A stretch of DNA of 54,386 bases from positions 1 through 54,386 of the IMG/VR virus record IMGVR_UViG_3300045738_001741; one strand, 5' to 3'. The notes below the pieces were generated by a model. It did no database searches. It was not told the origin of the DNA and saw only the letters and a list, made by a program, of their open reading frames with translations. Made by a program: the position numbers and the translations under genes. Shown piece by piece: positions 1 through 54,386 of the stretch. Within the stretch, counting starts at the first letter, position 1. Every line of letters starts with the position of its first letter. Source of the DNA: a virus.

Positions 1-2
1 AT

Positions 3-542
3 ATGCTAGACACCTCTACTGATTTTGTATCTACGCTATCACATCCTGCCTGGGGATCAACATCACCATCGTCTGACGGGGGAAGTGGCCAGGGACCGAA
101 CTGCTCTATCCCCTGTGACGAAGCAGGCGTTGCCATTCGTTTTAATGGCTGCTGCTTCTTGGTATCATCAGAATGTGATATCACCATTGTGGGGGACGGT
201 ACGATCACCGGCCCTACCGGCACAGGCGGCCCGCCAGAGTGTGGCCCCATGCAAGTCATTGTCACCACTTCGGAATCCGGCCAGGGCGAATACCTGCCTA
301 TAGATGTTTCTGATGGAGATATAATTAGAATCGAAGTCAGATCCTCTGAACCCTGTTGTAATTGCCATCTTGCAGAAATCACATGCCCAGGTACTTTAAG
401 ATTATCAGGGGCTATTTGGTCTCTCAGTAACGGAAAACTCCGCCTGAATAAAAGAAAGTATCTGGCGCAAAGGAATCATATAATTCGATATCGTGTATCT
501 CAGAAACTAAAAAAAATGAGAAAAAATAGAAATACTAATTAA
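3..542 (+). CDS. Unknown protein, probably 5'-truncated by the window edge
   Basis: The open frame gives 179 residues from an ATG two bases inside the window, so the true start may lie upstream; no ribosome site can be judged. The first two thirds are Ser/Gly/Pro/Thr-rich with many cysteines, including C-C pairs near residues 50 and 117. The last 40 residues turn strongly basic (K/R-rich). I recognise no family. The cysteine-rich, low-complexity part would suit a virion or surface protein, but that is only a guess. Its stop overlaps the stop of the convergent helicase gene by four bases. Confidence 0.55.
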   Translation: MLDTSTDFVSTLSHPAWGSTSPSSDGGSGQGPNCSIPCDEAGVAIRFNGCCFLVSSECDITIVGDGTITGPTGTGGPPECGPMQVIVTTSESGQGEYLPIDVSDGDIIRIEVRSSEPCCNCHLAEITCPGTLRLSGAIWSLSNGKLRLNKRKYLAQRNHIIRYRVSQKLKKMRKNRNTN

Positions 543-2593
543 GAAGAAATTAGTGATTCCACCACAAGCTTTTCTTTTGCAGCATTGCAAATCTTATCAA
601 TACTGTCCTTCTTCATATTCAACACAGACTGCACTTTACTTTGATTGCGTGCAACATCTCCTATTGACCGAACCCCAGCATTCCACAACCGCTCTGCTCT
701 TACTTTGCCAATATCAGGAATGGTACATAAGGGGATTAGATGAGGCTTAACGCCATAAGTCATACGCATGTTAAGAATATTAAACCAATCTTTCTTTCCC
801 CACTTACAATTCATCTGATCTAAGGCATGCAAGACTTGGACCAACCGTGGGAAATCCCACTGTAATGTGCGAGACGCACCAACCGCATTGCCCGCATTCA
901 AACCATTCATCAAACAGAAATAAGCAAACCCACCTTTGATCTCTGGGTCTTCATATTCCCACTTGCCACTTGCTTTATGAACCTTCGATTTAAAGGCAGC
1001 CATATCTTCTCGCTCCCCTTTGCTGACAATGCCCATGCGAAGATTTTCCACATTGGCCAACGCCATTGACACTTGAAGATCATTATCTTCAAGACCGGTA
1101 TCAAATAACCTCTTGAAATTTCTTCTCAAATCGGCAACATCAAAAGGACTATAATAAAACAAAGAAGATATCGTGCCAATCACGGTCACCTTATAATTTC
1201 CATCCTCTTCTTTAATCGCCCTACATTTAAGCAAAAGATCAATTGTGGAATCTATAATGTGATCATCCAAATCATTGGCCTGAAAAGCAGCCAAACTCCT
1301 TTCATACCACTTATGAACATCATCCTTCGTCTTAATTTGCCCGTGATGAATCTCGCTTACCAAATGAAATGCCAACGTTTTATACCGGGCTTCGTCACCA
1401 GAACCAATGTGATCCAACAATCTGGATTCTATATCCTGATGTTCTTTTAATCTACTACGATGCCTTTCTTCATGATTGTCTGGCAATAAAATATAAGCAT
1501 CTCCACGAGGATCATATCCCGGTCTTCCTGCCCGTCCCACCATCTGCCAGATATCATATGTATCGACCTCATTGAGGCCCCTGTGGACGCCCAGGACAAT
1601 GACTCGTCGAGCAGGTAGGTTCAACCCCCAAGCAAGCGTAGAAGTCGCCACAATGACCTGTAAACCGCCCTCACGAAACTTCTTTTCAACCATATGCCTC
1701 TTGGATTTTTCTAAATCAGCATTGTGAAACTCAGTTTCATACCCAGCCCCTTCCAAAGCCTTCTTCATCATATGGCCAGTGCGTTTAGTATGCACGAATA
1801 CAAGAAACTTATCATCTTCATAATCAGCAATGATGTTCATCGCCGCATCAATTTTCTGCTCCTCAGTTGCCTCATATGTACGGGCAGGAAAATACGTCTC
1901 GAAATGTATCCCCAAGGGGCATGGGCGAAAGTCTGATTCTATCAAGTAAGTATCCCTGCCGGTCAACTGGTAGCTGACCCAATTGGCTATCTCATCCACG
2001 TTGGGCATCGTAGCAGAGAGGAAAACAATCCTAGCATTGGGGGCCACTTTTGTGAGTTTCATCAAACCAACTTCTAAATGATCTCCTCGACCTGGAACCG
2101 TAAGTAAATGTGATTCATCAACCACAAGAGTTCCAATTTCTTTTAGCCAATCATTCTGTTCTGACTTATTATTTCTACACCGACTATTCAACATCTCTGA
2201 TGTCATCAAGATGATATCAGAGTTTTCAAGCTCTTTCTTCCTCGCAGGCGTAAGCCTATAATCACCAGTGCATATAGAAAGTTTGCAATTTGAAAAGTGA
2301 TGACCTGGGTCTGTCCAATCATCTATCTTCTCTTTTGCTAAAGCTTTCAATGGCGCTAAAAACATAGCTTTACCACCACGCTTTCGCACTTCATGCGACA
2401 TCATCATTTCAGCACAGACTGTTTTCCCTGCCGAGGTTTGAGCGGCAATGATTACATTACAGTCCTGGTCATATATCTCAAAGATGCGGCTCTGAACAGG
2501 ATTGAACTCATCAAAAGGAAATTCAGCATACGACGGAAAGTCACTGGTAGGAACCAGCACATTTTGATCGTCTAATGGTTTTACAGGTGGCAT
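539..2593 (-). CDS. Ski2/Hel308-like superfamily 2 DNA helicase
   Basis: A 684-residue ATP-dependent helicase, probably unwinding forks or recombination intermediates. Motif I is AQTSAGKT (51-58), motif II is DESH (159-162) instead of DEAD, motif III is SAT (193-195) and motif VI contains VGRAGRPGYD (352-361). The C-terminus (about 625-665) has a helix-hairpin-helix-like stretch with IPDIGKVRAERLWNAG, as in Hel308. The length matches Hel308. The ATG start has a clear AAGGAG site and follows a TATAAATA element. T4 itself lacks a Hel308 and uses Dda and UvsW, so this is an addition to the T4-like set. Family assignment is firm; the biological role is inferred. Confidence 0.9.
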   Translation of the reverse strand: MPPVKPLDDQNVLVPTSDFPSYAEFPFDEFNPVQSRIFEIYDQDCNVIIAAQTSAGKTVCAEMMMSHEVRKRGGKAMFLAPLKALAKEKIDDWTDPGHHFSNCKLSICTGDYRLTPARKKELENSDIILMTSEMLNSRCRNNKSEQNDWLKEIGTLVVDESHLLTVPGRGDHLEVGLMKLTKVAPNARIVFLSATMPNVDEIANWVSYQLTGRDTYLIESDFRPCPLGIHFETYFPARTYEATEEQKIDAAMNIIADYEDDKFLVFVHTKRTGHMMKKALEGAGYETEFHNADLEKSKRHMVEKKFREGGLQVIVATSTLAWGLNLPARRVIVLGVHRGLNEVDTYDIWQMVGRAGRPGYDPRGDAYILLPDNHEERHRSRLKEHQDIESRLLDHIGSGDEARYKTLAFHLVSEIHHGQIKTKDDVHKWYERSLAAFQANDLDDHIIDSTIDLLLKCRAIKEEDGNYKVTVIGTISSLFYYSPFDVADLRRNFKRLFDTGLEDNDLQVSMALANVENLRMGIVSKGEREDMAAFKSKVHKASGKWEYEDPEIKGGFAYFCLMNGLNAGNAVGASRTLQWDFPRLVQVLHALDQMNCKWGKKDWFNILNMRMTYGVKPHLIPLCTIPDIGKVRAERLWNAGVRSIGDVARNQSKVQSVLNMKKDSIDKICNAAKEKLVVESLISS

Positions 2594-2614
2594 ATTTCAC
2601 TCCTTGTGATGCCA

Positions 2615-2622
2615 TATTTATA
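2615..2622 (-). promoter_or_regulatory. TATAAATA late-promoter-like element
   Basis: On the minus strand an exact TATAAATA octamer begins right after the stop of the upstream small gene and lies 10 bases before the AAGGAG site of the helicase gene. TATAAATA is the T4 late promoter consensus. The same arrangement occurs at 13075-13082. The octamer also occurs inside coding sequence (12306-12313 and 27364-27371), so sequence alone is weak evidence; the position is what makes it credible. Confidence 0.45.
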
Positions 2623-2934
2623 CTAACTATTTTCAGACTTTTCAGAAGCCTTTTCAGAAGCCTTTTCGGCGGCCTTTCTAGACTTCCTATCACCATGTCT
2701 TCTTGCAACCTCCTTCTTAACGAATTCGCCAACTAAAGCGACCATATCAAACCACTCTTTTGACCCATCGGCAGAAGTAAGCCAGTTGTCTATACTTCTT
2801 TCTTTAGAAAGTAAATCTGCTAATTCTGCCTTATCACCACCTAAAGATTGGGAAAAAAGAGAACCTAAATGACGCACATCTTCCTCTGGAAGACGGCGCA
2901 CGTACTCTCTTAAAACGTTCTCAATATTTTTCAT
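2623..2934 (-). CDS. Small unknown protein with K/A/E-rich tail
   Basis: A 103-residue protein starting at an ATG with GAGG upstream. It is probably helical, with many charged residues, and ends in a simple repeat of the type (E-K-A-S)n followed by KSENS. No family recognised. It lies directly upstream of the Hel308-like helicase on the same strand, with only the TATAAATA element and the helicase ribosome site between them, so it may be co-expressed. It is divergent from the next plus-strand gene, whose start is only 14 bases away. Confidence 0.6.
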   Translation of the reverse strand: MKNIENVLREYVRRLPEEDVRHLGSLFSQSLGGDKAELADLLSKERSIDNWLTSADGSKEWFDMVALVGEFVKKEVARRHGDRKSRKAAEKASEKASEKSENS

Positions 2935-2948
2935 AAGTCCGCATCCTC

Positions 2949-3239
2949 ATGTTCAAACCTGAAAAATTGGAAAAAGTATTACTCGCAAATTGGACAGAGT
3001 TTCTAGACAAGCGAGAACTTCTCGCCTTAACAAAGCGTTGCGCCGTGGAATACATGGGTATTGAACCCCCTTGTCAGGTTGTAACCCTAACATTATCCCG
3101 ATTTGAAATACAAGATACAGGATTCCTAATTTGGATAGAATTTACTGTTGTGAAATCTAAAAACAAGATTTTAGGCACATGTGAACTTCATCTATCTAAT
3201 ACAGGAAATCTGCGCCACCTACAAACAATTCAAAATTAG
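2949..3239 (+). CDS. Small unknown protein
   Basis: A 96-residue frame on the plus strand. The sequence looks protein-like (mixed alpha/beta, with a beta-rich second half), but no family is recognised. There is no good ribosome site before the ATG and the divergent neighbour starts 14 bases away, so expression from here is uncertain. The stop overlaps the stop of the convergent gene at 3236, a tight packing typical of real phage genes. Confidence 0.45.
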   Translation: MFKPEKLEKVLLANWTEFLDKRELLALTKRCAVEYMGIEPPCQVVTLTLSRFEIQDTGFLIWIEFTVVKSKNKILGTCELHLSNTGNLRHLQTIQN

Positions 3240-3538
3240 ATAACCGAAAGGATACACTGCCCTTCTCCATTGCGATCTAAAGTTTGATCTTCAAAAACTA
3301 TCTTATCGTCATCTTCTGAAAATCTCAAGCCCAAATTATATGAATCCATAGAAATGGTTCTATCACGCTGAGAAGCAATAACCCAGCAATAGTCATCTTG
3401 TTTTAATAAGCTACCATTATTACCCTCTTGAACTATCCCAAGCTCTAAAGTCATTCCATCTGGAAGCAACAATTCAATGTGGCCCTCACTTAAAAGATGG
3501 GAAACTAGAAGATGTTGAATTTTGTTTTTTCTACTCAT
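3236..3538 (-). CDS. Small unknown protein
   Basis: A 100-residue protein with a strong AAGGAGAG ribosome site before its ATG. The N-terminal 30 residues are basic and leucine-rich; the rest is acidic and beta-prone. No family recognised. It is flanked by a convergent plus-strand gene and by another minus-strand unknown. Confidence 0.6.
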   Translation of the reverse strand: MSRKNKIQHLLVSHLLSEGHIELLLPDGMTLELGIVQEGNNGSLLKQDDYCWVIASQRDRTISMDSYNLGLRFSEDDDKIVFEDQTLDRNGEGQCILSVI

Positions 3539-3603
3539 TAAATTCTCTCCTTATTTGGGTCTTCTATGAAATATATACCCGTAATAAGAAAGGAAATAAG
3601 TTA

Positions 3604-4065
3604 TTAGTAAAAATTGACAGTCGATGGATCAAGATAACTGTACTCAAAACCTTCATATACACAAGTTTCAGATTCCACTTCATGTATTGCAGGAAGTGGG
3701 CGACCTCTGCGGTCAACTGTAAGAGTCCAGCAATATATTTTACGATTGCCTTTTAACAACTCTACCAATGATAAGTTATGACCACCAAGAAATTTTCTTG
3801 CCAATTTGACAATTAAACAAAATGGCAAAAATGGAATATCCTTACCTAAAACCTGAAGTGTTTCTAGATAATGGGAATTATAATCTGCTTTACTGAAATG
3901 CAAGCAAATACTATACCCATCCACTATGCAATCAACGGTCTTGAGTACGTTAAGATCATTTTCCAAACGAGGATCAGCTTTGGGGAAATTGTAAGGCACT
4001 AACAATTCCCCCATGTTTCTCATTTGGTCTATAATTTCATCTATTTGTTTAGGTTCGTAAATCAT
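3604..4065 (-). CDS. Unknown protein
   Basis: A 153-residue protein of mixed composition with no recognisable motif, membrane segment or signal peptide. It lies 27 bases downstream of the amidoligase gene on the same strand, so the two are probably transcribed together and could act in the same pathway; that link is inference only. Confidence 0.6.
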   Translation of the reverse strand: MIYEPKQIDEIIDQMRNMGELLVPYNFPKADPRLENDLNVLKTVDCIVDGYSICLHFSKADYNSHYLETLQVLGKDIPFLPFCLIVKLARKFLGGHNLSLVELLKGNRKIYCWTLTVDRRGRPLPAIHEVESETCVYEGFEYSYLDPSTVNFY

Positions 4066-4092
4066 AACATATCTATATATTCTGATAAATGA

Positions 4093-5133
4093 CTAAAATT
4101 TGTATGCCGGGGAATAAAGAGCATCAGGATTTTGCAAACAATGCTTCATTGCAGCATCATCAAAGCCTAACGATTTTATAATATTGTCCACTTGATCCTT
4201 CGCTACCTTACGAGCCACATTTGACCAAATCCCTGGCAACCCAGTATCGAATGTATTTTTATGCAATCTAGCCAAAAACCAATCCCTAGTTTGCGTCATC
4301 CCCTTAGACAATTCATAATCATCATTGATAAAACCAAGAAATTCCATAACTTGATTCGGGTCCAACCATAAAAAAGATGACCACGGGTCACCGGGATAAT
4401 ATTGCCTTGGCCTGGGCTGGGCTTTCGCCATTTCAACAAAGTGGATCAAAAGCCTGATCCAATTTTTAACCAAGTAAGCGTCAGTGCAACCTTCGGATTC
4501 AATAATTCTAAATTCTATTGTATCTCTATTCCCTTTGCATTGATGAAATGTATTAAGAGTATAATATTTCATCATGCCTAACCGACGAATAACCTCTTCT
4601 GAATTCACCTGAGTATCATGCTCAAACAAATCTGATAAACCGATACATTGACAAAATCTATTACGCTTTCTATTAGCCGGAACTGAATCTAGAAAAACAC
4701 TCTCACACTTTATCCAATAAGTCAATATAGAAGCAAGCTGATCCTGGGTACAATCCGCCACCTCTACGTGACAATGAAATGAACATCTATCATCTATCTT
4801 TATCCTATCGTCTTGACCCAGAGCTTCCACCACCTTGCATATTTCTTTCAACCCCGGCCAACCCTTCACCACTGGGGAGCAAAGCTCTATACCACAACTA
4901 GAATCCGGCTTCACCCGCCAAGTTAGATTATTGTGAGTATGATGCCACTTCATGATGTCTACAGGGGTTGTCACCACTTTCTGACACACCTCTGCTACAT
5001 ATTCTATACCTTCGGGGAGTTCTCCCCGACCAAGCGGATATTTTTTGAAATCCCTTTGATCGAACGAATTTATTTCTATTTCCGCACCAAAACGGCGATT
5101 ATAGTTAAAACTCAAAAATGTTGGTGAGTCCAT
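4093..5133 (-). CDS. Putative amidoligase (glutamine-synthetase-like fold)
   Basis: A 346-residue protein matching the amidoligase (Amidoligase_2, COOH-NH2 ligase) pattern. It has an N-terminal FGAEIEINSF (15-24) with metal-binding acidic residues, then SSCGIELCSPVV near 80, HCHVEV near 120 and DTIEFRI near 205. Such enzymes form amide or peptide bonds using ATP, and phage versions are thought to modify peptides, proteins or small metabolites. The substrate is unknown. Families of this kind are often encoded beside a class II glutamine amidotransferase; here one exists in the window but 42 kb away (46982-48235). A possible promoter with TATAAT lies upstream of the ATG. Confidence 0.75.
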   Translation of the reverse strand: MDSPTFLSFNYNRRFGAEIEINSFDQRDFKKYPLGRGELPEGIEYVAEVCQKVVTTPVDIMKWHHTHNNLTWRVKPDSSCGIELCSPVVKGWPGLKEICKVVEALGQDDRIKIDDRCSFHCHVEVADCTQDQLASILTYWIKCESVFLDSVPANRKRNRFCQCIGLSDLFEHDTQVNSEEVIRRLGMMKYYTLNTFHQCKGNRDTIEFRIIESEGCTDAYLVKNWIRLLIHFVEMAKAQPRPRQYYPGDPWSSFLWLDPNQVMEFLGFINDDYELSKGMTQTRDWFLARLHKNTFDTGLPGIWSNVARKVAKDQVDNIIKSLGFDDAAMKHCLQNPDALYSPAYKF

Positions 5134-5243
5134 TTATCCTATCCTATATCCCGCATTATACATTACTTGCTAATTGACACAATAACAACCTTGATTTTAA
5201 TGTTGCCAGATGCCATAATCAAAAAAAAGGAGCTACACAACAT

Positions 5244-5723
5244 ATGGTCAAAAAACGTAATTATCAATGTCTCATGGTGGAAACTCGTGACAAGCGAAAA
5301 TTCTTCACCTATGAAAAAAACTATCCTTTGCTAATAGAGTTTGCCAATGCCTTTAACGCAGAAGTATCTACGGTACAAATCAAAGAAGGTGAAATTCTAG
5401 ATTTGGCCCCACTCGCATCAGCAATCTCTAACCCAGATTATATAGCAAAACCTAAATTTGAAAAAATAGAAACCAAAATTCCCAAACTGAAAAAAAGACC
5501 TAGAAAACGTGCGATGGAAATTGCACAAATTATCAGAAACCACATCCGAGAAAAACTTATGTCAGAGGAAGTGGTTGGACTCAGGGAAATTAAGAATCGA
5601 TACAAAAGATATAATCTCACGTCCTCTTGTTTTTGCGCACACCTGAGTAAGGTTCGTGACGAACTCGAAAGAGAGGGACATGTTATCGAAAAAATGGGCG
5701 GCGGAAAGTATATGTTGAAATAA
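5244..5723 (+). CDS. Unknown protein with possible C-terminal winged helix
   Basis: A 159-residue basic protein starting at an ATG preceded by AAAAGGAG. A TTGACA -35 box lies at 5174-5179. Residues about 85-159 have the helix-helix-helix-hairpin pattern of a winged helix (a regular run of charged helices, then EREGHVIEKMGGGKYMLK), which suggests DNA or RNA binding. The middle is a lysine- and proline-rich linker. It is a lone plus-strand gene in a minus-strand region. No family recognised; a transcription regulator is possible. Confidence 0.6.
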   Translation: MVKKRNYQCLMVETRDKRKFFTYEKNYPLLIEFANAFNAEVSTVQIKEGEILDLAPLASAISNPDYIAKPKFEKIETKIPKLKKRPRKRAMEIAQIIRNHIREKLMSEEVVGLREIKNRYKRYNLTSSCFCAHLSKVRDELEREGHVIEKMGGGKYMLK

Positions 5724-5745
5724 AAAACCGTCCCTTACGGGGCGG
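5722..5745 (-). terminator. Intrinsic terminator downstream of uvsX
   Basis: The stem CCGTCCC/GGGGCGG (one G-T pair) with a four-base loop is followed on the minus strand by a run of T. It lies past the stop of the UvsX gene and also directly after the stop of the convergent plus-strand gene. Confidence 0.7.
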
Positions 5746-5789
5746 GTTCGTGTGCCGCCTTCAATCAGGTAAGCTCGCCACCGGCACCA

Positions 5790-7067
5790 TCAATCGGATT
5801 TTGTCTCCTCTGGGCTATACGTCGAATCATCAAACTCAGATTCTAAGCCAAGCTCAGCAATGATGTCGGTCTGCTTAATGGCATCCACGTTCTCATCCTT
5901 GACAGCTTCTACAGCCATCTTTTCTTCAGATAGATCAATGGCCCCTCGCCATGTATCCAGATACTCCTTGACCTCTCTTTCATCCTTGGCATCTATCAAG
6001 GATGGGCATCTTAGAAGTATCTCCTCTGGCATATCAGCTTCTAAAGCGGCCTTAAACTTTACAGTCTCGCCATTCGCCCAAGGCTCTTGAACTGTCCAGT
6101 TACTTGGACCCACGATCCTTTCGGCATATCGCAGACTAGTCAATAATCCTCCAAGTGGGTTGATACCCTTATCGAAGAACAGGTCAACTTTTTCAACCTT
6201 TCCAAAAGGCTTCCAGCTACGATTCTTCTTATTTTCAAAATTCAACTGTACTCCACAAGGAACTTTGAACTTGTCCTTAATGAATCCAGATGCACTGGTG
6301 CGAATTCTGCATGAAGCATAGAACGGCAATGCCTTACCGCCACCACCTGTAGTTTCTGGGCTTCCCCATAACACACCAATTTTCTGTCGTGTTTGGTTGA
6401 TGACATACAAACTAGCATTGGCATCATTGAGCAGAGGGTTAAGACGACGTAGCATGTCACCAGCCGCTCTAGCACGCTCGCCGGGCCGTTCATTACCGCC
6501 TGCGGCCTTGATTGCTTCCTTCGTCGCATTCTCTGGAAGCTCAGCGACTTTCCACTCTCGCTCTGTTGGGACTACAGAGATCGAGTCCCATACGAATAGC
6601 TTGGGAATTTCAATGCCGTAATGCTCATTGATCTTCTCGACCGCTACTCTAATCTTTCTCTCGCATTCCTCGATAGAAATTGGCTCATAAGATATAAGCT
6701 TTTCAATATCTACATGGCCTGCGTTCTTGGCAAAATCTGGATTGCCAGCACGTTCGCAGTCTAGATAAACAGCAATGCCACCCATCCTTTGAACGGCACC
6801 CAGAACACAGTTGCCAAGCAACGACTTGGCAGATGCAGGTGGACCATATACTTCTGTGATCTGTCCACCAGGAAGTCCACCACCAATATACTTTCCTGAC
6901 AGGATTCTATTCAGAGCCAAGTTGCCGGTATCAATGAAATACCTCGACTGACCCATGTCGCACATCATTTGTCCGCCCGTATCGGCAGCTAGTCCTTTGA
7001 GGAAGTCTTGGTCACCAACCTTTTTATTTCGAGTGGTAGTTTTGGGTTCTGCTTTCTTACGTGGCAT
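5790..7067 (-). CDS. uvsX: UvsX/RecA-like recombinase
   Basis: A 425-residue strand-exchange protein that would coat single-stranded DNA and drive recombination-dependent replication. Walker A is GPPASAKS (75-82), lacking the usual glycine before the lysine, as T4 UvsX also does. Walker B is FVWDS (158-162). Loop 2 is glycine-rich (TTGGGGKALPF, 239-249). The C-terminal 50 residues are acidic, as in RecA and UvsX. The start has an AGAGGAG site. The gene is bounded by terminators on both sides, so it has its own promoter, possibly TTGGAG/TAAAAT near 7105-7135. The SSB gene lies immediately upstream. Confidence 0.92.
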   Translation of the reverse strand: MPRKKAEPKTTTRNKKVGDQDFLKGLAADTGGQMMCDMGQSRYFIDTGNLALNRILSGKYIGGGLPGGQITEVYGPPASAKSLLGNCVLGAVQRMGGIAVYLDCERAGNPDFAKNAGHVDIEKLISYEPISIEECERKIRVAVEKINEHYGIEIPKLFVWDSISVVPTEREWKVAELPENATKEAIKAAGGNERPGERARAAGDMLRRLNPLLNDANASLYVINQTRQKIGVLWGSPETTGGGGKALPFYASCRIRTSASGFIKDKFKVPCGVQLNFENKKNRSWKPFGKVEKVDLFFDKGINPLGGLLTSLRYAERIVGPSNWTVQEPWANGETVKFKAALEADMPEEILLRCPSLIDAKDEREVKEYLDTWRGAIDLSEEKMAVEAVKDENVDAIKQTDIIAELGLESEFDDSTYSPEETKSD

Positions 7068-7144
7068 GTGTACTTTCTCCTCTGTTTAATCAAGGTTGTT
7101 CTTGCTTGTAATTTTAGTTTTTTCATCATGGTAACTCCAAAAGA

Positions 7145-7175
7145 AAAAGCCCCACCCCTTACGGGCGGGGCTTTT
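7145..7175. terminator. Strong intrinsic terminator between SSB and uvsX genes
   Basis: A 13-base-pair stem with one mismatch (AAAAGCCCCACCC pairing with GGGCGGGGCTTTT) and a five-base loop. On the minus strand it is followed by TTTTTCTTTT-type sequence, so it ends the SSB transcript. By symmetry it could also stop plus-strand transcription. Confidence 0.85.
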
Positions 7176-7200
7176 AACTTCATAGGAGATCATCCATCCT

Positions 7201-8244
7201 CTATGTAGATAGATTGCGTAACGTATTCAGAAAATCATCATCCGCCATCGACTCACTTGAATCATCGGTAGGCAACTTGACCGTTTTTGAAGATTCCTCA
7301 ACAGATTCTTCGGTTGCCACAACCTCTGGCGTGGTTGTTTCTGTTTCAGTTTCTGTTTCCACGGGCACATCCTCGGTCACCGAAACGGAAACTTTAGAGT
7401 CCGTCTGCTCTTGTGGAACTTGAAACTCGGTTGGGTCAAAACCAGTCGTAGAATCCTGAATCAATCCAAGGTGAACTTTAAGTTCATGCTTGAGTTCATC
7501 TTCGGATTTTAAATTTCTCAACGAACCGATGTCATGGAAGTTAGCGAACCACTTCTCAACTTCATCAGGATCACCCAACGGGCCAGGATCGAGAAATTTC
7601 GAATCACTATAATTGGGGAATGATTCCCGACCACTTTGACGCATGGTTTTAATGAGCTTGAAATCACGACCTGTCTTCGGATCGGTCACATCGCCCAATG
7701 GTGCTTCATCAAGACCCTTGTCGCCCACAATAGCACGAATAATCATCTTGTGAAGAGTTTTACCGATAGAAAGAATCTTCGGTCCAACATTCTTCTCCAT
7801 CTCTTGGGTGCCTTCGTTAAAGACAGAGCGAACAATTACATTGTAATAGTATCGTTCGATGGGCTTAATCTTTCTCGCATTTGCCTGCATCTGATTGGCT
7901 TCGTCTGGAGACTTTTTGTCCGATTCTTGCCACAGCCAGTTGTAATATTTGCAAATTGGGCACGCAATACCATCGGGATTGTCCTTCCATCTGCCGCCAT
8001 CTAATTCTTTCGGGCAGTGAAGGCTCTTGTTGTTTACTCGGTGAATTCTAGTGCTGCAATAAAAAGCATTTTTCTCCCGATCAAACATGCCTGCGGGTGC
8101 GGGTGGCAGCAATCTCAGCACCAATGCCCCATTACCTTCTGGCATCTTAACAAAATTAGCGAGAAAATCGCCACCAGTAGAGTCTTTTGATAACCGCTCA
8201 TTCTCATTTTGAAGAGCAGCAATATCTAAACCTAAATCAGTCAT
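7201..8244 (-). CDS. gp32-like single-stranded DNA-binding protein
   Basis: A 347-residue protein with the layout of T4 gp32: a short basic N-terminus, an OB-fold core carrying a zinc site, and an acidic tail. Candidate zinc ligands are H68, C77, C95 and C98, resembling the His-Cys-Cys-Cys site of gp32. The C-terminal 80 residues are rich in T/E/V/S and end in MADDDFLNTLRNLST, the expected docking tail for partner proteins. The start has AAGGAG. Directly upstream are a sigma-70-type promoter and a 5' hairpin (see separate entries) that could mediate autoregulation, as known for T4 gene 32. Confidence 0.88.
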   Translation of the reverse strand: MTDLGLDIAALQNENERLSKDSTGGDFLANFVKMPEGNGALVLRLLPPAPAGMFDREKNAFYCSTRIHRVNNKSLHCPKELDGGRWKDNPDGIACPICKYYNWLWQESDKKSPDEANQMQANARKIKPIERYYYNVIVRSVFNEGTQEMEKNVGPKILSIGKTLHKMIIRAIVGDKGLDEAPLGDVTDPKTGRDFKLIKTMRQSGRESFPNYSDSKFLDPGPLGDPDEVEKWFANFHDIGSLRNLKSEDELKHELKVHLGLIQDSTTGFDPTEFQVPQEQTDSKVSVSVTEDVPVETETETETTTPEVVATEESVEESSKTVKLPTDDSSESMADDDFLNTLRNLST

Positions 8245-8276
8245 TTCGTTCTCCTTAGTTTTTAGTTTCTATAGTT

Positions 8277-8300
8277 AGCAACGTTATACATTTCGTTGCT
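8277..8300 (-). promoter_or_regulatory. 5' leader hairpin of the SSB gene, candidate operator
   Basis: A perfect 7-base-pair stem (AGCAACG/CGTTGCT) with a 10-base loop. The predicted transcription start is near 8301, so the mRNA would begin at this hairpin, about 25 bases before the ribosome site. T4 gene 32 mRNA has a 5' structure (a pseudoknot) where gp32 nucleates to repress its own translation; a similar role here is inferred. Confidence 0.5.
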
Positions 8301-8307
8301 GGTTGGT

Positions 8308-8336
8308 GTTATACGTTAGATCGTCAGTAAGGTCAA
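8308..8336 (-). promoter_or_regulatory. Sigma-70-type promoter of the SSB gene
   Basis: On the minus strand TTGACC and TATAAC are separated by exactly 17 bases, close to the consensus. It lies 64 bases upstream of the SSB start codon in an otherwise empty gap. Confidence 0.65.
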
Positions 8337-8358
8337 TAGACTTTAGTTTATTTTTTAT

Positions 8359-8835
8359 TTAAGCTTCTGTTTCGTCCTCATCGGGCAAAATAACTCTATA
8401 TTCTGCACCACCGGCTATGCCACCGATACTTTTACCCTTCATCTTTTTATACATTTTTTCTACCGCCCCAACCTTAATTGCTTCTACTTTTTCTGCGGCG
8501 GTAACAGCACCGGTCTCCTCCAACTCTGTATTAAGCCTTCGTCTCTCTTCCTGCTCGACATCATATTCTTTTTCAAGTGCCTTCAAAATCTCTAAATTAT
8601 GTTCTAGCTGTTGCAACACCTTTTCATCATTCTCTTCCGAACTTAAATCCTTATTGCGAATTGTGGTAGAGCGTTCAAATTTAGCCTCGGCTCTACGAGC
8701 TTTCTCCTGAGCATCTCGTTGTAAACGATCCTCTTTATCAATTTTTCGCTTCTCCACTCTACGACGAAGCACTCTGGATTTTCCTTGTCGTTCTCTAGCC
8801 TTCTTCTTAGCTTGCTTTTTTCTAGAATTACTCAT
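8359..8835 (-). CDS. Basic coiled-coil protein of unknown function
   Basis: A 158-residue, very charged protein. The first 55 residues are lysine/arginine-rich; residues about 55-125 look like a long coiled coil; the end (GKSIGGIAGGAEYR and an acidic tail) is different. It is 11 bases downstream of the 292-residue unknown on the same strand and just upstream of the SSB promoter, so it probably belongs to the replication block. Nucleic-acid binding is plausible from the charge; no family recognised. Confidence 0.65.
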   Translation of the reverse strand: MSNSRKKQAKKKARERQGKSRVLRRRVEKRKIDKEDRLQRDAQEKARRAEAKFERSTTIRNKDLSSEENDEKVLQQLEHNLEILKALEKEYDVEQEERRRLNTELEETGAVTAAEKVEAIKVGAVEKMYKKMKGKSIGGIAGGAEYRVILPDEDETEA

Positions 8836-8846
8836 TTCATTTCTTT

Positions 8847-9725
8847 CTAACGTACTTCAGGCATTTCTACATCTGCGGGTGGTCCCCAATCTAATCGAGG
8901 GTCACCCCCTTGACCGGTAGCAGGCGTAAATGTTTCCGATTCAAAATCTCTAGAAAGGTTGGCAACCTCTGGAGTAAAGAATTTATCACTCATTACTCGC
9001 TTAATGCCATCATCATCTATAGTGGTATATAACATACCGGCTTGGGCCGTAGGTGCCAGTTTCTCGTCATAAATGGGATACTTCTTACCCATCGTGAATT
9101 TCCATCCTCTACTCGAAGCATCATGAGCCAAACCAGGGATGACTGGATTGAATAACTCATATCTAGACACAGGCTTATTAGGCGTAAACGAAGGCGGTGC
9201 CAAATTAGTCTGTTCAACAGGTTGATCTAGATCACCCGTTACCTGTGCGGCATCACCCGTTACCTGTGCGGCATCACCCGTTACCTGTGCGGCATCACCC
9301 GATGCCTGCAAAGTAGGGGCATCATTTTGCTGCATTTCATGCGGCTGTTGAATAGGCATATTTAAACTAGACGCCAACTCTGGATTGGCAGCCAACAATG
9401 CCTTCAATTGCTCCATCGGATCATCTAAAAGGTCTTCGCCTTTAAGCCTCGTTCCATCATCAAACTTGAATTTTCGATTCTTGATGACTATACCATCATT
9501 AGACTCCTTAAAACTAATCTTCTTTCGTCGAAATTCAAAAATTTCTACATTAACCACAAGGATATTCCGACGTGCCAGCAGAGCCATAACCTTACCTGCC
9601 AATACATCAAGCGAAACATCATCATAAGGACTTCCAACGTCTACTGTCTTAGACTTTGTTTCGTCCTTATTATATTCCCCTTTCTCGATTTCCTCATGGT
9701 AATAATATACTACTTCATACCCCAT
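8847..9725 (-). CDS. Unknown protein with GDAAQVT heptad repeats
   Basis: A 292-residue protein. The N-terminal 110 residues look globular (alpha/beta, ending near GTRLKGEDLLDDPMEQL). A linker rich in Q/A/T/P follows and holds three tandem GDAAQVT repeats plus related GDAAQVT-like ends. Residues 180-292 form a second, probably globular part with aromatic and proline residues. No family recognised. It sits upstream of the coiled-coil gene in the same operon, next to SSB. Confidence 0.65.
   Translation of the reverse strand: MGYEVVYYYHEEIEKGEYNKDETKSKTVDVGSPYDDVSLDVLAGKVMALLARRNILVVNVEIFEFRRKKISFKESNDGIVIKNRKFKFDDGTRLKGEDLLDDPMEQLKALLAANPELASSLNMPIQQPHEMQQNDAPTLQASGDAAQVTGDAAQVTGDAAQVTGDLDQPVEQTNLAPPSFTPNKPVSRYELFNPVIPGLAHDASSRGWKFTMGKKYPIYDEKLAPTAQAGMLYTTIDDDGIKRVMSDKFFTPEVANLSRDFESETFTPATGQGGDPRLDWGPPADVEMPEVR
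9231..9309 (-). repeat. In-frame 21-base tandem repeat
   Basis: Three exact copies of a 21-base unit (atcacccgttacctgtgcgg plus c on the plus strand) starting at 9231, 9252 and 9273, followed by a fourth partial, diverged copy. The copies encode the GDAAQVT repeats of the surrounding gene. The lack of third-position divergence points to recent slippage or conversion. Confidence 0.9.
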
Positions 9726-9819
9726 AAGAAATGATCCTTTCCGTCCATCTGAACTAAAACTTTATCTCTAATTCATTACTGAAATCTCTTCAAATACTTA
9801 TTAAAATAGTTACAACTTT

Positions 9820-10443
9820 CTATTTTCGAACCATCCCTGTGCCGTATCTAGTTTCTAAAATAACTGGCTTTCTATTCCTTACCTTGCAAAAGGTAGAAAA
9901 CGCTTCTGCGGCTGGCTCATGTGAAACAACATATTCCATCACGATGGTTCCACCCAAGCTCATTTGAGGCCATAATATTTCTAGATAAGAAAGAAGTGTA
10001 TCGTAATCTAACTGCTCATTCACAAAAGCAATATCCCACTCGAATTTAGAAAACCTATTTTCAAAGTTTACATCAGAAACATTCCCATAATATAAATCAA
10101 TATCACCTTTATAGTATCTTTTTATATTATTTAGAGCTATGCGTGATGAATAGAAGTTATCTTGGTCAGCCTGCTGAAATCCTAAAAAATGTTTAATAGT
10201 CTTGCAGCTATTAAAGAAACAAGAAGCAAGGAGGCCCAATCTAAAGCCAAGCTGCACACACGTTTTTGGATAAACATGTTTTCCAAGATAGTAATAGAAA
10301 GGAACATACCTCGGATCAACGTAAGCACTTGTCTTTCTAGATGCCTCGTTTATAAAGCTAAGTGAATCCAAGAGTATTCTTGAACTCACTATCTCCATAC
10401 TCAATTCATCCCCCACCTGGGCAGCAAGTTCTTGTAATTCCAA
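9820..10443 (-). CDS. SAM-methyltransferase-fold protein, possibly degenerate
   Basis: A 207-residue protein resembling class I methyltransferases of the Methyltransf_24 type. It has a KTCVQLGFRLGLLASCFF stretch (60-77) where the glycine-rich SAM loop would be, DIDLYYGNVSDV (about 112-124), DIAFVNEQLDYD (about 136-147), and LGGTIVMEYV (about 162-171). The glycine loop is poor, so activity is doubtful. The start is TTG with AGGTGAGG upstream. A promoter and a long-loop terminator-like hairpin lie in its leader. Confidence 0.5.
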   Translation of the reverse strand: MELQELAAQVGDELSMEIVSSRILLDSLSFINEASRKTSAYVDPRYVPFYYYLGKHVYPKTCVQLGFRLGLLASCFFNSCKTIKHFLGFQQADQDNFYSSRIALNNIKRYYKGDIDLYYGNVSDVNFENRFSKFEWDIAFVNEQLDYDTLLSYLEILWPQMSLGGTIVMEYVVSHEPAAEAFSTFCKVRNRKPVILETRYGTGMVRK

Positions 10444-10463
10444 AATATTGACCTCACCTATCT

Positions 10464-10520
10464 AAAAAAGCGACCACCCCCTATCGCCCCAATTGTTTAC
10501 AAGACTTGAGAGTGGCCGCT
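10464..10520 (-). promoter_or_regulatory. Candidate transcription attenuator in the leader of the 10443 gene
   Basis: On the minus strand AGCGGCCAC pairs with GTGGTCGCT (one G-U pair) across a 34-base loop and is followed immediately by six T. It lies between a predicted promoter (10531-10559) and the ribosome site of the gene starting at 10443, so it would stop transcription before the gene unless prevented. Alternatively the product is a short RNA of about 55 bases. Confidence 0.5.
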
Positions 10521-10530
10521 CGTATAATAG

Positions 10531-10559
10531 ATAATATATAATAATAAGAGTATGTACAA
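10531..10559 (-). promoter_or_regulatory. Sigma-70-type promoter
   Basis: TTGTAC and TATTAT on the minus strand with 17 bases between, in an AT-rich stretch. It lies directly after a strong terminator and directly before the candidate attenuator, so it would restart transcription for the gene at 9820-10443. Confidence 0.5.
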
Positions 10560-10600
10560 AAAAAAAAGGGAGATTACTTAGAAACAACCAAGTATCTCCC
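10558..10600 (-). terminator. Strong intrinsic terminator
   Basis: GGGAGATACTT pairs with AAGTAATCTCCC (one bulged base) and is followed on the minus strand by ten T. It closes the minus-strand transcript coming from the DNA methyltransferase side. Confidence 0.85.
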
Positions 10601-10800
10601 TCCCTTGGCTGGTTAGTGGGACTTTACGCCCCATTTGGGAGCTACTTAGGCCGTGCCTCAAAGCATCCGCCCTCTGTGCAAGTAGGTTCATCCCCTTTTT
10701 ACGTTGCACCATCCGCACAGGCAGGTTCAACATATTTTTTGAAGACTAAAGACCACGCCAAGGATAGTTATATAGAATATATTAACACAAATATTGATGC
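10601..10800. other. Gap with two imperfect 35-base repeats, no convincing gene
   Basis: About 200 bases between two terminators. It holds two diverged copies of a motif around GCAGGTTCA/GTAGGTTCA (near 10675-10700 and 10712-10735). A plus-strand frame of 75 codons with a GTG start spans them (10616-10843) and the repeats translate as PSVQVGS and PSAQAGS. There is no ribosome site and its frame runs through a terminator, so I do not call it a gene. Confidence 0.4.
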
Positions 10801-10840
10801 AAAGAACAGGCTCAGTCTTAAAAGACCTAACCTGTTCTTT
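10801..10840 (-). terminator. Terminator-like hairpin after the DNA methyltransferase gene
   Basis: AAAGAACAGG and CCTGTTCTTT form a perfect 10-base-pair stem, and an inner TCTT/AAGA pair extends it. The stop codon of the methyltransferase gene lies within it. The T run after it is short, so termination may be partial; the stronger terminator at 10558-10600 lies further on. Confidence 0.55.
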
Positions 10841-11648
10841 TAAGTCTTTCTTCTGAAACTTCTATGTTTTCATCTAAAAGATCAATGCCAACATATTTTC
10901 GTTGCATTCTCTTAGCCACAACTGCTGTAGTCCCTGAACCTAAAAAAGGGTCAAGAACAACATCGCCTTCCTTTGTAAACAATTTAATGAACCATTCAGG
11001 CAAACTTTCAGGAAAAGCTGCGCTATGCTTCCTATTGGAACATTCTGTAGCTAGATGAAGCACATTTGTGGGGTAAACCATGTCACGCCCAACCCAATTA
11101 GAGACATTCTTTCCAAAACCTGACTGAACCTTCGATGGATCACGTTTTTTGTCTGTTTCACTTAGATTCTTCAGACGAGATTTAGACCAATCTCCCACTG
11201 GAACCATCACTTCCTCCTGATACATGTCAAACTTCTTTTCCTTGTTAAATTGAAGCGCTCTTTCCCAAGAATCCCTGAATCTATTCGGCCATTTGCCAGG
11301 AAAACAATTCTTTTTGCACCAAATATACTCTTCCGTCCACAACCAACCTTGAGATCGCATATTTTGGATTAAATCTAAAACATAAGTGTGCCTTTCACCA
11401 GAAACCACCTTCTCCTTGATGTTTATAATGAAAGTCCCCTTGGGCTTCAAAACTCGTTGAAGCTCCTCCGAAATTGGCAGAAACCACTCAACATACTTAT
11501 CAGGGCTTACACCACCATAAGTATTCTTGCGATTATCGGCATACGGGGGCGATGTGACTATAAGCTGAAAAAAATCATTATCATAATTATGCAATACATC
11601 CTTGCAGTTCCCCTTAATAATCGCATCTATCGGATTTCTAATTGTCAA
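10827..11648 (-). CDS. DNA methyltransferase, N4-cytosine/N6-adenine type
   Basis: A 273-residue modification enzyme with catalytic motif TSPPY (32-36) near the N-terminus and the SAM-binding motif DPFLGSGTTAVVAKR near 230, the order of beta-class enzymes. No restriction endonuclease is adjacent, so it looks like an orphan methyltransferase, useful for evading host restriction or for regulation. The TTG start overlaps the stop of the upstream glycosyltransferase gene as TTGA, suggesting translational coupling. SPPY alone does not decide between cytosine and adenine. Confidence 0.88.
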   Translation of the reverse strand: MTIRNPIDAIIKGNCKDVLHNYDNDFFQLIVTSPPYADNRKNTYGGVSPDKYVEWFLPISEELQRVLKPKGTFIINIKEKVVSGERHTYVLDLIQNMRSQGWLWTEEYIWCKKNCFPGKWPNRFRDSWERALQFNKEKKFDMYQEEVMVPVGDWSKSRLKNLSETDKKRDPSKVQSGFGKNVSNWVGRDMVYPTNVLHLATECSNRKHSAAFPESLPEWFIKLFTKEGDVVLDPFLGSGTTAVVAKRMQRKYVGIDLLDENIEVSEERLKRTG

Positions 11649-12511
11649 TTATTAATCAACTTTATAATATCCATAAGACGACTCCCCACCACCTTACATG
11701 CTGTAGAACATTTATTGTCTCTACGAAATGGGCGACTCAACCTTCCTAAATTGTCAGGCAAGATGATCGTTAATTGCCTTGTAGCACTAATTCGATCCAA
11801 CTCAGCACACACAGCTTCAACGGAGTACCTATTGAGAACATAGTTTTTTTCATGAGTAGGCATAACGCCATCTTCTCTATACTTTTTATATAGTTCGCCC
11901 GTGCGTGGGGGGCGTGTATGTTTCACACGCACCGCATCGATAATACCGCACCTTTTATGCCCCACTAATTTAGGCCAAGCCCAATCAAACCCCCAACCAC
12001 TAAAAGTTTCTTTGAAGGTGCGACGAACAATTTGAAAAGTCGATTGATTGAAAATTGGAGCCATAACTTCGACTACATTTGTATATCGAAGTACATTTTT
12101 TGGATCATTCATAGTGATGGACAAAGAATGAAAACTATCTTTTGTCAAAGATGGTTGAGCTACATTTAAATTGTATGCTATAAAAATATCAAACATCTTG
12201 TTTAATTCACTAGTATCAGCCAGCAAATCATCATCTGGACACCAAATGGCGTCATACTCTTTTATTTCTTCTTCATGCTCAGCAACAGCATCATAAATTA
12301 GATGGTATTTATATCCTGTCTTTTCAATGTAATAAAGAGCGTCTTTCTCATAACGACCTGGAGTATCCCCATAGTAGATCAACATCAAATCAAAATTCTG
12401 AATTTTGGGGTTATCAATCCAATACGTATGTAAAGAATCATCTCCAACCGCAGCAATTATCAGATTACGATTCTTTACAGGCTTGAATAAACTTTTTAAC
12501 AACTCAATCAT
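11645..12511 (-). CDS. DUF707-type glycosyltransferase-like protein
   Basis: A 288-residue protein matching the DUF707 pattern. DLMLIYYGDTP is near 41-51. WCPDDDLLAD (about 90-99) carries the DxD-like metal/nucleotide-sugar site. AQPSLTKDSFHS is near 118, then GWGFDWAWPKL and VRVKHTRPP. Members of this group have a GT-A fold and are thought to transfer sugars. The substrate is unknown; phage DNA, virion or host surface are all possible. It overlaps the UvsY-like gene upstream (8 bases) and the DNA methyltransferase downstream (4 bases), so it sits in one operon with a DNA-modifying enzyme. Confidence 0.65.
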   Translation of the reverse strand: MIELLKSLFKPVKNRNLIIAAVGDDSLHTYWIDNPKIQNFDLMLIYYGDTPGRYEKDALYYIEKTGYKYHLIYDAVAEHEEEIKEYDAIWCPDDDLLADTSELNKMFDIFIAYNLNVAQPSLTKDSFHSLSITMNDPKNVLRYTNVVEVMAPIFNQSTFQIVRRTFKETFSGWGFDWAWPKLVGHKRCGIIDAVRVKHTRPPRTGELYKKYREDGVMPTHEKNYVLNRYSVEAVCAELDRISATRQLTIILPDNLGRLSRPFRRDNKCSTACKVVGSRLMDIIKLINN

Positions 12512-13049
12512 CCGCCTTACCTATGATGTTATCTATCTTGCCTTCCATATCGGCATCCTGCTTCACCTTAAGAGTAGATTCGAAAAACTGTCTTTCCATC
12601 TCTTTGCGAAGAGTGTTTCCTCGATTCTGAGCAGAATCGTGTGCTTTGTCCCATGCTCGTAGATGCTGCTGTAAATTCTTAACAGTGTGTTTCGCACGAG
12701 CAATACGGTTCTTACACTCCTCGATTTCTGGATCGGATTTAGCATTCGCATCAGCTAACTTGTCAGAGCAACCGTTTTCCTTGTGACCTGAAAATAAAGA
12801 AGAATATTTAGTTTCATATATGGCATCACAGGAATCTTTGATATATTCGGCATCGGCCAGTTGGCGAGCAAAATAAGCATACCATGCGCCAGCCTCTTCA
12901 AGCCATCTGCCAACGGTGGCCTCATTGAATATCAATCTCTTGGGATCAAGAGTTACTATTTGCGTACCCACCTTAACGCTAGGGCAGGTATCTAAAATTT
13001 CTTCCAAAGTTTCTATGGTTACATCGGTTACGTCGGTTACGTCGGTCAT
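12504..13049 (-). CDS. Helical protein, candidate UvsY-like recombination mediator
   Basis: A 181-residue, mostly helical protein. It starts with a T-D-V repeat, then SVKVGTQIVTLDPKRLIFNE and a WLEEAGAWYAYFARQLADAE segment. It ends with a helical K/Q/R-rich region near 120-165 with HLRAWDKAHDSAQNRGNTLR. The layout (N-terminal W-containing helices, C-terminal helix with a W and S/N-R-G) recalls T4 UvsY, which loads UvsX onto gp32-coated DNA; this is a pattern impression, not a match. It has an AGGAG site and a TATAAATA element and lies between the DnaB-type helicase and other operon genes. Confidence 0.4.
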   Translation of the reverse strand: MTDVTDVTDVTIETLEEILDTCPSVKVGTQIVTLDPKRLIFNEATVGRWLEEAGAWYAYFARQLADAEYIKDSCDAIYETKYSSLFSGHKENGCSDKLADANAKSDPEIEECKNRIARAKHTVKNLQQHLRAWDKAHDSAQNRGNTLRKEMERQFFESTLKVKQDADMEGKIDNIIGKADD

Positions 13050-13074
13050 TTTATTTCTCCTGTTATTATCAGAG

Positions 13075-13082
13075 TATTTATA
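13075..13082 (-). promoter_or_regulatory. TATAAATA late-promoter-like element
   Basis: An exact TATAAATA on the minus strand lies 13 bases before the AGGAG site of the UvsY-like gene and just after the stop of the helicase gene. The architecture is the same as at 2615-2622. Confidence 0.45.
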
Positions 13083-13088
13083 GTCAAT

Positions 13089-14765
13089 TTATAGTTCTGG
13101 GGCTGGCCCCTTGACTTCTAAATCGTCATCGTCATCGTCATTTTCTTGAGAGAAATTTGCCTTACGAACCTCTAGTGCCTGCAAGTGGTCATCGGCATTA
13201 CCCACAATGTCAGCAACCTGTTTCTCTTCCTTAGATAACTCACGTCCAATCTGCCCGGTACTGTGCCCCTCAAGATTCGATTGAAACTCTTTAAGTATAC
13301 GGTTGTAAGTGTCCTTAGAAATCTGTCGCATACAAAGTGTAATACGATTGATTTCTATATGGAAAGTATATTTCCCCTCACCATTTCTATTCTTAGAAAC
13401 ATGAACCCTCGCCAACCGAATAGGACGACAGTCATTCTCGTCTTTAAATTGATTGATTGTCCACAAAGCATCAAGAGGCTTCACCTGATCGAAAGAATCT
13501 CCAATGTTGTCATCATCGATTACATCGCCCTGCTTCACCAATTCTTTAGCACTACGATTAGCCTGCATAGCAGTGAGAACGCACACTTGTTCGGATACTG
13601 CCCAGCCACGTAGATCACGAACTATTCGATAGCGAGACTCATAGGTTTTCATTCCAGAAAAGTCTTTCATCTCACCAATATAATCCACGATAATCAAATC
13701 GGGAACAAACCCTTGCAACTTCAGTTGATTGTGATAAGCCAACAAATCATTTGGCGACATCGTACCACCTGGAAACTGTTTGATGACCAAGAGTCTCTTA
13801 TCTTCTTTGTCCTCTACATAATCACCCAAAGCTTTTATTACCAGTTCTGGATGGTTCTTCTCCATTAGCGTATTAATGCCCGGTAGATCATCTAGCCCCT
13901 CTGGATTGGCCAACTGACAATCAAATCTATCGGCAGTTAAATCTTGAGAGTTCTCTAACGTGACGTAGAGAACCTTTTTACCATTGTTTAGATTCGATAT
14001 TGCCGCTCGAACCAATGCCAGAGATTTACCAGTACCCGACAACCCCATCCAAGCGGCAATCTCTCCTCGGCTTAATCCGCCACCAATCATGTGATCGTCA
14101 ATGGCCTTGAAACCACTCGTGAATATATCCCCCTCTTCGGCAGATTTTTTCTTGCGAGCATAGCGTTCTTCTACGCTTTCAAAATAGTTCTCACCCATAT
14201 CAATATCACGATCCACCACCAAGGCGTCACGCAACATCCCCTTAATTTTTTCCCAATCTCGACTACCTTTGAACTCCTGAATACAAAGATGAAAGCTAAT
14301 CTTTAATTCGGCTTCCTTAGCGAAATCAGTAATTTTGTCGCTGTAGTATCGGCGAGCCTCCAAGCCGGGGGCATAAAACTGTAGTACGGTGCTGAATTCT
14401 TTAAGATAGTGAACTCGGACATCGGCATCTTTAGTTTTCGTAGCATCCCGAATTTCCTGCCCCATCTGGATGCGAGTGGGCAAACTCCCATACTCTTCGT
14501 AATGTTTGAAAAGTATGCGGCAAATTCTTTGATGAACATCGTTGGTAAAATAGGTGTGCTTGACCAACGCCATGTTCTGCCTACAAAACGATTCATCCTG
14601 CAAGAATAACCCCAATATTTCCCGTTGGAATTCTTCATCCCATTGATAGGCATCATCAGAGACAGCATCAGGATCACCTGAGATCAAATTCTCAAGCTCC
14701 TGCTGTTCCTCTAATGTCAACTCTTCCTCGGTAGGCGTAACGTCCACTTCTTCTTGCTGCATCAA
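13089..14765 (-). CDS. Replicative DNA helicase, DnaB/gp41-type
   Basis: A 558-residue hexameric helicase of the RecA-fold DnaB type. The N-terminal domain (about 45-180) resembles the DnaB N-domain. A linker and then IGGGLSRGEIAAWMGLSGTGKS lead into Walker A at 241-248. Walker B is DLIIVDYIG (356-364) and motif H4 is around QANR (401-404). The C-terminus is acidic. It would unwind the fork ahead of the polymerase. No separate primase is recognisable in the window. Its start overlaps the Nudix gene stop as ATGA, so the two are translationally coupled. Confidence 0.9.
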   Translation of the reverse strand: MMQQEEVDVTPTEEELTLEEQQELENLISGDPDAVSDDAYQWDEEFQREILGLFLQDESFCRQNMALVKHTYFTNDVHQRICRILFKHYEEYGSLPTRIQMGQEIRDATKTKDADVRVHYLKEFSTVLQFYAPGLEARRYYSDKITDFAKEAELKISFHLCIQEFKGSRDWEKIKGMLRDALVVDRDIDMGENYFESVEERYARKKKSAEEGDIFTSGFKAIDDHMIGGGLSRGEIAAWMGLSGTGKSLALVRAAISNLNNGKKVLYVTLENSQDLTADRFDCQLANPEGLDDLPGINTLMEKNHPELVIKALGDYVEDKEDKRLLVIKQFPGGTMSPNDLLAYHNQLKLQGFVPDLIIVDYIGEMKDFSGMKTYESRYRIVRDLRGWAVSEQVCVLTAMQANRSAKELVKQGDVIDDDNIGDSFDQVKPLDALWTINQFKDENDCRPIRLARVHVSKNRNGEGKYTFHIEINRITLCMRQISKDTYNRILKEFQSNLEGHSTGQIGRELSKEEKQVADIVGNADDHLQALEVRKANFSQENDDDDDDLEVKGPAPEL

Positions 14766-15253
14766 TTCCCCTCCGGCATATCTAACGTCACTGCTATCGT
14801 ATGACTTTTACTTCCCCAACTTGGACCCTCGTCGGCAATAAGCCAGCCGGTCATGCCTGCCTTCATCATAGGAACGATGACCCTTAAATTTGGCATAAGA
14901 AGTGTAGAGTTTTTAATTTTGCACCAAGATGCCCAAAATACTTTTTCTATCTCACCGGGACTAGGCTTAGGTTCTTTATACCATACAGGAATTTTTACAC
15001 AATATACAAATCCCCAACTCCCAACAATCGTGCCCATGTGTTCACAACAATCTACATGAGGACACATGCCAGCTTCTTCCTGTAGCTCTCTGATTGCAGC
15101 TTGGATCGGGGATTCGCCCGGCTCTACCTTGCCGCCAACCAAGTTGTATTTTCCTTTTTGCCAAGCTGGCTTCATTTTTTCTACAATCAATATATCGTTA
15201 CTATTGTTACGCTCTCCCACTAATCGAGCATAAACCAACACGTATTCTTGCAT
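14762..15253 (-). CDS. Nudix hydrolase
   Basis: A 163-residue protein with an exact Nudix box, G-x5-E-x7-R-E-L-x-E-E-x-G (GKVEPGE...RELQEEAG, about 41-62). Nudix enzymes split nucleoside diphosphates linked to another group, such as dNTPs, NADH, ADP-ribose or nucleotide sugars; the substrate cannot be read from sequence. The position upstream of the replicative helicase suggests nucleotide-pool cleaning. Given the ADP-ribosyltransferase-like gene at 49979-51157, ADP-ribose is another candidate. Confidence 0.88.
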   Translation of the reverse strand: MQEYVLVYARLVGERNNSNDILIVEKMKPAWQKGKYNLVGGKVEPGESPIQAAIRELQEEAGMCPHVDCCEHMGTIVGSWGFVYCVKIPVWYKEPKPSPGEIEKVFWASWCKIKNSTLLMPNLRVIVPMMKAGMTGWLIADEGPSWGSKSHTIAVTLDMPEGN

Positions 15254-15282
15254 CTAATCATTCCTGATATGAAATGAAAAAA

Positions 15283-15346
15283 ATGTCCGCCGCACTTCGC
15301 AAGTCATACTTGGGCTTCATACCTTGTTTGGCTATGCGGCGGACAT
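15283..15346 (-). terminator. Long-loop terminator-like hairpin before the Nudix gene
   Basis: A perfect 12-base-pair stem (ATGTCCGCCGCA/TGCGGCGGACAT) with a 40-base loop, which itself holds CAAGT/ACTTG. It is followed on the minus strand by seven T. It comes 2 bases after another terminator and about 30 bases before the Nudix start, so it is either a tandem terminator or a leader element. Confidence 0.6.
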
Positions 15347-15347
15347 A

Positions 15348-15381
15348 TAAAAAACGGCAGTGGCAAAAAAGCCACTGCCGT
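15348..15381 (-). terminator. Strong intrinsic terminator after the sigma-like gene
   Basis: A perfect 11-base-pair stem ACGGCAGTGGC/GCCACTGCCGT with a six-base loop, followed on the minus strand by TTTTTTATAT. It ends the Pol A/sigma-like transcript. Confidence 0.9.
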
Positions 15382-15394
15382 CTAGTCTAACAAA

Positions 15395-15955
15395 TCACCC
15401 TGTGACAAGGTAGTCATATTCACTCAAACTAACCTGCCCACTACGAATGACTTTCTCTCTCGTAATTTTCTTGCCCATAGATTTCTGGGCATTCCATGTA
15501 ATAGACTTACAGTAAGTACAGAATTTAGCATCAATTCGCAATGCTGCGGTTTTTGATGGTCGTTCTGACTTAGGCACCAACAGTCTAGACAATTTATCTA
15601 GCAATTTCTCCTGATGCGGACCAAACTTTTGTCTATTGGCCCCGTGTCTAGTTTTGTTTTTCCACAGTTCACATAGTTCTCCAACAAGGCACTTCATAAA
15701 CCGGTCTTTTGCATATTTTGTACAAAGTTCAAGATTGGCTACAACGTAGACTTGCCTCTTATAGTAAGAGCCTGCCCTTATCAGAGCTATTCGTAGTTCT
15801 TGTGCAATATCTGTTTGTTCGTCGGTATGGTTGTTTCTAGAGTTCTTTTTAATTAGTTGCCATGCTGCATATTCACAAAGGTCTCCGAACTTCTCATCGA
15901 GAAGCATGTATTCCTCTGTTGTTACTGGAAATGCACTGAATATCGATTTCATCAC
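15395..15955 (-). CDS. Candidate phage sigma factor (late sigma-like)
   Basis: A 186-residue protein. Residues 20-80 (YAAWQLIKKN..., DEQTDIAQELRIALIRAG, YYKRQVYVVA) recall sigma region 2, and phage late sigma factors such as T4 gp55 have about this length. The C-terminus has a C-x2-C (CTYC) and a basic helical segment ending LSEYDYLVTG. The similarity is weak and region-4-like features are unclear. Seven bases downstream of the polymerase gene and followed by a terminator, it is in the polymerase operon. If real it could read the TATAAATA elements seen elsewhere. Confidence 0.4.
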   Translation of the reverse strand: MMKSIFSAFPVTTEEYMLLDEKFGDLCEYAAWQLIKKNSRNNHTDEQTDIAQELRIALIRAGSYYKRQVYVVANLELCTKYAKDRFMKCLVGELCELWKNKTRHGANRQKFGPHQEKLLDKLSRLLVPKSERPSKTAALRIDAKFCTYCKSITWNAQKSMGKKITREKVIRSGQVSLSEYDYLVTG

Positions 15956-15962
15956 GTCCTTT

Positions 15963-17234
15963 CTAAGCTGCCACCGGCTTAAGTCGATTCAAATTAAGAC
16001 CGGTATGACATGAAACTTTCAATTGAAGTCTTGGGTATAAATCACTCTTTGCTTCCAATACATTCTTCGCCAAATTGTACACCTTTTGACAATCGTTAGG
16101 ATTCACATAAAGAATATAACCATCATGGATGTGAAATCCTATTTTAGACTCCTTCAAAGCGGCGTGTAGTTGAACCAACTTATCCAAACAAATTAGAGAC
16201 GCTGGAGATTGAACAACAAAGTTCCTAATTCGATGGTCAACTGTTTCAAACTTACGTCGTTTACCAAATACATCCACTGCAAAACCATCATCGCCAATTG
16301 ATTGCTTGCTTATCCAATCCATCGCCACGGAATACTTGGAATAGATTTTATCTACAAACTTCTTTGCGGTTTCAATGGGTAGGTTCCCCACTTTTGCAAC
16401 AGACTCAACTCCCTGACCGAAAACGATAGGGAGAAACATTGATTTGCATCTTTTTCTAAAATCATCACTGGCGTCGAGAGTGGTAAGGTCTTTCCAAATT
16501 GCATTGTAAAGATCATCCCCCGACTCCAAAATTCTACCCAGCACGGGATCGCCGGATAACCACTGTAGTACCGATACTTCCATATGTCTAAAATCGAAAT
16601 ACATGAAAATATCATCGAAACTAGACGGTCGTAAAACCTCCCGCTCAGCTTCGGACAGAGAATGCGGATTAAAGCTATCTTGAGATATTTTAGAACACTT
16701 CATTCGGCCATTAACCTGTCCTGCGACCTCGTAAAATGACCAAAGCTTTTTCCTTAGCTCTGTGTTGATGACGCCATTGCACTCCATCTGTGGGACTACC
16801 CTGGCAATCAAGGGAAGGTATATAGAACGGTAAAGTCGTTTTATCTTTGGCCAAGATGAAGTTTCCACGATACTAGAAAGCCGGGTTTGGGCAGCACGAA
16901 AGCTCTGGGGCATCTTCTCATTAATCCCCAAATATGCCTCCAATACCCGCAAATCTAACAAGCTGCTTTCTATATCGTAAACTATCCCCGTGTATTTCAG
17001 CAAATGCGAAAATAGGTTTTTTATGTTCCACCCAATCACAACCGTAGAGGGATTGTTTATATAGAAATCTATCTCCCCGACCTGCTCCGCAAGCTGGCGT
17101 CGAGTGGTGGCCAATTCCATCTCCAGACGTTTATTTCCTCCGATGAGGATTAGCTTTTTTATAGAAGTACCCTCTACGCCTACAAAAACGTTTTGCTCAG
17201 TCATCTCTTCCAGTGCTTCTGCTAAGTCGCTCAT
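15963..17234 (-). CDS. Compact family A DNA polymerase
   Basis: A 423-residue replicative-type DNA polymerase I homologue. Motif A is FDFRHMEVSVLQWLSGD (D214). Motif B is R260-x3-K264-x7-F-G (272-273). A GKRRKF turn lies at 324-329, QSPA at 342-345, and motif C is H370-D371. The residue matching E. coli Phe762 is Leu268. The N-terminal 110 residues resemble an eroded 3'-5' exonuclease (GWNIKNLFSHL where the catalytic aspartate should be), and the thumb is short, so proofreading is unlikely. A TTGTTT/TATAGT box pair ends 8 bases before the ATG and could give a nearly leaderless mRNA. Confidence 0.88.
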   Translation of the reverse strand: MSDLAEALEEMTEQNVFVGVEGTSIKKLILIGGNKRLEMELATTRRQLAEQVGEIDFYINNPSTVVIGWNIKNLFSHLLKYTGIVYDIESSLLDLRVLEAYLGINEKMPQSFRAAQTRLSSIVETSSWPKIKRLYRSIYLPLIARVVPQMECNGVINTELRKKLWSFYEVAGQVNGRMKCSKISQDSFNPHSLSEAEREVLRPSSFDDIFMYFDFRHMEVSVLQWLSGDPVLGRILESGDDLYNAIWKDLTTLDASDDFRKRCKSMFLPIVFGQGVESVAKVGNLPIETAKKFVDKIYSKYSVAMDWISKQSIGDDGFAVDVFGKRRKFETVDHRIRNFVVQSPASLICLDKLVQLHAALKESKIGFHIHDGYILYVNPNDCQKVYNLAKNVLEAKSDLYPRLQLKVSCHTGLNLNRLKPVAA

Positions 17235-17899
17235 AACCCTAACTATAGCAAAAAAAACTTATTAAAACAAGATAGAAAAAATGATATTATAAGGGCAGTA
17301 TGAGCGCATACCCTGCACCAATTTTGTACTGGTTCAAAGTGTTCAATCAATATCAATAATTAGTTAATTGATAGAGATAGAGCAATTTGCAGTGCAAAAG
17401 TGTTATGTATCCTTGAGTTTGTACTCCAAGGCATACAATGTACGATATTGAAATCCAGTATAGAGAAAATAGCTTCTTCCACTATTTGATTCTCCATTTT
17501 ATGAGTGTCCTAACCAAAGCAAAGGAAAAGATTAATCTTCTTTCAAAAATTACTTTTCACCCCTAAAGTTCCACAACATCTTTGGAATGTTGCATCAACT
17601 TCACCAGATAATGGGGATGGTTGCAAATACCTTGGCATACCTCCACTCTTTGAGTGATGTAGACGTGCAGTTACGTCCGATTAACGACCAGGGTTACGTC
17701 GTACTCAGGTTTTCGACATCAGGCTGCGGAAAGGGATTTCATCGTTCCATTCCTGATGGGGCCAATTGATGCCCAGCATGAATTTGTTTTTTATAGGTTT
17801 GCTCTAGTATAGAAGGTTCGAAAACAAAGTCAACCTTGACTTACAATTTTCTTTTCATTATTATTGGAAAACATAAAATTCATAGAAAGGTGTTTGGAA
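17235..17899. other. Long divergent control region with hairpins
   Basis: About 660 bases between the divergent polymerase and plus-strand genes. Visible structures are a bulged hairpin GTATCCTTGAG...CTCCAAGGCATAC (17408-17444), CAACAT/ATGTTG (17574-17592), GCAG/TATG paired to CATA/CTGC near 17295-17318, and a direct repeat GTTACGTC near 17670 and 17693. A 60-codon frame at 17587-17769 has an ATG but no ribosome site; its codons look protein-like, so it is possible but not called. A good promoter stands at the end (next entry). Confidence 0.45.
17836..17864 (+). promoter_or_regulatory. Sigma-70-type promoter for the 17.9 kb plus operon
   Basis: TTGACT and TATTAT separated by 17 bases. It would start transcription near 17871, before the 24-codon frame and the VOC-family gene. 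Confidence 0.65.
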
Positions 17900-17974
17900 A
17901 TGAGTGAAAAATTAAGTAACATTAAAGAACCTAATCAACTAAAAGATTGTGCGGCATTACATCACGATGATTAA
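17900..17974 (+). CDS. Possible 24-residue leader peptide
   Basis: An ATG with AAAGGTG nine bases upstream opens a 24-codon frame (starting MSEKLSNIKE and ending ALHHDD). It lies just after a promoter and stops 13 bases before the next gene. It may be a leader peptide or a small protein; no similarity recognised. Confidence 0.4.
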   Translation: MSEKLSNIKEPNQLKDCAALHHDD

Positions 17975-17987
17975 AGGAAATTTGTAA

Positions 17988-18473
17988 ATGAGAATAGACC
18001 ACATAGCATACGGGGTCAAAAACATAAATGAAACGGTTGAGTTTTTTCAAGAAGCTTTTGGTTACAAGATAGCTGACGAATTTCAAATTAGTTTCGGTGA
18101 CAATTCTACTGCTAAATGTATTACATTAAACCCTCCAGAAAAAATTAGGTGTATGCCATATAAATTTGTTCATGTTGGAGTTTGGGATTTACATTTGGCA
18201 CCTGAAATTTATGTGATAGATGGTAGTTCTGATTCCGTAGTGGGCAAATGGGTGGCTGAGAGAAATGGTATAGGTGGAATACATCATGTGGCTTATCAGG
18301 TAACATCTGTTAAAGATACTATGGCAGAATGGAAAGAAAAAGGGTATGCTGAATTTACCACTGATGATCCTCTAATGCATCCTGGTATAAGTCGATGTTA
18401 TACCAAGCCATGTAAATTAACTGGGATTGTCTATGAATTTATTGAACGAGATAAAAATTTACATTTGAGATAA
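17988..18473 (+). CDS. VOC-superfamily (glyoxalase-like) metalloenzyme
   Basis: A 161-residue protein with two beta-alpha-beta-beta-beta halves. The first starts MRIDHIAYGVKNINETVEFF with H5 as a candidate metal ligand. The second starts GGIHHVAYQV (about 96-105), and a late glutamate is in GIVYEFIE. It most resembles the methylmalonyl-CoA epimerase/hydroxyphenylpyruvate dioxygenase branch, which uses paired H/E ligands. The substrate is unknown. A ribosome site AAAGGA precedes the ATG. Confidence 0.75.
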   Translation: MRIDHIAYGVKNINETVEFFQEAFGYKIADEFQISFGDNSTAKCITLNPPEKIRCMPYKFVHVGVWDLHLAPEIYVIDGSSDSVVGKWVAERNGIGGIHHVAYQVTSVKDTMAEWKEKGYAEFTTDDPLMHPGISRCYTKPCKLTGIVYEFIERDKNLHLR

Positions 18474-18498
18474 AACAACACTTGATGATAGGTAAAGC

Positions 18499-19197
18499 AT
18501 GGACCCTCTTGAACTGATTTTGAAATATCAAATGGATGAATTGCAGGCGAAAGCCTACAAAATTTCATTGATGTGGATCGATCTTTCTAGAAAAGAATTT
18601 CCAAACTATCAACATGTTAGATTTAGAAAAACTGGCGATCCTAGGAAATCGCTTCTTTTCAAACATTGTTACAAACTTGCTCGTGAAACAAATGGACTAC
18701 TGCCGGATAAAGAATATCGCTTATATATTTTGTCGCAATTGCACATTTTGAGGGGTATTACAGATGGCGAGATTCACGCTCTGATTGATCCGCAATGTTT
18801 GCATGGTGAAAAAGCGTGGAGAAGATGGCAAGTTTGGAAAAAAAGGTATGATGCCCATCGTAGGCAAACCCAAACAGTAGAAAGTCTAGAAGTAGATCAG
18901 TTTTCTCGTACAAAAGCGGAACTCGAAAAGACAAAGTTGTTTTTAGATTCGCATGAGTGCCTACTTTTTAAGCAGTACAAAGAAAAGGTTTTAGATCGAA
19001 CAATTATTAAATGGGTTACATTTGGCTGGGTTAGCCCAATTTATGCAATTCTAAGTCCTTGGATGAAAAAAGTCATCGGGGATATTGAGGAAAATTACTC
19101 CTTCGATCTATCGATCTATAAACCAGGGATTACTGAAGAGGTCGAAGAGGAGTTTGCTAGATTATTCGAACATGAATATAGGTTAGAAAATGAATGA
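18499..19197 (+). CDS. Unknown helical protein
   Basis: A 232-residue protein, charged and mainly helical, with KAWRRWQVWKKRYDAHRR near 110-127 and aromatic-rich C-terminal helices. No signal peptide, clear membrane segment or known motif. It overlaps the next gene by 8 bases and follows the VOC gene by 25 bases, so it is part of the plus-strand operon starting at 17.9 kb. Confidence 0.65.
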   Translation: MDPLELILKYQMDELQAKAYKISLMWIDLSRKEFPNYQHVRFRKTGDPRKSLLFKHCYKLARETNGLLPDKEYRLYILSQLHILRGITDGEIHALIDPQCLHGEKAWRRWQVWKKRYDAHRRQTQTVESLEVDQFSRTKAELEKTKLFLDSHECLLFKQYKEKVLDRTIIKWVTFGWVSPIYAILSPWMKKVIGDIEENYSFDLSIYKPGITEEVEEEFARLFEHEYRLENE

Positions 19198-19477
19198 AAT
19201 TAGAACCATAATGGAAGAGGCTCTCAAAGAGGAAAATCCAGAAGCCTTGTTCGCTGATGGTTTTGATGATGCCATTATAGGAATTTGTAGAAAAGCTGGA
19301 GAATCTCCTGTTGTAGCTTACAGTTACGATAGATGTGTGGAAGTATTAACTAATTCCAGTGAAATGTTCCTCGAACCCTTGTCTTATGAGTCTGCTTTGG
19401 AATGGATGGAATTCAATGTTGTTTCTGCCTATATGGGGAAACATACTCCAGTTTTTATAGATTCTGAAAATATGTGA
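19190..19477 (+). CDS. Small unknown protein
   Basis: A 95-residue acidic protein with an ALEWMEFNVVSAYMGKHTPVF pattern near 66-86, a type of sequence I associate with uncharacterised phage proteins. Function unknown. It is translationally linked to the upstream gene by overlap and is the last gene of the short operon. Confidence 0.6.
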   Translation: MNEIRTIMEEALKEENPEALFADGFDDAIIGICRKAGESPVVAYSYDRCVEVLTNSSEMFLEPLSYESALEWMEFNVVSAYMGKHTPVFIDSENM

Positions 19478-19550
19478 ATTAGGACGGCGTATCGCTGGCG
19501 ACATCTTAAATAAAATCTTCTATAAATTTAATAACATCCCCTGTTATCTT

Positions 19551-20222
19551 TCAAGCGTTATTTCCATCCCAATCTCCCGGATATTTCGCCGCCGACGTGC
19601 TAAAAGGACTGGCGTAAACGGGTTCACCGTATGGATCTTCTTTTTCAATGCGGGCTACTACTTCTTCAGCAGCCTCTTTTGATGGAAACTTAACAGCATC
19701 TTTATAAGTGCCGAATGAATTTCGAACTCGGCTTTTCCATCCAATAAAGTATCTCTCATCCCATAGCCATCCGCTACGCTCAACAATGTGTGTCTGCTCG
19801 CCCGCTTTGGCGGGTCGCTGGTATTGCCTCTTGTCCATCCACAGCGCCTCGGCGGCGTGCTTGGCTTGTTCGAGATCATCGTAGCGATCTTTTAGTTCTT
19901 TCCGCTGAGAATCAGTTATATCGTCATACTCGTCGTAATCGAGTTCACGTATTCTTCGCAGCGCCCGGTCTGCTCGCTGATCAGGGTTTACTATCCAATC
20001 GTCTTCTTCGTTAATATCGATCCACTCTCTGAAACTCAACCTCTGAAATGTGTTGAGACTGCGGTTAGGTGTGACAATTAGCTTTTTGACTTCTTTATCT
20101 CCTCGGTCGGAAGTGATGGCACGCCAAGCTTTACGCCGGGTTTGGATGGATAGCCCTTTGAATACATCTCGTATGGATCGTGCCAATTCTAATGTGGCTT
20201 GTCTAGGGTTATTTTTTGCCAT
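19551..20222 (-). CDS. Unknown charged protein
   Basis: A 223-residue protein rich in D/E/R/K. The middle (about 70-140) is helical with DYDEYDDITDSQRKELKDRY. The C-terminal part has W/Y/F residues and a repeat-like DAVKFPSKEAAEEVVARIE that resembles domains seen in phage accessory proteins. No known family. It overlaps the upstream small gene by 14 bases. Confidence 0.6.
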   Translation of the reverse strand: MAKNNPRQATLELARSIRDVFKGLSIQTRRKAWRAITSDRGDKEVKKLIVTPNRSLNTFQRLSFREWIDINEEDDWIVNPDQRADRALRRIRELDYDEYDDITDSQRKELKDRYDDLEQAKHAAEALWMDKRQYQRPAKAGEQTHIVERSGWLWDERYFIGWKSRVRNSFGTYKDAVKFPSKEAAEEVVARIEKEDPYGEPVYASPFSTSAAKYPGDWDGNNA

Positions 20223-20433
20223 TCATTATCTCCTGATGTAGCTTCCAATGTCTGTAATAGAATCTACCATCTTCTCCGATTAACCTTTCAGCGAGTCCTA
20301 AGTCAACCATCTTTCCGAATGTTTTTGAAACAACATCAGTAAGTTCTTCTTCACTTAGCTTATCCCAGCCAATTTTTTTGGCCATCGATCTGAGCTTGTC
20401 ATATTTATTTTTTGGGTTGTTATTTGCTTCCAT
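20209..20433 (-). CDS. Small protein, possible winged-helix fold
   Basis: A 74-residue basic protein with helix-turn-helix-like spacing (KIGWDKLSEEELTDVVSKTF, then GLAERLIGEDGRFYYRHW, which reads like a recognition helix plus wing). Family not recognised. Its leader contains a strong nested hairpin (20452-20507). Confidence 0.55.
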   Translation of the reverse strand: MEANNNPKNKYDKLRSMAKKIGWDKLSEEELTDVVSKTFGKMVDLGLAERLIGEDGRFYYRHWKLHQEIMNGKK

Positions 20434-20451
20434 TTTGTTTATATTCTCTTA

Positions 20452-20507
20452 GTCCGTCGCCGAACCAACGATGCACTGAAACCCATAGTACCAGTGAGGC
20501 GACGGGC
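20452..20507. other. Nested hairpin element between two minus-strand genes
   Basis: GTCCGTCGCC pairs with GGCGACGGGC (10 base pairs, one T-G), with CACTG/CAGTG nested inside the 36-base loop. On the plus strand it is followed by CTTTTTAA like a terminator, but no plus-strand gene leads into it. On the minus strand, the sense of the flanking genes, it would be a structured leader of the 20433 gene. Confidence 0.55.
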
Positions 20508-20510
20508 TTT

Positions 20511-21293
20511 TTAATACCAATGCATCGTATTTGCTATAGTTTCTATAATCTCTGCTCTAGGTTGGGTTGGGCAAAAATACAAATCGGTATCATTTGCCAT
20601 AATTCCCCAGTCGTGTCCTCGACCCACCCCCGACTCAATATTGTAATTCATTAGTCTAATCATGCCGGTATTCTTGTCGAAACTTAATACTGTTTGATTT
20701 TCTTCTACACGCTTGTGATCTTGAGCCTCCACACCGTGTCCTCGCACGCTTAATCGAATGATGTAATGATTATCGGACATCTTTTTAACGCCCTCGAATA
20801 TGAATATGTCCCTGGCTACTTTTCGTAAGGAATCAGCCATTTGACTAGTCAGACTCTCTAGTTCTTTGTAATCTTTTTTTGGAGAATCTGGTGGGATTTT
20901 GTCGATTCGATCAAGCTCGTCTAAAACTTCATTGGCAACAACCTCCTCATAACCACCAAATCCAGCTTGATTTATTTGAAAAATTCTTTTGGTGTACCAA
21001 ACTTCTTTTCCAGTTAGATCATTTCCAAGCTTGTCAATCATTAAGTTAAGTCCGGTGCCGCACCAACATCGCACTGCACCAGGGCCTTTACCCCAATGAA
21101 TCTCGTTGAGGAATTTATCACGACCTTCTTTAACGCCTAGATCATGTTTTTCTATATAACGAAAAAATTTCTCGATACTAAATCTCTTGACTGGCATTTC
21201 ATCTTGTTTGGCACTATCGGGCGTATTGGGACTATTTTCAAATCCGAAAATGTCTTTGAATTCTAGCCAAGTTTTGAATTTACTAATCGACAT
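20511..21293 (-). CDS. Unknown protein with aromatic N-terminal tag
   Basis: A 260-residue protein beginning MSISKFKTWLEFKDIFGFE, reminiscent of the N-terminal module shared by other proteins here but a weaker match. The body has RCWCGTGLNLMIDK near 75-88 and a C-terminal half with alternating beta-like strands (VLSFDKNTGMIRLMNYN, DTDLYFCPTQPRAEI). No family recognised. It lies upstream of two small genes on the same strand, separated by the nested hairpin. Confidence 0.6.
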   Translation of the reverse strand: MSISKFKTWLEFKDIFGFENSPNTPDSAKQDEMPVKRFSIEKFFRYIEKHDLGVKEGRDKFLNEIHWGKGPGAVRCWCGTGLNLMIDKLGNDLTGKEVWYTKRIFQINQAGFGGYEEVVANEVLDELDRIDKIPPDSPKKDYKELESLTSQMADSLRKVARDIFIFEGVKKMSDNHYIIRLSVRGHGVEAQDHKRVEENQTVLSFDKNTGMIRLMNYNIESGVGRGHDWGIMANDTDLYFCPTQPRAEIIETIANTMHWY

Positions 21294-21460
21294 AATGTTT
21301 CCGTGTTATATTATGCATGTCCACTAAGGCGTGCTGTTGTCTATATCTAGTGCCTTTTGATCCAATAAATACTATGTCGTCATTTACGGTTATGTGTAAC
21401 TGGTAAATTGGAAAAAATGTAGTAGATAGAAGTAAGAGTTAATTGTAGAAGGCAATAAAA

Positions 21461-21682
21461 ATGAACTTTGATTTTGAAGAACTTGATTATAGTATTCTTA
21501 ATGAAAACAAAATAACTTCAAAAGAAGTAAAGTCTTGGGTTCATTGTTTTATTACGAATACTGCCCCTAGCTTTGAACAAGCAAAAGAGTTTTTTGAACG
21601 CAAGGACATTAAAATAACAAAACCAATGTATGAAAAGATTTGCAAAGAAAGGGCGCAAAAGCCTGCTGGTAAGGGATCATGA
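21461..21682 (+). CDS. Small unknown protein
   Basis: A 73-residue protein, first gene of the plus-strand metabolic operon. It ends by overlapping the protease gene start as ATGA. No family recognised. A TAAATA-containing sequence (CCAATAAATACTATG) lies about 90 bases upstream and is a possible promoter. Confidence 0.6.
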   Translation: MNFDFEELDYSILNENKITSKEVKSWVHCFITNTAPSFEQAKEFFERKDIKITKPMYEKICKERAQKPAGKGS

Positions 21683-22326
21683 CTATTTTCAAATGTTTCA
21701 ACACATCAGTTAAGTTACATTGGTCATGGTTGGCTTTGATATTGATTTTATCATTTGCTTCTCCTAAGTTCATCCCTATTTTTCTTTTAGTTCACTTTTT
21801 TGTTCTTTTGCACGAATTTGGTCATATTATTATGGCCCAATATTTAGGAGCGGCTACAGGGGATATTACTTTATATCCTATTGGTGGAATAGCTAAAGTT
21901 ACTATTCCTAGAAGTGCAAAAAAAGAGATGTTGATTGTTTTTGCTGGACCGGCGGTTAATTTAGTTTTAGCTTTAGTGTTTTTTGTATTGTTATTTTTGC
22001 TGCCTGAATTGCCTACTGTATTATCATTTCTTAATTTTTGCTGTATTTCCAATATTGTGTTGTTTGTTTTTAATCTATTACCAATATTCCCCACCGATGG
22101 TGGAAGATTGCTCAGAGCCGCTCTTTTCTTCTTTGTAAAAGATTATTATAAGTCTACTCTTGTATCGGTTAGAACAGGTCAAATATTGGAGGTAAGCATG
22201 GCTGTATTGGGACTTTATTTTGGATACTTTATGATTTCTTTTATTGCTGTGTTTTTGTTTATTGCGGCTGAAGCTGAGCTTAACGTAGTGCGCCAGTTAG
22301 AAACTTGGAGACAACCAAAAACCTAG
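21679..22326 (+). CDS. Site-2 protease family (M50) membrane metalloprotease
   Basis: A 215-residue, very hydrophobic protein with about five membrane segments. The zinc-binding HEFGH is at 45-49, and the second signature FNLLPIFPTDGG is at 131-142 (the N-x-x-P-x-x-P-x-D-G type with D140 as third ligand). Site-2 proteases cut membrane-bound regulators within the membrane, as SpoIVFB and RseP do. It is short, closest to the compact SpoIVFB-like class, with no PDZ domain. In a phage it might cleave a host membrane regulator. Neighbours are metabolic genes. Confidence 0.88.
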   Translation: MTIFKCFNTSVKLHWSWLALILILSFASPKFIPIFLLVHFFVLLHEFGHIIMAQYLGAATGDITLYPIGGIAKVTIPRSAKKEMLIVFAGPAVNLVLALVFFVLLFLLPELPTVLSFLNFCCISNIVLFVFNLLPIFPTDGGRLLRAALFFFVKDYYKSTLVSVRTGQILEVSMAVLGLYFGYFMISFIAVFLFIAAEAELNVVRQLETWRQPKT

Positions 22327-22394
22327 CTTTTAGGTTGAATAGCAAGTAACGATTATGTTAAATTGTGTTGTCTATTTTAGTACAGGGCGGGTAT

Positions 22395-23312
22395 ATGAAA
22401 CAAATCACTCCACAGCATATTTTATCTGTAGATCAATTTTGTAAAGATGATATAGAAGAGTTATTTGATTTGGCTTCAAATATTTCAAAGTGGTTTGAAG
22501 ACAAGCCAAAATATTGCTCATCTTCAACTTCTGAATCATATAATCTAGATGGCAATCCGGGATACGATTTATCAGGTGCTTCATTTGATTTCCTGATGGC
22601 TACAGTATTTTTTGAACCATCAACTAGAACAAGGTTATCATTTGAAGCAGCGTGTCTTAAACTGGGTGGTGATATTATTAGTGTTGAAAACGCTGTAATT
22701 AGCTCTTCTGACAAAAAGGGAGAAAGTTTAGAAGACACAATTAAAACTATTTCTCAATACGCAGATGTCATTGTTCTAAGACATCCAGAAACCGGTTCGG
22801 CCCAGAGGGCGGCAGAGAATTCAGATGTCCCGGTAATCAATGCTGGAGATGGCGATGGGGAACACCCAACACAAGCCCTACTTGATCTTTATACGATATG
22901 GAAAGAAAAAGGCACCATTGATGGTTTGAATATTTTGTTTCATGCTGACATTGAACACGCACGCACAGTTAATTCTCTAAAAAAGCTCCTAGGACTGTAT
23001 GATGTAGAAATTAAAGAGGAGGGTTTGTTTGACTCTGGAGTATCCCCACAATGGGAAGAAGCGGATGTGGTTTATGTAACACGAATTCAGTCTGAACGGC
23101 ATAGTTTAAGGATGAATGATGCAATTACCCAGGTTAACAAAAACCTTATGGGAAAAATGAAGAATGATGCAATTCTTCTTCATCCGCTCCCTCGCTGTGG
23201 CGAGGTCTCTAGAGATGTAGATTCTGATCATCGATCAGCCTTTTGGCGTCAGGTCAAAAACGGCATGTATGTTAGGATGGCTTTGCTTAAAATGGTTCTA
23301 GGTCATATATAA
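22395..23312 (+). CDS. pyrB: Aspartate carbamoyltransferase catalytic chain
   Basis: A 305-residue enzyme joining carbamoyl phosphate to aspartate, the committed step of pyrimidine synthesis. The carbamoyl-phosphate site FFEPSTRTRLSFEAA (near 75-89) is intact. SSDKKGESLEDT holds the catalytic lysine. NAGDGDGEHPTQALLDL and HPLPR are also present. The aspartate domain is shorter than in E. coli PyrB by a segment after GLNILFHADIEHARTVNSL. I place the start at 22395 (MKQITPQH), with a G-rich ribosome site, rather than at an upstream ATG. No PyrI is seen. Confidence 0.9.
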   Translation: MKQITPQHILSVDQFCKDDIEELFDLASNISKWFEDKPKYCSSSTSESYNLDGNPGYDLSGASFDFLMATVFFEPSTRTRLSFEAACLKLGGDIISVENAVISSSDKKGESLEDTIKTISQYADVIVLRHPETGSAQRAAENSDVPVINAGDGDGEHPTQALLDLYTIWKEKGTIDGLNILFHADIEHARTVNSLKKLLGLYDVEIKEEGLFDSGVSPQWEEADVVYVTRIQSERHSLRMNDAITQVNKNLMGKMKNDAILLHPLPRCGEVSRDVDSDHRSAFWRQVKNGMYVRMALLKMVLGHI

Positions 23313-23318
23313 TGTGAT

Positions 23319-23627
23319 ATGGAATTTCGATTTTGGATAGAAGCATTAGAATCTAAAAGATTGGCTGCTAAGGATGTGATCCTGAATTTTTTGCAGGATA
23401 AGCTTAGCATCCATGATGCGGATACTATTTTATTGATGAGGACGGATGATTTAGATGCTGATGTAATATCTGATCTTGTAGAGCGAGGGTTGGTCTCATC
23501 AGAAGACGATGACCTTATGCAGGCAATCAAAAATGGTATTACGATTAAAGACTTGATTGATAGACTTGCTGATATAAAAAAACCTAAAGACTTGCCGCCT
23601 CACCATAATTCTTCTTTAGGGGCGTAA
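23319..23627 (+). CDS. Small acidic protein with capsid-targeting-like N-terminus
   Basis: A 102-residue protein starting MEFRFWIEALESKRLA, which fits the M-x-F-x-x-W-[IV]-E motif shared in this window. The rest is helical and acidic (DADTILLMRTDDLDADVISDLVERG), with a PHHNSS tail. No known domain. It lies six bases after pyrB. Confidence 0.6.
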   Translation: MEFRFWIEALESKRLAAKDVILNFLQDKLSIHDADTILLMRTDDLDADVISDLVERGLVSSEDDDLMQAIKNGITIKDLIDRLADIKKPKDLPPHHNSSLGA

Positions 23628-23630
23628 TTC

Positions 23631-24425
23631 ATGTTCAGCCACAAGGTGTTGATGTGTAGACCTTCTCACTACAACATTTGTTATACAATCAACCCTTGGA
23701 TGGATATAACCAATGAGGCTGAATATCTGCCATCCCAGAATGAGTGGCAAACATTACATCACACTATAATTCGTTTAGGCGGTTGGGTTGAATATGTCGA
23801 TCCCCAGCCCGGTTTTCCAGATATGGTGTTTACCGCTAATGCCGGTCTTATCTACAAAAACAAATGTGTAGTGTCTAATTTCAAGTTTTTAGAAAGACAG
23901 GGAGAGGAAGCACATTATCAACATCGTTTAGATCAATTTTACGAAACACTACGACTTTCCAAGGAGCTACATTTTGAAGGTGCTGGTGATGCACTTTTTG
24001 CAGGAGATGTATTATTCGCAGGATATGGTTTCAGAAGTGACATAGAAGCCATTGATGAAGTGGCGGATATGTTGGATGTGAATGAGGTTGTGAAATGTCA
24101 ATTAATTGATTCTAGATTCTATCATCTGGATACTTGTTTCTGCCCTCTTAACGATAAGCAAGCGATATACTTTCCAGGCGCATTCCCCAATGAAACTATA
24201 GAAATTATGAAGGATCATCTGGAGATGATAGAAGTTTTAGAGGAAGATGCTGTAAAATTTGCTTGTAATGCAGTTGTCTTGGGAGAAAATATAATCATTC
24301 CAGAAGGTTGCGAAAACACTAAAAGATTATTACAAGACTTGGGTTTTGATGTTTATTCATGTAGAATGAATGAGTATATCAAGGCAGGCGGTGCCTGCAA
24401 GTGCCTTACTTTGCAATTGGTGTAA
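23631..24425 (+). CDS. Amidinotransferase-fold hydrolase (DDAH/arginine-hydrolase-like)
   Basis: A 264-residue protein of the dimethylargininase/arginine hydrolase group. PDMVFTANAGL (about 64-74) and FEGAGDALFAGD (about 115-126) belong to the active-site region. FYHLDTCFCPL carries the catalytic histidine. KAGGACKCLTLQ near the end holds the catalytic cysteine. Enzymes of this fold act on the guanidine group of arginine derivatives, giving citrulline or ornithine plus ammonia. Exact substrate not decidable. It lies between pyrB and a phosphatase gene. Confidence 0.8.
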   Translation: MFSHKVLMCRPSHYNICYTINPWMDITNEAEYLPSQNEWQTLHHTIIRLGGWVEYVDPQPGFPDMVFTANAGLIYKNKCVVSNFKFLERQGEEAHYQHRLDQFYETLRLSKELHFEGAGDALFAGDVLFAGYGFRSDIEAIDEVADMLDVNEVVKCQLIDSRFYHLDTCFCPLNDKQAIYFPGAFPNETIEIMKDHLEMIEVLEEDAVKFACNAVVLGENIIIPEGCENTKRLLQDLGFDVYSCRMNEYIKAGGACKCLTLQLV

Positions 24426-24427
24426 TT

Positions 24428-25123
24428 ATGGAATTTATAATTGTTCGTCACGCACAGAGTGAAAATAACGTAAATCAGAGTGAGAGTCTTGATAGTTCTC
24501 TTACAAAGATAGGGCAAAATCAAATTGCTCAAACAGCGAACTGGTTTCGTGATAATTTTGATCTCGATGGCTATGTGGGACTCACTAGTCCATATTTGAG
24601 GACTTTACAAACTTCAGAAGCGATTCATCTTGCTAATCCTCAAGTTTCGTTTACTGTACATGACGGGTCAAGAGAATACCACATTGACAAAGAAGAAGCC
24701 GATCTTGCTGAGGGTAGGATGAAAATTGTCAATAGAAAAGAGCTTTTTCCAAATTTTCACTGGCCCCAAGAACACTGGCAGGAGGAGGCGTGTTTGTACT
24801 GGAATGAGACTCTTGATGAATTCGTTGAACGAGTGGGGGTTTTTGTAAAGAGTTTGCGTAGTTCTGATAAATACATTATTGTAGGGCACGCTGCATCTTG
24901 CCGTGTTTTGCATGATACTATCACCAAAAAAGATATGACGTATCTTTTTAAGCGATACAAGCCAGTGGGTGTCAATCGACCTACTAGTATGAATTATGAG
25001 TCTTACAAGGATGATGGAATTCAAAATGCAAGTTTAACCTGGATTGTTGATGGCGAATGCCGTTGGTTTTCTAAAGTGGTATACGAGGACTGCGATGAAG
25101 AAATTCAGCAAATGGTGCGTTGA
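24428..25123 (+). CDS. Histidine phosphatase family protein
   Basis: A 231-residue protein beginning MEFIIVRHAQSENN, with the catalytic RHG-like box R-H-A; the second histidine is in IIVGHAASCRV. This is the phosphoglycerate mutase/acid phosphatase fold; the target (sugar phosphate, nucleotide or protein) is unknown. I choose the ATG just past the stop of the previous gene over an upstream GTG. Its end overlaps the kinase gene by about 29 bases. Confidence 0.82.
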   Translation: MEFIIVRHAQSENNVNQSESLDSSLTKIGQNQIAQTANWFRDNFDLDGYVGLTSPYLRTLQTSEAIHLANPQVSFTVHDGSREYHIDKEEADLAEGRMKIVNRKELFPNFHWPQEHWQEEACLYWNETLDEFVERVGVFVKSLRSSDKYIIVGHAASCRVLHDTITKKDMTYLFKRYKPVGVNRPTSMNYESYKDDGIQNASLTWIVDGECRWFSKVVYEDCDEEIQQMVR

Positions 25124-25754
25124 AGCAAAAGAAACGGCTCCTCCAGATCGAGTTGTGATTATCATGCGTGGGTTGTCTGGTTCTGGCAAGAGCCACACCG
25201 CAAAAAAGATGCTGGAAATATATGGTGGAGGTGATCCTGCTGACAATATTTTTTCTAATGACAATTATTGGATCAAAGATTTGCTTGCCGACCGTCGTCG
25301 TCGAGAGAATCTTGGTGTGCCCATCGATCAAGAGGCCGAAGATCAAATAGAACTTGCTACTTATCGACAAAATTGGACAGGTAAAAAACTTGGCGATGCA
25401 CAAAAATGGAGTTTTGACAAGTTCAAAAAAGCTGTAGATCAGTGGATGACGCCACTTGTGGTGGACAACCAAAATGTATTAGCTAGATATATGAAGAACT
25501 ATGTTGAATATGCAGAGAAGGCCGGATATAGAGTTGTCATCAAAGAACCAGAGTCAGATTGGTGGCGTGATAATCGGCATTTGTTAGCGGCGAATCCCCC
25601 GCATCAAAGAGATAAGGATAAATTGGGTAAGTTTGCTGAATTTTTGGCAAGCAACAATGCTCACGGTGTGCCCAAAGATGTCATTTTTAGAAACTTGCAA
25701 AAATGGCAGCATGATCTTTCAGCAGATGATATTATGGGGCGCAAGACTAGTTAA
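25095..25754 (+). CDS. P-loop kinase (AAA_33/polynucleotide-kinase-like)
   Basis: A 219-residue kinase with Walker A GLSGSGKSH (about 27-35), FSNDNYW after the next strand, VVDNQN near 133 and a following RYMKNYVEYAEKAGYRVVI. The pattern matches the polynucleotide kinase/N4BP2-like group, often acting on RNA or DNA ends or on small metabolites. The start at 25095 is supported by GAGGA six bases upstream. The N-terminus MKKFSKWCVEAKE is a loose match to the capsid-targeting-like motif. Convergent with the next minus-strand gene. Confidence 0.75.
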   Translation: MKKFSKWCVEAKETAPPDRVVIIMRGLSGSGKSHTAKKMLEIYGGGDPADNIFSNDNYWIKDLLADRRRRENLGVPIDQEAEDQIELATYRQNWTGKKLGDAQKWSFDKFKKAVDQWMTPLVVDNQNVLARYMKNYVEYAEKAGYRVVIKEPESDWWRDNRHLLAANPPHQRDKDKLGKFAEFLASNNAHGVPKDVIFRNLQKWQHDLSADDIMGRKTS

Positions 25755-25756
25755 GA

Positions 25757-26101
25757 TTATTCATCCCAAAGACGGCACCAACCTTCTGATTTGATTTCGC
25801 CTCTCATCATACTGCAAATTAGCTTCCCGGTTGCCACTTGTTTATAGGCATACTCACAATTTCCACACGTTTGTGACCCATTTGTTTTATCTACGTAGTT
25901 CGCATCCTCTTTGGACATTTTATATGGCTGTGTGCTAGGCCCGATTAGGAACTCTAACAAGGGTTTATCCTGCTTGTCTTCGGGTGGCATCTTGTTGAAG
26001 TTTTCTATTTCCTTCTTTACGCCCGGAGCGGCCCCTTCTCCAGCATTAGGATATTCATAGACTGTTTTTTGCTCTAGGAGCCATTCGTTGTAAGATTTCA
26101 T
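25757..26101 (-). CDS. HiPIP-like iron-sulfur (or zinc) protein with capsid-targeting-like N-terminus
   Basis: A 114-residue protein. The first 12 residues, MKSYNEWLLEQK, closely match the T4 internal-protein targeting sequence. The C-terminus has four cysteines spaced C79-x2-C82-x13-C96-x12-C109, ending G-W-C-x2-W, which fits the high-potential iron-sulfur protein signature. Zinc is the alternative. The start overlaps the stop of the upstream gene as ATGA. Together these suggest a cluster-bearing protein packed in the head; that is inference. Confidence 0.7.
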   Translation of the reverse strand: MKSYNEWLLEQKTVYEYPNAGEGAAPGVKKEIENFNKMPPEDKQDKPLLEFLIGPSTQPYKMSKEDANYVDKTNGSQTCGNCEYAYKQVATGKLICSMMRGEIKSEGWCRLWDE

Positions 26102-27279
26102 TGTGTTGGAAAACTCGTTGCAGATTGAACCGGGGTGCCTCCAGTGAGATTCTGTAATTGAGATAGACTCATGTTTGCAGCCATGCGGTGACTCACCCGA
26201 CCTGTATCTACTGCCTGCTGACGGAGTGCAGCGTGTTGACTTTGAAAATCCTGAGTATGTTGTGCTGCCGTAGCTTGAGCTTCCGGTCCCATACCAATAT
26301 CTTCTGGATTGCCGATTACTCCACCACTACGAGGTGCTACACTACCATCAATAGTTTGTGTCGTTCCATCAGCGGCAGCGGCCTGCCGATAGTCTTCGGG
26401 AGTCTGGCCGGGCTGAAGATCAGCCGAGTCAACGGGATATTCCCCAGTAGGTATGGGCGGCATTCCGCCCCCATGAGGTGGCGGTACTGGATAGCCTGCG
26501 GAATCGGCAGGAACAGGATCAACACTACCAACATCAGCACCAGGATCAACGCTAGCACCAGCCATACCAGCCATGCCACCTAACACTGAGCCTGCCGCTA
26601 TGGCACCACCAGCCTGTAGGCCCTTAGCAAGAACTGGATGCTTCTTTCCCCAAGCTGACAGTTTGTCTCCTACACCAGCAATTGCTCCTCGCACACCACC
26701 TTTTCTACTAAGCATGTCTGATTTGCCTAAAACATCACCTGCTCCTCTTGTCATTTTTCCAAGAATCCCTTTACCTTCTACGCCTTGTAATTTCTGAGCA
26801 ATACCACCGGCTTGTTTGGTTTCTGTGTCATGCATTTGAGCCAGGGATTGATCTACACCAGCTATTTGAGGTTCAACTTGCTGTAAAGATTGATTCATAG
26901 CTTGAGCATTTTGTAATAAAGCCTGAGCTTCAGGAACTTTTTCACTTGCTCCTGTAAGAGCAGCGATTAATTTGTTTGTAGCGTCTTTTGCTTGTTGGAA
27001 GGCAGGTGAAATCTTATCGGCTTGTCCACCTCCCAGCCAACCGCCAACAGCTTGACCAGCTTTTTGACCTGCAATGGCACCGCCAATGGCACCGGCAGGA
27101 CCAGCTACCATTGATCCACCTATGCCGCCAGCAAGAGCTAAAGGATTGAATTCAAGATAGATATCAGCCAATTCGTTAAGACTTTTAGGATCAATCTCTT
27201 TGTCTAAGATAATTTGGGCGCAATCATTGAGTATGATTTCGTAATTATCGCTAACTTGAATAAATTCTGCAAAATTCAT
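26098..27279 (-). CDS. Glycine-zipper protein, candidate internal virion protein
   Basis: A 393-residue protein starting at an internal ATG (MNFAEFIQVSDNYE), which I prefer to an upstream TTG because the motif then sits at the N-terminus. Residues about 50-85 are a glycine zipper (GGIGGSMVAGPAGAIGGAIAG and following). A second Gly/Ala-rich hydrophobic run is near 215-245 (GAIAAGSVLGGMAGMAGAS). A helical Q/A-rich middle and a Pro/Gly-rich C-terminal third follow. Such zippers insert into membranes and occur in ejected pore-forming virion proteins. Part of an operon of three related genes. Confidence 0.65.
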   Translation of the reverse strand: MNFAEFIQVSDNYEIILNDCAQIILDKEIDPKSLNELADIYLEFNPLALAGGIGGSMVAGPAGAIGGAIAGQKAGQAVGGWLGGGQADKISPAFQQAKDATNKLIAALTGASEKVPEAQALLQNAQAMNQSLQQVEPQIAGVDQSLAQMHDTETKQAGGIAQKLQGVEGKGILGKMTRGAGDVLGKSDMLSRKGGVRGAIAGVGDKLSAWGKKHPVLAKGLQAGGAIAAGSVLGGMAGMAGASVDPGADVGSVDPVPADSAGYPVPPPHGGGMPPIPTGEYPVDSADLQPGQTPEDYRQAAAADGTTQTIDGSVAPRSGGVIGNPEDIGMGPEAQATAAQHTQDFQSQHAALRQQAVDTGRVSHRMAANMSLSQLQNLTGGTPVQSATSFPTQ

Positions 27280-27287
27280 GATGTATC

Positions 27288-28073
27288 TCAAAACAACCGC
27301 TTGGGTTCTTGGTAGGTGCGTTCAGGTGCTTCTTTACTTTTCTTCAATTTAATCCAGTTTTGCTTATTTATATCACGTCCAGCACCGTCGCCGAGACCAC
27401 GAAAAGTATCTGGCAAAATATCCTTAAACCCACTTGCCAGAAGAGAATCCAAATCATCATCAAACTTACCGCTCATTATTGCATCTCTCATTTCTTCTGA
27501 CATTTCCTTTTCTCTTGCAACAATGGCTTTTCTAATAGTTCTTTGAACATTTCTGCGACGACGGGCATCACCTACAATCGTATCACCGTGAAACCTTAAT
27601 GTCTTAAGCATTTCTGCAAGAAAAGCGGTTGGAAAAAACTTTGAAACAAGAAAAACAGCAGGACCATAAACGGGATACATCAAAACAGTGATAACTTTTT
27701 TAATTCCCGACAAAACCTTATTGCTCGGCTCTTTTGCAGCAGTGTCCGGGAAAGGATCGAGTTCAAAATTAGGACTTGTTCGATCTTCTTTATCACGAGG
27801 CATTATTTGATCGCCAATATCGTCTGGAATTTTATCTAAATTAATTTTATCCAAATATGACAACTTTTTAAGCGTAGTAAGTTTGCCATCATCACCATCA
27901 TCATCACCATCAGAGTCAAGTTCGTCATCTGGATAACGATAAACAGGTTTGGCTTCAGGAAGTCTACTTGTACGGGCGATTGTAGAATTATCCCGCCGAG
28001 GCAATCTTTTAGACTGCATTATTTCTTCAGCTTCTCTGACAACTACTTCTTCAAAAAATTCTGCAAAATTCAT
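27288..28073 (-). CDS. Unknown protein with capsid-targeting-like N-terminus and hydrophobic helix
   Basis: A 261-residue protein beginning MNFAEFFEEVVVREAEE, the shared N-terminal motif. A DSDGDDDGDD acidic stretch near 55 is followed by a hydrophobic segment near 135-165 (ITVLMYPVYGPAVFLVS) and a basic helical part. No known domain. It is the first gene of a three-gene minus-strand operon ending with the HiPIP-like gene. An AT-rich CTAAATAATTTAG lies about 35 bases upstream. Confidence 0.65.
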   Translation of the reverse strand: MNFAEFFEEVVVREAEEIMQSKRLPRRDNSTIARTSRLPEAKPVYRYPDDELDSDGDDDGDDGKLTTLKKLSYLDKINLDKIPDDIGDQIMPRDKEDRTSPNFELDPFPDTAAKEPSNKVLSGIKKVITVLMYPVYGPAVFLVSKFFPTAFLAEMLKTLRFHGDTIVGDARRRRNVQRTIRKAIVAREKEMSEEMRDAIMSGKFDDDLDSLLASGFKDILPDTFRGLGDGAGRDINKQNWIKLKKSKEAPERTYQEPKRLF

Positions 28074-28225
28074 GATTATTCCTAAGTCAATGTCTAAATT
28101 ATTTAGGCAAGTTGTGCAAAAAGTAAAATATCATTATTTCATTAGCACTTATGTCGAACTGGACTTCAAGTTCAAAATTTGTTATCATATATAAGACTAG
28201 ATGTATGTAGAAAGGATAGGGTAAT

Positions 28226-28600
28226 ATGCGAATTAGAAAGGCAAACACATTTGAAGCCAGACTGTACATTGGGTCGGTCCAGGGCTATCATGGGACACCG
28301 TTTACATTTGAAGAATTAAAGGAAGAAGTAGGGAATTTACAAAGCGAATCTCCAAAGGAAGAGATGATCCCCGTGCGAATTGCCCCCACTAATTTCGTAT
28401 GTGGCAATTATTCAGAAGCCGGATGGGAGGTAGCAGCTATCAACTATCCAAGGTTCCCGAAAGCGGAAGCCCTTATTACTTTATTCATGATGGAGTTGGC
28501 TAAGCGACTGTTGGTTTGTTTTAACCAAAATAGGATTAGTATCATTTTTCCAAATGAAACTATCATGTTCGAGTCAGAAGAAGCAGAACAAATACATTGA
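28226..28600 (+). CDS. Unknown protein preceding UvsW
   Basis: A 124-residue protein with AAAGGATAGGG before the ATG. Mixed alpha/beta; no recognised motif. Its TGA stop overlaps the TTG start of the UvsW gene as TTGA, which suggests translational coupling and a role linked to recombination. Confidence 0.65.
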   Translation: MRIRKANTFEARLYIGSVQGYHGTPFTFEELKEEVGNLQSESPKEEMIPVRIAPTNFVCGNYSEAGWEVAAINYPRFPKAEALITLFMMELAKRLLVCFNQNRISIIFPNETIMFESEEAEQIH

Positions 28601-30051
28601 AAAAAGCAGCCATAAAAATTCAGAATTGCTATTCTTGGTTGACCACAAATTGTGATGATATCATGCTAGACCTTTGGCGAGCACTTCGTCATCGAGAAAA
28701 AGGATATTTTCATAGCCGTTTGTATAAACAAAGATTGTGGGATGGCTATACTGAATTTTTCAAAAAAGAGAGCGGACGGTTTCTAACTGGGCTTTTGCCA
28801 GAAGTTACAGCGGCACTCGATCACTGGAAGGTGCCCTACAAGCTCCATGACGAGCGTGCTGAGTCAAAATTCCTCTACTCCCAGATAGGTGATGATTTTC
28901 TAGATCAATGGCTTCATCACTTGCCAAAAGAAGATCAGGATCGATGGGAAGGTTTGCGTGATTACCAAGTTGATTTAGCAAATCAGGTAATCAAATATAA
29001 ACGAGGGGTTGTCTTTGCACCAACTTCCGCTGGCAAAACGGCGATCATGGTGGCGATATTAAAGACGGTGCCTAAAAATATGCCCACCTTAATTCTCGCC
29101 AACAAGAAAAGTCTTTGTGACCAGAATTATGATGCGTTAAAATCGTGGGGTTTTGAAGATGTTGGTCGGCTGTATGACAAGTATAAAGACCCCAACATAT
29201 TTACATGTGCTACGGTTCAATCGCTACACAAGATAGAGACGCTTTTGCCTAAAATTCGTGTCATGATTGTAGATGAAATCCACGACATGATGTCCAAAGT
29301 ACCAAAGAAGTTCTATTTAAAGATGAAAGATTGCTCTGTGCGGGTTGCTGTTAGTGCGACTCCATTTAAGTTCGGTGGTAAAGACAAGACTCAAAAGTTT
29401 TCTGTGAAGGGTCATTTTGGCCCGGTACTAAAAACAAAATCTGCCGATAATGAGAAGGGTATTTTGACAACTAAAACACTTCAAGATCGAGGGATTTTAT
29501 CTGCTTGCAATTGTACTTTTTATCCAATTAATGAACCTCAAATTCCTTGGGATATTTATTTAGATGCAGTTACCAATGGCATTGCTGAAAGTTGGCACTT
29601 CCACGAAGTTGTCACCAATTTGGCCAAATCTCTCAAGGGACGAACGTTAATTCTTGTGGAAAGATTGGCTCATGGTGATGCGTTGGAAAACATGATTCCA
29701 GGTGCGATTTGGGTACGGGGTAAGGACAATCTAAAAACTAGAAAAGAAGTTATTTCCAAGTTGCAGCGGGCCAAGAAAGATACAGTAGCGATTGCCACGC
29801 AGGGTATATTCAATGCAGGCATTAATGTATTTGTCCACAATTTGATAAACGCCGCAGGTGGGCAGGCAGATCATCAGATCATTCAAAGGCTTGGCCGTGG
29901 TTTACGAACTGCCTCTGATAAGGAGATTCTAGAATACTACGATTTCGTCTTCGATATTAATGAATACCTTCTGGATCACTCTCGAAAAAGGATCAAAATC
30001 TTAGAGAAAGAGGGGCATTCTGTGACGGTTAAAGATGGGATTGACTTTTAG
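28597..30051 (+). CDS. uvsW: UvsW-like superfamily 2 helicase
   Basis: A 484-residue helicase. Motif I is APTSAGKT (about 146-153), the DE-box is VDEIHDM near 225, SATPF is near 252, and the QRLGRGLRT motif VI is near 425. An N-terminal domain of about 115 residues with YKQRLWDGYTEFF resembles the T4 UvsW N-domain. UvsW unwinds branched DNA and R-loops and helps switch replication to the recombination-dependent mode. Start TTG. Convincing with UvsX and SSB in the same window. Confidence 0.88.
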   Translation: MKKAAIKIQNCYSWLTTNCDDIMLDLWRALRHREKGYFHSRLYKQRLWDGYTEFFKKESGRFLTGLLPEVTAALDHWKVPYKLHDERAESKFLYSQIGDDFLDQWLHHLPKEDQDRWEGLRDYQVDLANQVIKYKRGVVFAPTSAGKTAIMVAILKTVPKNMPTLILANKKSLCDQNYDALKSWGFEDVGRLYDKYKDPNIFTCATVQSLHKIETLLPKIRVMIVDEIHDMMSKVPKKFYLKMKDCSVRVAVSATPFKFGGKDKTQKFSVKGHFGPVLKTKSADNEKGILTTKTLQDRGILSACNCTFYPINEPQIPWDIYLDAVTNGIAESWHFHEVVTNLAKSLKGRTLILVERLAHGDALENMIPGAIWVRGKDNLKTRKEVISKLQRAKKDTVAIATQGIFNAGINVFVHNLINAAGGQADHQIIQRLGRGLRTASDKEILEYYDFVFDINEYLLDHSRKRIKILEKEGHSVTVKDGIDF

Positions 30052-30069
30052 AATGAGTCATGATCCTGC

Positions 30070-30097
30070 TTTACAAGGATAAGAATCGTAGTATAAT
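30070..30097 (+). promoter_or_regulatory. Sigma-70-type promoter
   Basis: TTTACA and TATAAT with 16 bases between. It lies just upstream of the gene at 30115. The spacing and -35 match those at 52697 and 53018, suggesting a shared promoter class. Confidence 0.6.
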
Positions 30098-30114
30098 TAT
30101 GATGGAGAAAAGAC

Positions 30115-30798
30115 ATGAAATTCAATGAATTCATTGACGGAAGAGATGACCCAATAAGGCGTTACGTCACTTGGTTGGCAGATCGATACGACGAAACCCT
30201 AGAAGAAGCGGCACGTCGCTCGCTGGGGCGGGTTATGAAATTGGTCAAAGAAGCCGTAGACCCACAGGCGTTGATAACAGCCTTCCGGGGGGATACACTT
30301 TTTGAGAACCGTAGGAAGAACAAGGAACTTGAAGCCGACATACGTGGCAATCATTGGGGATTCATTCCTGTTCTGGGTGGTTATATCGAAAAGGTCAAGG
30401 ATGATGAAGGAGAAGAAACTGGAGAACACAGACAAGTCGAAGATGAGGAATCTTTCTTCGTTGTTGGCAAGGGAGAAGGGCCAGAATTTCGCAATAAGGT
30501 TCTAGAATTGGTCGTCAAGTACGACCAAGAATCTGCGGCCATCAAATACCCAGGCGACAACAGAGGTTTCTTACTTGAGGCCAATGGCAATGAGTTTCCA
30601 TTGGGGGTATGGAGCCAGAATAAAATGGCCCAATACTACACCAAGATGAAGATGGGCGCAAAAGATCGGCAATTTGCATTTGAGCAGGAATCTGACGGGT
30701 CGGAATCTGACGGCCCACAGTTTGAATTCTTTGCAGCAGGCGATTCCAGTCGATCAACTCGGATGGCTGTTGATCGATTTGTAGAAACTGGAGAATGA
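30115..30798 (+). CDS. Unknown protein with capsid-targeting-like N-terminus
   Basis: A 227-residue protein beginning MKFNEFIDGRDDPIRRY, with GGAGAAAAG before the ATG. The centre has acidic and basic helices; near residue 200 a short repeat of E-S-D-G-S-E-S-D-G occurs. No known domain. It has its own promoter and sits directly before the tRNA gene, which is on the other strand. Confidence 0.6.
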   Translation: MKFNEFIDGRDDPIRRYVTWLADRYDETLEEAARRSLGRVMKLVKEAVDPQALITAFRGDTLFENRRKNKELEADIRGNHWGFIPVLGGYIEKVKDDEGEETGEHRQVEDEESFFVVGKGEGPEFRNKVLELVVKYDQESAAIKYPGDNRGFLLEANGNEFPLGVWSQNKMAQYYTKMKMGAKDRQFAFEQESDGSESDGPQFEFFAAGDSSRSTRMAVDRFVETGE

Positions 30799-30806
30799 TT
30801 CTAGAG

Positions 30807-30888
30807 TGCCCTTGAGAGGACTCGAACCTCCACGCCTCTCGGCACAGGTTCCTAAAACCTGCGTGTCTGCCAATTCCACCACAAGGGC
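30807..30888 (-). tRNA. tRNA-Leu (anticodon UAG)
   Basis: The minus strand folds into a full cloverleaf of 82 bases: acceptor stem GCCCTTG/CAAGGGC, D-arm with GGTGGAATTGGCAGACACG, anticodon stem CAGGT/ACCTG enclosing loop TTTAGGA (anticodon TAG, reading CUA and other CUN), a short variable arm TGCCGAGAGGCG typical of leucine, and TTCGAGT in the T loop. CCA is not encoded. It is the only tRNA seen in the window. Confidence 0.95.
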
Positions 30889-30890
30889 AT

Positions 30891-30947
30891 TTGAGTGAGT
30901 AAGCCATGCGTGTCTTGGGTTTCAATGATTTAGTGGGCCTCACTCAA
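30891..30947. repeat. Inverted repeat just upstream of the tRNA gene
   Basis: TTGAGTGAG and CTCACTCAA form a perfect 9-base-pair stem, extended by GCC/GGC past a three-base bulge, around about 40 bases. It lies 3 bases from the 5' end of the tRNA. A processing signal or a terminator for the other side are possible; neither is proven. Confidence 0.5.
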
Positions 30948-30963
30948 TCTCTAGAATGTAAGC

Positions 30964-31329
30964 TTATCCTTCTCCACCCATGTCCAATCGGAATGGATTT
31001 TCTGGGTCATGGTGAGCCATCAATTCGTCATCGATTCCTTCTTGGAAATGTATCTTAGAATCGGATACCATTTCTTTTAGATTTTCCAATCTGCAAATAT
31101 TCAAACAAATCATACATCCGTGGATGTATCCAATCCATCGCATTATTTTTGTGGTCGGCCAATTTGTGCTGTCTTCACATCTCTGTATCATGTAAAGAAG
31201 ACGACTTGGCAGAGCTTCATCGGGCACATTGAGTTCACTTTCTTTTATTTTGAAAGTTTTCATCCAATGAAGTATAGATTCTTTTGATAAGTGCAGAATC
31301 TCTCTTGCGAGTAATTCCGTATGATCCAT
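30964..31329 (-). CDS. Unknown helical protein
   Basis: A 121-residue protein. I choose the ATG at 31329 because AAAGGAGG lies seven bases upstream, over an earlier ATG. Mainly helical with three cysteines near 75-82 (GCMICLNIC). No family recognised. A stem-loop GGGTAAGTC/GACTACCC lies upstream. Confidence 0.6.
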   Translation of the reverse strand: MDHTELLAREILHLSKESILHWMKTFKIKESELNVPDEALPSRLLYMIQRCEDSTNWPTTKIMRWIGYIHGCMICLNICRLENLKEMVSDSKIHFQEGIDDELMAHHDPENPFRLDMGGEG

Positions 31330-31382
31330 GTAAACCTCCTTTAACATGGGTAGTCTTTACTTTCGACTTACCCTAAAATTCT

Positions 31383-31859
31383 TTACTTACCATAGTCCGC
31401 TGATTCTATTTGTATGAATAGTCTTTGTGGCGGTACTTCGTAGTGCGTTCTCAAGTCAGGGCATAGCCACGCTTGTTGTCCTGATAGCAACTGAAATGCA
31501 CACGGTTCTCCAAATGGGATTACGTTGTATATGTCTCCAGTATATCTTTGCTCAACCCACTGGAATTCTACATCCGCTTCTGGGAAAGGCTCCTCTGAGA
31601 AGAAAAGTAGAAATCCCTTTTCGGGTTCTGATATTTCTTTTTGTCTGGCTGCTTCCGATATCAAGCGGTCTGCACCTATGACAATGGGTGATAGGCCCAT
31701 TGATACAGAACCAGCCGGTGCGAAATTGCGTCGGTTACCTGCATCGTCATCCCAGACCCAAGCGCCATTGTGTTTATATGGCTTAATGAATGACAAACCG
31801 CCGACAGTTGTTTCAAATTCAAAATCGTTTTGTGGTTTTTCTTGTTCAAATAACGACAC
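31383..31859 (-). CDS. Unknown protein resembling DUF6717-type proteins
   Basis: A 158-residue protein. FIKPYKHNGAWVWDDDAGN near 24-42, SPIVIGADRLISEAA near 57-71 and KGFLLFFSEEPFP near 81-93 resemble a widespread family of small uncharacterised bacterial and phage proteins that share YKHNGxWVFDD (I recall DUF6717). No function can be given. Upstream small genes lie on the same strand. Confidence 0.55.
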   Translation of the reverse strand: MSLFEQEKPQNDFEFETTVGGLSFIKPYKHNGAWVWDDDAGNRRNFAPAGSVSMGLSPIVIGADRLISEAARQKEISEPEKGFLLFFSEEPFPEADVEFQWVEQRYTGDIYNVIPFGEPCAFQLLSGQQAWLCPDLRTHYEVPPQRLFIQIESADYGK

Positions 31860-31870
31860 GATTTTGACCT

Positions 31871-32167
31871 TTATGTTCTTTTAATTTTAACAGAATCAAC
31901 CGTGATTCGTTTTCCTATTTCTAAGATTGGACGAGGCAACTCGATTGAAGCACGTTTGTTGTTTTCGCCCATGTACTTAACCATTAGTAATGCCTTTGGT
32001 GGGGCATGATCGGCAGTGTTAAGCATGGTCTTGGGGACTAAGATTTGATAATTAGTTGTAATTTCTTCATCTCTACTGCTATTTGGATCGTGGAGGTTGA
32101 TCTGTATCTTACACTCTGATTCGAATTCTTCGATGAGTTCTACTAAAAGCCAAGCTTGTTCGTTCAT
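31871..32167 (-). CDS. Small unknown protein
   Basis: A 98-residue protein with an AGAAGGGAT ribosome site. Mixed strands and helices, no recognised family. The gap to the next gene is 11 bases, so it is in the same operon as the preceding entries on this strand. Confidence 0.55.
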   Translation of the reverse strand: MNEQAWLLVELIEEFESECKIQINLHDPNSSRDEEITTNYQILVPKTMLNTADHAPPKALLMVKYMGENNKRASIELPRPILEIGKRITVDSVKIKRT

Positions 32168-32222
32168 TTATATTTATCCCTTCTATTTGTGTGGTAATTA
32201 AATAGAGTAGATTTTATACAAT

Positions 32223-32447
32223 TTACTCATCATCGATTTTACTGTATTTCATAGCTCCTTGCACTAGTAGTTCAAGGGCTTTTTCATAACCTGCTCCACT
32301 CTGCTTGGCCACCACATCCATTAATCGCTCACAGGCTCCCATCCAGCACTCAAATGGTGGGTTATCGTGGTTGATAATGACTTTAATTTTGTCAGACTGA
32401 TCGTCTTTAGAAATTTTTATTGTGAATTCACTGAATGTTTTCGTCAT
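32223..32447 (-). CDS. Small unknown protein
   Basis: A 74-residue protein, MTKTFSEFTIKISKDD at the N-terminus, with a helical C-terminus (SGAGYEKALELLVQGAMKYS). The N-terminal F-S-E-F recalls the targeting motif but the surrounding residues do not fit. Ribosome site AAGGAAG. Function unknown. Confidence 0.55.
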   Translation of the reverse strand: MTKTFSEFTIKISKDDQSDKIKVIINHDNPPFECWMGACERLMDVVAKQSGAGYEKALELLVQGAMKYSKIDDE

Positions 32448-32503
32448 TCTCCACGTCTTCCTTGTAGGGAGAAAAAACTTTCAATTCACGCTCGTTGGAA
32501 GGT

Positions 32504-33061
32504 TCAAGGGGCCATTAGCGGACAATTTGTTACTTCTCGAATAGCATTTTCCATTTTCCTCAAGCTATTCCGAGCAGAAATAGCTGATATGCGACGAATA
32601 AAAAATGATTCATTTTGCAGTGTAATCCATACTTTGGTTCGTATATGTGTTTTATTCCCCATTTTGGAGATTATAAGTTCTGATGAGAAAGTTTTGAATC
32701 TATCATTTCTGCCACTTAATTGGCTAATGACTTTCAACGTTTTTGTCGTGATTAAAACATTCTCTTTTGTACGTACTTCACGTTTTCTGACTAGGATTGT
32801 TTTATCACTTAAATAGTGCATTTCTAATTCTACTACTCCGTCTTTATTGATTTTTAGTTTTTGAGTAGAAGACCTTAATTTGCTCTTTATAACTGTGGTT
32901 CCACTGGCTTTAGAAATTTTTTTTCGATTAGCCATGAAGTCTGATATGACTTTAAAAAATGGCTTATCGAGCGTGAATTCTATTTCTGCGACAGGAGGTT
33001 TGTTTGCGTATGCTCCTGGCGATCCTACAATGATCGCTAGGGCGAATAATAAACTCCTCAT
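32504..33061 (-). CDS. Exported protein of unknown function
   Basis: A 185-residue protein with a good Sec signal peptide: MRSLLFALAIIVGSPGAYA, cleavage after A-Y-A. The mature part is beta-rich and basic, with alternating polar strands. No family recognised. A TTGAAC/TATTTT promoter with 17 bases spacing stands upstream. Export by a phage suggests action in the envelope or on co-infecting phage. A host-derived gene is possible. Confidence 0.6.
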   Translation of the reverse strand: MRSLLFALAIIVGSPGAYANKPPVAEIEFTLDKPFFKVISDFMANRKKISKASGTTVIKSKLRSSTQKLKINKDGVVELEMHYLSDKTILVRKREVRTKENVLITTKTLKVISQLSGRNDRFKTFSSELIISKMGNKTHIRTKVWITLQNESFFIRRISAISARNSLRKMENAIREVTNCPLMAP

Positions 33062-33208
33062 ATTTTTTCACCTATATGGGCTGTAAGATTAGACACAATT
33101 GATGTGTATCAGATGTATCTAGGCCCAATTGGCGATTTTGAAAATATGTTTATCGAAAGAGTTGTTCAATGATAATCTTATCACATATCAGTTGTGTTTG
33201 TAAAGCCC

Positions 33209-33802
33209 TTAATGATTTTTGGAATCTGCTAATTCGTCGATTCGCAATTCCTCAATTGTTACCAATGGCGTCCACGGCACTCCTCGTTGGGCCAAGAGTG
33301 TCTCGGCACCTTCTTGACGATCCACTATTGTGATTGCCTTAATCACCTCGCAACCAAAGTCGGTAATGACATTGAAAGCATCAGCTAATGTTTGTCCACT
33401 TGATGCTACGTCATCCACTAAAATTACCTTATCTCCAGGTCGCACAGGACCAATAATTAAACCACTTTTGCCGTGGGGTTTTTCTTGTTTTCTAATGAGG
33501 AATCCTCGAACTCCATTTTGCACACGACCCTGATTATAACAGAATGCACCAACAATGGGATCGGCACCAATTGATGGGCCACCAATTGCATCGAATTCAG
33601 TACGAAACACACGTCCTACGTTCTCAACGTACAATACTCGCCACATGGATTTTATGATTTCAAAAAGTCCTTCGGATGATAGTGTGAGTTTTCGGCAATC
33701 CAAATAGTAATTGGATTTTTGGCCACTCTTAAGTGTGAAATCACCAAATTCTAATGCATGAGTAGTGATAGCCTTGATTAAGCTTTTTTTATCATCTGTC
33801 AT
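33209..33802 (-). CDS. pyrE: Orotate phosphoribosyltransferase
   Basis: A 197-residue enzyme making OMP from orotate and PRPP. The PRPP-binding loop VILVDDVASSGQTL (near 114-127), GPSIGADPIVGAF and RKQEKPHGKSG fit PyrE. It starts at the ATG at 33802 (MTDDKKSLIK); a GTG three codons upstream is an alternative, and neither has a clear ribosome site. It overlaps the preceding small gene by 11 bases. Together with pyrB and pyrG it points to a boosted pyrimidine pathway. Confidence 0.9.
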   Translation of the reverse strand: MTDDKKSLIKAITTHALEFGDFTLKSGQKSNYYLDCRKLTLSSEGLFEIIKSMWRVLYVENVGRVFRTEFDAIGGPSIGADPIVGAFCYNQGRVQNGVRGFLIRKQEKPHGKSGLIIGPVRPGDKVILVDDVASSGQTLADAFNVITDFGCEVIKAITIVDRQEGAETLLAQRGVPWTPLVTIEELRIDELADSKNH

Positions 33803-34031
33803 ATTTTTCACATGCCCGCATAGCGGGGCCTTTCTTTCTATGCCGACTGATGATCGATTCCTGACCATCCTTCAAACTAATGGCGTAATACGTATCTGGT
33901 ATGCCGTTAGGCCCTCTACCATATCTTATTTGGGAAAAAATAACTTTGTATCTTCCACACTTCGTTTCCCAAATTCTCCTATCAGAAACAATTGTCACAT
34001 CGGTTTTGCATCTTTTTTTCCACTCTAGCAT
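33792..34031 (-). CDS. Small basic unknown protein
   Basis: A 79-residue, lysine- and arginine-rich protein with SQIRYGRGPNGIPDTYYAISL in the middle. No family recognised. It overlaps the pyrE start by 11 bases, so the two may be coupled. Confidence is limited because it overlaps and has no strong ribosome site. Confidence 0.45.
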   Translation of the reverse strand: MLEWKKRCKTDVTIVSDRRIWETKCGRYKVIFSQIRYGRGPNGIPDTYYAISLKDGQESIISRHRKKGPAMRACEKYDR

Positions 34032-34104
34032 ACAACAGCCCTAATTCATAATATCAATTTTGAGCAATAAAATCAAAAGAAATTAGTTTGATCGTATATA
34101 TTTC

Positions 34105-34467
34105 ATGGACTTCAGAGAATGGTTGCTTCAAGAAATGGCTCATATCAAAGCCCCAGAAGGGCTTGAGATAGATGGTAAAACCGTTGACATGATTGATATG
34201 CATTTTGAGCATTATCCTTCTGAGATGAAAGATATACTTGGTTTCCGAAGCGCACCATTTGTCGCATTGGTTCCTGGATCAAAAGATTTATTCATGATAT
34301 GGAACGGCGAAAAGGCTACTTTGCGTCAAGGTAGTTTTCCACTTCACAATGTTCATCTTCCTGATGATTGGTGGGAATATGCCGAAGTGGTGTTTGAAGA
34401 TGGCTCCCATAAAGCATCATCTAAATCTATGGATGCCGTATTGGGAGTAGCACCCGCTTACAAGTAA
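34105..34467 (+). CDS. Unknown protein with capsid-targeting-like N-terminus
   Basis: A 120-residue protein starting MDFREWLLQEMAHIKA, a strong match to the M-x-F-x-E-[FW]-L-x-x-E motif; a cleavage site of L-x-E type (LLQE) follows. The remainder has no known domain (DGKTVDMIDMHFEHYP..., DWWEYAEVVFEDG). The upstream TATATATTTC is immediately before the ATG, so the mRNA leader is unclear. Confidence 0.6.
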   Translation: MDFREWLLQEMAHIKAPEGLEIDGKTVDMIDMHFEHYPSEMKDILGFRSAPFVALVPGSKDLFMIWNGEKATLRQGSFPLHNVHLPDDWWEYAEVVFEDGSHKASSKSMDAVLGVAPAYK

Positions 34468-34472
34468 AGCAA

Positions 34473-34489
34473 ATCTGCATGATGCAGAT
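34473..34489. promoter_or_regulatory. Palindrome upstream of the PMP3-like gene
   Basis: ATCTGCAT-G-ATGCAGAT is a perfect 8-base inverted repeat with one central base, 41 bases before the PMP3-like start and 5 bases after the previous stop. An operator or a weak terminator is possible. Confidence 0.4.
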
Positions 34490-34529
34490 ATAGATAATAT
34501 AGACACAAAACATCAAGGAGGATGATATC

Positions 34530-34694
34530 ATGGATGCACTTAGATTAATTTGTTCTATATTTATTCCACCGTTAGGCGTGTTTATGCAAGTAGGCTTCGG
34601 TCTACATTTTTGGATGAACATTCTGCTAACTTTGATGGGATATGTCCCAGGCGTAATTCACGCTGCATATATAATACTTAGAGAAGATGACTAA
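34530..34694 (+). CDS. PMP3/UPF0057-family membrane peptide
   Basis: A 54-residue peptide: MDALRLICSIFIPPLGVFMQ then VGFGLHFWMNILLTLMGYVP and GVIHAAYIILREDD. It matches the PMP3/YqaE family, with I-P-P-L-G-V-F, G-F-G, a W-x-N-I-L-L-T-L-x-G-Y-x-P-G-x-I-H core and two membrane helices. The ATG has an ideal AAGGAGG eight bases upstream. PMP3 proteins change membrane potential or ion leakage under stress in bacteria, plants and yeast. Followed by a terminator. The gene is below common length cut-offs. Confidence 0.88.
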   Translation: MDALRLICSIFIPPLGVFMQVGFGLHFWMNILLTLMGYVPGVIHAAYIILREDD

Positions 34695-34700
34695 CCAATA

Positions 34701-34728
34701 AAAGCCCCGCCTATGTGGACGGGGCTTT
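34701..34728 (+). terminator. Intrinsic terminator after the PMP3-like gene
   Basis: AAAGCCCCG/CGGGGCTTT, a perfect 9-base-pair stem with a 10-base loop, followed by TTTCTTC. It closes the PMP3-like transcript. Confidence 0.85.
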
Positions 34729-34775
34729 CTTCATGGAAATAAGAAATGGGTGATAAAATTAGTAAGCTAAGGTTT

Positions 34776-35246
34776 TTATTTAGGAGGCGGTGGTAATTTT
34801 GGATTTTCTGGAACTACTAGAATTTCTGGTGGTTTCTTTTGTGGGATTTTGTCTGGTACTACCCCAACCGGCCAGTTACTTGATCGATCCGGTTTAGGCG
34901 TGCCTGGATCGCTCCATGATGTGGCGAACTGATCGATGGCGGCATGATAGCCATCGGCATAATTAGCCGAGCGATATAGCGTCGTGGCCGCTGCATAGCC
35001 ATCTGTATAAGTGCCTTTGGCTTCACCACCCATACGAATTAGAGCGTCACGATAACCTTCCTCATAGGTTTGGGCGGTCGATGCCGTGTGTTCCATTTGT
35101 CGCACTTCTCCTGCCAGCACCCGACACTCGGCTTCAGAGAGTACATTCTTCAGTTTTAGTTCTTGATTGTAATTGACATTTATAAATGCCCCAACGACAT
35201 TGGCCAAAGTCAATATCCCAATCCCAATCCATGCAACATTCTTCAT
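34776..35246 (-). CDS. Membrane-anchored protein with GY repeats
   Basis: A 156-residue protein. MKNVAWIGIGILTLANVVGAF is a signal anchor or signal peptide. The exported part has three Y-x-[DE]-G-Y repeats (YEEGYRDAL, YTDGYAAAT, YADGYHAAI) and a proline-rich C-terminus ending KLPPPPK. Ribosome site AAGGAG. Perhaps an envelope protein, such as a spanin- or surface-exclusion-like factor; no family recognised. Confidence 0.6.
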   Translation of the reverse strand: MKNVAWIGIGILTLANVVGAFINVNYNQELKLKNVLSEAECRVLAGEVRQMEHTASTAQTYEEGYRDALIRMGGEAKGTYTDGYAAATTLYRSANYADGYHAAIDQFATSWSDPGTPKPDRSSNWPVGVVPDKIPQKKPPEILVVPENPKLPPPPK

Positions 35247-35290
35247 CTTATGCTCCTTCGAGAATCAACTCTGTATCCTGTAAGTTTTAA

Positions 35291-35319
35291 ATTGTACTGT
35301 TGACTTTGGCAATCGTCAA
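35291..35319 (-). promoter_or_regulatory. Sigma-70-type promoter for the GY-repeat gene
   Basis: TTGACG and TACAAT separated by 17 bases on the minus strand, 45 bases upstream of the gene start. Confidence 0.6.
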
Positions 35320-35392
35320 GCACTTGAGAAATTTACTTGTTTTTTCTGTATATAAAGGCTGGTGGATATTTCAAATAAAAAAGGCAAGGTCA

Positions 35393-35659
35393 ATGGATAT
35401 AAGATACTACCCTAACGATCCAGCATTTGACGATCCCAGTAATGTCTATGCTGAACACGGCACTATTGGATATGCTGGTAGAGGGTGGTATTATTTCGTT
35501 CACAGCCATTTATATGGCCCGTTTGATAGTGAAGAAGCAGCAATCCTTGGAAAAGAAGAACAGCGACTTCGTGATGAGGGTGAGGGCTTACCGTTTTTGT
35601 GTTGGGCGCAAAGAAAACCCCCGGCCATTGCAGCCGGGGGGTTTCTACCACTGGTTTAA
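35393..35659 (+). CDS. Small unknown protein overlapping a terminator
   Basis: An 88-residue frame from the ATG with AAGGTC upstream (preferred to an earlier ATG). The sequence has W, Y and G clusters (GYAGRGWYYFVHSHLYGPFDSEEAAILG), resembling short phage proteins that carry a WYxxxxxxGPF-type motif. The last 15 codons run through the hairpin at 35615-35644, so the C-terminus may be accidental. Function unknown. Confidence 0.5.
   Translation: MDIRYYPNDPAFDDPSNVYAEHGTIGYAGRGWYYFVHSHLYGPFDSEEAAILGKEEQRLRDEGEGLPFLCWAQRKPPAIAAGGFLPLV
35615..35644 (-). terminator. Strong terminator after the arginine-rich gene
   Basis: AAACCCCCGGC pairs with GCCGGGGGGTTT (one bulged G); on the minus strand it is followed by TTTTCTTT. 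It closes the transcript of the arginine-rich exported protein and the tandem repeats. Confidence 0.8.
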
Positions 35660-35665
35660 TCTCTA

Positions 35666-35788
35666 GGCGGGAAACGAGTATGTAGTTTTTACTCGTTTTG
35701 AGGTGTTGGGGCATTGACACCCTCAACGGCGGGAAACGAGTATGTAGTTTTACTCGTTTTGAGGTGTTGGGGCATTGACGCCCTCAAC
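35666..35788. repeat. Two tandem 62-base units, each with two hairpins
   Basis: Copies at 35666-35727 and 35728-35788 differ by one missing T and one base. Each unit holds two inverted repeats: AAACGAGT/ACTCGTTT and TTGAGG-GT/AC-CCTCAA. The second copy encodes the C-terminal VEGVNAPTPQNE of the arginine-rich gene. A duplicated terminator-like or RNA-processing element, or recombination site, is possible. Confidence 0.8.
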
Positions 35789-36100
35789 GGTGGGGTTGGT
35801 TCGTCTGAATCTGATGCGGGCAACACGACGAACTGCATTTGGGATCGCACGTAAAATATTCCGAACGGGATGTCTCTTGCGATTACGAACGGCACTCGCC
35901 CCTTTGCGAATTACGCTTACTCCACCACGCAGTACATTCGCTCCCCGACGCAGAATGTTTCTGACTGGCCTGTTGCGAATTACATTCGCTCCTGCACGCA
36001 AGACGTTCCGAACGGGCTGGCGATCAAGGTGAGCATACTGCACATCGATTTCGCCAGCGCCCGGTAGTGCAGATGCGATCAATAAAATGGCTGCGTTCAT
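35750..36100 (-). CDS. Exported arginine-rich repeat protein
   Basis: A 116-residue protein with a signal peptide (MNAAILLIASALPGAGE) and AAAAGGAG before the ATG. The mature part is extremely basic with repeats of the P-V-R-N-[VI]-L-R type (three copies), each followed by GANV-like or similar residues. Such a cationic peptide could disrupt the envelope, bind lipopolysaccharide or compact nucleic acid. No family recognised. A good promoter lies 70 bases upstream, so it is expressed alone. Confidence 0.6.
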   Translation of the reverse strand: MNAAILLIASALPGAGEIDVQYAHLDRQPVRNVLRAGANVIRNRPVRNILRRGANVLRGGVSVIRKGASAVRNRKRHPVRNILRAIPNAVRRVARIRFRRTNPTVEGVNAPTPQNE

Positions 36101-36167
36101 GTTTACTCCTTTTGTAAAAGTTGCAGCTTTTCTCTGTGTTCTTGGAGTCCAACTCCATGATTAAACA

Positions 36168-36195
36168 ATTGTAGCCAAACTCTCAATCTTGTCAA
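36168..36195 (-). promoter_or_regulatory. Sigma-70-type promoter for the arginine-rich gene
   Basis: TTGACA and TACAAT separated by 16 bases on the minus strand. A TGGAGT/ACTCCA hairpin lies in the resulting leader (36143-36157). Confidence 0.65.
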
Positions 36196-36374
36196 CCACA
36201 GTTTTAAGTAACAAATATTTGGATATATGGGCAGCATAGGGGGTTAGAAAATTACTATGGGCGTTCAGATTTTGGCGGGAAAATATGTTTTTTGTGCGAC
36301 TATTTTGTTTTTCGCATTGCAGTTTTGAGTCTACTTATGTCCTTTTTTCATGACAAGACTATATATTTAATGAC

Positions 36375-36803
36375 ATGATAAGTTTTAGCAATTTCGTCGA
36401 TCTATATGAACAAGCACCGCCACCACTACCTCCACCACCTGCTGGAGGAGCGCCACCGATGCCGCCAATGGGAGGCCCACCGATGGGAGGTCCACCGATG
36501 CCGCCGATGGGAGGAGCACCACCAATGGGAATGGGAGGCGCACCTGGCGCACCTGGCGCTCCTGGAGGATCGCAACCTCTAACGCAACTAAAAGTTACAT
36601 CTGTGTGGGATGTTATGGAAAAGCTTTTAGATGGCGAACCTATCGAAGATGAAAAACAAGCGGATAAGGCTGGACAGGATCAATCTAATATGGTAGCTTC
36701 TGATCAACCTCAACCGCCGCCTGCACAGGCGCTACCGGGAATGGCCCCCTCTGGCCAAATACCACCGGGACAGTCGCCCCTTTTGGGCGCACCGGGTTTC
36801 TAG
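36375..36803 (+). CDS. Pro/Gly-rich protein with capsid-targeting-like N-terminus
   Basis: A 142-residue protein starting MISFSNFVDLYEQAPP, then a low-complexity P/G/M region with repeats of GGPPM and GGAPP, then a short helical part (VTSVWDVMEKLLDGEPIEDE near 74-93) and another P/Q-rich tail. The N-terminus has an L-x-E site (LYE). Probably disordered; candidate packaged protein. It lies 42 bases before the gp47-like gene on the same strand. Confidence 0.6.
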   Translation: MISFSNFVDLYEQAPPPLPPPPAGGAPPMPPMGGPPMGGPPMPPMGGAPPMGMGGAPGAPGAPGGSQPLTQLKVTSVWDVMEKLLDGEPIEDEKQADKAGQDQSNMVASDQPQPPPAQALPGMAPSGQIPPGQSPLLGAPGF

Positions 36804-36845
36804 AGTTTTCCCGTAGCTATTATTTTCAACCACCGAGAGGGCGGT

Positions 36846-37904
36846 ATGTCGAAGGTACTTCTTTTTAGTGATTTGCACATCCACCCACACAAACGAAGAA
36901 CTGAAAGATTAGATGATTGTCTTGAAGTATTAGAGTGGGTTTTCGATACGGCAAAATCACGTAATATAGATCATATAATCTTTGCTGGCGATCTGTTTCA
37001 TGATCGGCAGAAGATTGATGTGCTAACTTATCAACGTACATTCGAGATATTCCAAAAGAAACTTGCTAGTAAAATATGGATTCTTTTAGGTAATCATGAT
37101 CTCTGGCATCTCAAGAAACTAGATGTCTCAAGCGTGTTTCCGCTAACCGCTATTCCTGGCGTAACGGTTGTTGCTCAACCTAGCACACTTGATATAGCTG
37201 AGCATCCCATCAGTTTTTTACCTTACACTCATGATCCCATTACAGATTTGGCAAAGATTAAAAATGAGTGCTCAACTAAAATTCTCATTGGGCACATTGC
37301 TATCGATAACGCTGTATGGAACCGTATGCATGGAATACGTTCAGAAGTTTCTATAGAGCATGATGGGGAAATGACAAAGGTGGGCACAGATATTTTCAAA
37401 GATTGGGGTCAGGTTTATCTTGGGCATTATCATGCTGAGCAAAAATTAGATCATAACGTTGAATACATTGGATCGCCTTTGCAATTGAGTTTTGGAGAAG
37501 CTTTTCAACACAAACACATAATTATACTTGATCTAGAAACTTATGATAAAGAATACATCCGAAACACATTTAGTCCTCAACATTTTATAATTCCTGAAGC
37601 TGATCTGGGGAAATACAAATTAGAAAACAACTTTATTCGTGTGATAGTGGACGATATTGCTGACTCTAAAACCATAGACATGCGGAATGACATTACTCAA
37701 AATAATAACGTTGGCAGTTTAGAAATTAAGCAGGTAGAAAAAAAGCAAGAAGAGTGTTTAATCGAGAATGCTAAGGCTATTTTGTTTGAAGAATCTAAAA
37801 TGCTTGGAAGGTATGTTGAAGAAATTGAAAAACATACTGGATTACAAGACCTAAACAAGGAACACTTGTTAGAAATTGGAAAAATGATTGCAGATGAAAG
37901 TTAA
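36846..37904 (+). CDS. gp47/SbcD-like nuclease (Mre11 type)
   Basis: A 352-residue metallophosphoesterase subunit of the recombination nuclease. Phosphodiesterase motifs are SDLHIH (8-13), GDLFHDR (about 47-53), LGNHD (about 82-86), GHI and GHYHAEQ (about 195-201). The C-terminal part has helical residues expected for binding gp46. With gp46 it processes DNA ends and feeds recombination-dependent replication. The start has GAGAGGGCGG upstream. The gp46 partner follows one gene later. Confidence 0.9.
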   Translation: MSKVLLFSDLHIHPHKRRTERLDDCLEVLEWVFDTAKSRNIDHIIFAGDLFHDRQKIDVLTYQRTFEIFQKKLASKIWILLGNHDLWHLKKLDVSSVFPLTAIPGVTVVAQPSTLDIAEHPISFLPYTHDPITDLAKIKNECSTKILIGHIAIDNAVWNRMHGIRSEVSIEHDGEMTKVGTDIFKDWGQVYLGHYHAEQKLDHNVEYIGSPLQLSFGEAFQHKHIIILDLETYDKEYIRNTFSPQHFIIPEADLGKYKLENNFIRVIVDDIADSKTIDMRNDITQNNNVGSLEIKQVEKKQEECLIENAKAILFEESKMLGRYVEEIEKHTGLQDLNKEHLLEIGKMIADES

Positions 37905-37922
37905 AGACGGTAAGAAGTTTTG

Positions 37923-38783
37923 ATGGAAAGAAATCCGGTCGGTGAAACAGCAATTATCTCGTGGGCCAGTGGGCATGACTTTTGTCGGCTTCCAGAGTTT
38001 AATGTTTTTTTACAGTCTATAAGACGATGCGGATTCTTAGGGGATGTTATTTTATTTAGCCATGATTTGGACGCAAAAATGCGACATCGTTTCAAATCAA
38101 TGGGATATGATGTAATCGAAGTTAATCCAGATAGAATTCATGTAGTTGTTAGAGATCGGTTTTTAATACTCTACGAGTGGCTAGTGGATCATGGTTGGAA
38201 ATACAACAACATTATTATGACTGACTCGAAGGATGTTTTGTTTCAGCGAGACCCAGTAGAATATATTAATAAAGCCGCAACTGCTCGAAAGCTCACTCAA
38301 CCGACATGGATTACAGGCGATGCATATGTTATGCTTTGTAGTGAGGGCGAAGAACATTGTAAAAGTTCTTGGAATTCTATTAACCAAGTTAGGCTACAAC
38401 AAAATGTGGCTGAATTTGAACAGAATTTCGTCCATAGGCCGATTATCAACTCAGGATTTATTATTGGCACTCCAGAAGAGTTGAAGAATCTATCTATTTT
38501 GCTATGGACAAATAGTATCAGAACGTTAGATTCTTTAAGTGAGCAAGCAACATTAAATTATCTCTATTTTTACCTAGAGAAAGACGCCAGATATGAGTTA
38601 TATACGCCCCAAGATTGTCCGCTTTGCATCACTGGCGAAGGCATAAAAGAAGGATGGCTTGACTCTAAGCCTATTTTCAAAGATGGTCAATTATATTATC
38701 CAAAATCAGATGAGCCGTTTTACGTTTTTCATCAATGGGACAGAACGGAATATAGGGATGCTATTTTGGAGCAATTTGTATGA
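37923..38783 (+). CDS. GT-A glycosyltransferase-like protein
   Basis: A 286-residue protein. MTDSKDVLFQRDP (about 100-112) carries a DxD-type site (T-D-x-x-D) typical of nucleotide-sugar transferases, then PIINSGFIIGTPEELKN and SEQATLNYLYF fit the GT8/GT77-like group. The acceptor is unknown. It is inserted between the gp47 and gp46 genes, with its stop overlapping the gp46 start as ATGA. I use the ATG at 37923 rather than a TTG three bases before it. Confidence 0.7.
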   Translation: MERNPVGETAIISWASGHDFCRLPEFNVFLQSIRRCGFLGDVILFSHDLDAKMRHRFKSMGYDVIEVNPDRIHVVVRDRFLILYEWLVDHGWKYNNIIMTDSKDVLFQRDPVEYINKAATARKLTQPTWITGDAYVMLCSEGEEHCKSSWNSINQVRLQQNVAEFEQNFVHRPIINSGFIIGTPEELKNLSILLWTNSIRTLDSLSEQATLNYLYFYLEKDARYELYTPQDCPLCITGEGIKEGWLDSKPIFKDGQLYYPKSDEPFYVFHQWDRTEYRDAILEQFV

Positions 38784-40798
38784 TTGATTTATGTTTTTCG
38801 TATATCGCTGCTGAAAACTTTCTCTGCTTTGGTCCAAAAGGTATAGAGATCGACTTAACTCAGTATGGCAATATAGTTCTCATTCGTGGCGAAAACATGG
38901 ATGTACAAGAAGAAGATAAGAGTGCATCTAATGGTGTTGGTAAATCTTCGATCCCAGAGATTATAGTTTATACCTTATTCGGGAAGAGTATCAAACAGCC
39001 CAAGAAGTTAACTCATAATAATGTTATCAACAACAAGATTGGCAAGAAACTTAGAACAGAAGTTCGTTGGGATAAATATCGTGTTGTTCGAACACGTAAA
39101 CCTGATTCTCTAAGGTTATGGGAAAGTTCAGATAGTGATTGGAGTCAATTGGGAGATGAAAAGTGGGAGGATGACCATGAGATTTCTCTAGGTGGTATGC
39201 CAGCCACGCAAAAAGAAATAGAAGATAAGATCGGTTTGAATTATCAGAATTTCGTCAATATAGTAGTATTCACTGATAATAATGCAGGATCATTTCTAGA
39301 ATGCGATCTACCTGCTAAAAGGCAGATCGTGGAGAACTTGTTATCGCTTGACAAGTATCGTCAGTATTCGGATTCAGCTAAAAAGGCTAGAAATGAATTC
39401 AAAGATAAGATCAAATTGATAGGGAATGGTTATGAACATCTATTAGTAGAATTACAGGCATCTAAGAATCGTGTTACTCAAGTTAACGAACAAAAAAGTG
39501 ATTGGATAACTGCAAAAAAACAAGAACTAGATACCCTCACAAAACAAATTGAAATAAAGAATACAGAACTACAATCAACAGATGTCGGTAACGCTATGAT
39601 TCGTTATCGAGAAGCTCAGGAAGAGATTGCTGCGATAGATGCCTCTATCGTCGAGCTAGATTCTGAATTGCCCAAAGTAAAGGGTCTGTTAGATAAAGCT
39701 CAAGCTAAGCTACAAGAAACAAATGAGGAGAAAAATAATGTAAATAATGGTATACAAAAGTACGAGATGGTTATTAACATGACCACTCAGGATATTGTCA
39801 AGAATGAGGCTACAATCAAGTCTTATGAAGATAATAAAGATACTACATGTCCCACATGTCTTGGCACAGTTGTGGAAGAAAACTATCGCATGGTAGTTGA
39901 TGAATGTATAAAAGTCATTGAAAACAAACAGAAGGATATTCAACCTCTTCTTAAAGTTATCGTTGATGAGAAAGCTAAAATTACCGAATGCGAAACTGTC
40001 ATTAAGAACCTCAAAGAAGGCATCAAATCGGGGGAACGTCACTATAAGGGAACCTCGAAAGAATTAGATGCACATCGGAAGAGGCGTGGAGAATTAGATA
40101 AAATAGAAAAACCAGAAGGAGACGTGTACGCAGCCGTTCTGACTAAGCAGATAGATGGATTGCTTGAGCAAAAAGTTAGTAAAGAGCAAGAGATCAATGG
40201 GCCTTCGCCATATGTGGCGATCCTAGAATCTACTGAGAAAGAGGTTGTGGACAAACAAAAAGAATGTGTCGATAAAAAAGCTGAGTTGTTAGAAGCTGAG
40301 AAGGAGTTGCCTTATTATGAATTTTGGGTTACTGCTTTTGGCGATACGGGTATTAGAAAGTTTGTTATTGATGGCATTATACCCGCTCTCAACTCACGCA
40401 TTTCTTATTGGCTTCAATTTCTAATTGATGGGAAGATTTCTCTATTGTTTGACAATCAACTTGAAGAAACCATAGAGCGAAATCCCTCAGATGGTGATCC
40501 TTTTGTTTATTATGCTATGTCTGGTGGCGAAAGACGAAGATTAAATTTGTCGGTGTCTCAAGCATTTGCTCACGTTATGATGCTCAATTCTGGAGCATCC
40601 CCTTCTCTTGTGTTTCTAGATGAGGTCACCACAAACATCGATCCCATTGGCGTTCAGGGAGTTTATAACATGATTGCAGAATTAGCCAATCATAAGCAGG
40701 TGTTTGTGACCACTCATGATCGTGATTTGTTGGATATTTTATCTGGTTGCGAGAGTATAAATCTCAAGAAGCTCAACGGATTCACGACGCTAGTTTGA
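38780..40798 (+). CDS. gp46/SbcC-like ATPase (Rad50 type)
   Basis: A 672-residue SMC-like partner of gp47. N-terminal Walker A is NGVGKSS (51-57). Two long coiled-coil arms flank a zinc hook C-P-T-C near residue 357. The ABC signature MSGGERRRLNLS is near 579 and Walker B LVFLDEV near 612. Together with gp47 it resects DNA ends. The length is above T4 gp46 (560) but within the SbcC-like range for phages. Confidence 0.9.
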   Translation: MIDLCFSYIAAENFLCFGPKGIEIDLTQYGNIVLIRGENMDVQEEDKSASNGVGKSSIPEIIVYTLFGKSIKQPKKLTHNNVINNKIGKKLRTEVRWDKYRVVRTRKPDSLRLWESSDSDWSQLGDEKWEDDHEISLGGMPATQKEIEDKIGLNYQNFVNIVVFTDNNAGSFLECDLPAKRQIVENLLSLDKYRQYSDSAKKARNEFKDKIKLIGNGYEHLLVELQASKNRVTQVNEQKSDWITAKKQELDTLTKQIEIKNTELQSTDVGNAMIRYREAQEEIAAIDASIVELDSELPKVKGLLDKAQAKLQETNEEKNNVNNGIQKYEMVINMTTQDIVKNEATIKSYEDNKDTTCPTCLGTVVEENYRMVVDECIKVIENKQKDIQPLLKVIVDEKAKITECETVIKNLKEGIKSGERHYKGTSKELDAHRKRRGELDKIEKPEGDVYAAVLTKQIDGLLEQKVSKEQEINGPSPYVAILESTEKEVVDKQKECVDKKAELLEAEKELPYYEFWVTAFGDTGIRKFVIDGIIPALNSRISYWLQFLIDGKISLLFDNQLEETIERNPSDGDPFVYYAMSGGERRRLNLSVSQAFAHVMMLNSGASPSLVFLDEVTTNIDPIGVQGVYNMIAELANHKQVFVTTHDRDLLDILSGCESINLKKLNGFTTLV

Positions 40799-40947
40799 CC
40801 TTATTTTGATTACTAAACAAGTTGATTTCTTAATAGTAGGATTTTTCTATAAAAATGAAATCATAAGCTTTAGATATACTTCCCTGCTGAGAGAAAGTCA
40901 TAGAAATTAGAATTAGTATAGGAATTAGAAATTAGGAAGGAAGATTT

Positions 40948-43236
40948 ATGTCGATTCGTGCATTACAAGATTATACGTACTATTCCAAGTACGCACGATA
41001 CAATGAAAGTGAAAAGAGAAGAGAGACGTGGAATGAAGCATGTGATAGAGTTAAAGAAATGCATTTGAGGAGATATCCTCAAGTAAAAGATGAAATAGAA
41101 TGGGCGTTTAATCTTTCGAAAGACGTAAGAGTATTAGGGTCACAACGAGCTTTACAGTTTGGTGGCACGCCTATCGAAAAGAAGAATGCAAGAATCTACA
41201 ATTGCACTGTTTCTTTTTGCGATAGAATTCGATTTTTTCAAGAGTGCTTTTGGCTATTACTGTGTGGATGTGGCACGGGATTCAGTGTCCAGAATCATCA
41301 CATCGCTAAATTGCCAGATTTTTATCCTGATATGGTTAAGGCTTTTAAGACACCGCCTCTTGGTGATGTCCCCGTCGCAGAACATGCCAATCTCAAGAGA
41401 AGAATTTTTACAATTCCAGATACTATTGAGGGATGGGCAGATGCGTTGGGAGTTCTAATGGCCACCTATATGCCTAATCCAGAATTTCCAGATTGGGAAG
41501 GGTGCTTTGTAGAGTTTGATTTTTCTGCTATTCGTCCGAAAGGGTCATATTTATCTTCTGGTGTTGGCAAAGCTCCAGGATCAGGGCCTCTTCGAGAAGC
41601 TCTGCGTATTATTCAGAACATGTTAAATGAAAGAATAATTCAGGGCTTTGATCGCTTGCGGACTATTGATGCTTACGACATCGTTATGCACGCAAGTGAT
41701 GCGGTGTTATCTGGTGGTGTGCGAAGGTCTGCCACTATCTGTATTTTTTCACCAGATGATGAGGATATGGTTCTTGCTAAAACAGGAAATTGGTTTGTAG
41801 AAAATCCTCAACGTGGTCGTTCTAACAATTCTGCTCTTCTTTTGCGGGATAAAACCTCAAAAGAACAGTTTGTCAAATTAATGAGTGCTGTTAAGCAATT
41901 TGGAGAACCAGGATTTTATTGGAGTGATAGTACCGAGCAATTGCCTAATCCATGTGTTGAAATCGGAATGTGGCCGGTAGACGAAGTGACAGGTGAGTCC
42001 GGTTGGCAGTTTTGCAATCTTTGTGAAATCAATGGCAAGAAAATCAGATGTAAAGAAGATTTTGCCATAGCCGCTAGAGCCGCAGCAATTATTGGGACGC
42101 TACAAGCCGGATATTCTAGCTTTGACTACTTAGGACCAGTTACAGAGGCTATTGTGCGACGTGAGGCTCTTCTGGGAGTGAGCATGACAGGGATGCAGGA
42201 CAGCCCAGATATTACTTTTAACCCTTCTATTCAACGACAAATGGCCAAACTTGTTGTAGAAACAAATGAATGGATGGCAAAGAAAATTGGCATCAATCCT
42301 GCGGCACGTTGCACATGTATTAAACCCGCAGGAACCACAAGTTGCATGTTAGGAAGCGCTAGTGGTGTTCATCCACATCATGCTCGACGATACTTTCGCA
42401 GAGTACAAGCAAATGCTTTAGAGTCTGTTTATCAGTATTTTAAAGAGCATAATCCTGTTGCTATAGAATCAAGTGTTTATAGAGAAACTGATGGTGTAAT
42501 TACATTTTGTATAGAAGTGCCCGATGGTGCAAAAACTAAGAATGATATAGCAGCTATTGAGCTTCTAAAATGCGTTAAAACAACTTATCAGAATTGGGTA
42601 GAGTATGGAAAGCAAAAGGATTTGTGTACGCAAGAATGGCTTACCCATAACGTTTCAAATACTATTAATGTCCGACCAGATGAGTGGGACAAAGTAACTG
42701 ATTTCATCTATAAAAATCGCAATTTCTTTTCAGGTATCGCATTGTTGCCACAATCTGGTGATTTAGATTATCCTCAAGCCCCAATGTTAAATGTTCACAC
42801 ACCAAGAGAGATTTTTCAAAGGTATGGTGATGGTTCATTAATGGCGAGTGGGTTGATTGTTGATGGACTCCATGCGTTCGATGGTAATCTTTGGAATGCG
42901 TGTAATGCTGTATTAGGGCTTGGTGACCCCATAGAACTTCCAGAAGAACCGACTTCAAGCAATATTGATGATTTTAGGGCCTATGAATCAGAAGTTCAAA
43001 AGTGCAAAAAACAACTTGATTGGATTCGTCGAGTTGAACAATTTGCAGAAAGATATTGTGATAAAGACGTTCGTAAATGTTCTTATCTTCTAAAAGAAGT
43101 GAACAATTGGAAGCTTTGGCTTGATCTAAAACGTGAATACGTGGATGTAGATTATACCCAATTGATAGAAGAGGAGGATTTTACCAAGCCAATGGATACT
43201 ATTGCTTGCGCAGGCGGTGCGTGTGAAATAATGTAA
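40948..43236 (+). CDS. nrdJ: Class II (B12-dependent) ribonucleotide reductase, monomeric
   Basis: A 762-residue enzyme making deoxynucleotides without oxygen-dependent subunits. LLLCGCGTGFSV (near 107-118) is the N-terminal signature. NPCVEIGMWP (near 334-343) is the catalytic cysteine/glutamate site, usually written NPCGEI, here with V for G. TSCMLGSASGVHPHHARRYFRR is near 467-488. The C-terminal CAGGAC pair would re-reduce the active site. No cobalamin riboswitch is seen in the 150-base leader, which instead has GAAATTAG repeats and an AAGGAAG site. Confidence 0.92.
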   Translation: MSIRALQDYTYYSKYARYNESEKRRETWNEACDRVKEMHLRRYPQVKDEIEWAFNLSKDVRVLGSQRALQFGGTPIEKKNARIYNCTVSFCDRIRFFQECFWLLLCGCGTGFSVQNHHIAKLPDFYPDMVKAFKTPPLGDVPVAEHANLKRRIFTIPDTIEGWADALGVLMATYMPNPEFPDWEGCFVEFDFSAIRPKGSYLSSGVGKAPGSGPLREALRIIQNMLNERIIQGFDRLRTIDAYDIVMHASDAVLSGGVRRSATICIFSPDDEDMVLAKTGNWFVENPQRGRSNNSALLLRDKTSKEQFVKLMSAVKQFGEPGFYWSDSTEQLPNPCVEIGMWPVDEVTGESGWQFCNLCEINGKKIRCKEDFAIAARAAAIIGTLQAGYSSFDYLGPVTEAIVRREALLGVSMTGMQDSPDITFNPSIQRQMAKLVVETNEWMAKKIGINPAARCTCIKPAGTTSCMLGSASGVHPHHARRYFRRVQANALESVYQYFKEHNPVAIESSVYRETDGVITFCIEVPDGAKTKNDIAAIELLKCVKTTYQNWVEYGKQKDLCTQEWLTHNVSNTINVRPDEWDKVTDFIYKNRNFFSGIALLPQSGDLDYPQAPMLNVHTPREIFQRYGDGSLMASGLIVDGLHAFDGNLWNACNAVLGLGDPIELPEEPTSSNIDDFRAYESEVQKCKKQLDWIRRVEQFAERYCDKDVRKCSYLLKEVNNWKLWLDLKREYVDVDYTQLIEEEDFTKPMDTIACAGGACEIM

Positions 43237-43336
43237 AAGGAGTATATGCCGCTCCTGTTTCTTTTATCTTATTGGTTCTCAAAAACTATAATACCTGTTA
43301 CTTAAAGCAAATAGAAGCAACAGAGGAGTTCTACCG

Positions 43337-44968
43337 TTGAGCAAGTTTATCATCGTGGCAGGAGGAGTTATTAGTGGCACTGGTAAAGGGGTTTCAGCGG
43401 CGTCTATTGGATTGTTGCTAAAATTACGAGGATTTTCGGTTGAGATAATTAAGTTTGATCCATATTTAAACGTTGGTGCTGGCACCCTGGCTCCTCGTGA
43501 GCATGGAGAATGCTTTCTTTGCGATGATGGCACTGAATGCGATCTTGATCTTGGGCACTATGAGAGGATTGCCGGAATCACGGTCACTAAAAACAACATC
43601 TGTACAGCGGGCACCGTTTATAAAGAATTAGTGCAAGAACAAGAAGATGGTAAATGGCTGGGACATACAATCCAAGTTGTTCCACATGTTGTCGATAAGA
43701 TTAGCGAACGTCTCATCAAGTTAGGGAATAAAGCAGATATTGTGATTGCCGAAATTGGCGGCACAGTAGGTGACGTAGAATCTGATCCTTTTTATAAATC
43801 GGCTGCATTCTTCAAACAAAAGTTCGGTGACAATTGCATGATTGTCATGGTCGCCCCTATACTTTGGGTGCCCACTATCAAAGAATTTAAAACCAAACCA
43901 TTGCAACGTGCTGTCATTGACTTGAAGTCTCACGGTCTTAATCCAGATATGCTTCTTTGTCGAGTGGACAGAGAAGTTCCTCTTTCGATTCTTAAAAAAG
44001 TTTCTGATATGACTGGCGTTCCAATGTCGGCTGTTTATGATGCTCCTGATGTGAGCACAATTTATAAGGTGCCAATAGAGTTTTACAATCGACAAATTGA
44101 TGATATGATTGTTGATAAATTCCGTCTCAAGAGAAGTGGATGCAGGATTCACAAATATCGAGAGACTGTTGAAAAATATGCTAACAATAAAATGCCGGTT
44201 GTCGAAATTGGTATTTTTGGGAAATACGGTAATTGTGATGAAGCATACATTAGTTTGAAAGAAGCTCTTTTACACGCAGGGTTGGCCAATGATGTTAAAG
44301 TCAAAATACGTTGGGTTGAAGCTGGAGAACTAGAAGCATACAAAGATATGCGAGGCGTGAACCGGTTATTTGAAGGACTGCATGGGATCATTGTTCCTGG
44401 TGGGTTTGACAGTCGTGGTGTTGAAGGTAAAATAAAAGCTATCAAATATGTTAGAGAAAAGAGGATGCCGTTTCTTGGGATTTGCCTTGGTCTCCAATGT
44501 TGCGTCATTGAGTTTGCTAGAAATGTGTGCAACCTAGATGCGAATAGCATAGAGTTCGATAAAGATTGTAAAGAACCGGTTATCTGTTTTGTAGATGGGC
44601 AAGAAGGACTTAAAAATAAATCAGGCACAATGAGGTTGGGTGCGTATGAGTGCGAATTGGCTAATGACTCCCTTGCTAAGGAGGCTTATGGCAAAAGAAG
44701 CATAAATGAAAGACATAGGCACCGATATGAAGTAAGCAATGATTATTTGGAGCAATTTGAAAATCAAGGACTCCTGGTTAGCGGTCGTAATCCAGAATCT
44801 AGCTTAGTGGAAATAATGGAGCTAGATCGAGAGATGCACCCATACTTTATTGCGACTCAGGCTCATCCTGAATTCAAAAGCAGGTTGCTAGAACCGGCAC
44901 CACTTTTTAATGGCCTTATCATCGCTGCACAGAACTACAAAAATGACGAAAACGATCAAGAAGTCTGA
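43337..44968 (+). CDS. pyrG: CTP synthase
   Basis: A 543-residue enzyme, full length, converting UTP to CTP. The synthetase domain has SGTGKGVSAASIG (near 14-26), FDPYLNVGAGTLAP and IAEIGGTVGDVES. The glutaminase domain has GICLGLQ with the catalytic cysteine (near 382) and a HPEF motif near the end. The start is TTG with AGAGGAG. It gives the phage its own final pyrimidine step, next to the RNR gene. Confidence 0.93.
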   Translation: MSKFIIVAGGVISGTGKGVSAASIGLLLKLRGFSVEIIKFDPYLNVGAGTLAPREHGECFLCDDGTECDLDLGHYERIAGITVTKNNICTAGTVYKELVQEQEDGKWLGHTIQVVPHVVDKISERLIKLGNKADIVIAEIGGTVGDVESDPFYKSAAFFKQKFGDNCMIVMVAPILWVPTIKEFKTKPLQRAVIDLKSHGLNPDMLLCRVDREVPLSILKKVSDMTGVPMSAVYDAPDVSTIYKVPIEFYNRQIDDMIVDKFRLKRSGCRIHKYRETVEKYANNKMPVVEIGIFGKYGNCDEAYISLKEALLHAGLANDVKVKIRWVEAGELEAYKDMRGVNRLFEGLHGIIVPGGFDSRGVEGKIKAIKYVREKRMPFLGICLGLQCCVIEFARNVCNLDANSIEFDKDCKEPVICFVDGQEGLKNKSGTMRLGAYECELANDSLAKEAYGKRSINERHRHRYEVSNDYLEQFENQGLLVSGRNPESSLVEIMELDREMHPYFIATQAHPEFKSRLLEPAPLFNGLIIAAQNYKNDENDQEV

Positions 44969-45326
44969 CATGTGCCCACTTTGTGGCGATTACATGGATT
45001 TAATCGTCAAGAGTTGTCGTCATAAACCATTCATTGATGGCAAAACATATCCAAAAATATGTTTTTCCTGTTGGCAAGTTCCAAAAGCGGAAGTGCAAAC
45101 ATATAATGATGATGATTCCATTAAGAATGTTATAGGTCCGTTTTACGACCATCTCCATCTGCACACGGCAAAAGAACTATATGAACAGGGTGCGGCCAAT
45201 ACGCTTAAGCAAGCTAGAAATTCCGTGCGAGCAGTTAAGGCCGCTTGTAGGGGGCTTAGAAAGCCAGTGGGGGTAAAGCGACCACGGCAAGAAATAGATT
45301 TAGCTGATGAGGGATGGAGCGGATAG
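44943..45326 (+). CDS. Small zinc-ribbon protein
   Basis: A 127-residue protein with CPLCGDYMD near the start and KICFSCWQ later (C-x2-C twice, with an extra SC between them), fitting a zinc ribbon. The C-terminus is basic. Start unclear: ATG at 44943 overlaps the CTP synthase stop by 26 bases, and ATG at 44970 is the next choice. Nucleic-acid binding is likely; no family recognised. Confidence 0.6.
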   Translation: MTKTIKKSDMCPLCGDYMDLIVKSCRHKPFIDGKTYPKICFSCWQVPKAEVQTYNDDDSIKNVIGPFYDHLHLHTAKELYEQGAANTLKQARNSVRAVKAACRGLRKPVGVKRPRQEIDLADEGWSG

Positions 45327-45359
45327 AACAATGGACAGCTTATTTGTGATTCCTGTTCT

Positions 45360-46238
45360 TTATTTGAGATCATCTATCATATCATCTGTTGTTCCATATT
45401 CGAGACGTTCCAGCAGTTCGGAAAAACGACGTGATTTCATTTGGGAATACTCAGACTTACATTCTTCTACAAACTCCGTATCAGTGCGCCACACTTCATC
45501 AACAAAGACCTTTCCGAGTTTGCCATCATATTTCCCGTCAAGATATACACTGGCCTTGGTGGGACAAGCGAAGTTTTCACCTGATATCTGATGAATGATT
45601 GAAGGATTGCCACCGATGATATGTGTGGTAGTGTCAAAGCAATTGTCAATCAATCGCTTCTCTTCATATGGTTCTTCAATGTCGCCACAGAGTTTGGAGA
45701 TTGTTTGGAGTCGCCCCTTTGCTAGATCATGGTATTTAACATGGATGATGTCCTTCCTAAACCCTATGCCCCACAATGTATTCAGCATTATCGTATACTC
45801 GGCAATATAAGAATCAAAGGCAGAACGAACAGAAGTATGCGGCGATGTTGTATCCCACTTGTCCCACTTCTGATGTTGCATTAAGGAATAAGCTTCGGCG
45901 TGGGGAGTCTTCGATATCACTACCACAGAGTAATCATATTCTGGCTCAAAGATTTTGCGTGATAACAAACGCAGACCCTTGGAACTATCAACAATCACAT
46001 TGCATTCGTAATGGTCGAAGGTGTATCTGTAGAACGGTTCGCCCTTCCATTCACCATAGAGAGAACATTCCGCCACACTCCCTTTACACTTGGCACATGG
46101 CCCGCCTGCCAGTTGATTTGAATAGACTTGTGCGCCTTCACCTATTCCCCTGATTGTCGGTTGGGTATCGAGTAGCACATTCAGGAGAGACGATCCCGAA
46201 TAAGCCATGCCGATAATCCAGATTACTTTTCTTTCCAT
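45360..46238 (-). CDS. Sulfotransferase-like protein
   Basis: A 292-residue protein with the PAPS-binding loop GMAYSGSSLLNVLLD (about 10-24). A cysteine cluster PCAKCKGSVAEC (48-59) is like that in bacterial sulfotransferase relatives (CxCG...ECPxW). VIVDSSKGLRLL follows (about 82-93). It would transfer sulfate to a sugar, protein or small molecule. The target is unknown. Single gene on the minus strand between plus-strand genes. Confidence 0.7.
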   Translation of the reverse strand: MERKVIWIIGMAYSGSSLLNVLLDTQPTIRGIGEGAQVYSNQLAGGPCAKCKGSVAECSLYGEWKGEPFYRYTFDHYECNVIVDSSKGLRLLSRKIFEPEYDYSVVVISKTPHAEAYSLMQHQKWDKWDTTSPHTSVRSAFDSYIAEYTIMLNTLWGIGFRKDIIHVKYHDLAKGRLQTISKLCGDIEEPYEEKRLIDNCFDTTTHIIGGNPSIIHQISGENFACPTKASVYLDGKYDGKLGKVFVDEVWRTDTEFVEECKSEYSQMKSRRFSELLERLEYGTTDDMIDDLK

Positions 46239-46395
46239 TGCTTGATTCTCTTCTTGCTTCCTTTATAATTACTTGCCATAATTACGCAAAGTATGAGAGA
46301 AAGCGTCTGGCATTCCGGGCATATAGTTTATTTCGTTAGTGATTGGGCAAATCTACTTTGTGTTACTAAATAATAATAGTAAGAAAGGGAATGCA

Positions 46396-46914
46396 ATGCA
46401 ATTTAGAGAATTTGTACTGAATGAAAATAAGGCATATCTAGGCCAGAGAATTGGCGATATATTGAATGCGCTGCAAGATATGGAAGAAAATAAAGAGGGC
46501 TTAGGAGCACGACAAATGGTTACAGATGCAGAACGCATTGTTAATCAAATACGTCGTATATTGCACACCAATTGGCCGCAAGATCAGCAGAAAAACCTAG
46601 AAGCTTTGCAAAAGTCAGGCGTAGGTATTATGAGAGCAATTGAGGATAAAGATGATCTTTCCAATGTCCTTCCTACAGTTACTCAGGAAATAGAAAAATT
46701 AATGGGGGACATGGGTACGCCAGTCCAGCAATTGGCGACTCCAGAGGGTGCGGAATCAGCCGAAGAGGCTCCTGAAACTATATCTCCTTCGGCAGGAGAA
46801 ACTCCTCCAGAAGCACCTCCAGAAGAACCCACGCCAGAGCCTACTGAGCCTCCACCAGGAACCACGCCTCCACCAGCCCCACCAGTAGAACCCACTCCGC
46901 AACCAATGGTTTAA
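46396..46914 (+). CDS. Protein with capsid-targeting-like N-terminus and P/E tail
   Basis: A 172-residue protein starting MQFREFVLNENKAYLG; the L-x-E site LNE falls at 8-10. It is helical up to about 115, then a Pro/Glu/Thr-rich disordered tail. The ATG with AAAGGGA upstream is preferred to an earlier in-frame ATG because of the shared motif. An AT-rich CTAAATAATA lies about 30 bases upstream, similar to that before the 28073 gene. Confidence 0.6.
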   Translation: MQFREFVLNENKAYLGQRIGDILNALQDMEENKEGLGARQMVTDAERIVNQIRRILHTNWPQDQQKNLEALQKSGVGIMRAIEDKDDLSNVLPTVTQEIEKLMGDMGTPVQQLATPEGAESAEEAPETISPSAGETPPEAPPEEPTPEPTEPPPGTTPPPAPPVEPTPQPMV

Positions 46915-46967
46915 TTCTCTTGTTGTTTCCTTGGGAAAAGCATATAATGCTGGGTCATTCTTAAAAA

Positions 46968-46977
46968 AAGGGGGGTG
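46968..46977 (+). promoter_or_regulatory. Ribosome binding site supporting an AUC start
   Basis: A run AAGGGGGGTG pairs with the 3' end of 16S rRNA apart from one G-U, and its G run ends six bases before the ATC codon at 46982. The only upstream alternative is a TTG at 46931 that would leave 18 residues before the catalytic cysteine. Confidence 0.5.
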
Positions 46978-46981
46978 TGTC

Positions 46982-48235
46982 ATCTGCGGAATAGCAGGCT
47001 ATATCGGCGAGAGCAAAAAGCCGGATATCACGTATGCGATAATCACCAGTTTGTTCGCCCAAACAGAATCTAGAGGGAGAGATGCTGCTGGGTTTTGGGG
47101 CACTCAAAAAGACGATGGGAAAATTCTATATCACAAAGAACCCATTCCTTCTAGTGAATTTGTAAAAAAAGATATTTGGAAGAAGATATCTAAAATGGAC
47201 CCAAATATATTGTTGGTGCATTCTAGAGGAGCTTCGGCTGGTGTGGGCACGCCTTCTGTAAATGCAAACAATCATCCATTTGTATCTACAGATAAAAAAA
47301 TCGGCTTAATTCATAATGGTCGAATTCCAGACCTTGAATATAACATGCTAAAAAAGAAATATGAGGTTTCTTCTACTTGCGACTCTGAAATATTTCTTCG
47401 AATTTTTGAAGCTGCTGATGATTCCGAATACGCTTCTGGTTTATCTAAAATTTGGTCGCAAGTTCTGCGGGGCCATATGGCTATTGCCATTGGAGAAAGA
47501 CTTGATGAAGGACATCGCAGATTATGGTTATCGAGAAATAAATATAGAACTTTATGGCTAATAGACCTGCGAGAGCAACTTGGACAAATTTTCTTCTGTT
47601 CGACGCCAGATATTTGGACATTTGCGGCTAATGAATGTGCGGCCATTCAGCCCTTTATCAAGAAGAAGGTTAAGTTGGCGGAATTGCCTACCGAGGAAGT
47701 TTGGTCGCTCACTATTTCTCCTGAACAGCCAGTTGTTAAAACTAATATGATTCGCAAGTTCGAGGTAGAGCCAAATGGATATGAAGAGTGGGAGCATGAT
47801 GGTGATCCGTTGCCAATTATTCAGCGTAAAACCACAACAGGTATTTTCACAAAATTAGACGACCGAGAAAATGTCATTTGCAGTGGCAACAAAAACGGAA
47901 ATGGTAAAATCGTTGACAATCATAAAAGTAAAAGTCGTAAAAGACATGAAAATAATTGGCCTCGACAAAATGTCAATGGAGACCTTGCCCTCTTTCCAGA
48001 CGAACAACACGAAGAGACGTATGAATATATTGAAGACGCTACCGGTAAACAAGGTGTGAGGAAATTAAACGAACATGTTTCTAATATCAAGCAAATTGCT
48101 CAAGATATAGAAACATTAGCAGAAAACTTATGTATAGAAGGCTCGGTTGAAGAACGAGATATGGTTGATTTGCTAACATTTCTAGAAACTACGGAGAATG
48201 ATTTGGCAGGAACGTTGAAAATATTAGAACATTAA
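46982..48235 (+). CDS. Class II glutamine amidotransferase
   Basis: About 417 residues from the AUC at 46982, so that CGIAGYIGES follows the initiator and Cys2 becomes the N-terminal nucleophile. ESRGRDAAGF, LLVHSRGASAG, NNHPF, GLIHNGRIP and TCDSEIF match the GlmS/PurF glutaminase domain in order. It releases ammonia from glutamine. No synthetase domain follows; the C-terminal 180 residues are acidic and charged with no known fold. The partner could be the amidoligase at 4093-5133. A TTG start (46931) with later removal of a propeptide, as in PurF, is the alternative. Confidence 0.82.
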   Translation: MCGIAGYIGESKKPDITYAIITSLFAQTESRGRDAAGFWGTQKDDGKILYHKEPIPSSEFVKKDIWKKISKMDPNILLVHSRGASAGVGTPSVNANNHPFVSTDKKIGLIHNGRIPDLEYNMLKKKYEVSSTCDSEIFLRIFEAADDSEYASGLSKIWSQVLRGHMAIAIGERLDEGHRRLWLSRNKYRTLWLIDLREQLGQIFFCSTPDIWTFAANECAAIQPFIKKKVKLAELPTEEVWSLTISPEQPVVKTNMIRKFEVEPNGYEEWEHDGDPLPIIQRKTTTGIFTKLDDRENVICSGNKNGNGKIVDNHKSKSRKRHENNWPRQNVNGDLALFPDEQHEETYEYIEDATGKQGVRKLNEHVSNIKQIAQDIETLAENLCIEGSVEERDMVDLLTFLETTENDLAGTLKILEH

Positions 48236-48247
48236 CTCCGTTACTGT

Positions 48248-48805
48248 ATGAATGATGATTTTGAAGTAGAGCCAATTTGGGAGAAGAAGCCAAAAAAAGG
48301 TATCAAGACTGGTCAAAAAGGCAAACGAGTAGAGCGTGATCTTTGTAAGGAATTAAACAAACGATTTTCCAAACTTATAGCCAAGAACTCCTGGGGTCAT
48401 TTCTCACGTTCGGTGGGATCAGGTAATAGATGGGGGCAGGGAGTTCATTTGCCCAAACATGCTAAAGATACCTTCTATGGGGACATCACTTGTCCAGAGA
48501 ATTTTCTATTTGTTATTGAATCCAAGGGTGGTTACAACGATATTGATCTCAATTTTGCATTCGATAATGGACATAAAGAAATAGATAATTTCTTGAAACA
48601 AGTTTTAGATGATTCAAAACGATCCGGTAGAAAGCCCTTACTTGTTTGGAAAAAGGATCGCAAGCCAAGATTGGCGTTTATTCAAATGGAGTTCCAATCC
48701 TCCACACTCCTTCAATTTAAGTATTTCATGCGATACAATGATTGGGTCGCTGTATTGTTTGATGATCTAATTAAGTTAGATGATGACTTCTTTTTTAGTC
48801 TCTAG
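48248..48805 (+). CDS. PD-(D/E)XK nuclease, Holliday-junction-resolvase-like
   Basis: A 185-residue protein with GKRVERDLCKELNKRF (24-39), SVGSGNR, YGDITCP and FVIESKGGY (about 87-95). The E...D...E-x-K order is that of PD-(D/E)XK nucleases, close to archaeal-type resolvases. It could cut branched DNA before packaging. It follows the amidotransferase gene by 12 bases, and its end overlaps the convergent gene slightly. Confidence 0.75.
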   Translation: MNDDFEVEPIWEKKPKKGIKTGQKGKRVERDLCKELNKRFSKLIAKNSWGHFSRSVGSGNRWGQGVHLPKHAKDTFYGDITCPENFLFVIESKGGYNDIDLNFAFDNGHKEIDNFLKQVLDDSKRSGRKPLLVWKKDRKPRLAFIQMEFQSSTLLQFKYFMRYNDWVAVLFDDLIKLDDDFFFSL

Positions 48806-49079
48806 GTTGGAATTTTTTAAGAAGGTCATTCATGGCATCTACCGCTGGCTGATCGTATCCTGCTACTCGTTTTAATGCCTTGGCCTTGAATTCAGATGGG
48901 CACACTTTCTCTGTCTTTGGTTTGAGATCGTCTAAATAGATTACGAGGTAATATGAACCCCATCGTTTGCCATCATGCACCCAGGACTTTCGTTTATTTT
49001 CATAGTGGCAGGGCCGACCTCGGAACTTATACGTTTGCAAAGTTTGGAGCCTCCCATTTGGGATTCCATGTAAACACAT
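48795..49079 (-). CDS. Small unknown protein
   Basis: A 94-residue frame. The first ATG overlaps the next gene by over 50 bases, so a TTG at 49040, which has GGGAGG upstream, may be the real start. The core has KSWVHDGKRWGSYYLVIYLDD and a helical end. No known family. Its 3' end overlaps the resolvase gene by 11 bases. Confidence 0.5.
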   Translation of the reverse strand: MCLHGIPNGRLQTLQTYKFRGRPCHYENKRKSWVHDGKRWGSYYLVIYLDDLKPKTEKVCPSEFKAKALKRVAGYDQPAVDAMNDLLKKFQPRD

Positions 49080-49485
49080 CTGTCTCAGCCGGGCGCAGAT
49101 GAGTTAGAGTGCGGTCTTCACAATAGGCTCTACAAGCTGTTACTGTGAATTTGTAGACTTCCAGAGTATTCTTCCCAGATCGCAATAAGTAGTGCCAAAA
49201 TAGGATTGCGGGATCATTTTGGCCTTTGAAGTCTCCATCCTTTACGGCTGTGGCGAACTTTATTGCCTTTTCTTTTCCAAACCTGATGGCGCATTTGCAA
49301 ACAACAGCACCAACAGCCGCACTTGCCCTTGGCAAGTGCGGTATGATTTCTTCGATCAATTTTTGATGCTTGTGGCAAAACAACACTCTTGATGCAGGGG
49401 TAGAACCTTCGGCATAACGGCCATGCCGTGGCCCCTTCATCATCTGGTTGGAGATCATCTCCAACAGTCCCTTAGTTGTTGGCAT
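49027..49485 (-). CDS. Unknown phage-type protein
   Basis: A 152-residue basic protein with SAAVGAVVCKCAIRFGKEKA and KNTLEVYKFTVTACRAYCEDRTL, cysteines near 63-65 and 118-121. No known family. Upstream and downstream small genes suggest one minus-strand operon reaching to 52660. Confidence 0.6.
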   Translation of the reverse strand: MPTTKGLLEMISNQMMKGPRHGRYAEGSTPASRVLFCHKHQKLIEEIIPHLPRASAAVGAVVCKCAIRFGKEKAIKFATAVKDGDFKGQNDPAILFWHYLLRSGKNTLEVYKFTVTACRAYCEDRTLTHLRPAETDVFTWNPKWEAPNFANV

Positions 49486-49494
49486 TAGATTTCC

Positions 49495-49965
49495 TCACAT
49501 GGCTACAACGTCTTCCCAGTGCAGGGGAGGTTTGCGACAATCTTCACAGTATTTTTCGCCCAATAATGCAGGTTCTTGTTTGCATTCGTGGCACAATTCA
49601 TATGGTGGTAGACCTTTTCGTATTACACACAAGTGATTCCATGCGAAATCTAATTCATCTTGCAATTCTCGCAAGTCCCTTTTAATTTGTTCTCGCTCAT
49701 CTTCTGTGGTGTATTCTGGGTGCAAAGAAAGTTCTTTCAATTTTTCCTCAATGCTCTTGTTCCTAAATTGTTGATCTGTTACACATTTATTGCAGGATAA
49801 ATTTGAATTATATGGAACAAATCCATATTCATCTCTATGTTCTAGCTTGAGAAGACGGTCTGTATTTTTTACTGGGCCATTAAACACACGATACCATCCC
49901 TCTGGTATTTCTACCAAGATGTCCCCAACAACCTCTTCGTTTTGATACGTGATAATGAACTTCAT
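49495..49965 (-). CDS. Unknown protein with two C-x2-C pairs
   Basis: A 156-residue protein with NLSCNKCVTDQQF and ELCHECKQEPALLGEKYCEDCRK, which resemble zinc-binding pairs. A charged, helical middle separates them. Regulatory or RNA-binding roles are possible; no family recognised. It is 13 bases after the ART-HD gene and 9 bases before the next gene, so in one operon. Confidence 0.6.
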   Translation of the reverse strand: MKFIITYQNEEVVGDILVEIPEGWYRVFNGPVKNTDRLLKLEHRDEYGFVPYNSNLSCNKCVTDQQFRNKSIEEKLKELSLHPEYTTEDEREQIKRDLRELQDELDFAWNHLCVIRKGLPPYELCHECKQEPALLGEKYCEDCRKPPLHWEDVVAM

Positions 49966-49978
49966 ACGTTAGCCCCTT

Positions 49979-51157
49979 TTATATCGACCACATTAATTGT
50001 TTACCGGCCTCGGTTGACAGAAGATTTGGATCAGGCGTGATCTTTACCCGTGGCAAATCTAGCCTATCGGCATCCCAACATGCCCCAATGGTTGGATCGT
50101 TTGATATTTGTCCATCGTTGTGAAACTTACATGCTTCGATTAGAAGATTGAGTTGGGCATCATTGATCTTCAAAACCCCACACGACTTTAATTGGTTCAC
50201 AAAATCGGCTGCTCTATGCCCGTGCTTAGGATCGTCATTTTCATTTTCTCGCTTGCAATCGTGGGTCAAAGCAAACAATTGGCAAACAGTAATGTCAGCG
50301 CCAGGGACTTTCTTGGCAAGTTTCAAGGCGTGTCGTTCAACTTGTTGCCAATGCCACCAACCGTGGTGTGAATTATGGCTGAGCTTGAATTCTTTCATGG
50401 CCAAAGCCTTAACATTTTTGATCCAGTCTGGCCGCTTGATGTCTCGTATGTTTTTGAATGTGAATCTATCTTCACAAAAATCTGGAACTATAATAATTTC
50501 GTACTCGCCTCGTCCCAAAAGCACACCATAGATGTCCTTTTTATCAACAATGCCTCTGGCCACCCAACCTTTGCCTTTGTGGGCAAATCTTTTGGCGAAC
50601 CAGCGGGCACGCCAATAATTCAAAGTCCAGGAGAAGCCAATTCGATTGTGTTGTTGGTGTCCTCGATAGACAGCAATTTTATCTGGTAGCGAATCCATAA
50701 AGGATCGTTCCTCTTCGTCCATTATAAACTCTCGGTGTGGCCGACCGCATTCTAGCAAGCTTATAGCTTCATCTTCGTATTGCCACATGTTCTCGGTATC
50801 GATCCAGCAATCACCCACTAATCCCCAGAATACTTTGTCGTCTTCAATTTCATCGACCCATTCCAATAGTTTGTCAATGCGGTAAGGTCGTTCATACATG
50901 AAGAGCGCTCCGGCATAATTGCCTGCGGTGAGTTTTTCTTCTACATACGCCTTCTTGTGAACGTATTGTTGGTTGTAAAAGGCATTCATATGTTCGAAGT
51001 ATGGCACGCCAAAAACCAAAGGATGTTTTAAGCACTCGCACTCTCCAAATAAGCCTCCTTCTCTTCCGGCATCGAGGTATAGTTGTAAGTCTTCATGCAG
51101 CGGCTCCTGCCGCTGCATGGTCTCTTCAAGCGAGGCTAACGATTCGGATTTGGTCAT
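49979..51157 (-). CDS. Fusion of ADP-ribosyltransferase-like and HD-hydrolase-like domains
   Basis: A 392-residue protein. Residues 160-225 read like the catalytic core of an R-S-E type ADP-ribosyltransferase: AVYRGH (R165), GFSWTL (S176), then GRGEYEIII with E218-x-E220. Residues 258-370 contain HHGWWHW, THD (H299, D300), H312/H314 and WDADRLDL, the order of an HD metal-dependent phosphohydrolase. The N-terminal 155 residues are unknown. Both assignments rest on motif order only. The start overlaps the neighbour stop as ATGA. Confidence 0.6.
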   Translation of the reverse strand: MTKSESLASLEETMQRQEPLHEDLQLYLDAGREGGLFGECECLKHPLVFGVPYFEHMNAFYNQQYVHKKAYVEEKLTAGNYAGALFMYERPYRIDKLLEWVDEIEDDKVFWGLVGDCWIDTENMWQYEDEAISLLECGRPHREFIMDEEERSFMDSLPDKIAVYRGHQQHNRIGFSWTLNYWRARWFAKRFAHKGKGWVARGIVDKKDIYGVLLGRGEYEIIIVPDFCEDRFTFKNIRDIKRPDWIKNVKALAMKEFKLSHNSHHGWWHWQQVERHALKLAKKVPGADITVCQLFALTHDCKRENENDDPKHGHRAADFVNQLKSCGVLKINDAQLNLLIEACKFHNDGQISNDPTIGACWDADRLDLPRVKITPDPNLLSTEAGKQLMWSI

Positions 51158-52308
51158 ACTCGTTTCTTCCCTGTATAAGTGGCCGTGGTGTCGCCAAGCT
51201 CTCCTAAAAAGTTTTTAGCCATCACCAATACCGGGCGGATGAATATGCGTTTGGTTTCAGAAAGTCTTGGGCCACATCGTTGGATTTTCCAATATCCCAT
51301 TCTCCAGTGGGTTCGTGGAGACTTTCGTTTTTCTCGGTCTATACCTTCTTCTATTTGTAGCTGTTCTAGTTGCTCATCACTTTCTTTTATTTCATAGAAT
51401 TCGACATCTTGCTCAAACTCGACAAGGTATACGGCTTTTGAGAGGTAATCCTTTGCCTTGGCCTTTTTCTTAGGGTTGCCTTTTTTATTTTTTACCTGTC
51501 GGCGGCTTCTTTCAACCTTATTGGGTTCCAGCGGTCTTGGCTTTTTGATGCCATACATCACCATCATGGTTGAGAAGTTTATAGCGAGACGTTGACAAAT
51601 TTCGGCAACAATAAAGTCTGAATCTGATAGTTGGTAATTTGTGATACTTTGATAAGTATCCTCTTGAGTTTCTTTCCACCGATTAACGAATTCATCACCC
51701 ATTTTATGACGAAGGAAATCTAGGTCACTGGAATTGCCTCGGTTTTTTGTGAAGCCATCTTCAATATGCCGATATTTCTTGCGTGGCCCCATTATGTTGA
51801 CAATCTGGTTGTCCATATGGAAGAATGCCGTTGCGCATATGCAGTGTGAGCTATGTTTGAGCGCTATTACATAAGATGGGACGTTCTTAGCTCCGTACTG
51901 ATCTTTGAGTCGCTGTTGATAGTCGGGCGGTATTTCAAAAAAGATGACAGGGAACGGCTGCTGGTATTCCTCAAAAGTAATGTTGCATTTTGTCTTCTCA
52001 AATCCCAGGCACATGTCATACGTGGGACGAAACAGTTTGGGGCCGTAAACATGAGCTTTGGAAAGGGAGTAGACGAAGAAGCAACTGGAACTAGATAGAG
52101 TAGCGTATGTAGAAAGTAGGCGATGAGCCTTGTCTATCGTGGCCTTGCCATATTTTTCAATGTGGGAGTTCAGAATGGGGATCGATTGTATGATCTGAGC
52201 TTTTGTGCCCATTTCATCATCGCATTCGATTCGTAGCCACTCACTCTGCCCAAGCCAGTGTAACGCCTTTTCAAATTCTCTCGGAAAGAATTGGCTTAAC
52301 TTGAACAT
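51154..52308 (-). CDS. Unknown protein
   Basis: A 384-residue protein. The middle has IVALKHSSHCICATAFFHMD-like strands (about 147-165) and a K/R-rich linker near 270-290. The C-terminal HWRMGYWKIQRCGPRLSE followed by a basic FIRPVLV resembles a short C-terminal motif known from uncharacterised proteins on mobile elements. No function can be given. It overlaps the ART-HD gene by four bases. Confidence 0.6.
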   Translation of the reverse strand: MFKLSQFFPREFEKALHWLGQSEWLRIECDDEMGTKAQIIQSIPILNSHIEKYGKATIDKAHRLLSTYATLSSSSCFFVYSLSKAHVYGPKLFRPTYDMCLGFEKTKCNITFEEYQQPFPVIFFEIPPDYQQRLKDQYGAKNVPSYVIALKHSSHCICATAFFHMDNQIVNIMGPRKKYRHIEDGFTKNRGNSSDLDFLRHKMGDEFVNRWKETQEDTYQSITNYQLSDSDFIVAEICQRLAINFSTMMVMYGIKKPRPLEPNKVERSRRQVKNKKGNPKKKAKAKDYLSKAVYLVEFEQDVEFYEIKESDEQLEQLQIEEGIDREKRKSPRTHWRMGYWKIQRCGPRLSETKRIFIRPVLVMAKNFLGELGDTTATYTGKKRV

Positions 52309-52312
52309 GATA

Positions 52313-52660
52313 TCAGTCTACGTCCTCTTGGGTCAGCCAAGGCAATAGTGAGGCATAATCAGAACTTTTCAAAAACTTCTTGCCATCTTCAACACCTCTG
52401 TCATAACCTTGGCATATTCTCTTAACGATCATGCCAAGGTTTAACTCGTTGTCGTCTGGCCATATAGTTACATTCTCGGTTTCCAGGCCATTTATTGTTC
52501 CCAAGAAGGATTGGGAATATTGCATGTAATTAGTCTGGCCCATTTTCATCAATTCAGGGTTGAATGTATGAAAATGCCACATCTTTCCATGACATTCGAA
52601 TATCACCCTGATGTCCTTGGCTCCATCCCCCAAGACATAACGGTCATTGTCTTCAGACAT
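52313..52660 (-). CDS. Unknown protein, first gene of the last minus operon
   Basis: A 115-residue acidic protein with an AAGGATG site. No family recognised. Transcribed from the promoter copy at 52697-52724. Confidence 0.6.
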   Translation of the reverse strand: MSEDNDRYVLGDGAKDIRVIFECHGKMWHFHTFNPELMKMGQTNYMQYSQSFLGTINGLETENVTIWPDDNELNLGMIVKRICQGYDRGVEDGKKFLKSSDYASLLPWLTQEDVD

Positions 52661-52675
52661 TTTTCATCCTTATTA

Positions 52676-52687
52676 TCCCCACGGGAA
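52676..52687 (-). promoter_or_regulatory. Operator-like inverted repeat, copy 1
   Basis: TCCCC-AC-GGGAA lies just downstream of the copy 1 -10 box, over the expected transcription start. Copy 2 (52998-53009) is TTCCC-AC-GGGAA. Confidence 0.45.
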
Positions 52688-52696
52688 TTATCATTC

Positions 52697-52724
52697 ATTG
52701 TACTACGATTTTTGTGATTGTAAA
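52697..52724 (-). promoter_or_regulatory. Sigma-70-type promoter, copy 1
   Basis: TTTACA and TACAAT with 16 bases between, followed by the operator-like repeat and the gene at 52660. It is one of two nearly identical promoter units in this gap. Confidence 0.6.
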
Positions 52725-52733
52725 TCAGAAAGA

Positions 52734-53011
52734 AGCACCGACTAGTCCGACTAGTCGGTGCTCCCCTGTTGACTCCGTGGTTTGGGCGAATAAGGCCAAC
52801 GACTTATTCAGGAGCTTTCGGCATGATTTCAATACCGGCCATCCTTGACATCATTTGGATAAACTTCCCATGATACTCACGGTTTATCACCACATGCTCT
52901 GACGCTTTGGCCTGACTTTACCCCCGCCTCCCCAGTATGGGTTTCTGGGGCAGGAATGATGTGACCAGGAACAAGTGGGTGTTCCAGCAACCCGTTATTC
53001 CCACGGGAACC
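52734..53011 (-). ncRNA. Candidate structured non-coding RNA
   Basis: Bounded on the minus strand by promoter copy 2 and a 13-base-pair terminator hairpin (AGCACCGACTAGT/ACTAGTCGGTGCT, 52734-52762) followed by TTCTTTCT. Three more hairpins lie inside: GGAACA/TGTTCC (52968-52985), CCCCAG/CTGGGG (52930-52950) and GAATAAG/CTTATTC (52788-52809). The only frame is about 30 codons (52804-52893, GTG start, no ribosome site). A small peptide is the alternative. No match to a known RNA family recognised. Confidence 0.55.
52998..53009 (-). promoter_or_regulatory. Operator-like inverted repeat, copy 2
   Basis: TTCCC-AC-GGGAA, a perfect 5-base inverted repeat, at the expected transcription start of promoter copy 2. 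Confidence 0.45.
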
Positions 53012-53017
53012 ATCGCC

Positions 53018-53045
53018 ACTATACCACGATTTTTGTGGTTGTAAA
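53018..53045 (-). promoter_or_regulatory. Sigma-70-type promoter, copy 2
   Basis: TTTACA and TATAGT with 16 bases between. The surrounding sequence, from the -35 box through the inverted repeat, is a diverged duplicate of the unit at 52673-52725. It would drive the candidate RNA. Confidence 0.6.
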
Positions 53046-53061
53046 GTGAGAAAAGACACCG

Positions 53062-54303
53062 CTAACCAATAATTTCGCTAAGTTGCCTTTTGATTTCAGC
53101 AAGTCGATTGGTGGCTTCTGCGAGTCGCTGTTGACCGATCACCATCTCGTTCTTGTATCGCTCGAAATTGTTGTTCTCATCGGTCAAAGCCGTTTCAAAA
53201 AGTTCCAACATTTCCCTCGCCTCATCTACTTCTTTCGATTTAGCGGTAATGGAATCCCTGAAACCGGCGTTGTCGCTTTCCATCTGAGATTGCTCGTTGG
53301 AGAGAGTTTCAATTTTCGTAGTCAGTTTGTCATGTTCTTCAAGAAGGGGCTGGAGTTGTCCGAGACGTTGTTGAACCTTACCCAGTATTGCACCATTTTC
53401 CACTTGGTTGCTTTCCTGAATGGGTTTAAAAACTTTAGCCTGAATGGGATCGGGCATCAAATCTCGCATCCCACGCAGTCGATCTCGACCCGCAGGAGTG
53501 ATGAGATACCCTTTTGTTGTTGGTGAACTTCCATTTCGGCATGGGTACATCCAGCGAGATACCCAGCCCAGTTTTACGAGACCCCTGATGATAACAGCAG
53601 CCGCTTTGTTGGGCACATTGTACTGCGGATGTACCTCGCAAAAACCATTCAGATCGAGTTCATCGATGATGGTGCTAATTGCCAATTTACGGAGTACACC
53701 ACCATCAGGGTCAAGCACCGCAGATATCGCACAGAGGGCGTGAGTGAGGGCTGTGCCGTTATTGCCAAGCCCAATGACCCGCAGAGGCTCCAGGGCCAAA
53801 GAGGGCTTTACAGGGGCTTCTGGAAGCTCTGGCGTGATTTCGGAAACAGCTTTAATTGGTGGTTCTGGAGTGGTTTCTTCATTATTATCATCATCACCAT
53901 CATCACCATCGAATTCGTATGTTGGTGGTGCTGTAATGCGAATACCACCAGTATCCAGTGGTTCGTTCCGAATTACTGGAATGGTAATTAAATTTTGAGG
54001 GTGAACGCCTCGTAGGTCATCCATAACCGCCTGCACGGGATGTCCGGGTGGTGGTGTTAAAATGCAATCAAAAGCGGTATCATTTCCGCCGTATTTGATG
54101 CGAATGTGTATGCCACCGCCCTTGCGTTTAACGAGTTGGAACTTTATGTTGCCCTTTTTCCGAGTTTGGCGAATCATCGCCAAAGTCCAAACGCCAGAAT
54201 AACCAAGCCCAGTTAGGACTGACTTGAGCAATCCGTGAGTGGGCTTGACATGATTTTGACATTTGTTGGGAAAGCGGGCGATTTCGATTTCAAGTGTCGC
54301 CAT
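53062..54303 (-). CDS. Unknown protein with winged-helix-like part and coiled coil
   Basis: A 413-residue protein. The N-terminal 110 residues look globular; an acidic D/E/P linker follows (about 130-165). Residues 170-290 contain helix-turn-helix-like stretches (STIIDELDLNGFCEVH, KGYLITPAGRDRLRGMRDL). Residues 300-413 are a long coiled coil. It might be a DNA-binding or structural scaffold protein. No family recognised. It is followed by the candidate RNA unit. Confidence 0.6.
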   Translation of the reverse strand: MATLEIEIARFPNKCQNHVKPTHGLLKSVLTGLGYSGVWTLAMIRQTRKKGNIKFQLVKRKGGGIHIRIKYGGNDTAFDCILTPPPGHPVQAVMDDLRGVHPQNLITIPVIRNEPLDTGGIRITAPPTYEFDGDDGDDDNNEETTPEPPIKAVSEITPELPEAPVKPSLALEPLRVIGLGNNGTALTHALCAISAVLDPDGGVLRKLAISTIIDELDLNGFCEVHPQYNVPNKAAAVIIRGLVKLGWVSRWMYPCRNGSSPTTKGYLITPAGRDRLRGMRDLMPDPIQAKVFKPIQESNQVENGAILGKVQQRLGQLQPLLEEHDKLTTKIETLSNEQSQMESDNAGFRDSITAKSKEVDEAREMLELFETALTDENNNFERYKNEMVIGQQRLAEATNRLAEIKRQLSEIIG

Positions 54304-54309
54304 TTTAGC

Positions 54310-54386
54310 TTACCCCCTTGGTGGAACAGACCAGCCTTCTCCCCATTCGAACACATCGGTCTCTCGATCATAAAGGGCACGCACTG
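54310..54386 (-). CDS. Partial gene, C-terminal end at the window edge
   Basis: The minus strand carries an open frame ending at a stop at 54310-54312 with C-terminus VRALYDRETDVFEWGEGWS then VPPRG. It runs into the window end, so only the last 24 residues are seen. Family unknown. It ends seven bases before the start of the 413-residue gene, so the two may form one operon. Confidence 0.4.
   Translation of the reverse strand, partial: VRALYDRETDVFEWGEGWSVPPRG

Follow-up and report, generated by a model that had tools for sequence, protein, structure and literature searches.

A candidate early small RNA unit running from a duplicated promoter to a terminator-like hairpin in a virus record

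Few small RNAs have been described in virulent phages, most of them without a known role. The virulent Pseudomonas phage PAK_P3 has two, sRNA1 and sRNA2, which are intergenic non-coding transcripts of about 100 nt, seen by RNA-seq as late transcripts and with no known function (PMC4933390). Further virulent-phage RNAs of unknown role, detected experimentally, are mentioned in the same paper. Temperate phages provide better-known examples, including the OOP RNA of phage lambda, a short RNA gene with its own promoter (PMC12197685). The locus described here appears comparable in kind to both sets (PMC4933390, PMC12197685). Like sRNA1 and sRNA2, it would give a small intergenic non-coding RNA in a virulent phage; it differs in that the RNA is predicted only, is about 280 nt long and is probably early. 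The further RNAs mentioned in that paper resemble it in kind. Since so few virulent-phage small RNAs are known, a clean promoter-to-terminator unit makes a testable candidate.

The window, meaning the whole stretch of DNA analyzed, is a virus record of 54,386 bases. Its replication and nucleotide genes include helicases, a UvsX-like recombinase, a DnaB-like helicase, a DNA polymerase and an SbcC-like protein, and it further encodes an adenosylcobalamin-dependent ribonucleotide reductase and a CTP synthase. The window shares synteny with G009, a record of 245,522 bases: positions 1-49 kb match G009 141-196 kb, and most genes encode proteins that are 40 to 80 percent identical. Among the nine related records compared, none had a counterpart of the right-hand 5 kb of the window, which holds the interval of interest. 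As for the host, one helicase relative was found in a Neisseriaceae MAG contig, too little to name it. Elsewhere, window positions 23631-24425 encode a dimethylargininase/arginine dihydrolase-like protein with homologues in G009 and in another record, G001, and ARAGORN called a tmRNA with the tag DKTNFAMAA in G009 (L049 11581-11937, minus strand).

Two closely similar promoters lie on the minus strand near the right-hand end of the window. P1 (53018-53045) has the form TTTACA-N15-G-TATAGT with a 16-nt spacer, and its near-copy P2 (52697-52724), TTTACA-N15-G-TACAAT, is placed to drive the following operon. The two units align over 51-52 nt with a single gap. A third promoter of the same class, P3 (30070-30097, plus strand), lies upstream of a predicted S-adenosylmethionine lyase gene (30115-30798; Pfam PF23780, just above the cut-off), 17 nt from its start codon. 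The 28-nt pattern TTTACAN8AATCGTRGTAYART has three matches in the window where 0.02 are expected, the pattern having been derived from its own matched sites, of which the third, at 30070, is independent. P1, P2 and P3 have the promoter core and the AATCGT spacer in common; the inverted repeat discussed below is not part of what they share.

The syntenic record supports this class. At spacings of 14-18 nt, G009 contains seven TTTACA/TAYART pairs, and every one of them has a spacing of exactly 16 nt and a G before the -10 element. All seven lie upstream of an ORF, six within the scanned stretch and the seventh 143 nt before a 584-aa gene, too long for the ORF scan used. One gene is preceded by three of these seven in tandem. 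Among more distant relatives matches are sporadic: 7 of 50 records have one each, and a reversed-pattern control has three. The class TTTACA-N15-G-TAYART is thus supported for the two syntenic records that share it, the window and G009, and not for the wider group. These promoters are probably read by a host sigma-70-type RNA polymerase and are probably early. S-adenosylmethionine lyases typically have an early anti-restriction function. As a mark of likely early genes in an uncultured large-phage group, the promoter class may be more useful than the RNA candidate. An intergenic small RNA of a phage is expected to have its own promoter, and P1 is a predicted promoter of a class that comparison supports. 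It is also the sole class site in the window and G009 without a well-supported ORF downstream.

At the other end of the interval is a terminator-like hairpin (52734-52762, minus strand) with 13 perfect base pairs and a 3-nt loop, followed by TCTTTCTGATTT. It is the strongest hairpin in the window. Four perfect hairpins of at least 11 bp occur in the 54 kb, while 0.03 are expected per simulated window. The tail on the minus-strand side is U-rich but broken (UCUUUCUGAUUU), with no clean U-run, and a terminator scan of the window did not list this hairpin. Its end and the -35 element of P2 are 9 nt apart, and a hairpin directly before a promoter is positioned as at a unit boundary. An earlier note on this DNA had described twin promoters, a perfect 13-bp hairpin just before the downstream one, and a unit bounded by promoter and terminator. 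Both promoters are present on the minus strand, as TTTACA-16-TATAGT (53045-53018) and TTTACA-16-TACAAT (52724-52697), and the hairpin is there too, far above chance in simulation. The bounded unit is likewise supported, its promoters by comparison with the syntenic G009. Separately, a perfect 11-bp hairpin (CATGCAGCGGCTCCTGCCGCTGCATG) lies at 51094-51119, near the start of the gene at 49979-51157.

Our preferred reading, at a probability of roughly 0.55 for the explanation as a whole, is that this large phage has a small transcription unit here, short, probably non-coding and probably early, which runs from P1 to the 13-bp hairpin, with P2 as a duplicated promoter that restarts transcription. 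From P1, an RNA would begin near 53011 and finish at the hairpin (52762-52734), giving a predicted transcript of about 280 nt (52734-53011, minus strand) that most likely stays untranslated. P2, within the duplicated copy of the promoter block, would restart transcription for the next operon, 9 nt beyond the hairpin. A strong promoter of its own, a strong stop hairpin and no good protein frame together point to a probable small RNA. Sequence and comparison show the class of promoter, its duplication, the hairpin and the absence of any convincing frame, while transcription of the interval, its timing, its termination and its function are inferred. If functional, the small RNA would most likely act early in infection, by base pairing or by binding a protein.

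The earlier note had also called the RNA structured and had listed three more perfect hairpins. Those hairpins are present on the minus strand: GGAACA...TGTTCC (52968-52985; 6 bp, 6-nt loop), CCCCAG...CTGGGG (52930-52950; 6 bp, 9-nt loop) and GAATAAG...CTTATTC (52788-52809; 7 bp, 8-nt loop), the last absent from the minimum-energy fold. With 0.57 expected in simulations, this is a mild enrichment (p about 0.012, post hoc and with four overlapping solutions counted). Folding energy does not support structure beyond the terminator, because z against shuffles is -3.06 with the terminator and drops to chance, -0.34, without it; the folding excess comes from the terminator. The GC content of the interval is 0.51 to 0.52, compared with 0.41 for the window (97th percentile of 249-nt windows).

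Searches for relatives of the interval were negative. The only Rfam match at gathering score in the window was a tRNA elsewhere, and below threshold there were chance-level matches only. No relative was found in 65 related virus records or in collection scans, and there is thus no sign of selection on the interval. Short DNA matches in related records (14 to 29 nt) were scattered and were discounted; the best, 22 nt in G015, falls in the ribonucleotide reductase region, on the opposite strand, and was put down to chance. The OOP RNA of lambda has its own terminator and is antisense to cII, whereas the interval is antisense to no recognized gene. We rejected an OOP-like antisense RNA on that ground and because, when pairing was computed against 51 start regions of the window, none stood out (best z -2.1). 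CsrA was considered as a partner, given several GGA motifs in the interval, and was dropped, as there is no csrA in the window and there are two in G009.

Whether the interval codes for protein bears on two other explanations. It may be a present or recent small protein gene that passes from a frame A to a frame B by a one-base shift, be it frameshifted or decayed, the result of a sequencing error, or read by programmed frameshifting; taken together we regard these variants as unlikely. Frame A (TTG at 52990, 37 codons) and frame B (up to 37 codons, ending at 52804) were chosen after looking, and both are weakly coding-like, with scores that fall among those of real genes and rank with the highest 2 to 4 percent of off-frame open stretches. 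Compared with shuffles, the best single coding segment has p 0.19, while a path allowed one frame change gives p between 0.014 and 0.19, according to the penalty applied. All other class promoters in the window and G009 precede an ORF, which also speaks for a gene here. Against it, neither frame is preceded by a Shine-Dalgarno sequence, and for the 37-aa frame and the joined 65-aa frame no homologue turned up in phages, in viral contigs or among related records. No frame in the interval combines a ribosome binding site with codon bias, so the earlier assertion that there is no convincing frame stands in that respect and has to be qualified by the weak frameshifted signal in A and B. A non-coding product is favored on these sequence measures. 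The only frame with a Shine-Dalgarno sequence (TTG at 52832, 35 codons, AGGA upstream) crosses the whole 13-bp hairpin and stops just after it. This layout would suit an attenuator: P1 would serve the P2 operon as an auxiliary promoter, and the 280-nt leader and its hairpin would be conditionally read through, by antitermination or by translation of the 35-codon frame. Both units are driven by the same promoter, and the three tandem class promoters before one G009 gene are also in keeping with this. In a pyrBI-type attenuator leader, a promoter, a leader frame and a terminator hairpin come before the gene. The interval differs in having a second promoter after the hairpin and a leader frame without coding bias, and no alternative antiterminator fold was identified. 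Since P2 restarts transcription right after the hairpin, attenuation would be largely redundant, and we find this explanation improbable.

The other alternatives turn on an inverted repeat, TTCCCGTGGGAA (52998-53009, minus strand), which is located close to where transcription from P1 is expected to begin and has perfect 5+5 arms around a 2-nt center. In the full model of the earlier note, a structured regulatory RNA is co-repressed with the next operon through a TTCCC-GT-GGGAA operator at both promoters. In both copies the repeat does sit close to the predicted start of transcription, the two agree at 11 of 12 bases, and the hairpins are mildly enriched. Only the upstream copy is perfect, however; the downstream one, in the leader of the P2 gene (52676-52687, minus strand), reads TTCCCGTGGGGA, where a single substitution breaks the symmetry. 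The repeat is absent at P3 and at the G009 class promoters, several class promoters are followed by unrelated short inverted repeats, and near-matches elsewhere in the window are at chance (21, with 25 expected). Nor is the repeat clearly better conserved than the remainder of the duplicated promoter block, and once the terminator is left out the folding is no better than chance. A regulon with twin operators requires the same symmetric, enriched operator at both sites, and we rejected it because the repeat is perfect at P1 only and is not enriched in the window. An operator role for TTCCCGTGGGAA is therefore not supported, nor is the idea of one repressor for the RNA and the next operon, and we hold the co-repression model to be very improbable. 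Duplicated promoters also occur elsewhere in the group (the three in tandem in G009), so the twin arrangement alone implies no shared repressor; duplication of the promoter block explains it, and under our preferred reading of a non-coding unit the block would carry the inverted repeat along passively. One could also imagine that the early RNA pairs with the leader of the next operon near its ribosome binding site, through the nearly identical, self-complementary UUCCCGUGGGAA, so that the twin element would act between RNAs and not as a DNA operator. This assumes an abundant early phage RNA that could carry UUCCCGUGGGAA at its 5' end, and we consider it a long shot.

The first gene after P2 (52313-52660, minus strand) has the Shine-Dalgarno sequence AAGGA and encodes a 115-aa protein of no known family. 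Upstream of P1, also on the minus strand, is a gene for a 413-aa protein (53062-54303), which was judged by eye to be winged-helix-like in its middle and a coiled coil at its C-terminus. Transcription of this gene could also enter the interval, because no terminator lies between them. The 413-aa protein had no match in the phage collection, and no loci for it or for the 115-aa and 384-aa neighbor proteins were found in viral contigs. It has distant homologues in three phage contigs (G022, G026 and G031); these were set aside as related loci, as the open frames around the homologues are other genes in a different neighborhood.

Two further structures were seen in G009. Its csrA homologues, both above the Pfam cut-off, are at L044 5529-5762 (plus strand) and 10710-10868 (minus strand). 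After the first of them, a 111-nt stretch (L044 5795-5905, plus strand) has z -2.3 against shuffles and an outer stem that ends in UUUUU, and it is a possible terminator or small RNA. The leader after the class promoter at G009:53092, which precedes the 584-aa gene (L046 12921-13066, minus strand), contains two tandem stem-loop units, GGCAAAAGCAGTTCCTATAAAA...TTTTACTGCTCGCC and GGCATAAAGAGTTCCTATAAAA...TTTTTACTCTTCGCC. Their stems differ and still pair, with z -1.7 for the pair.
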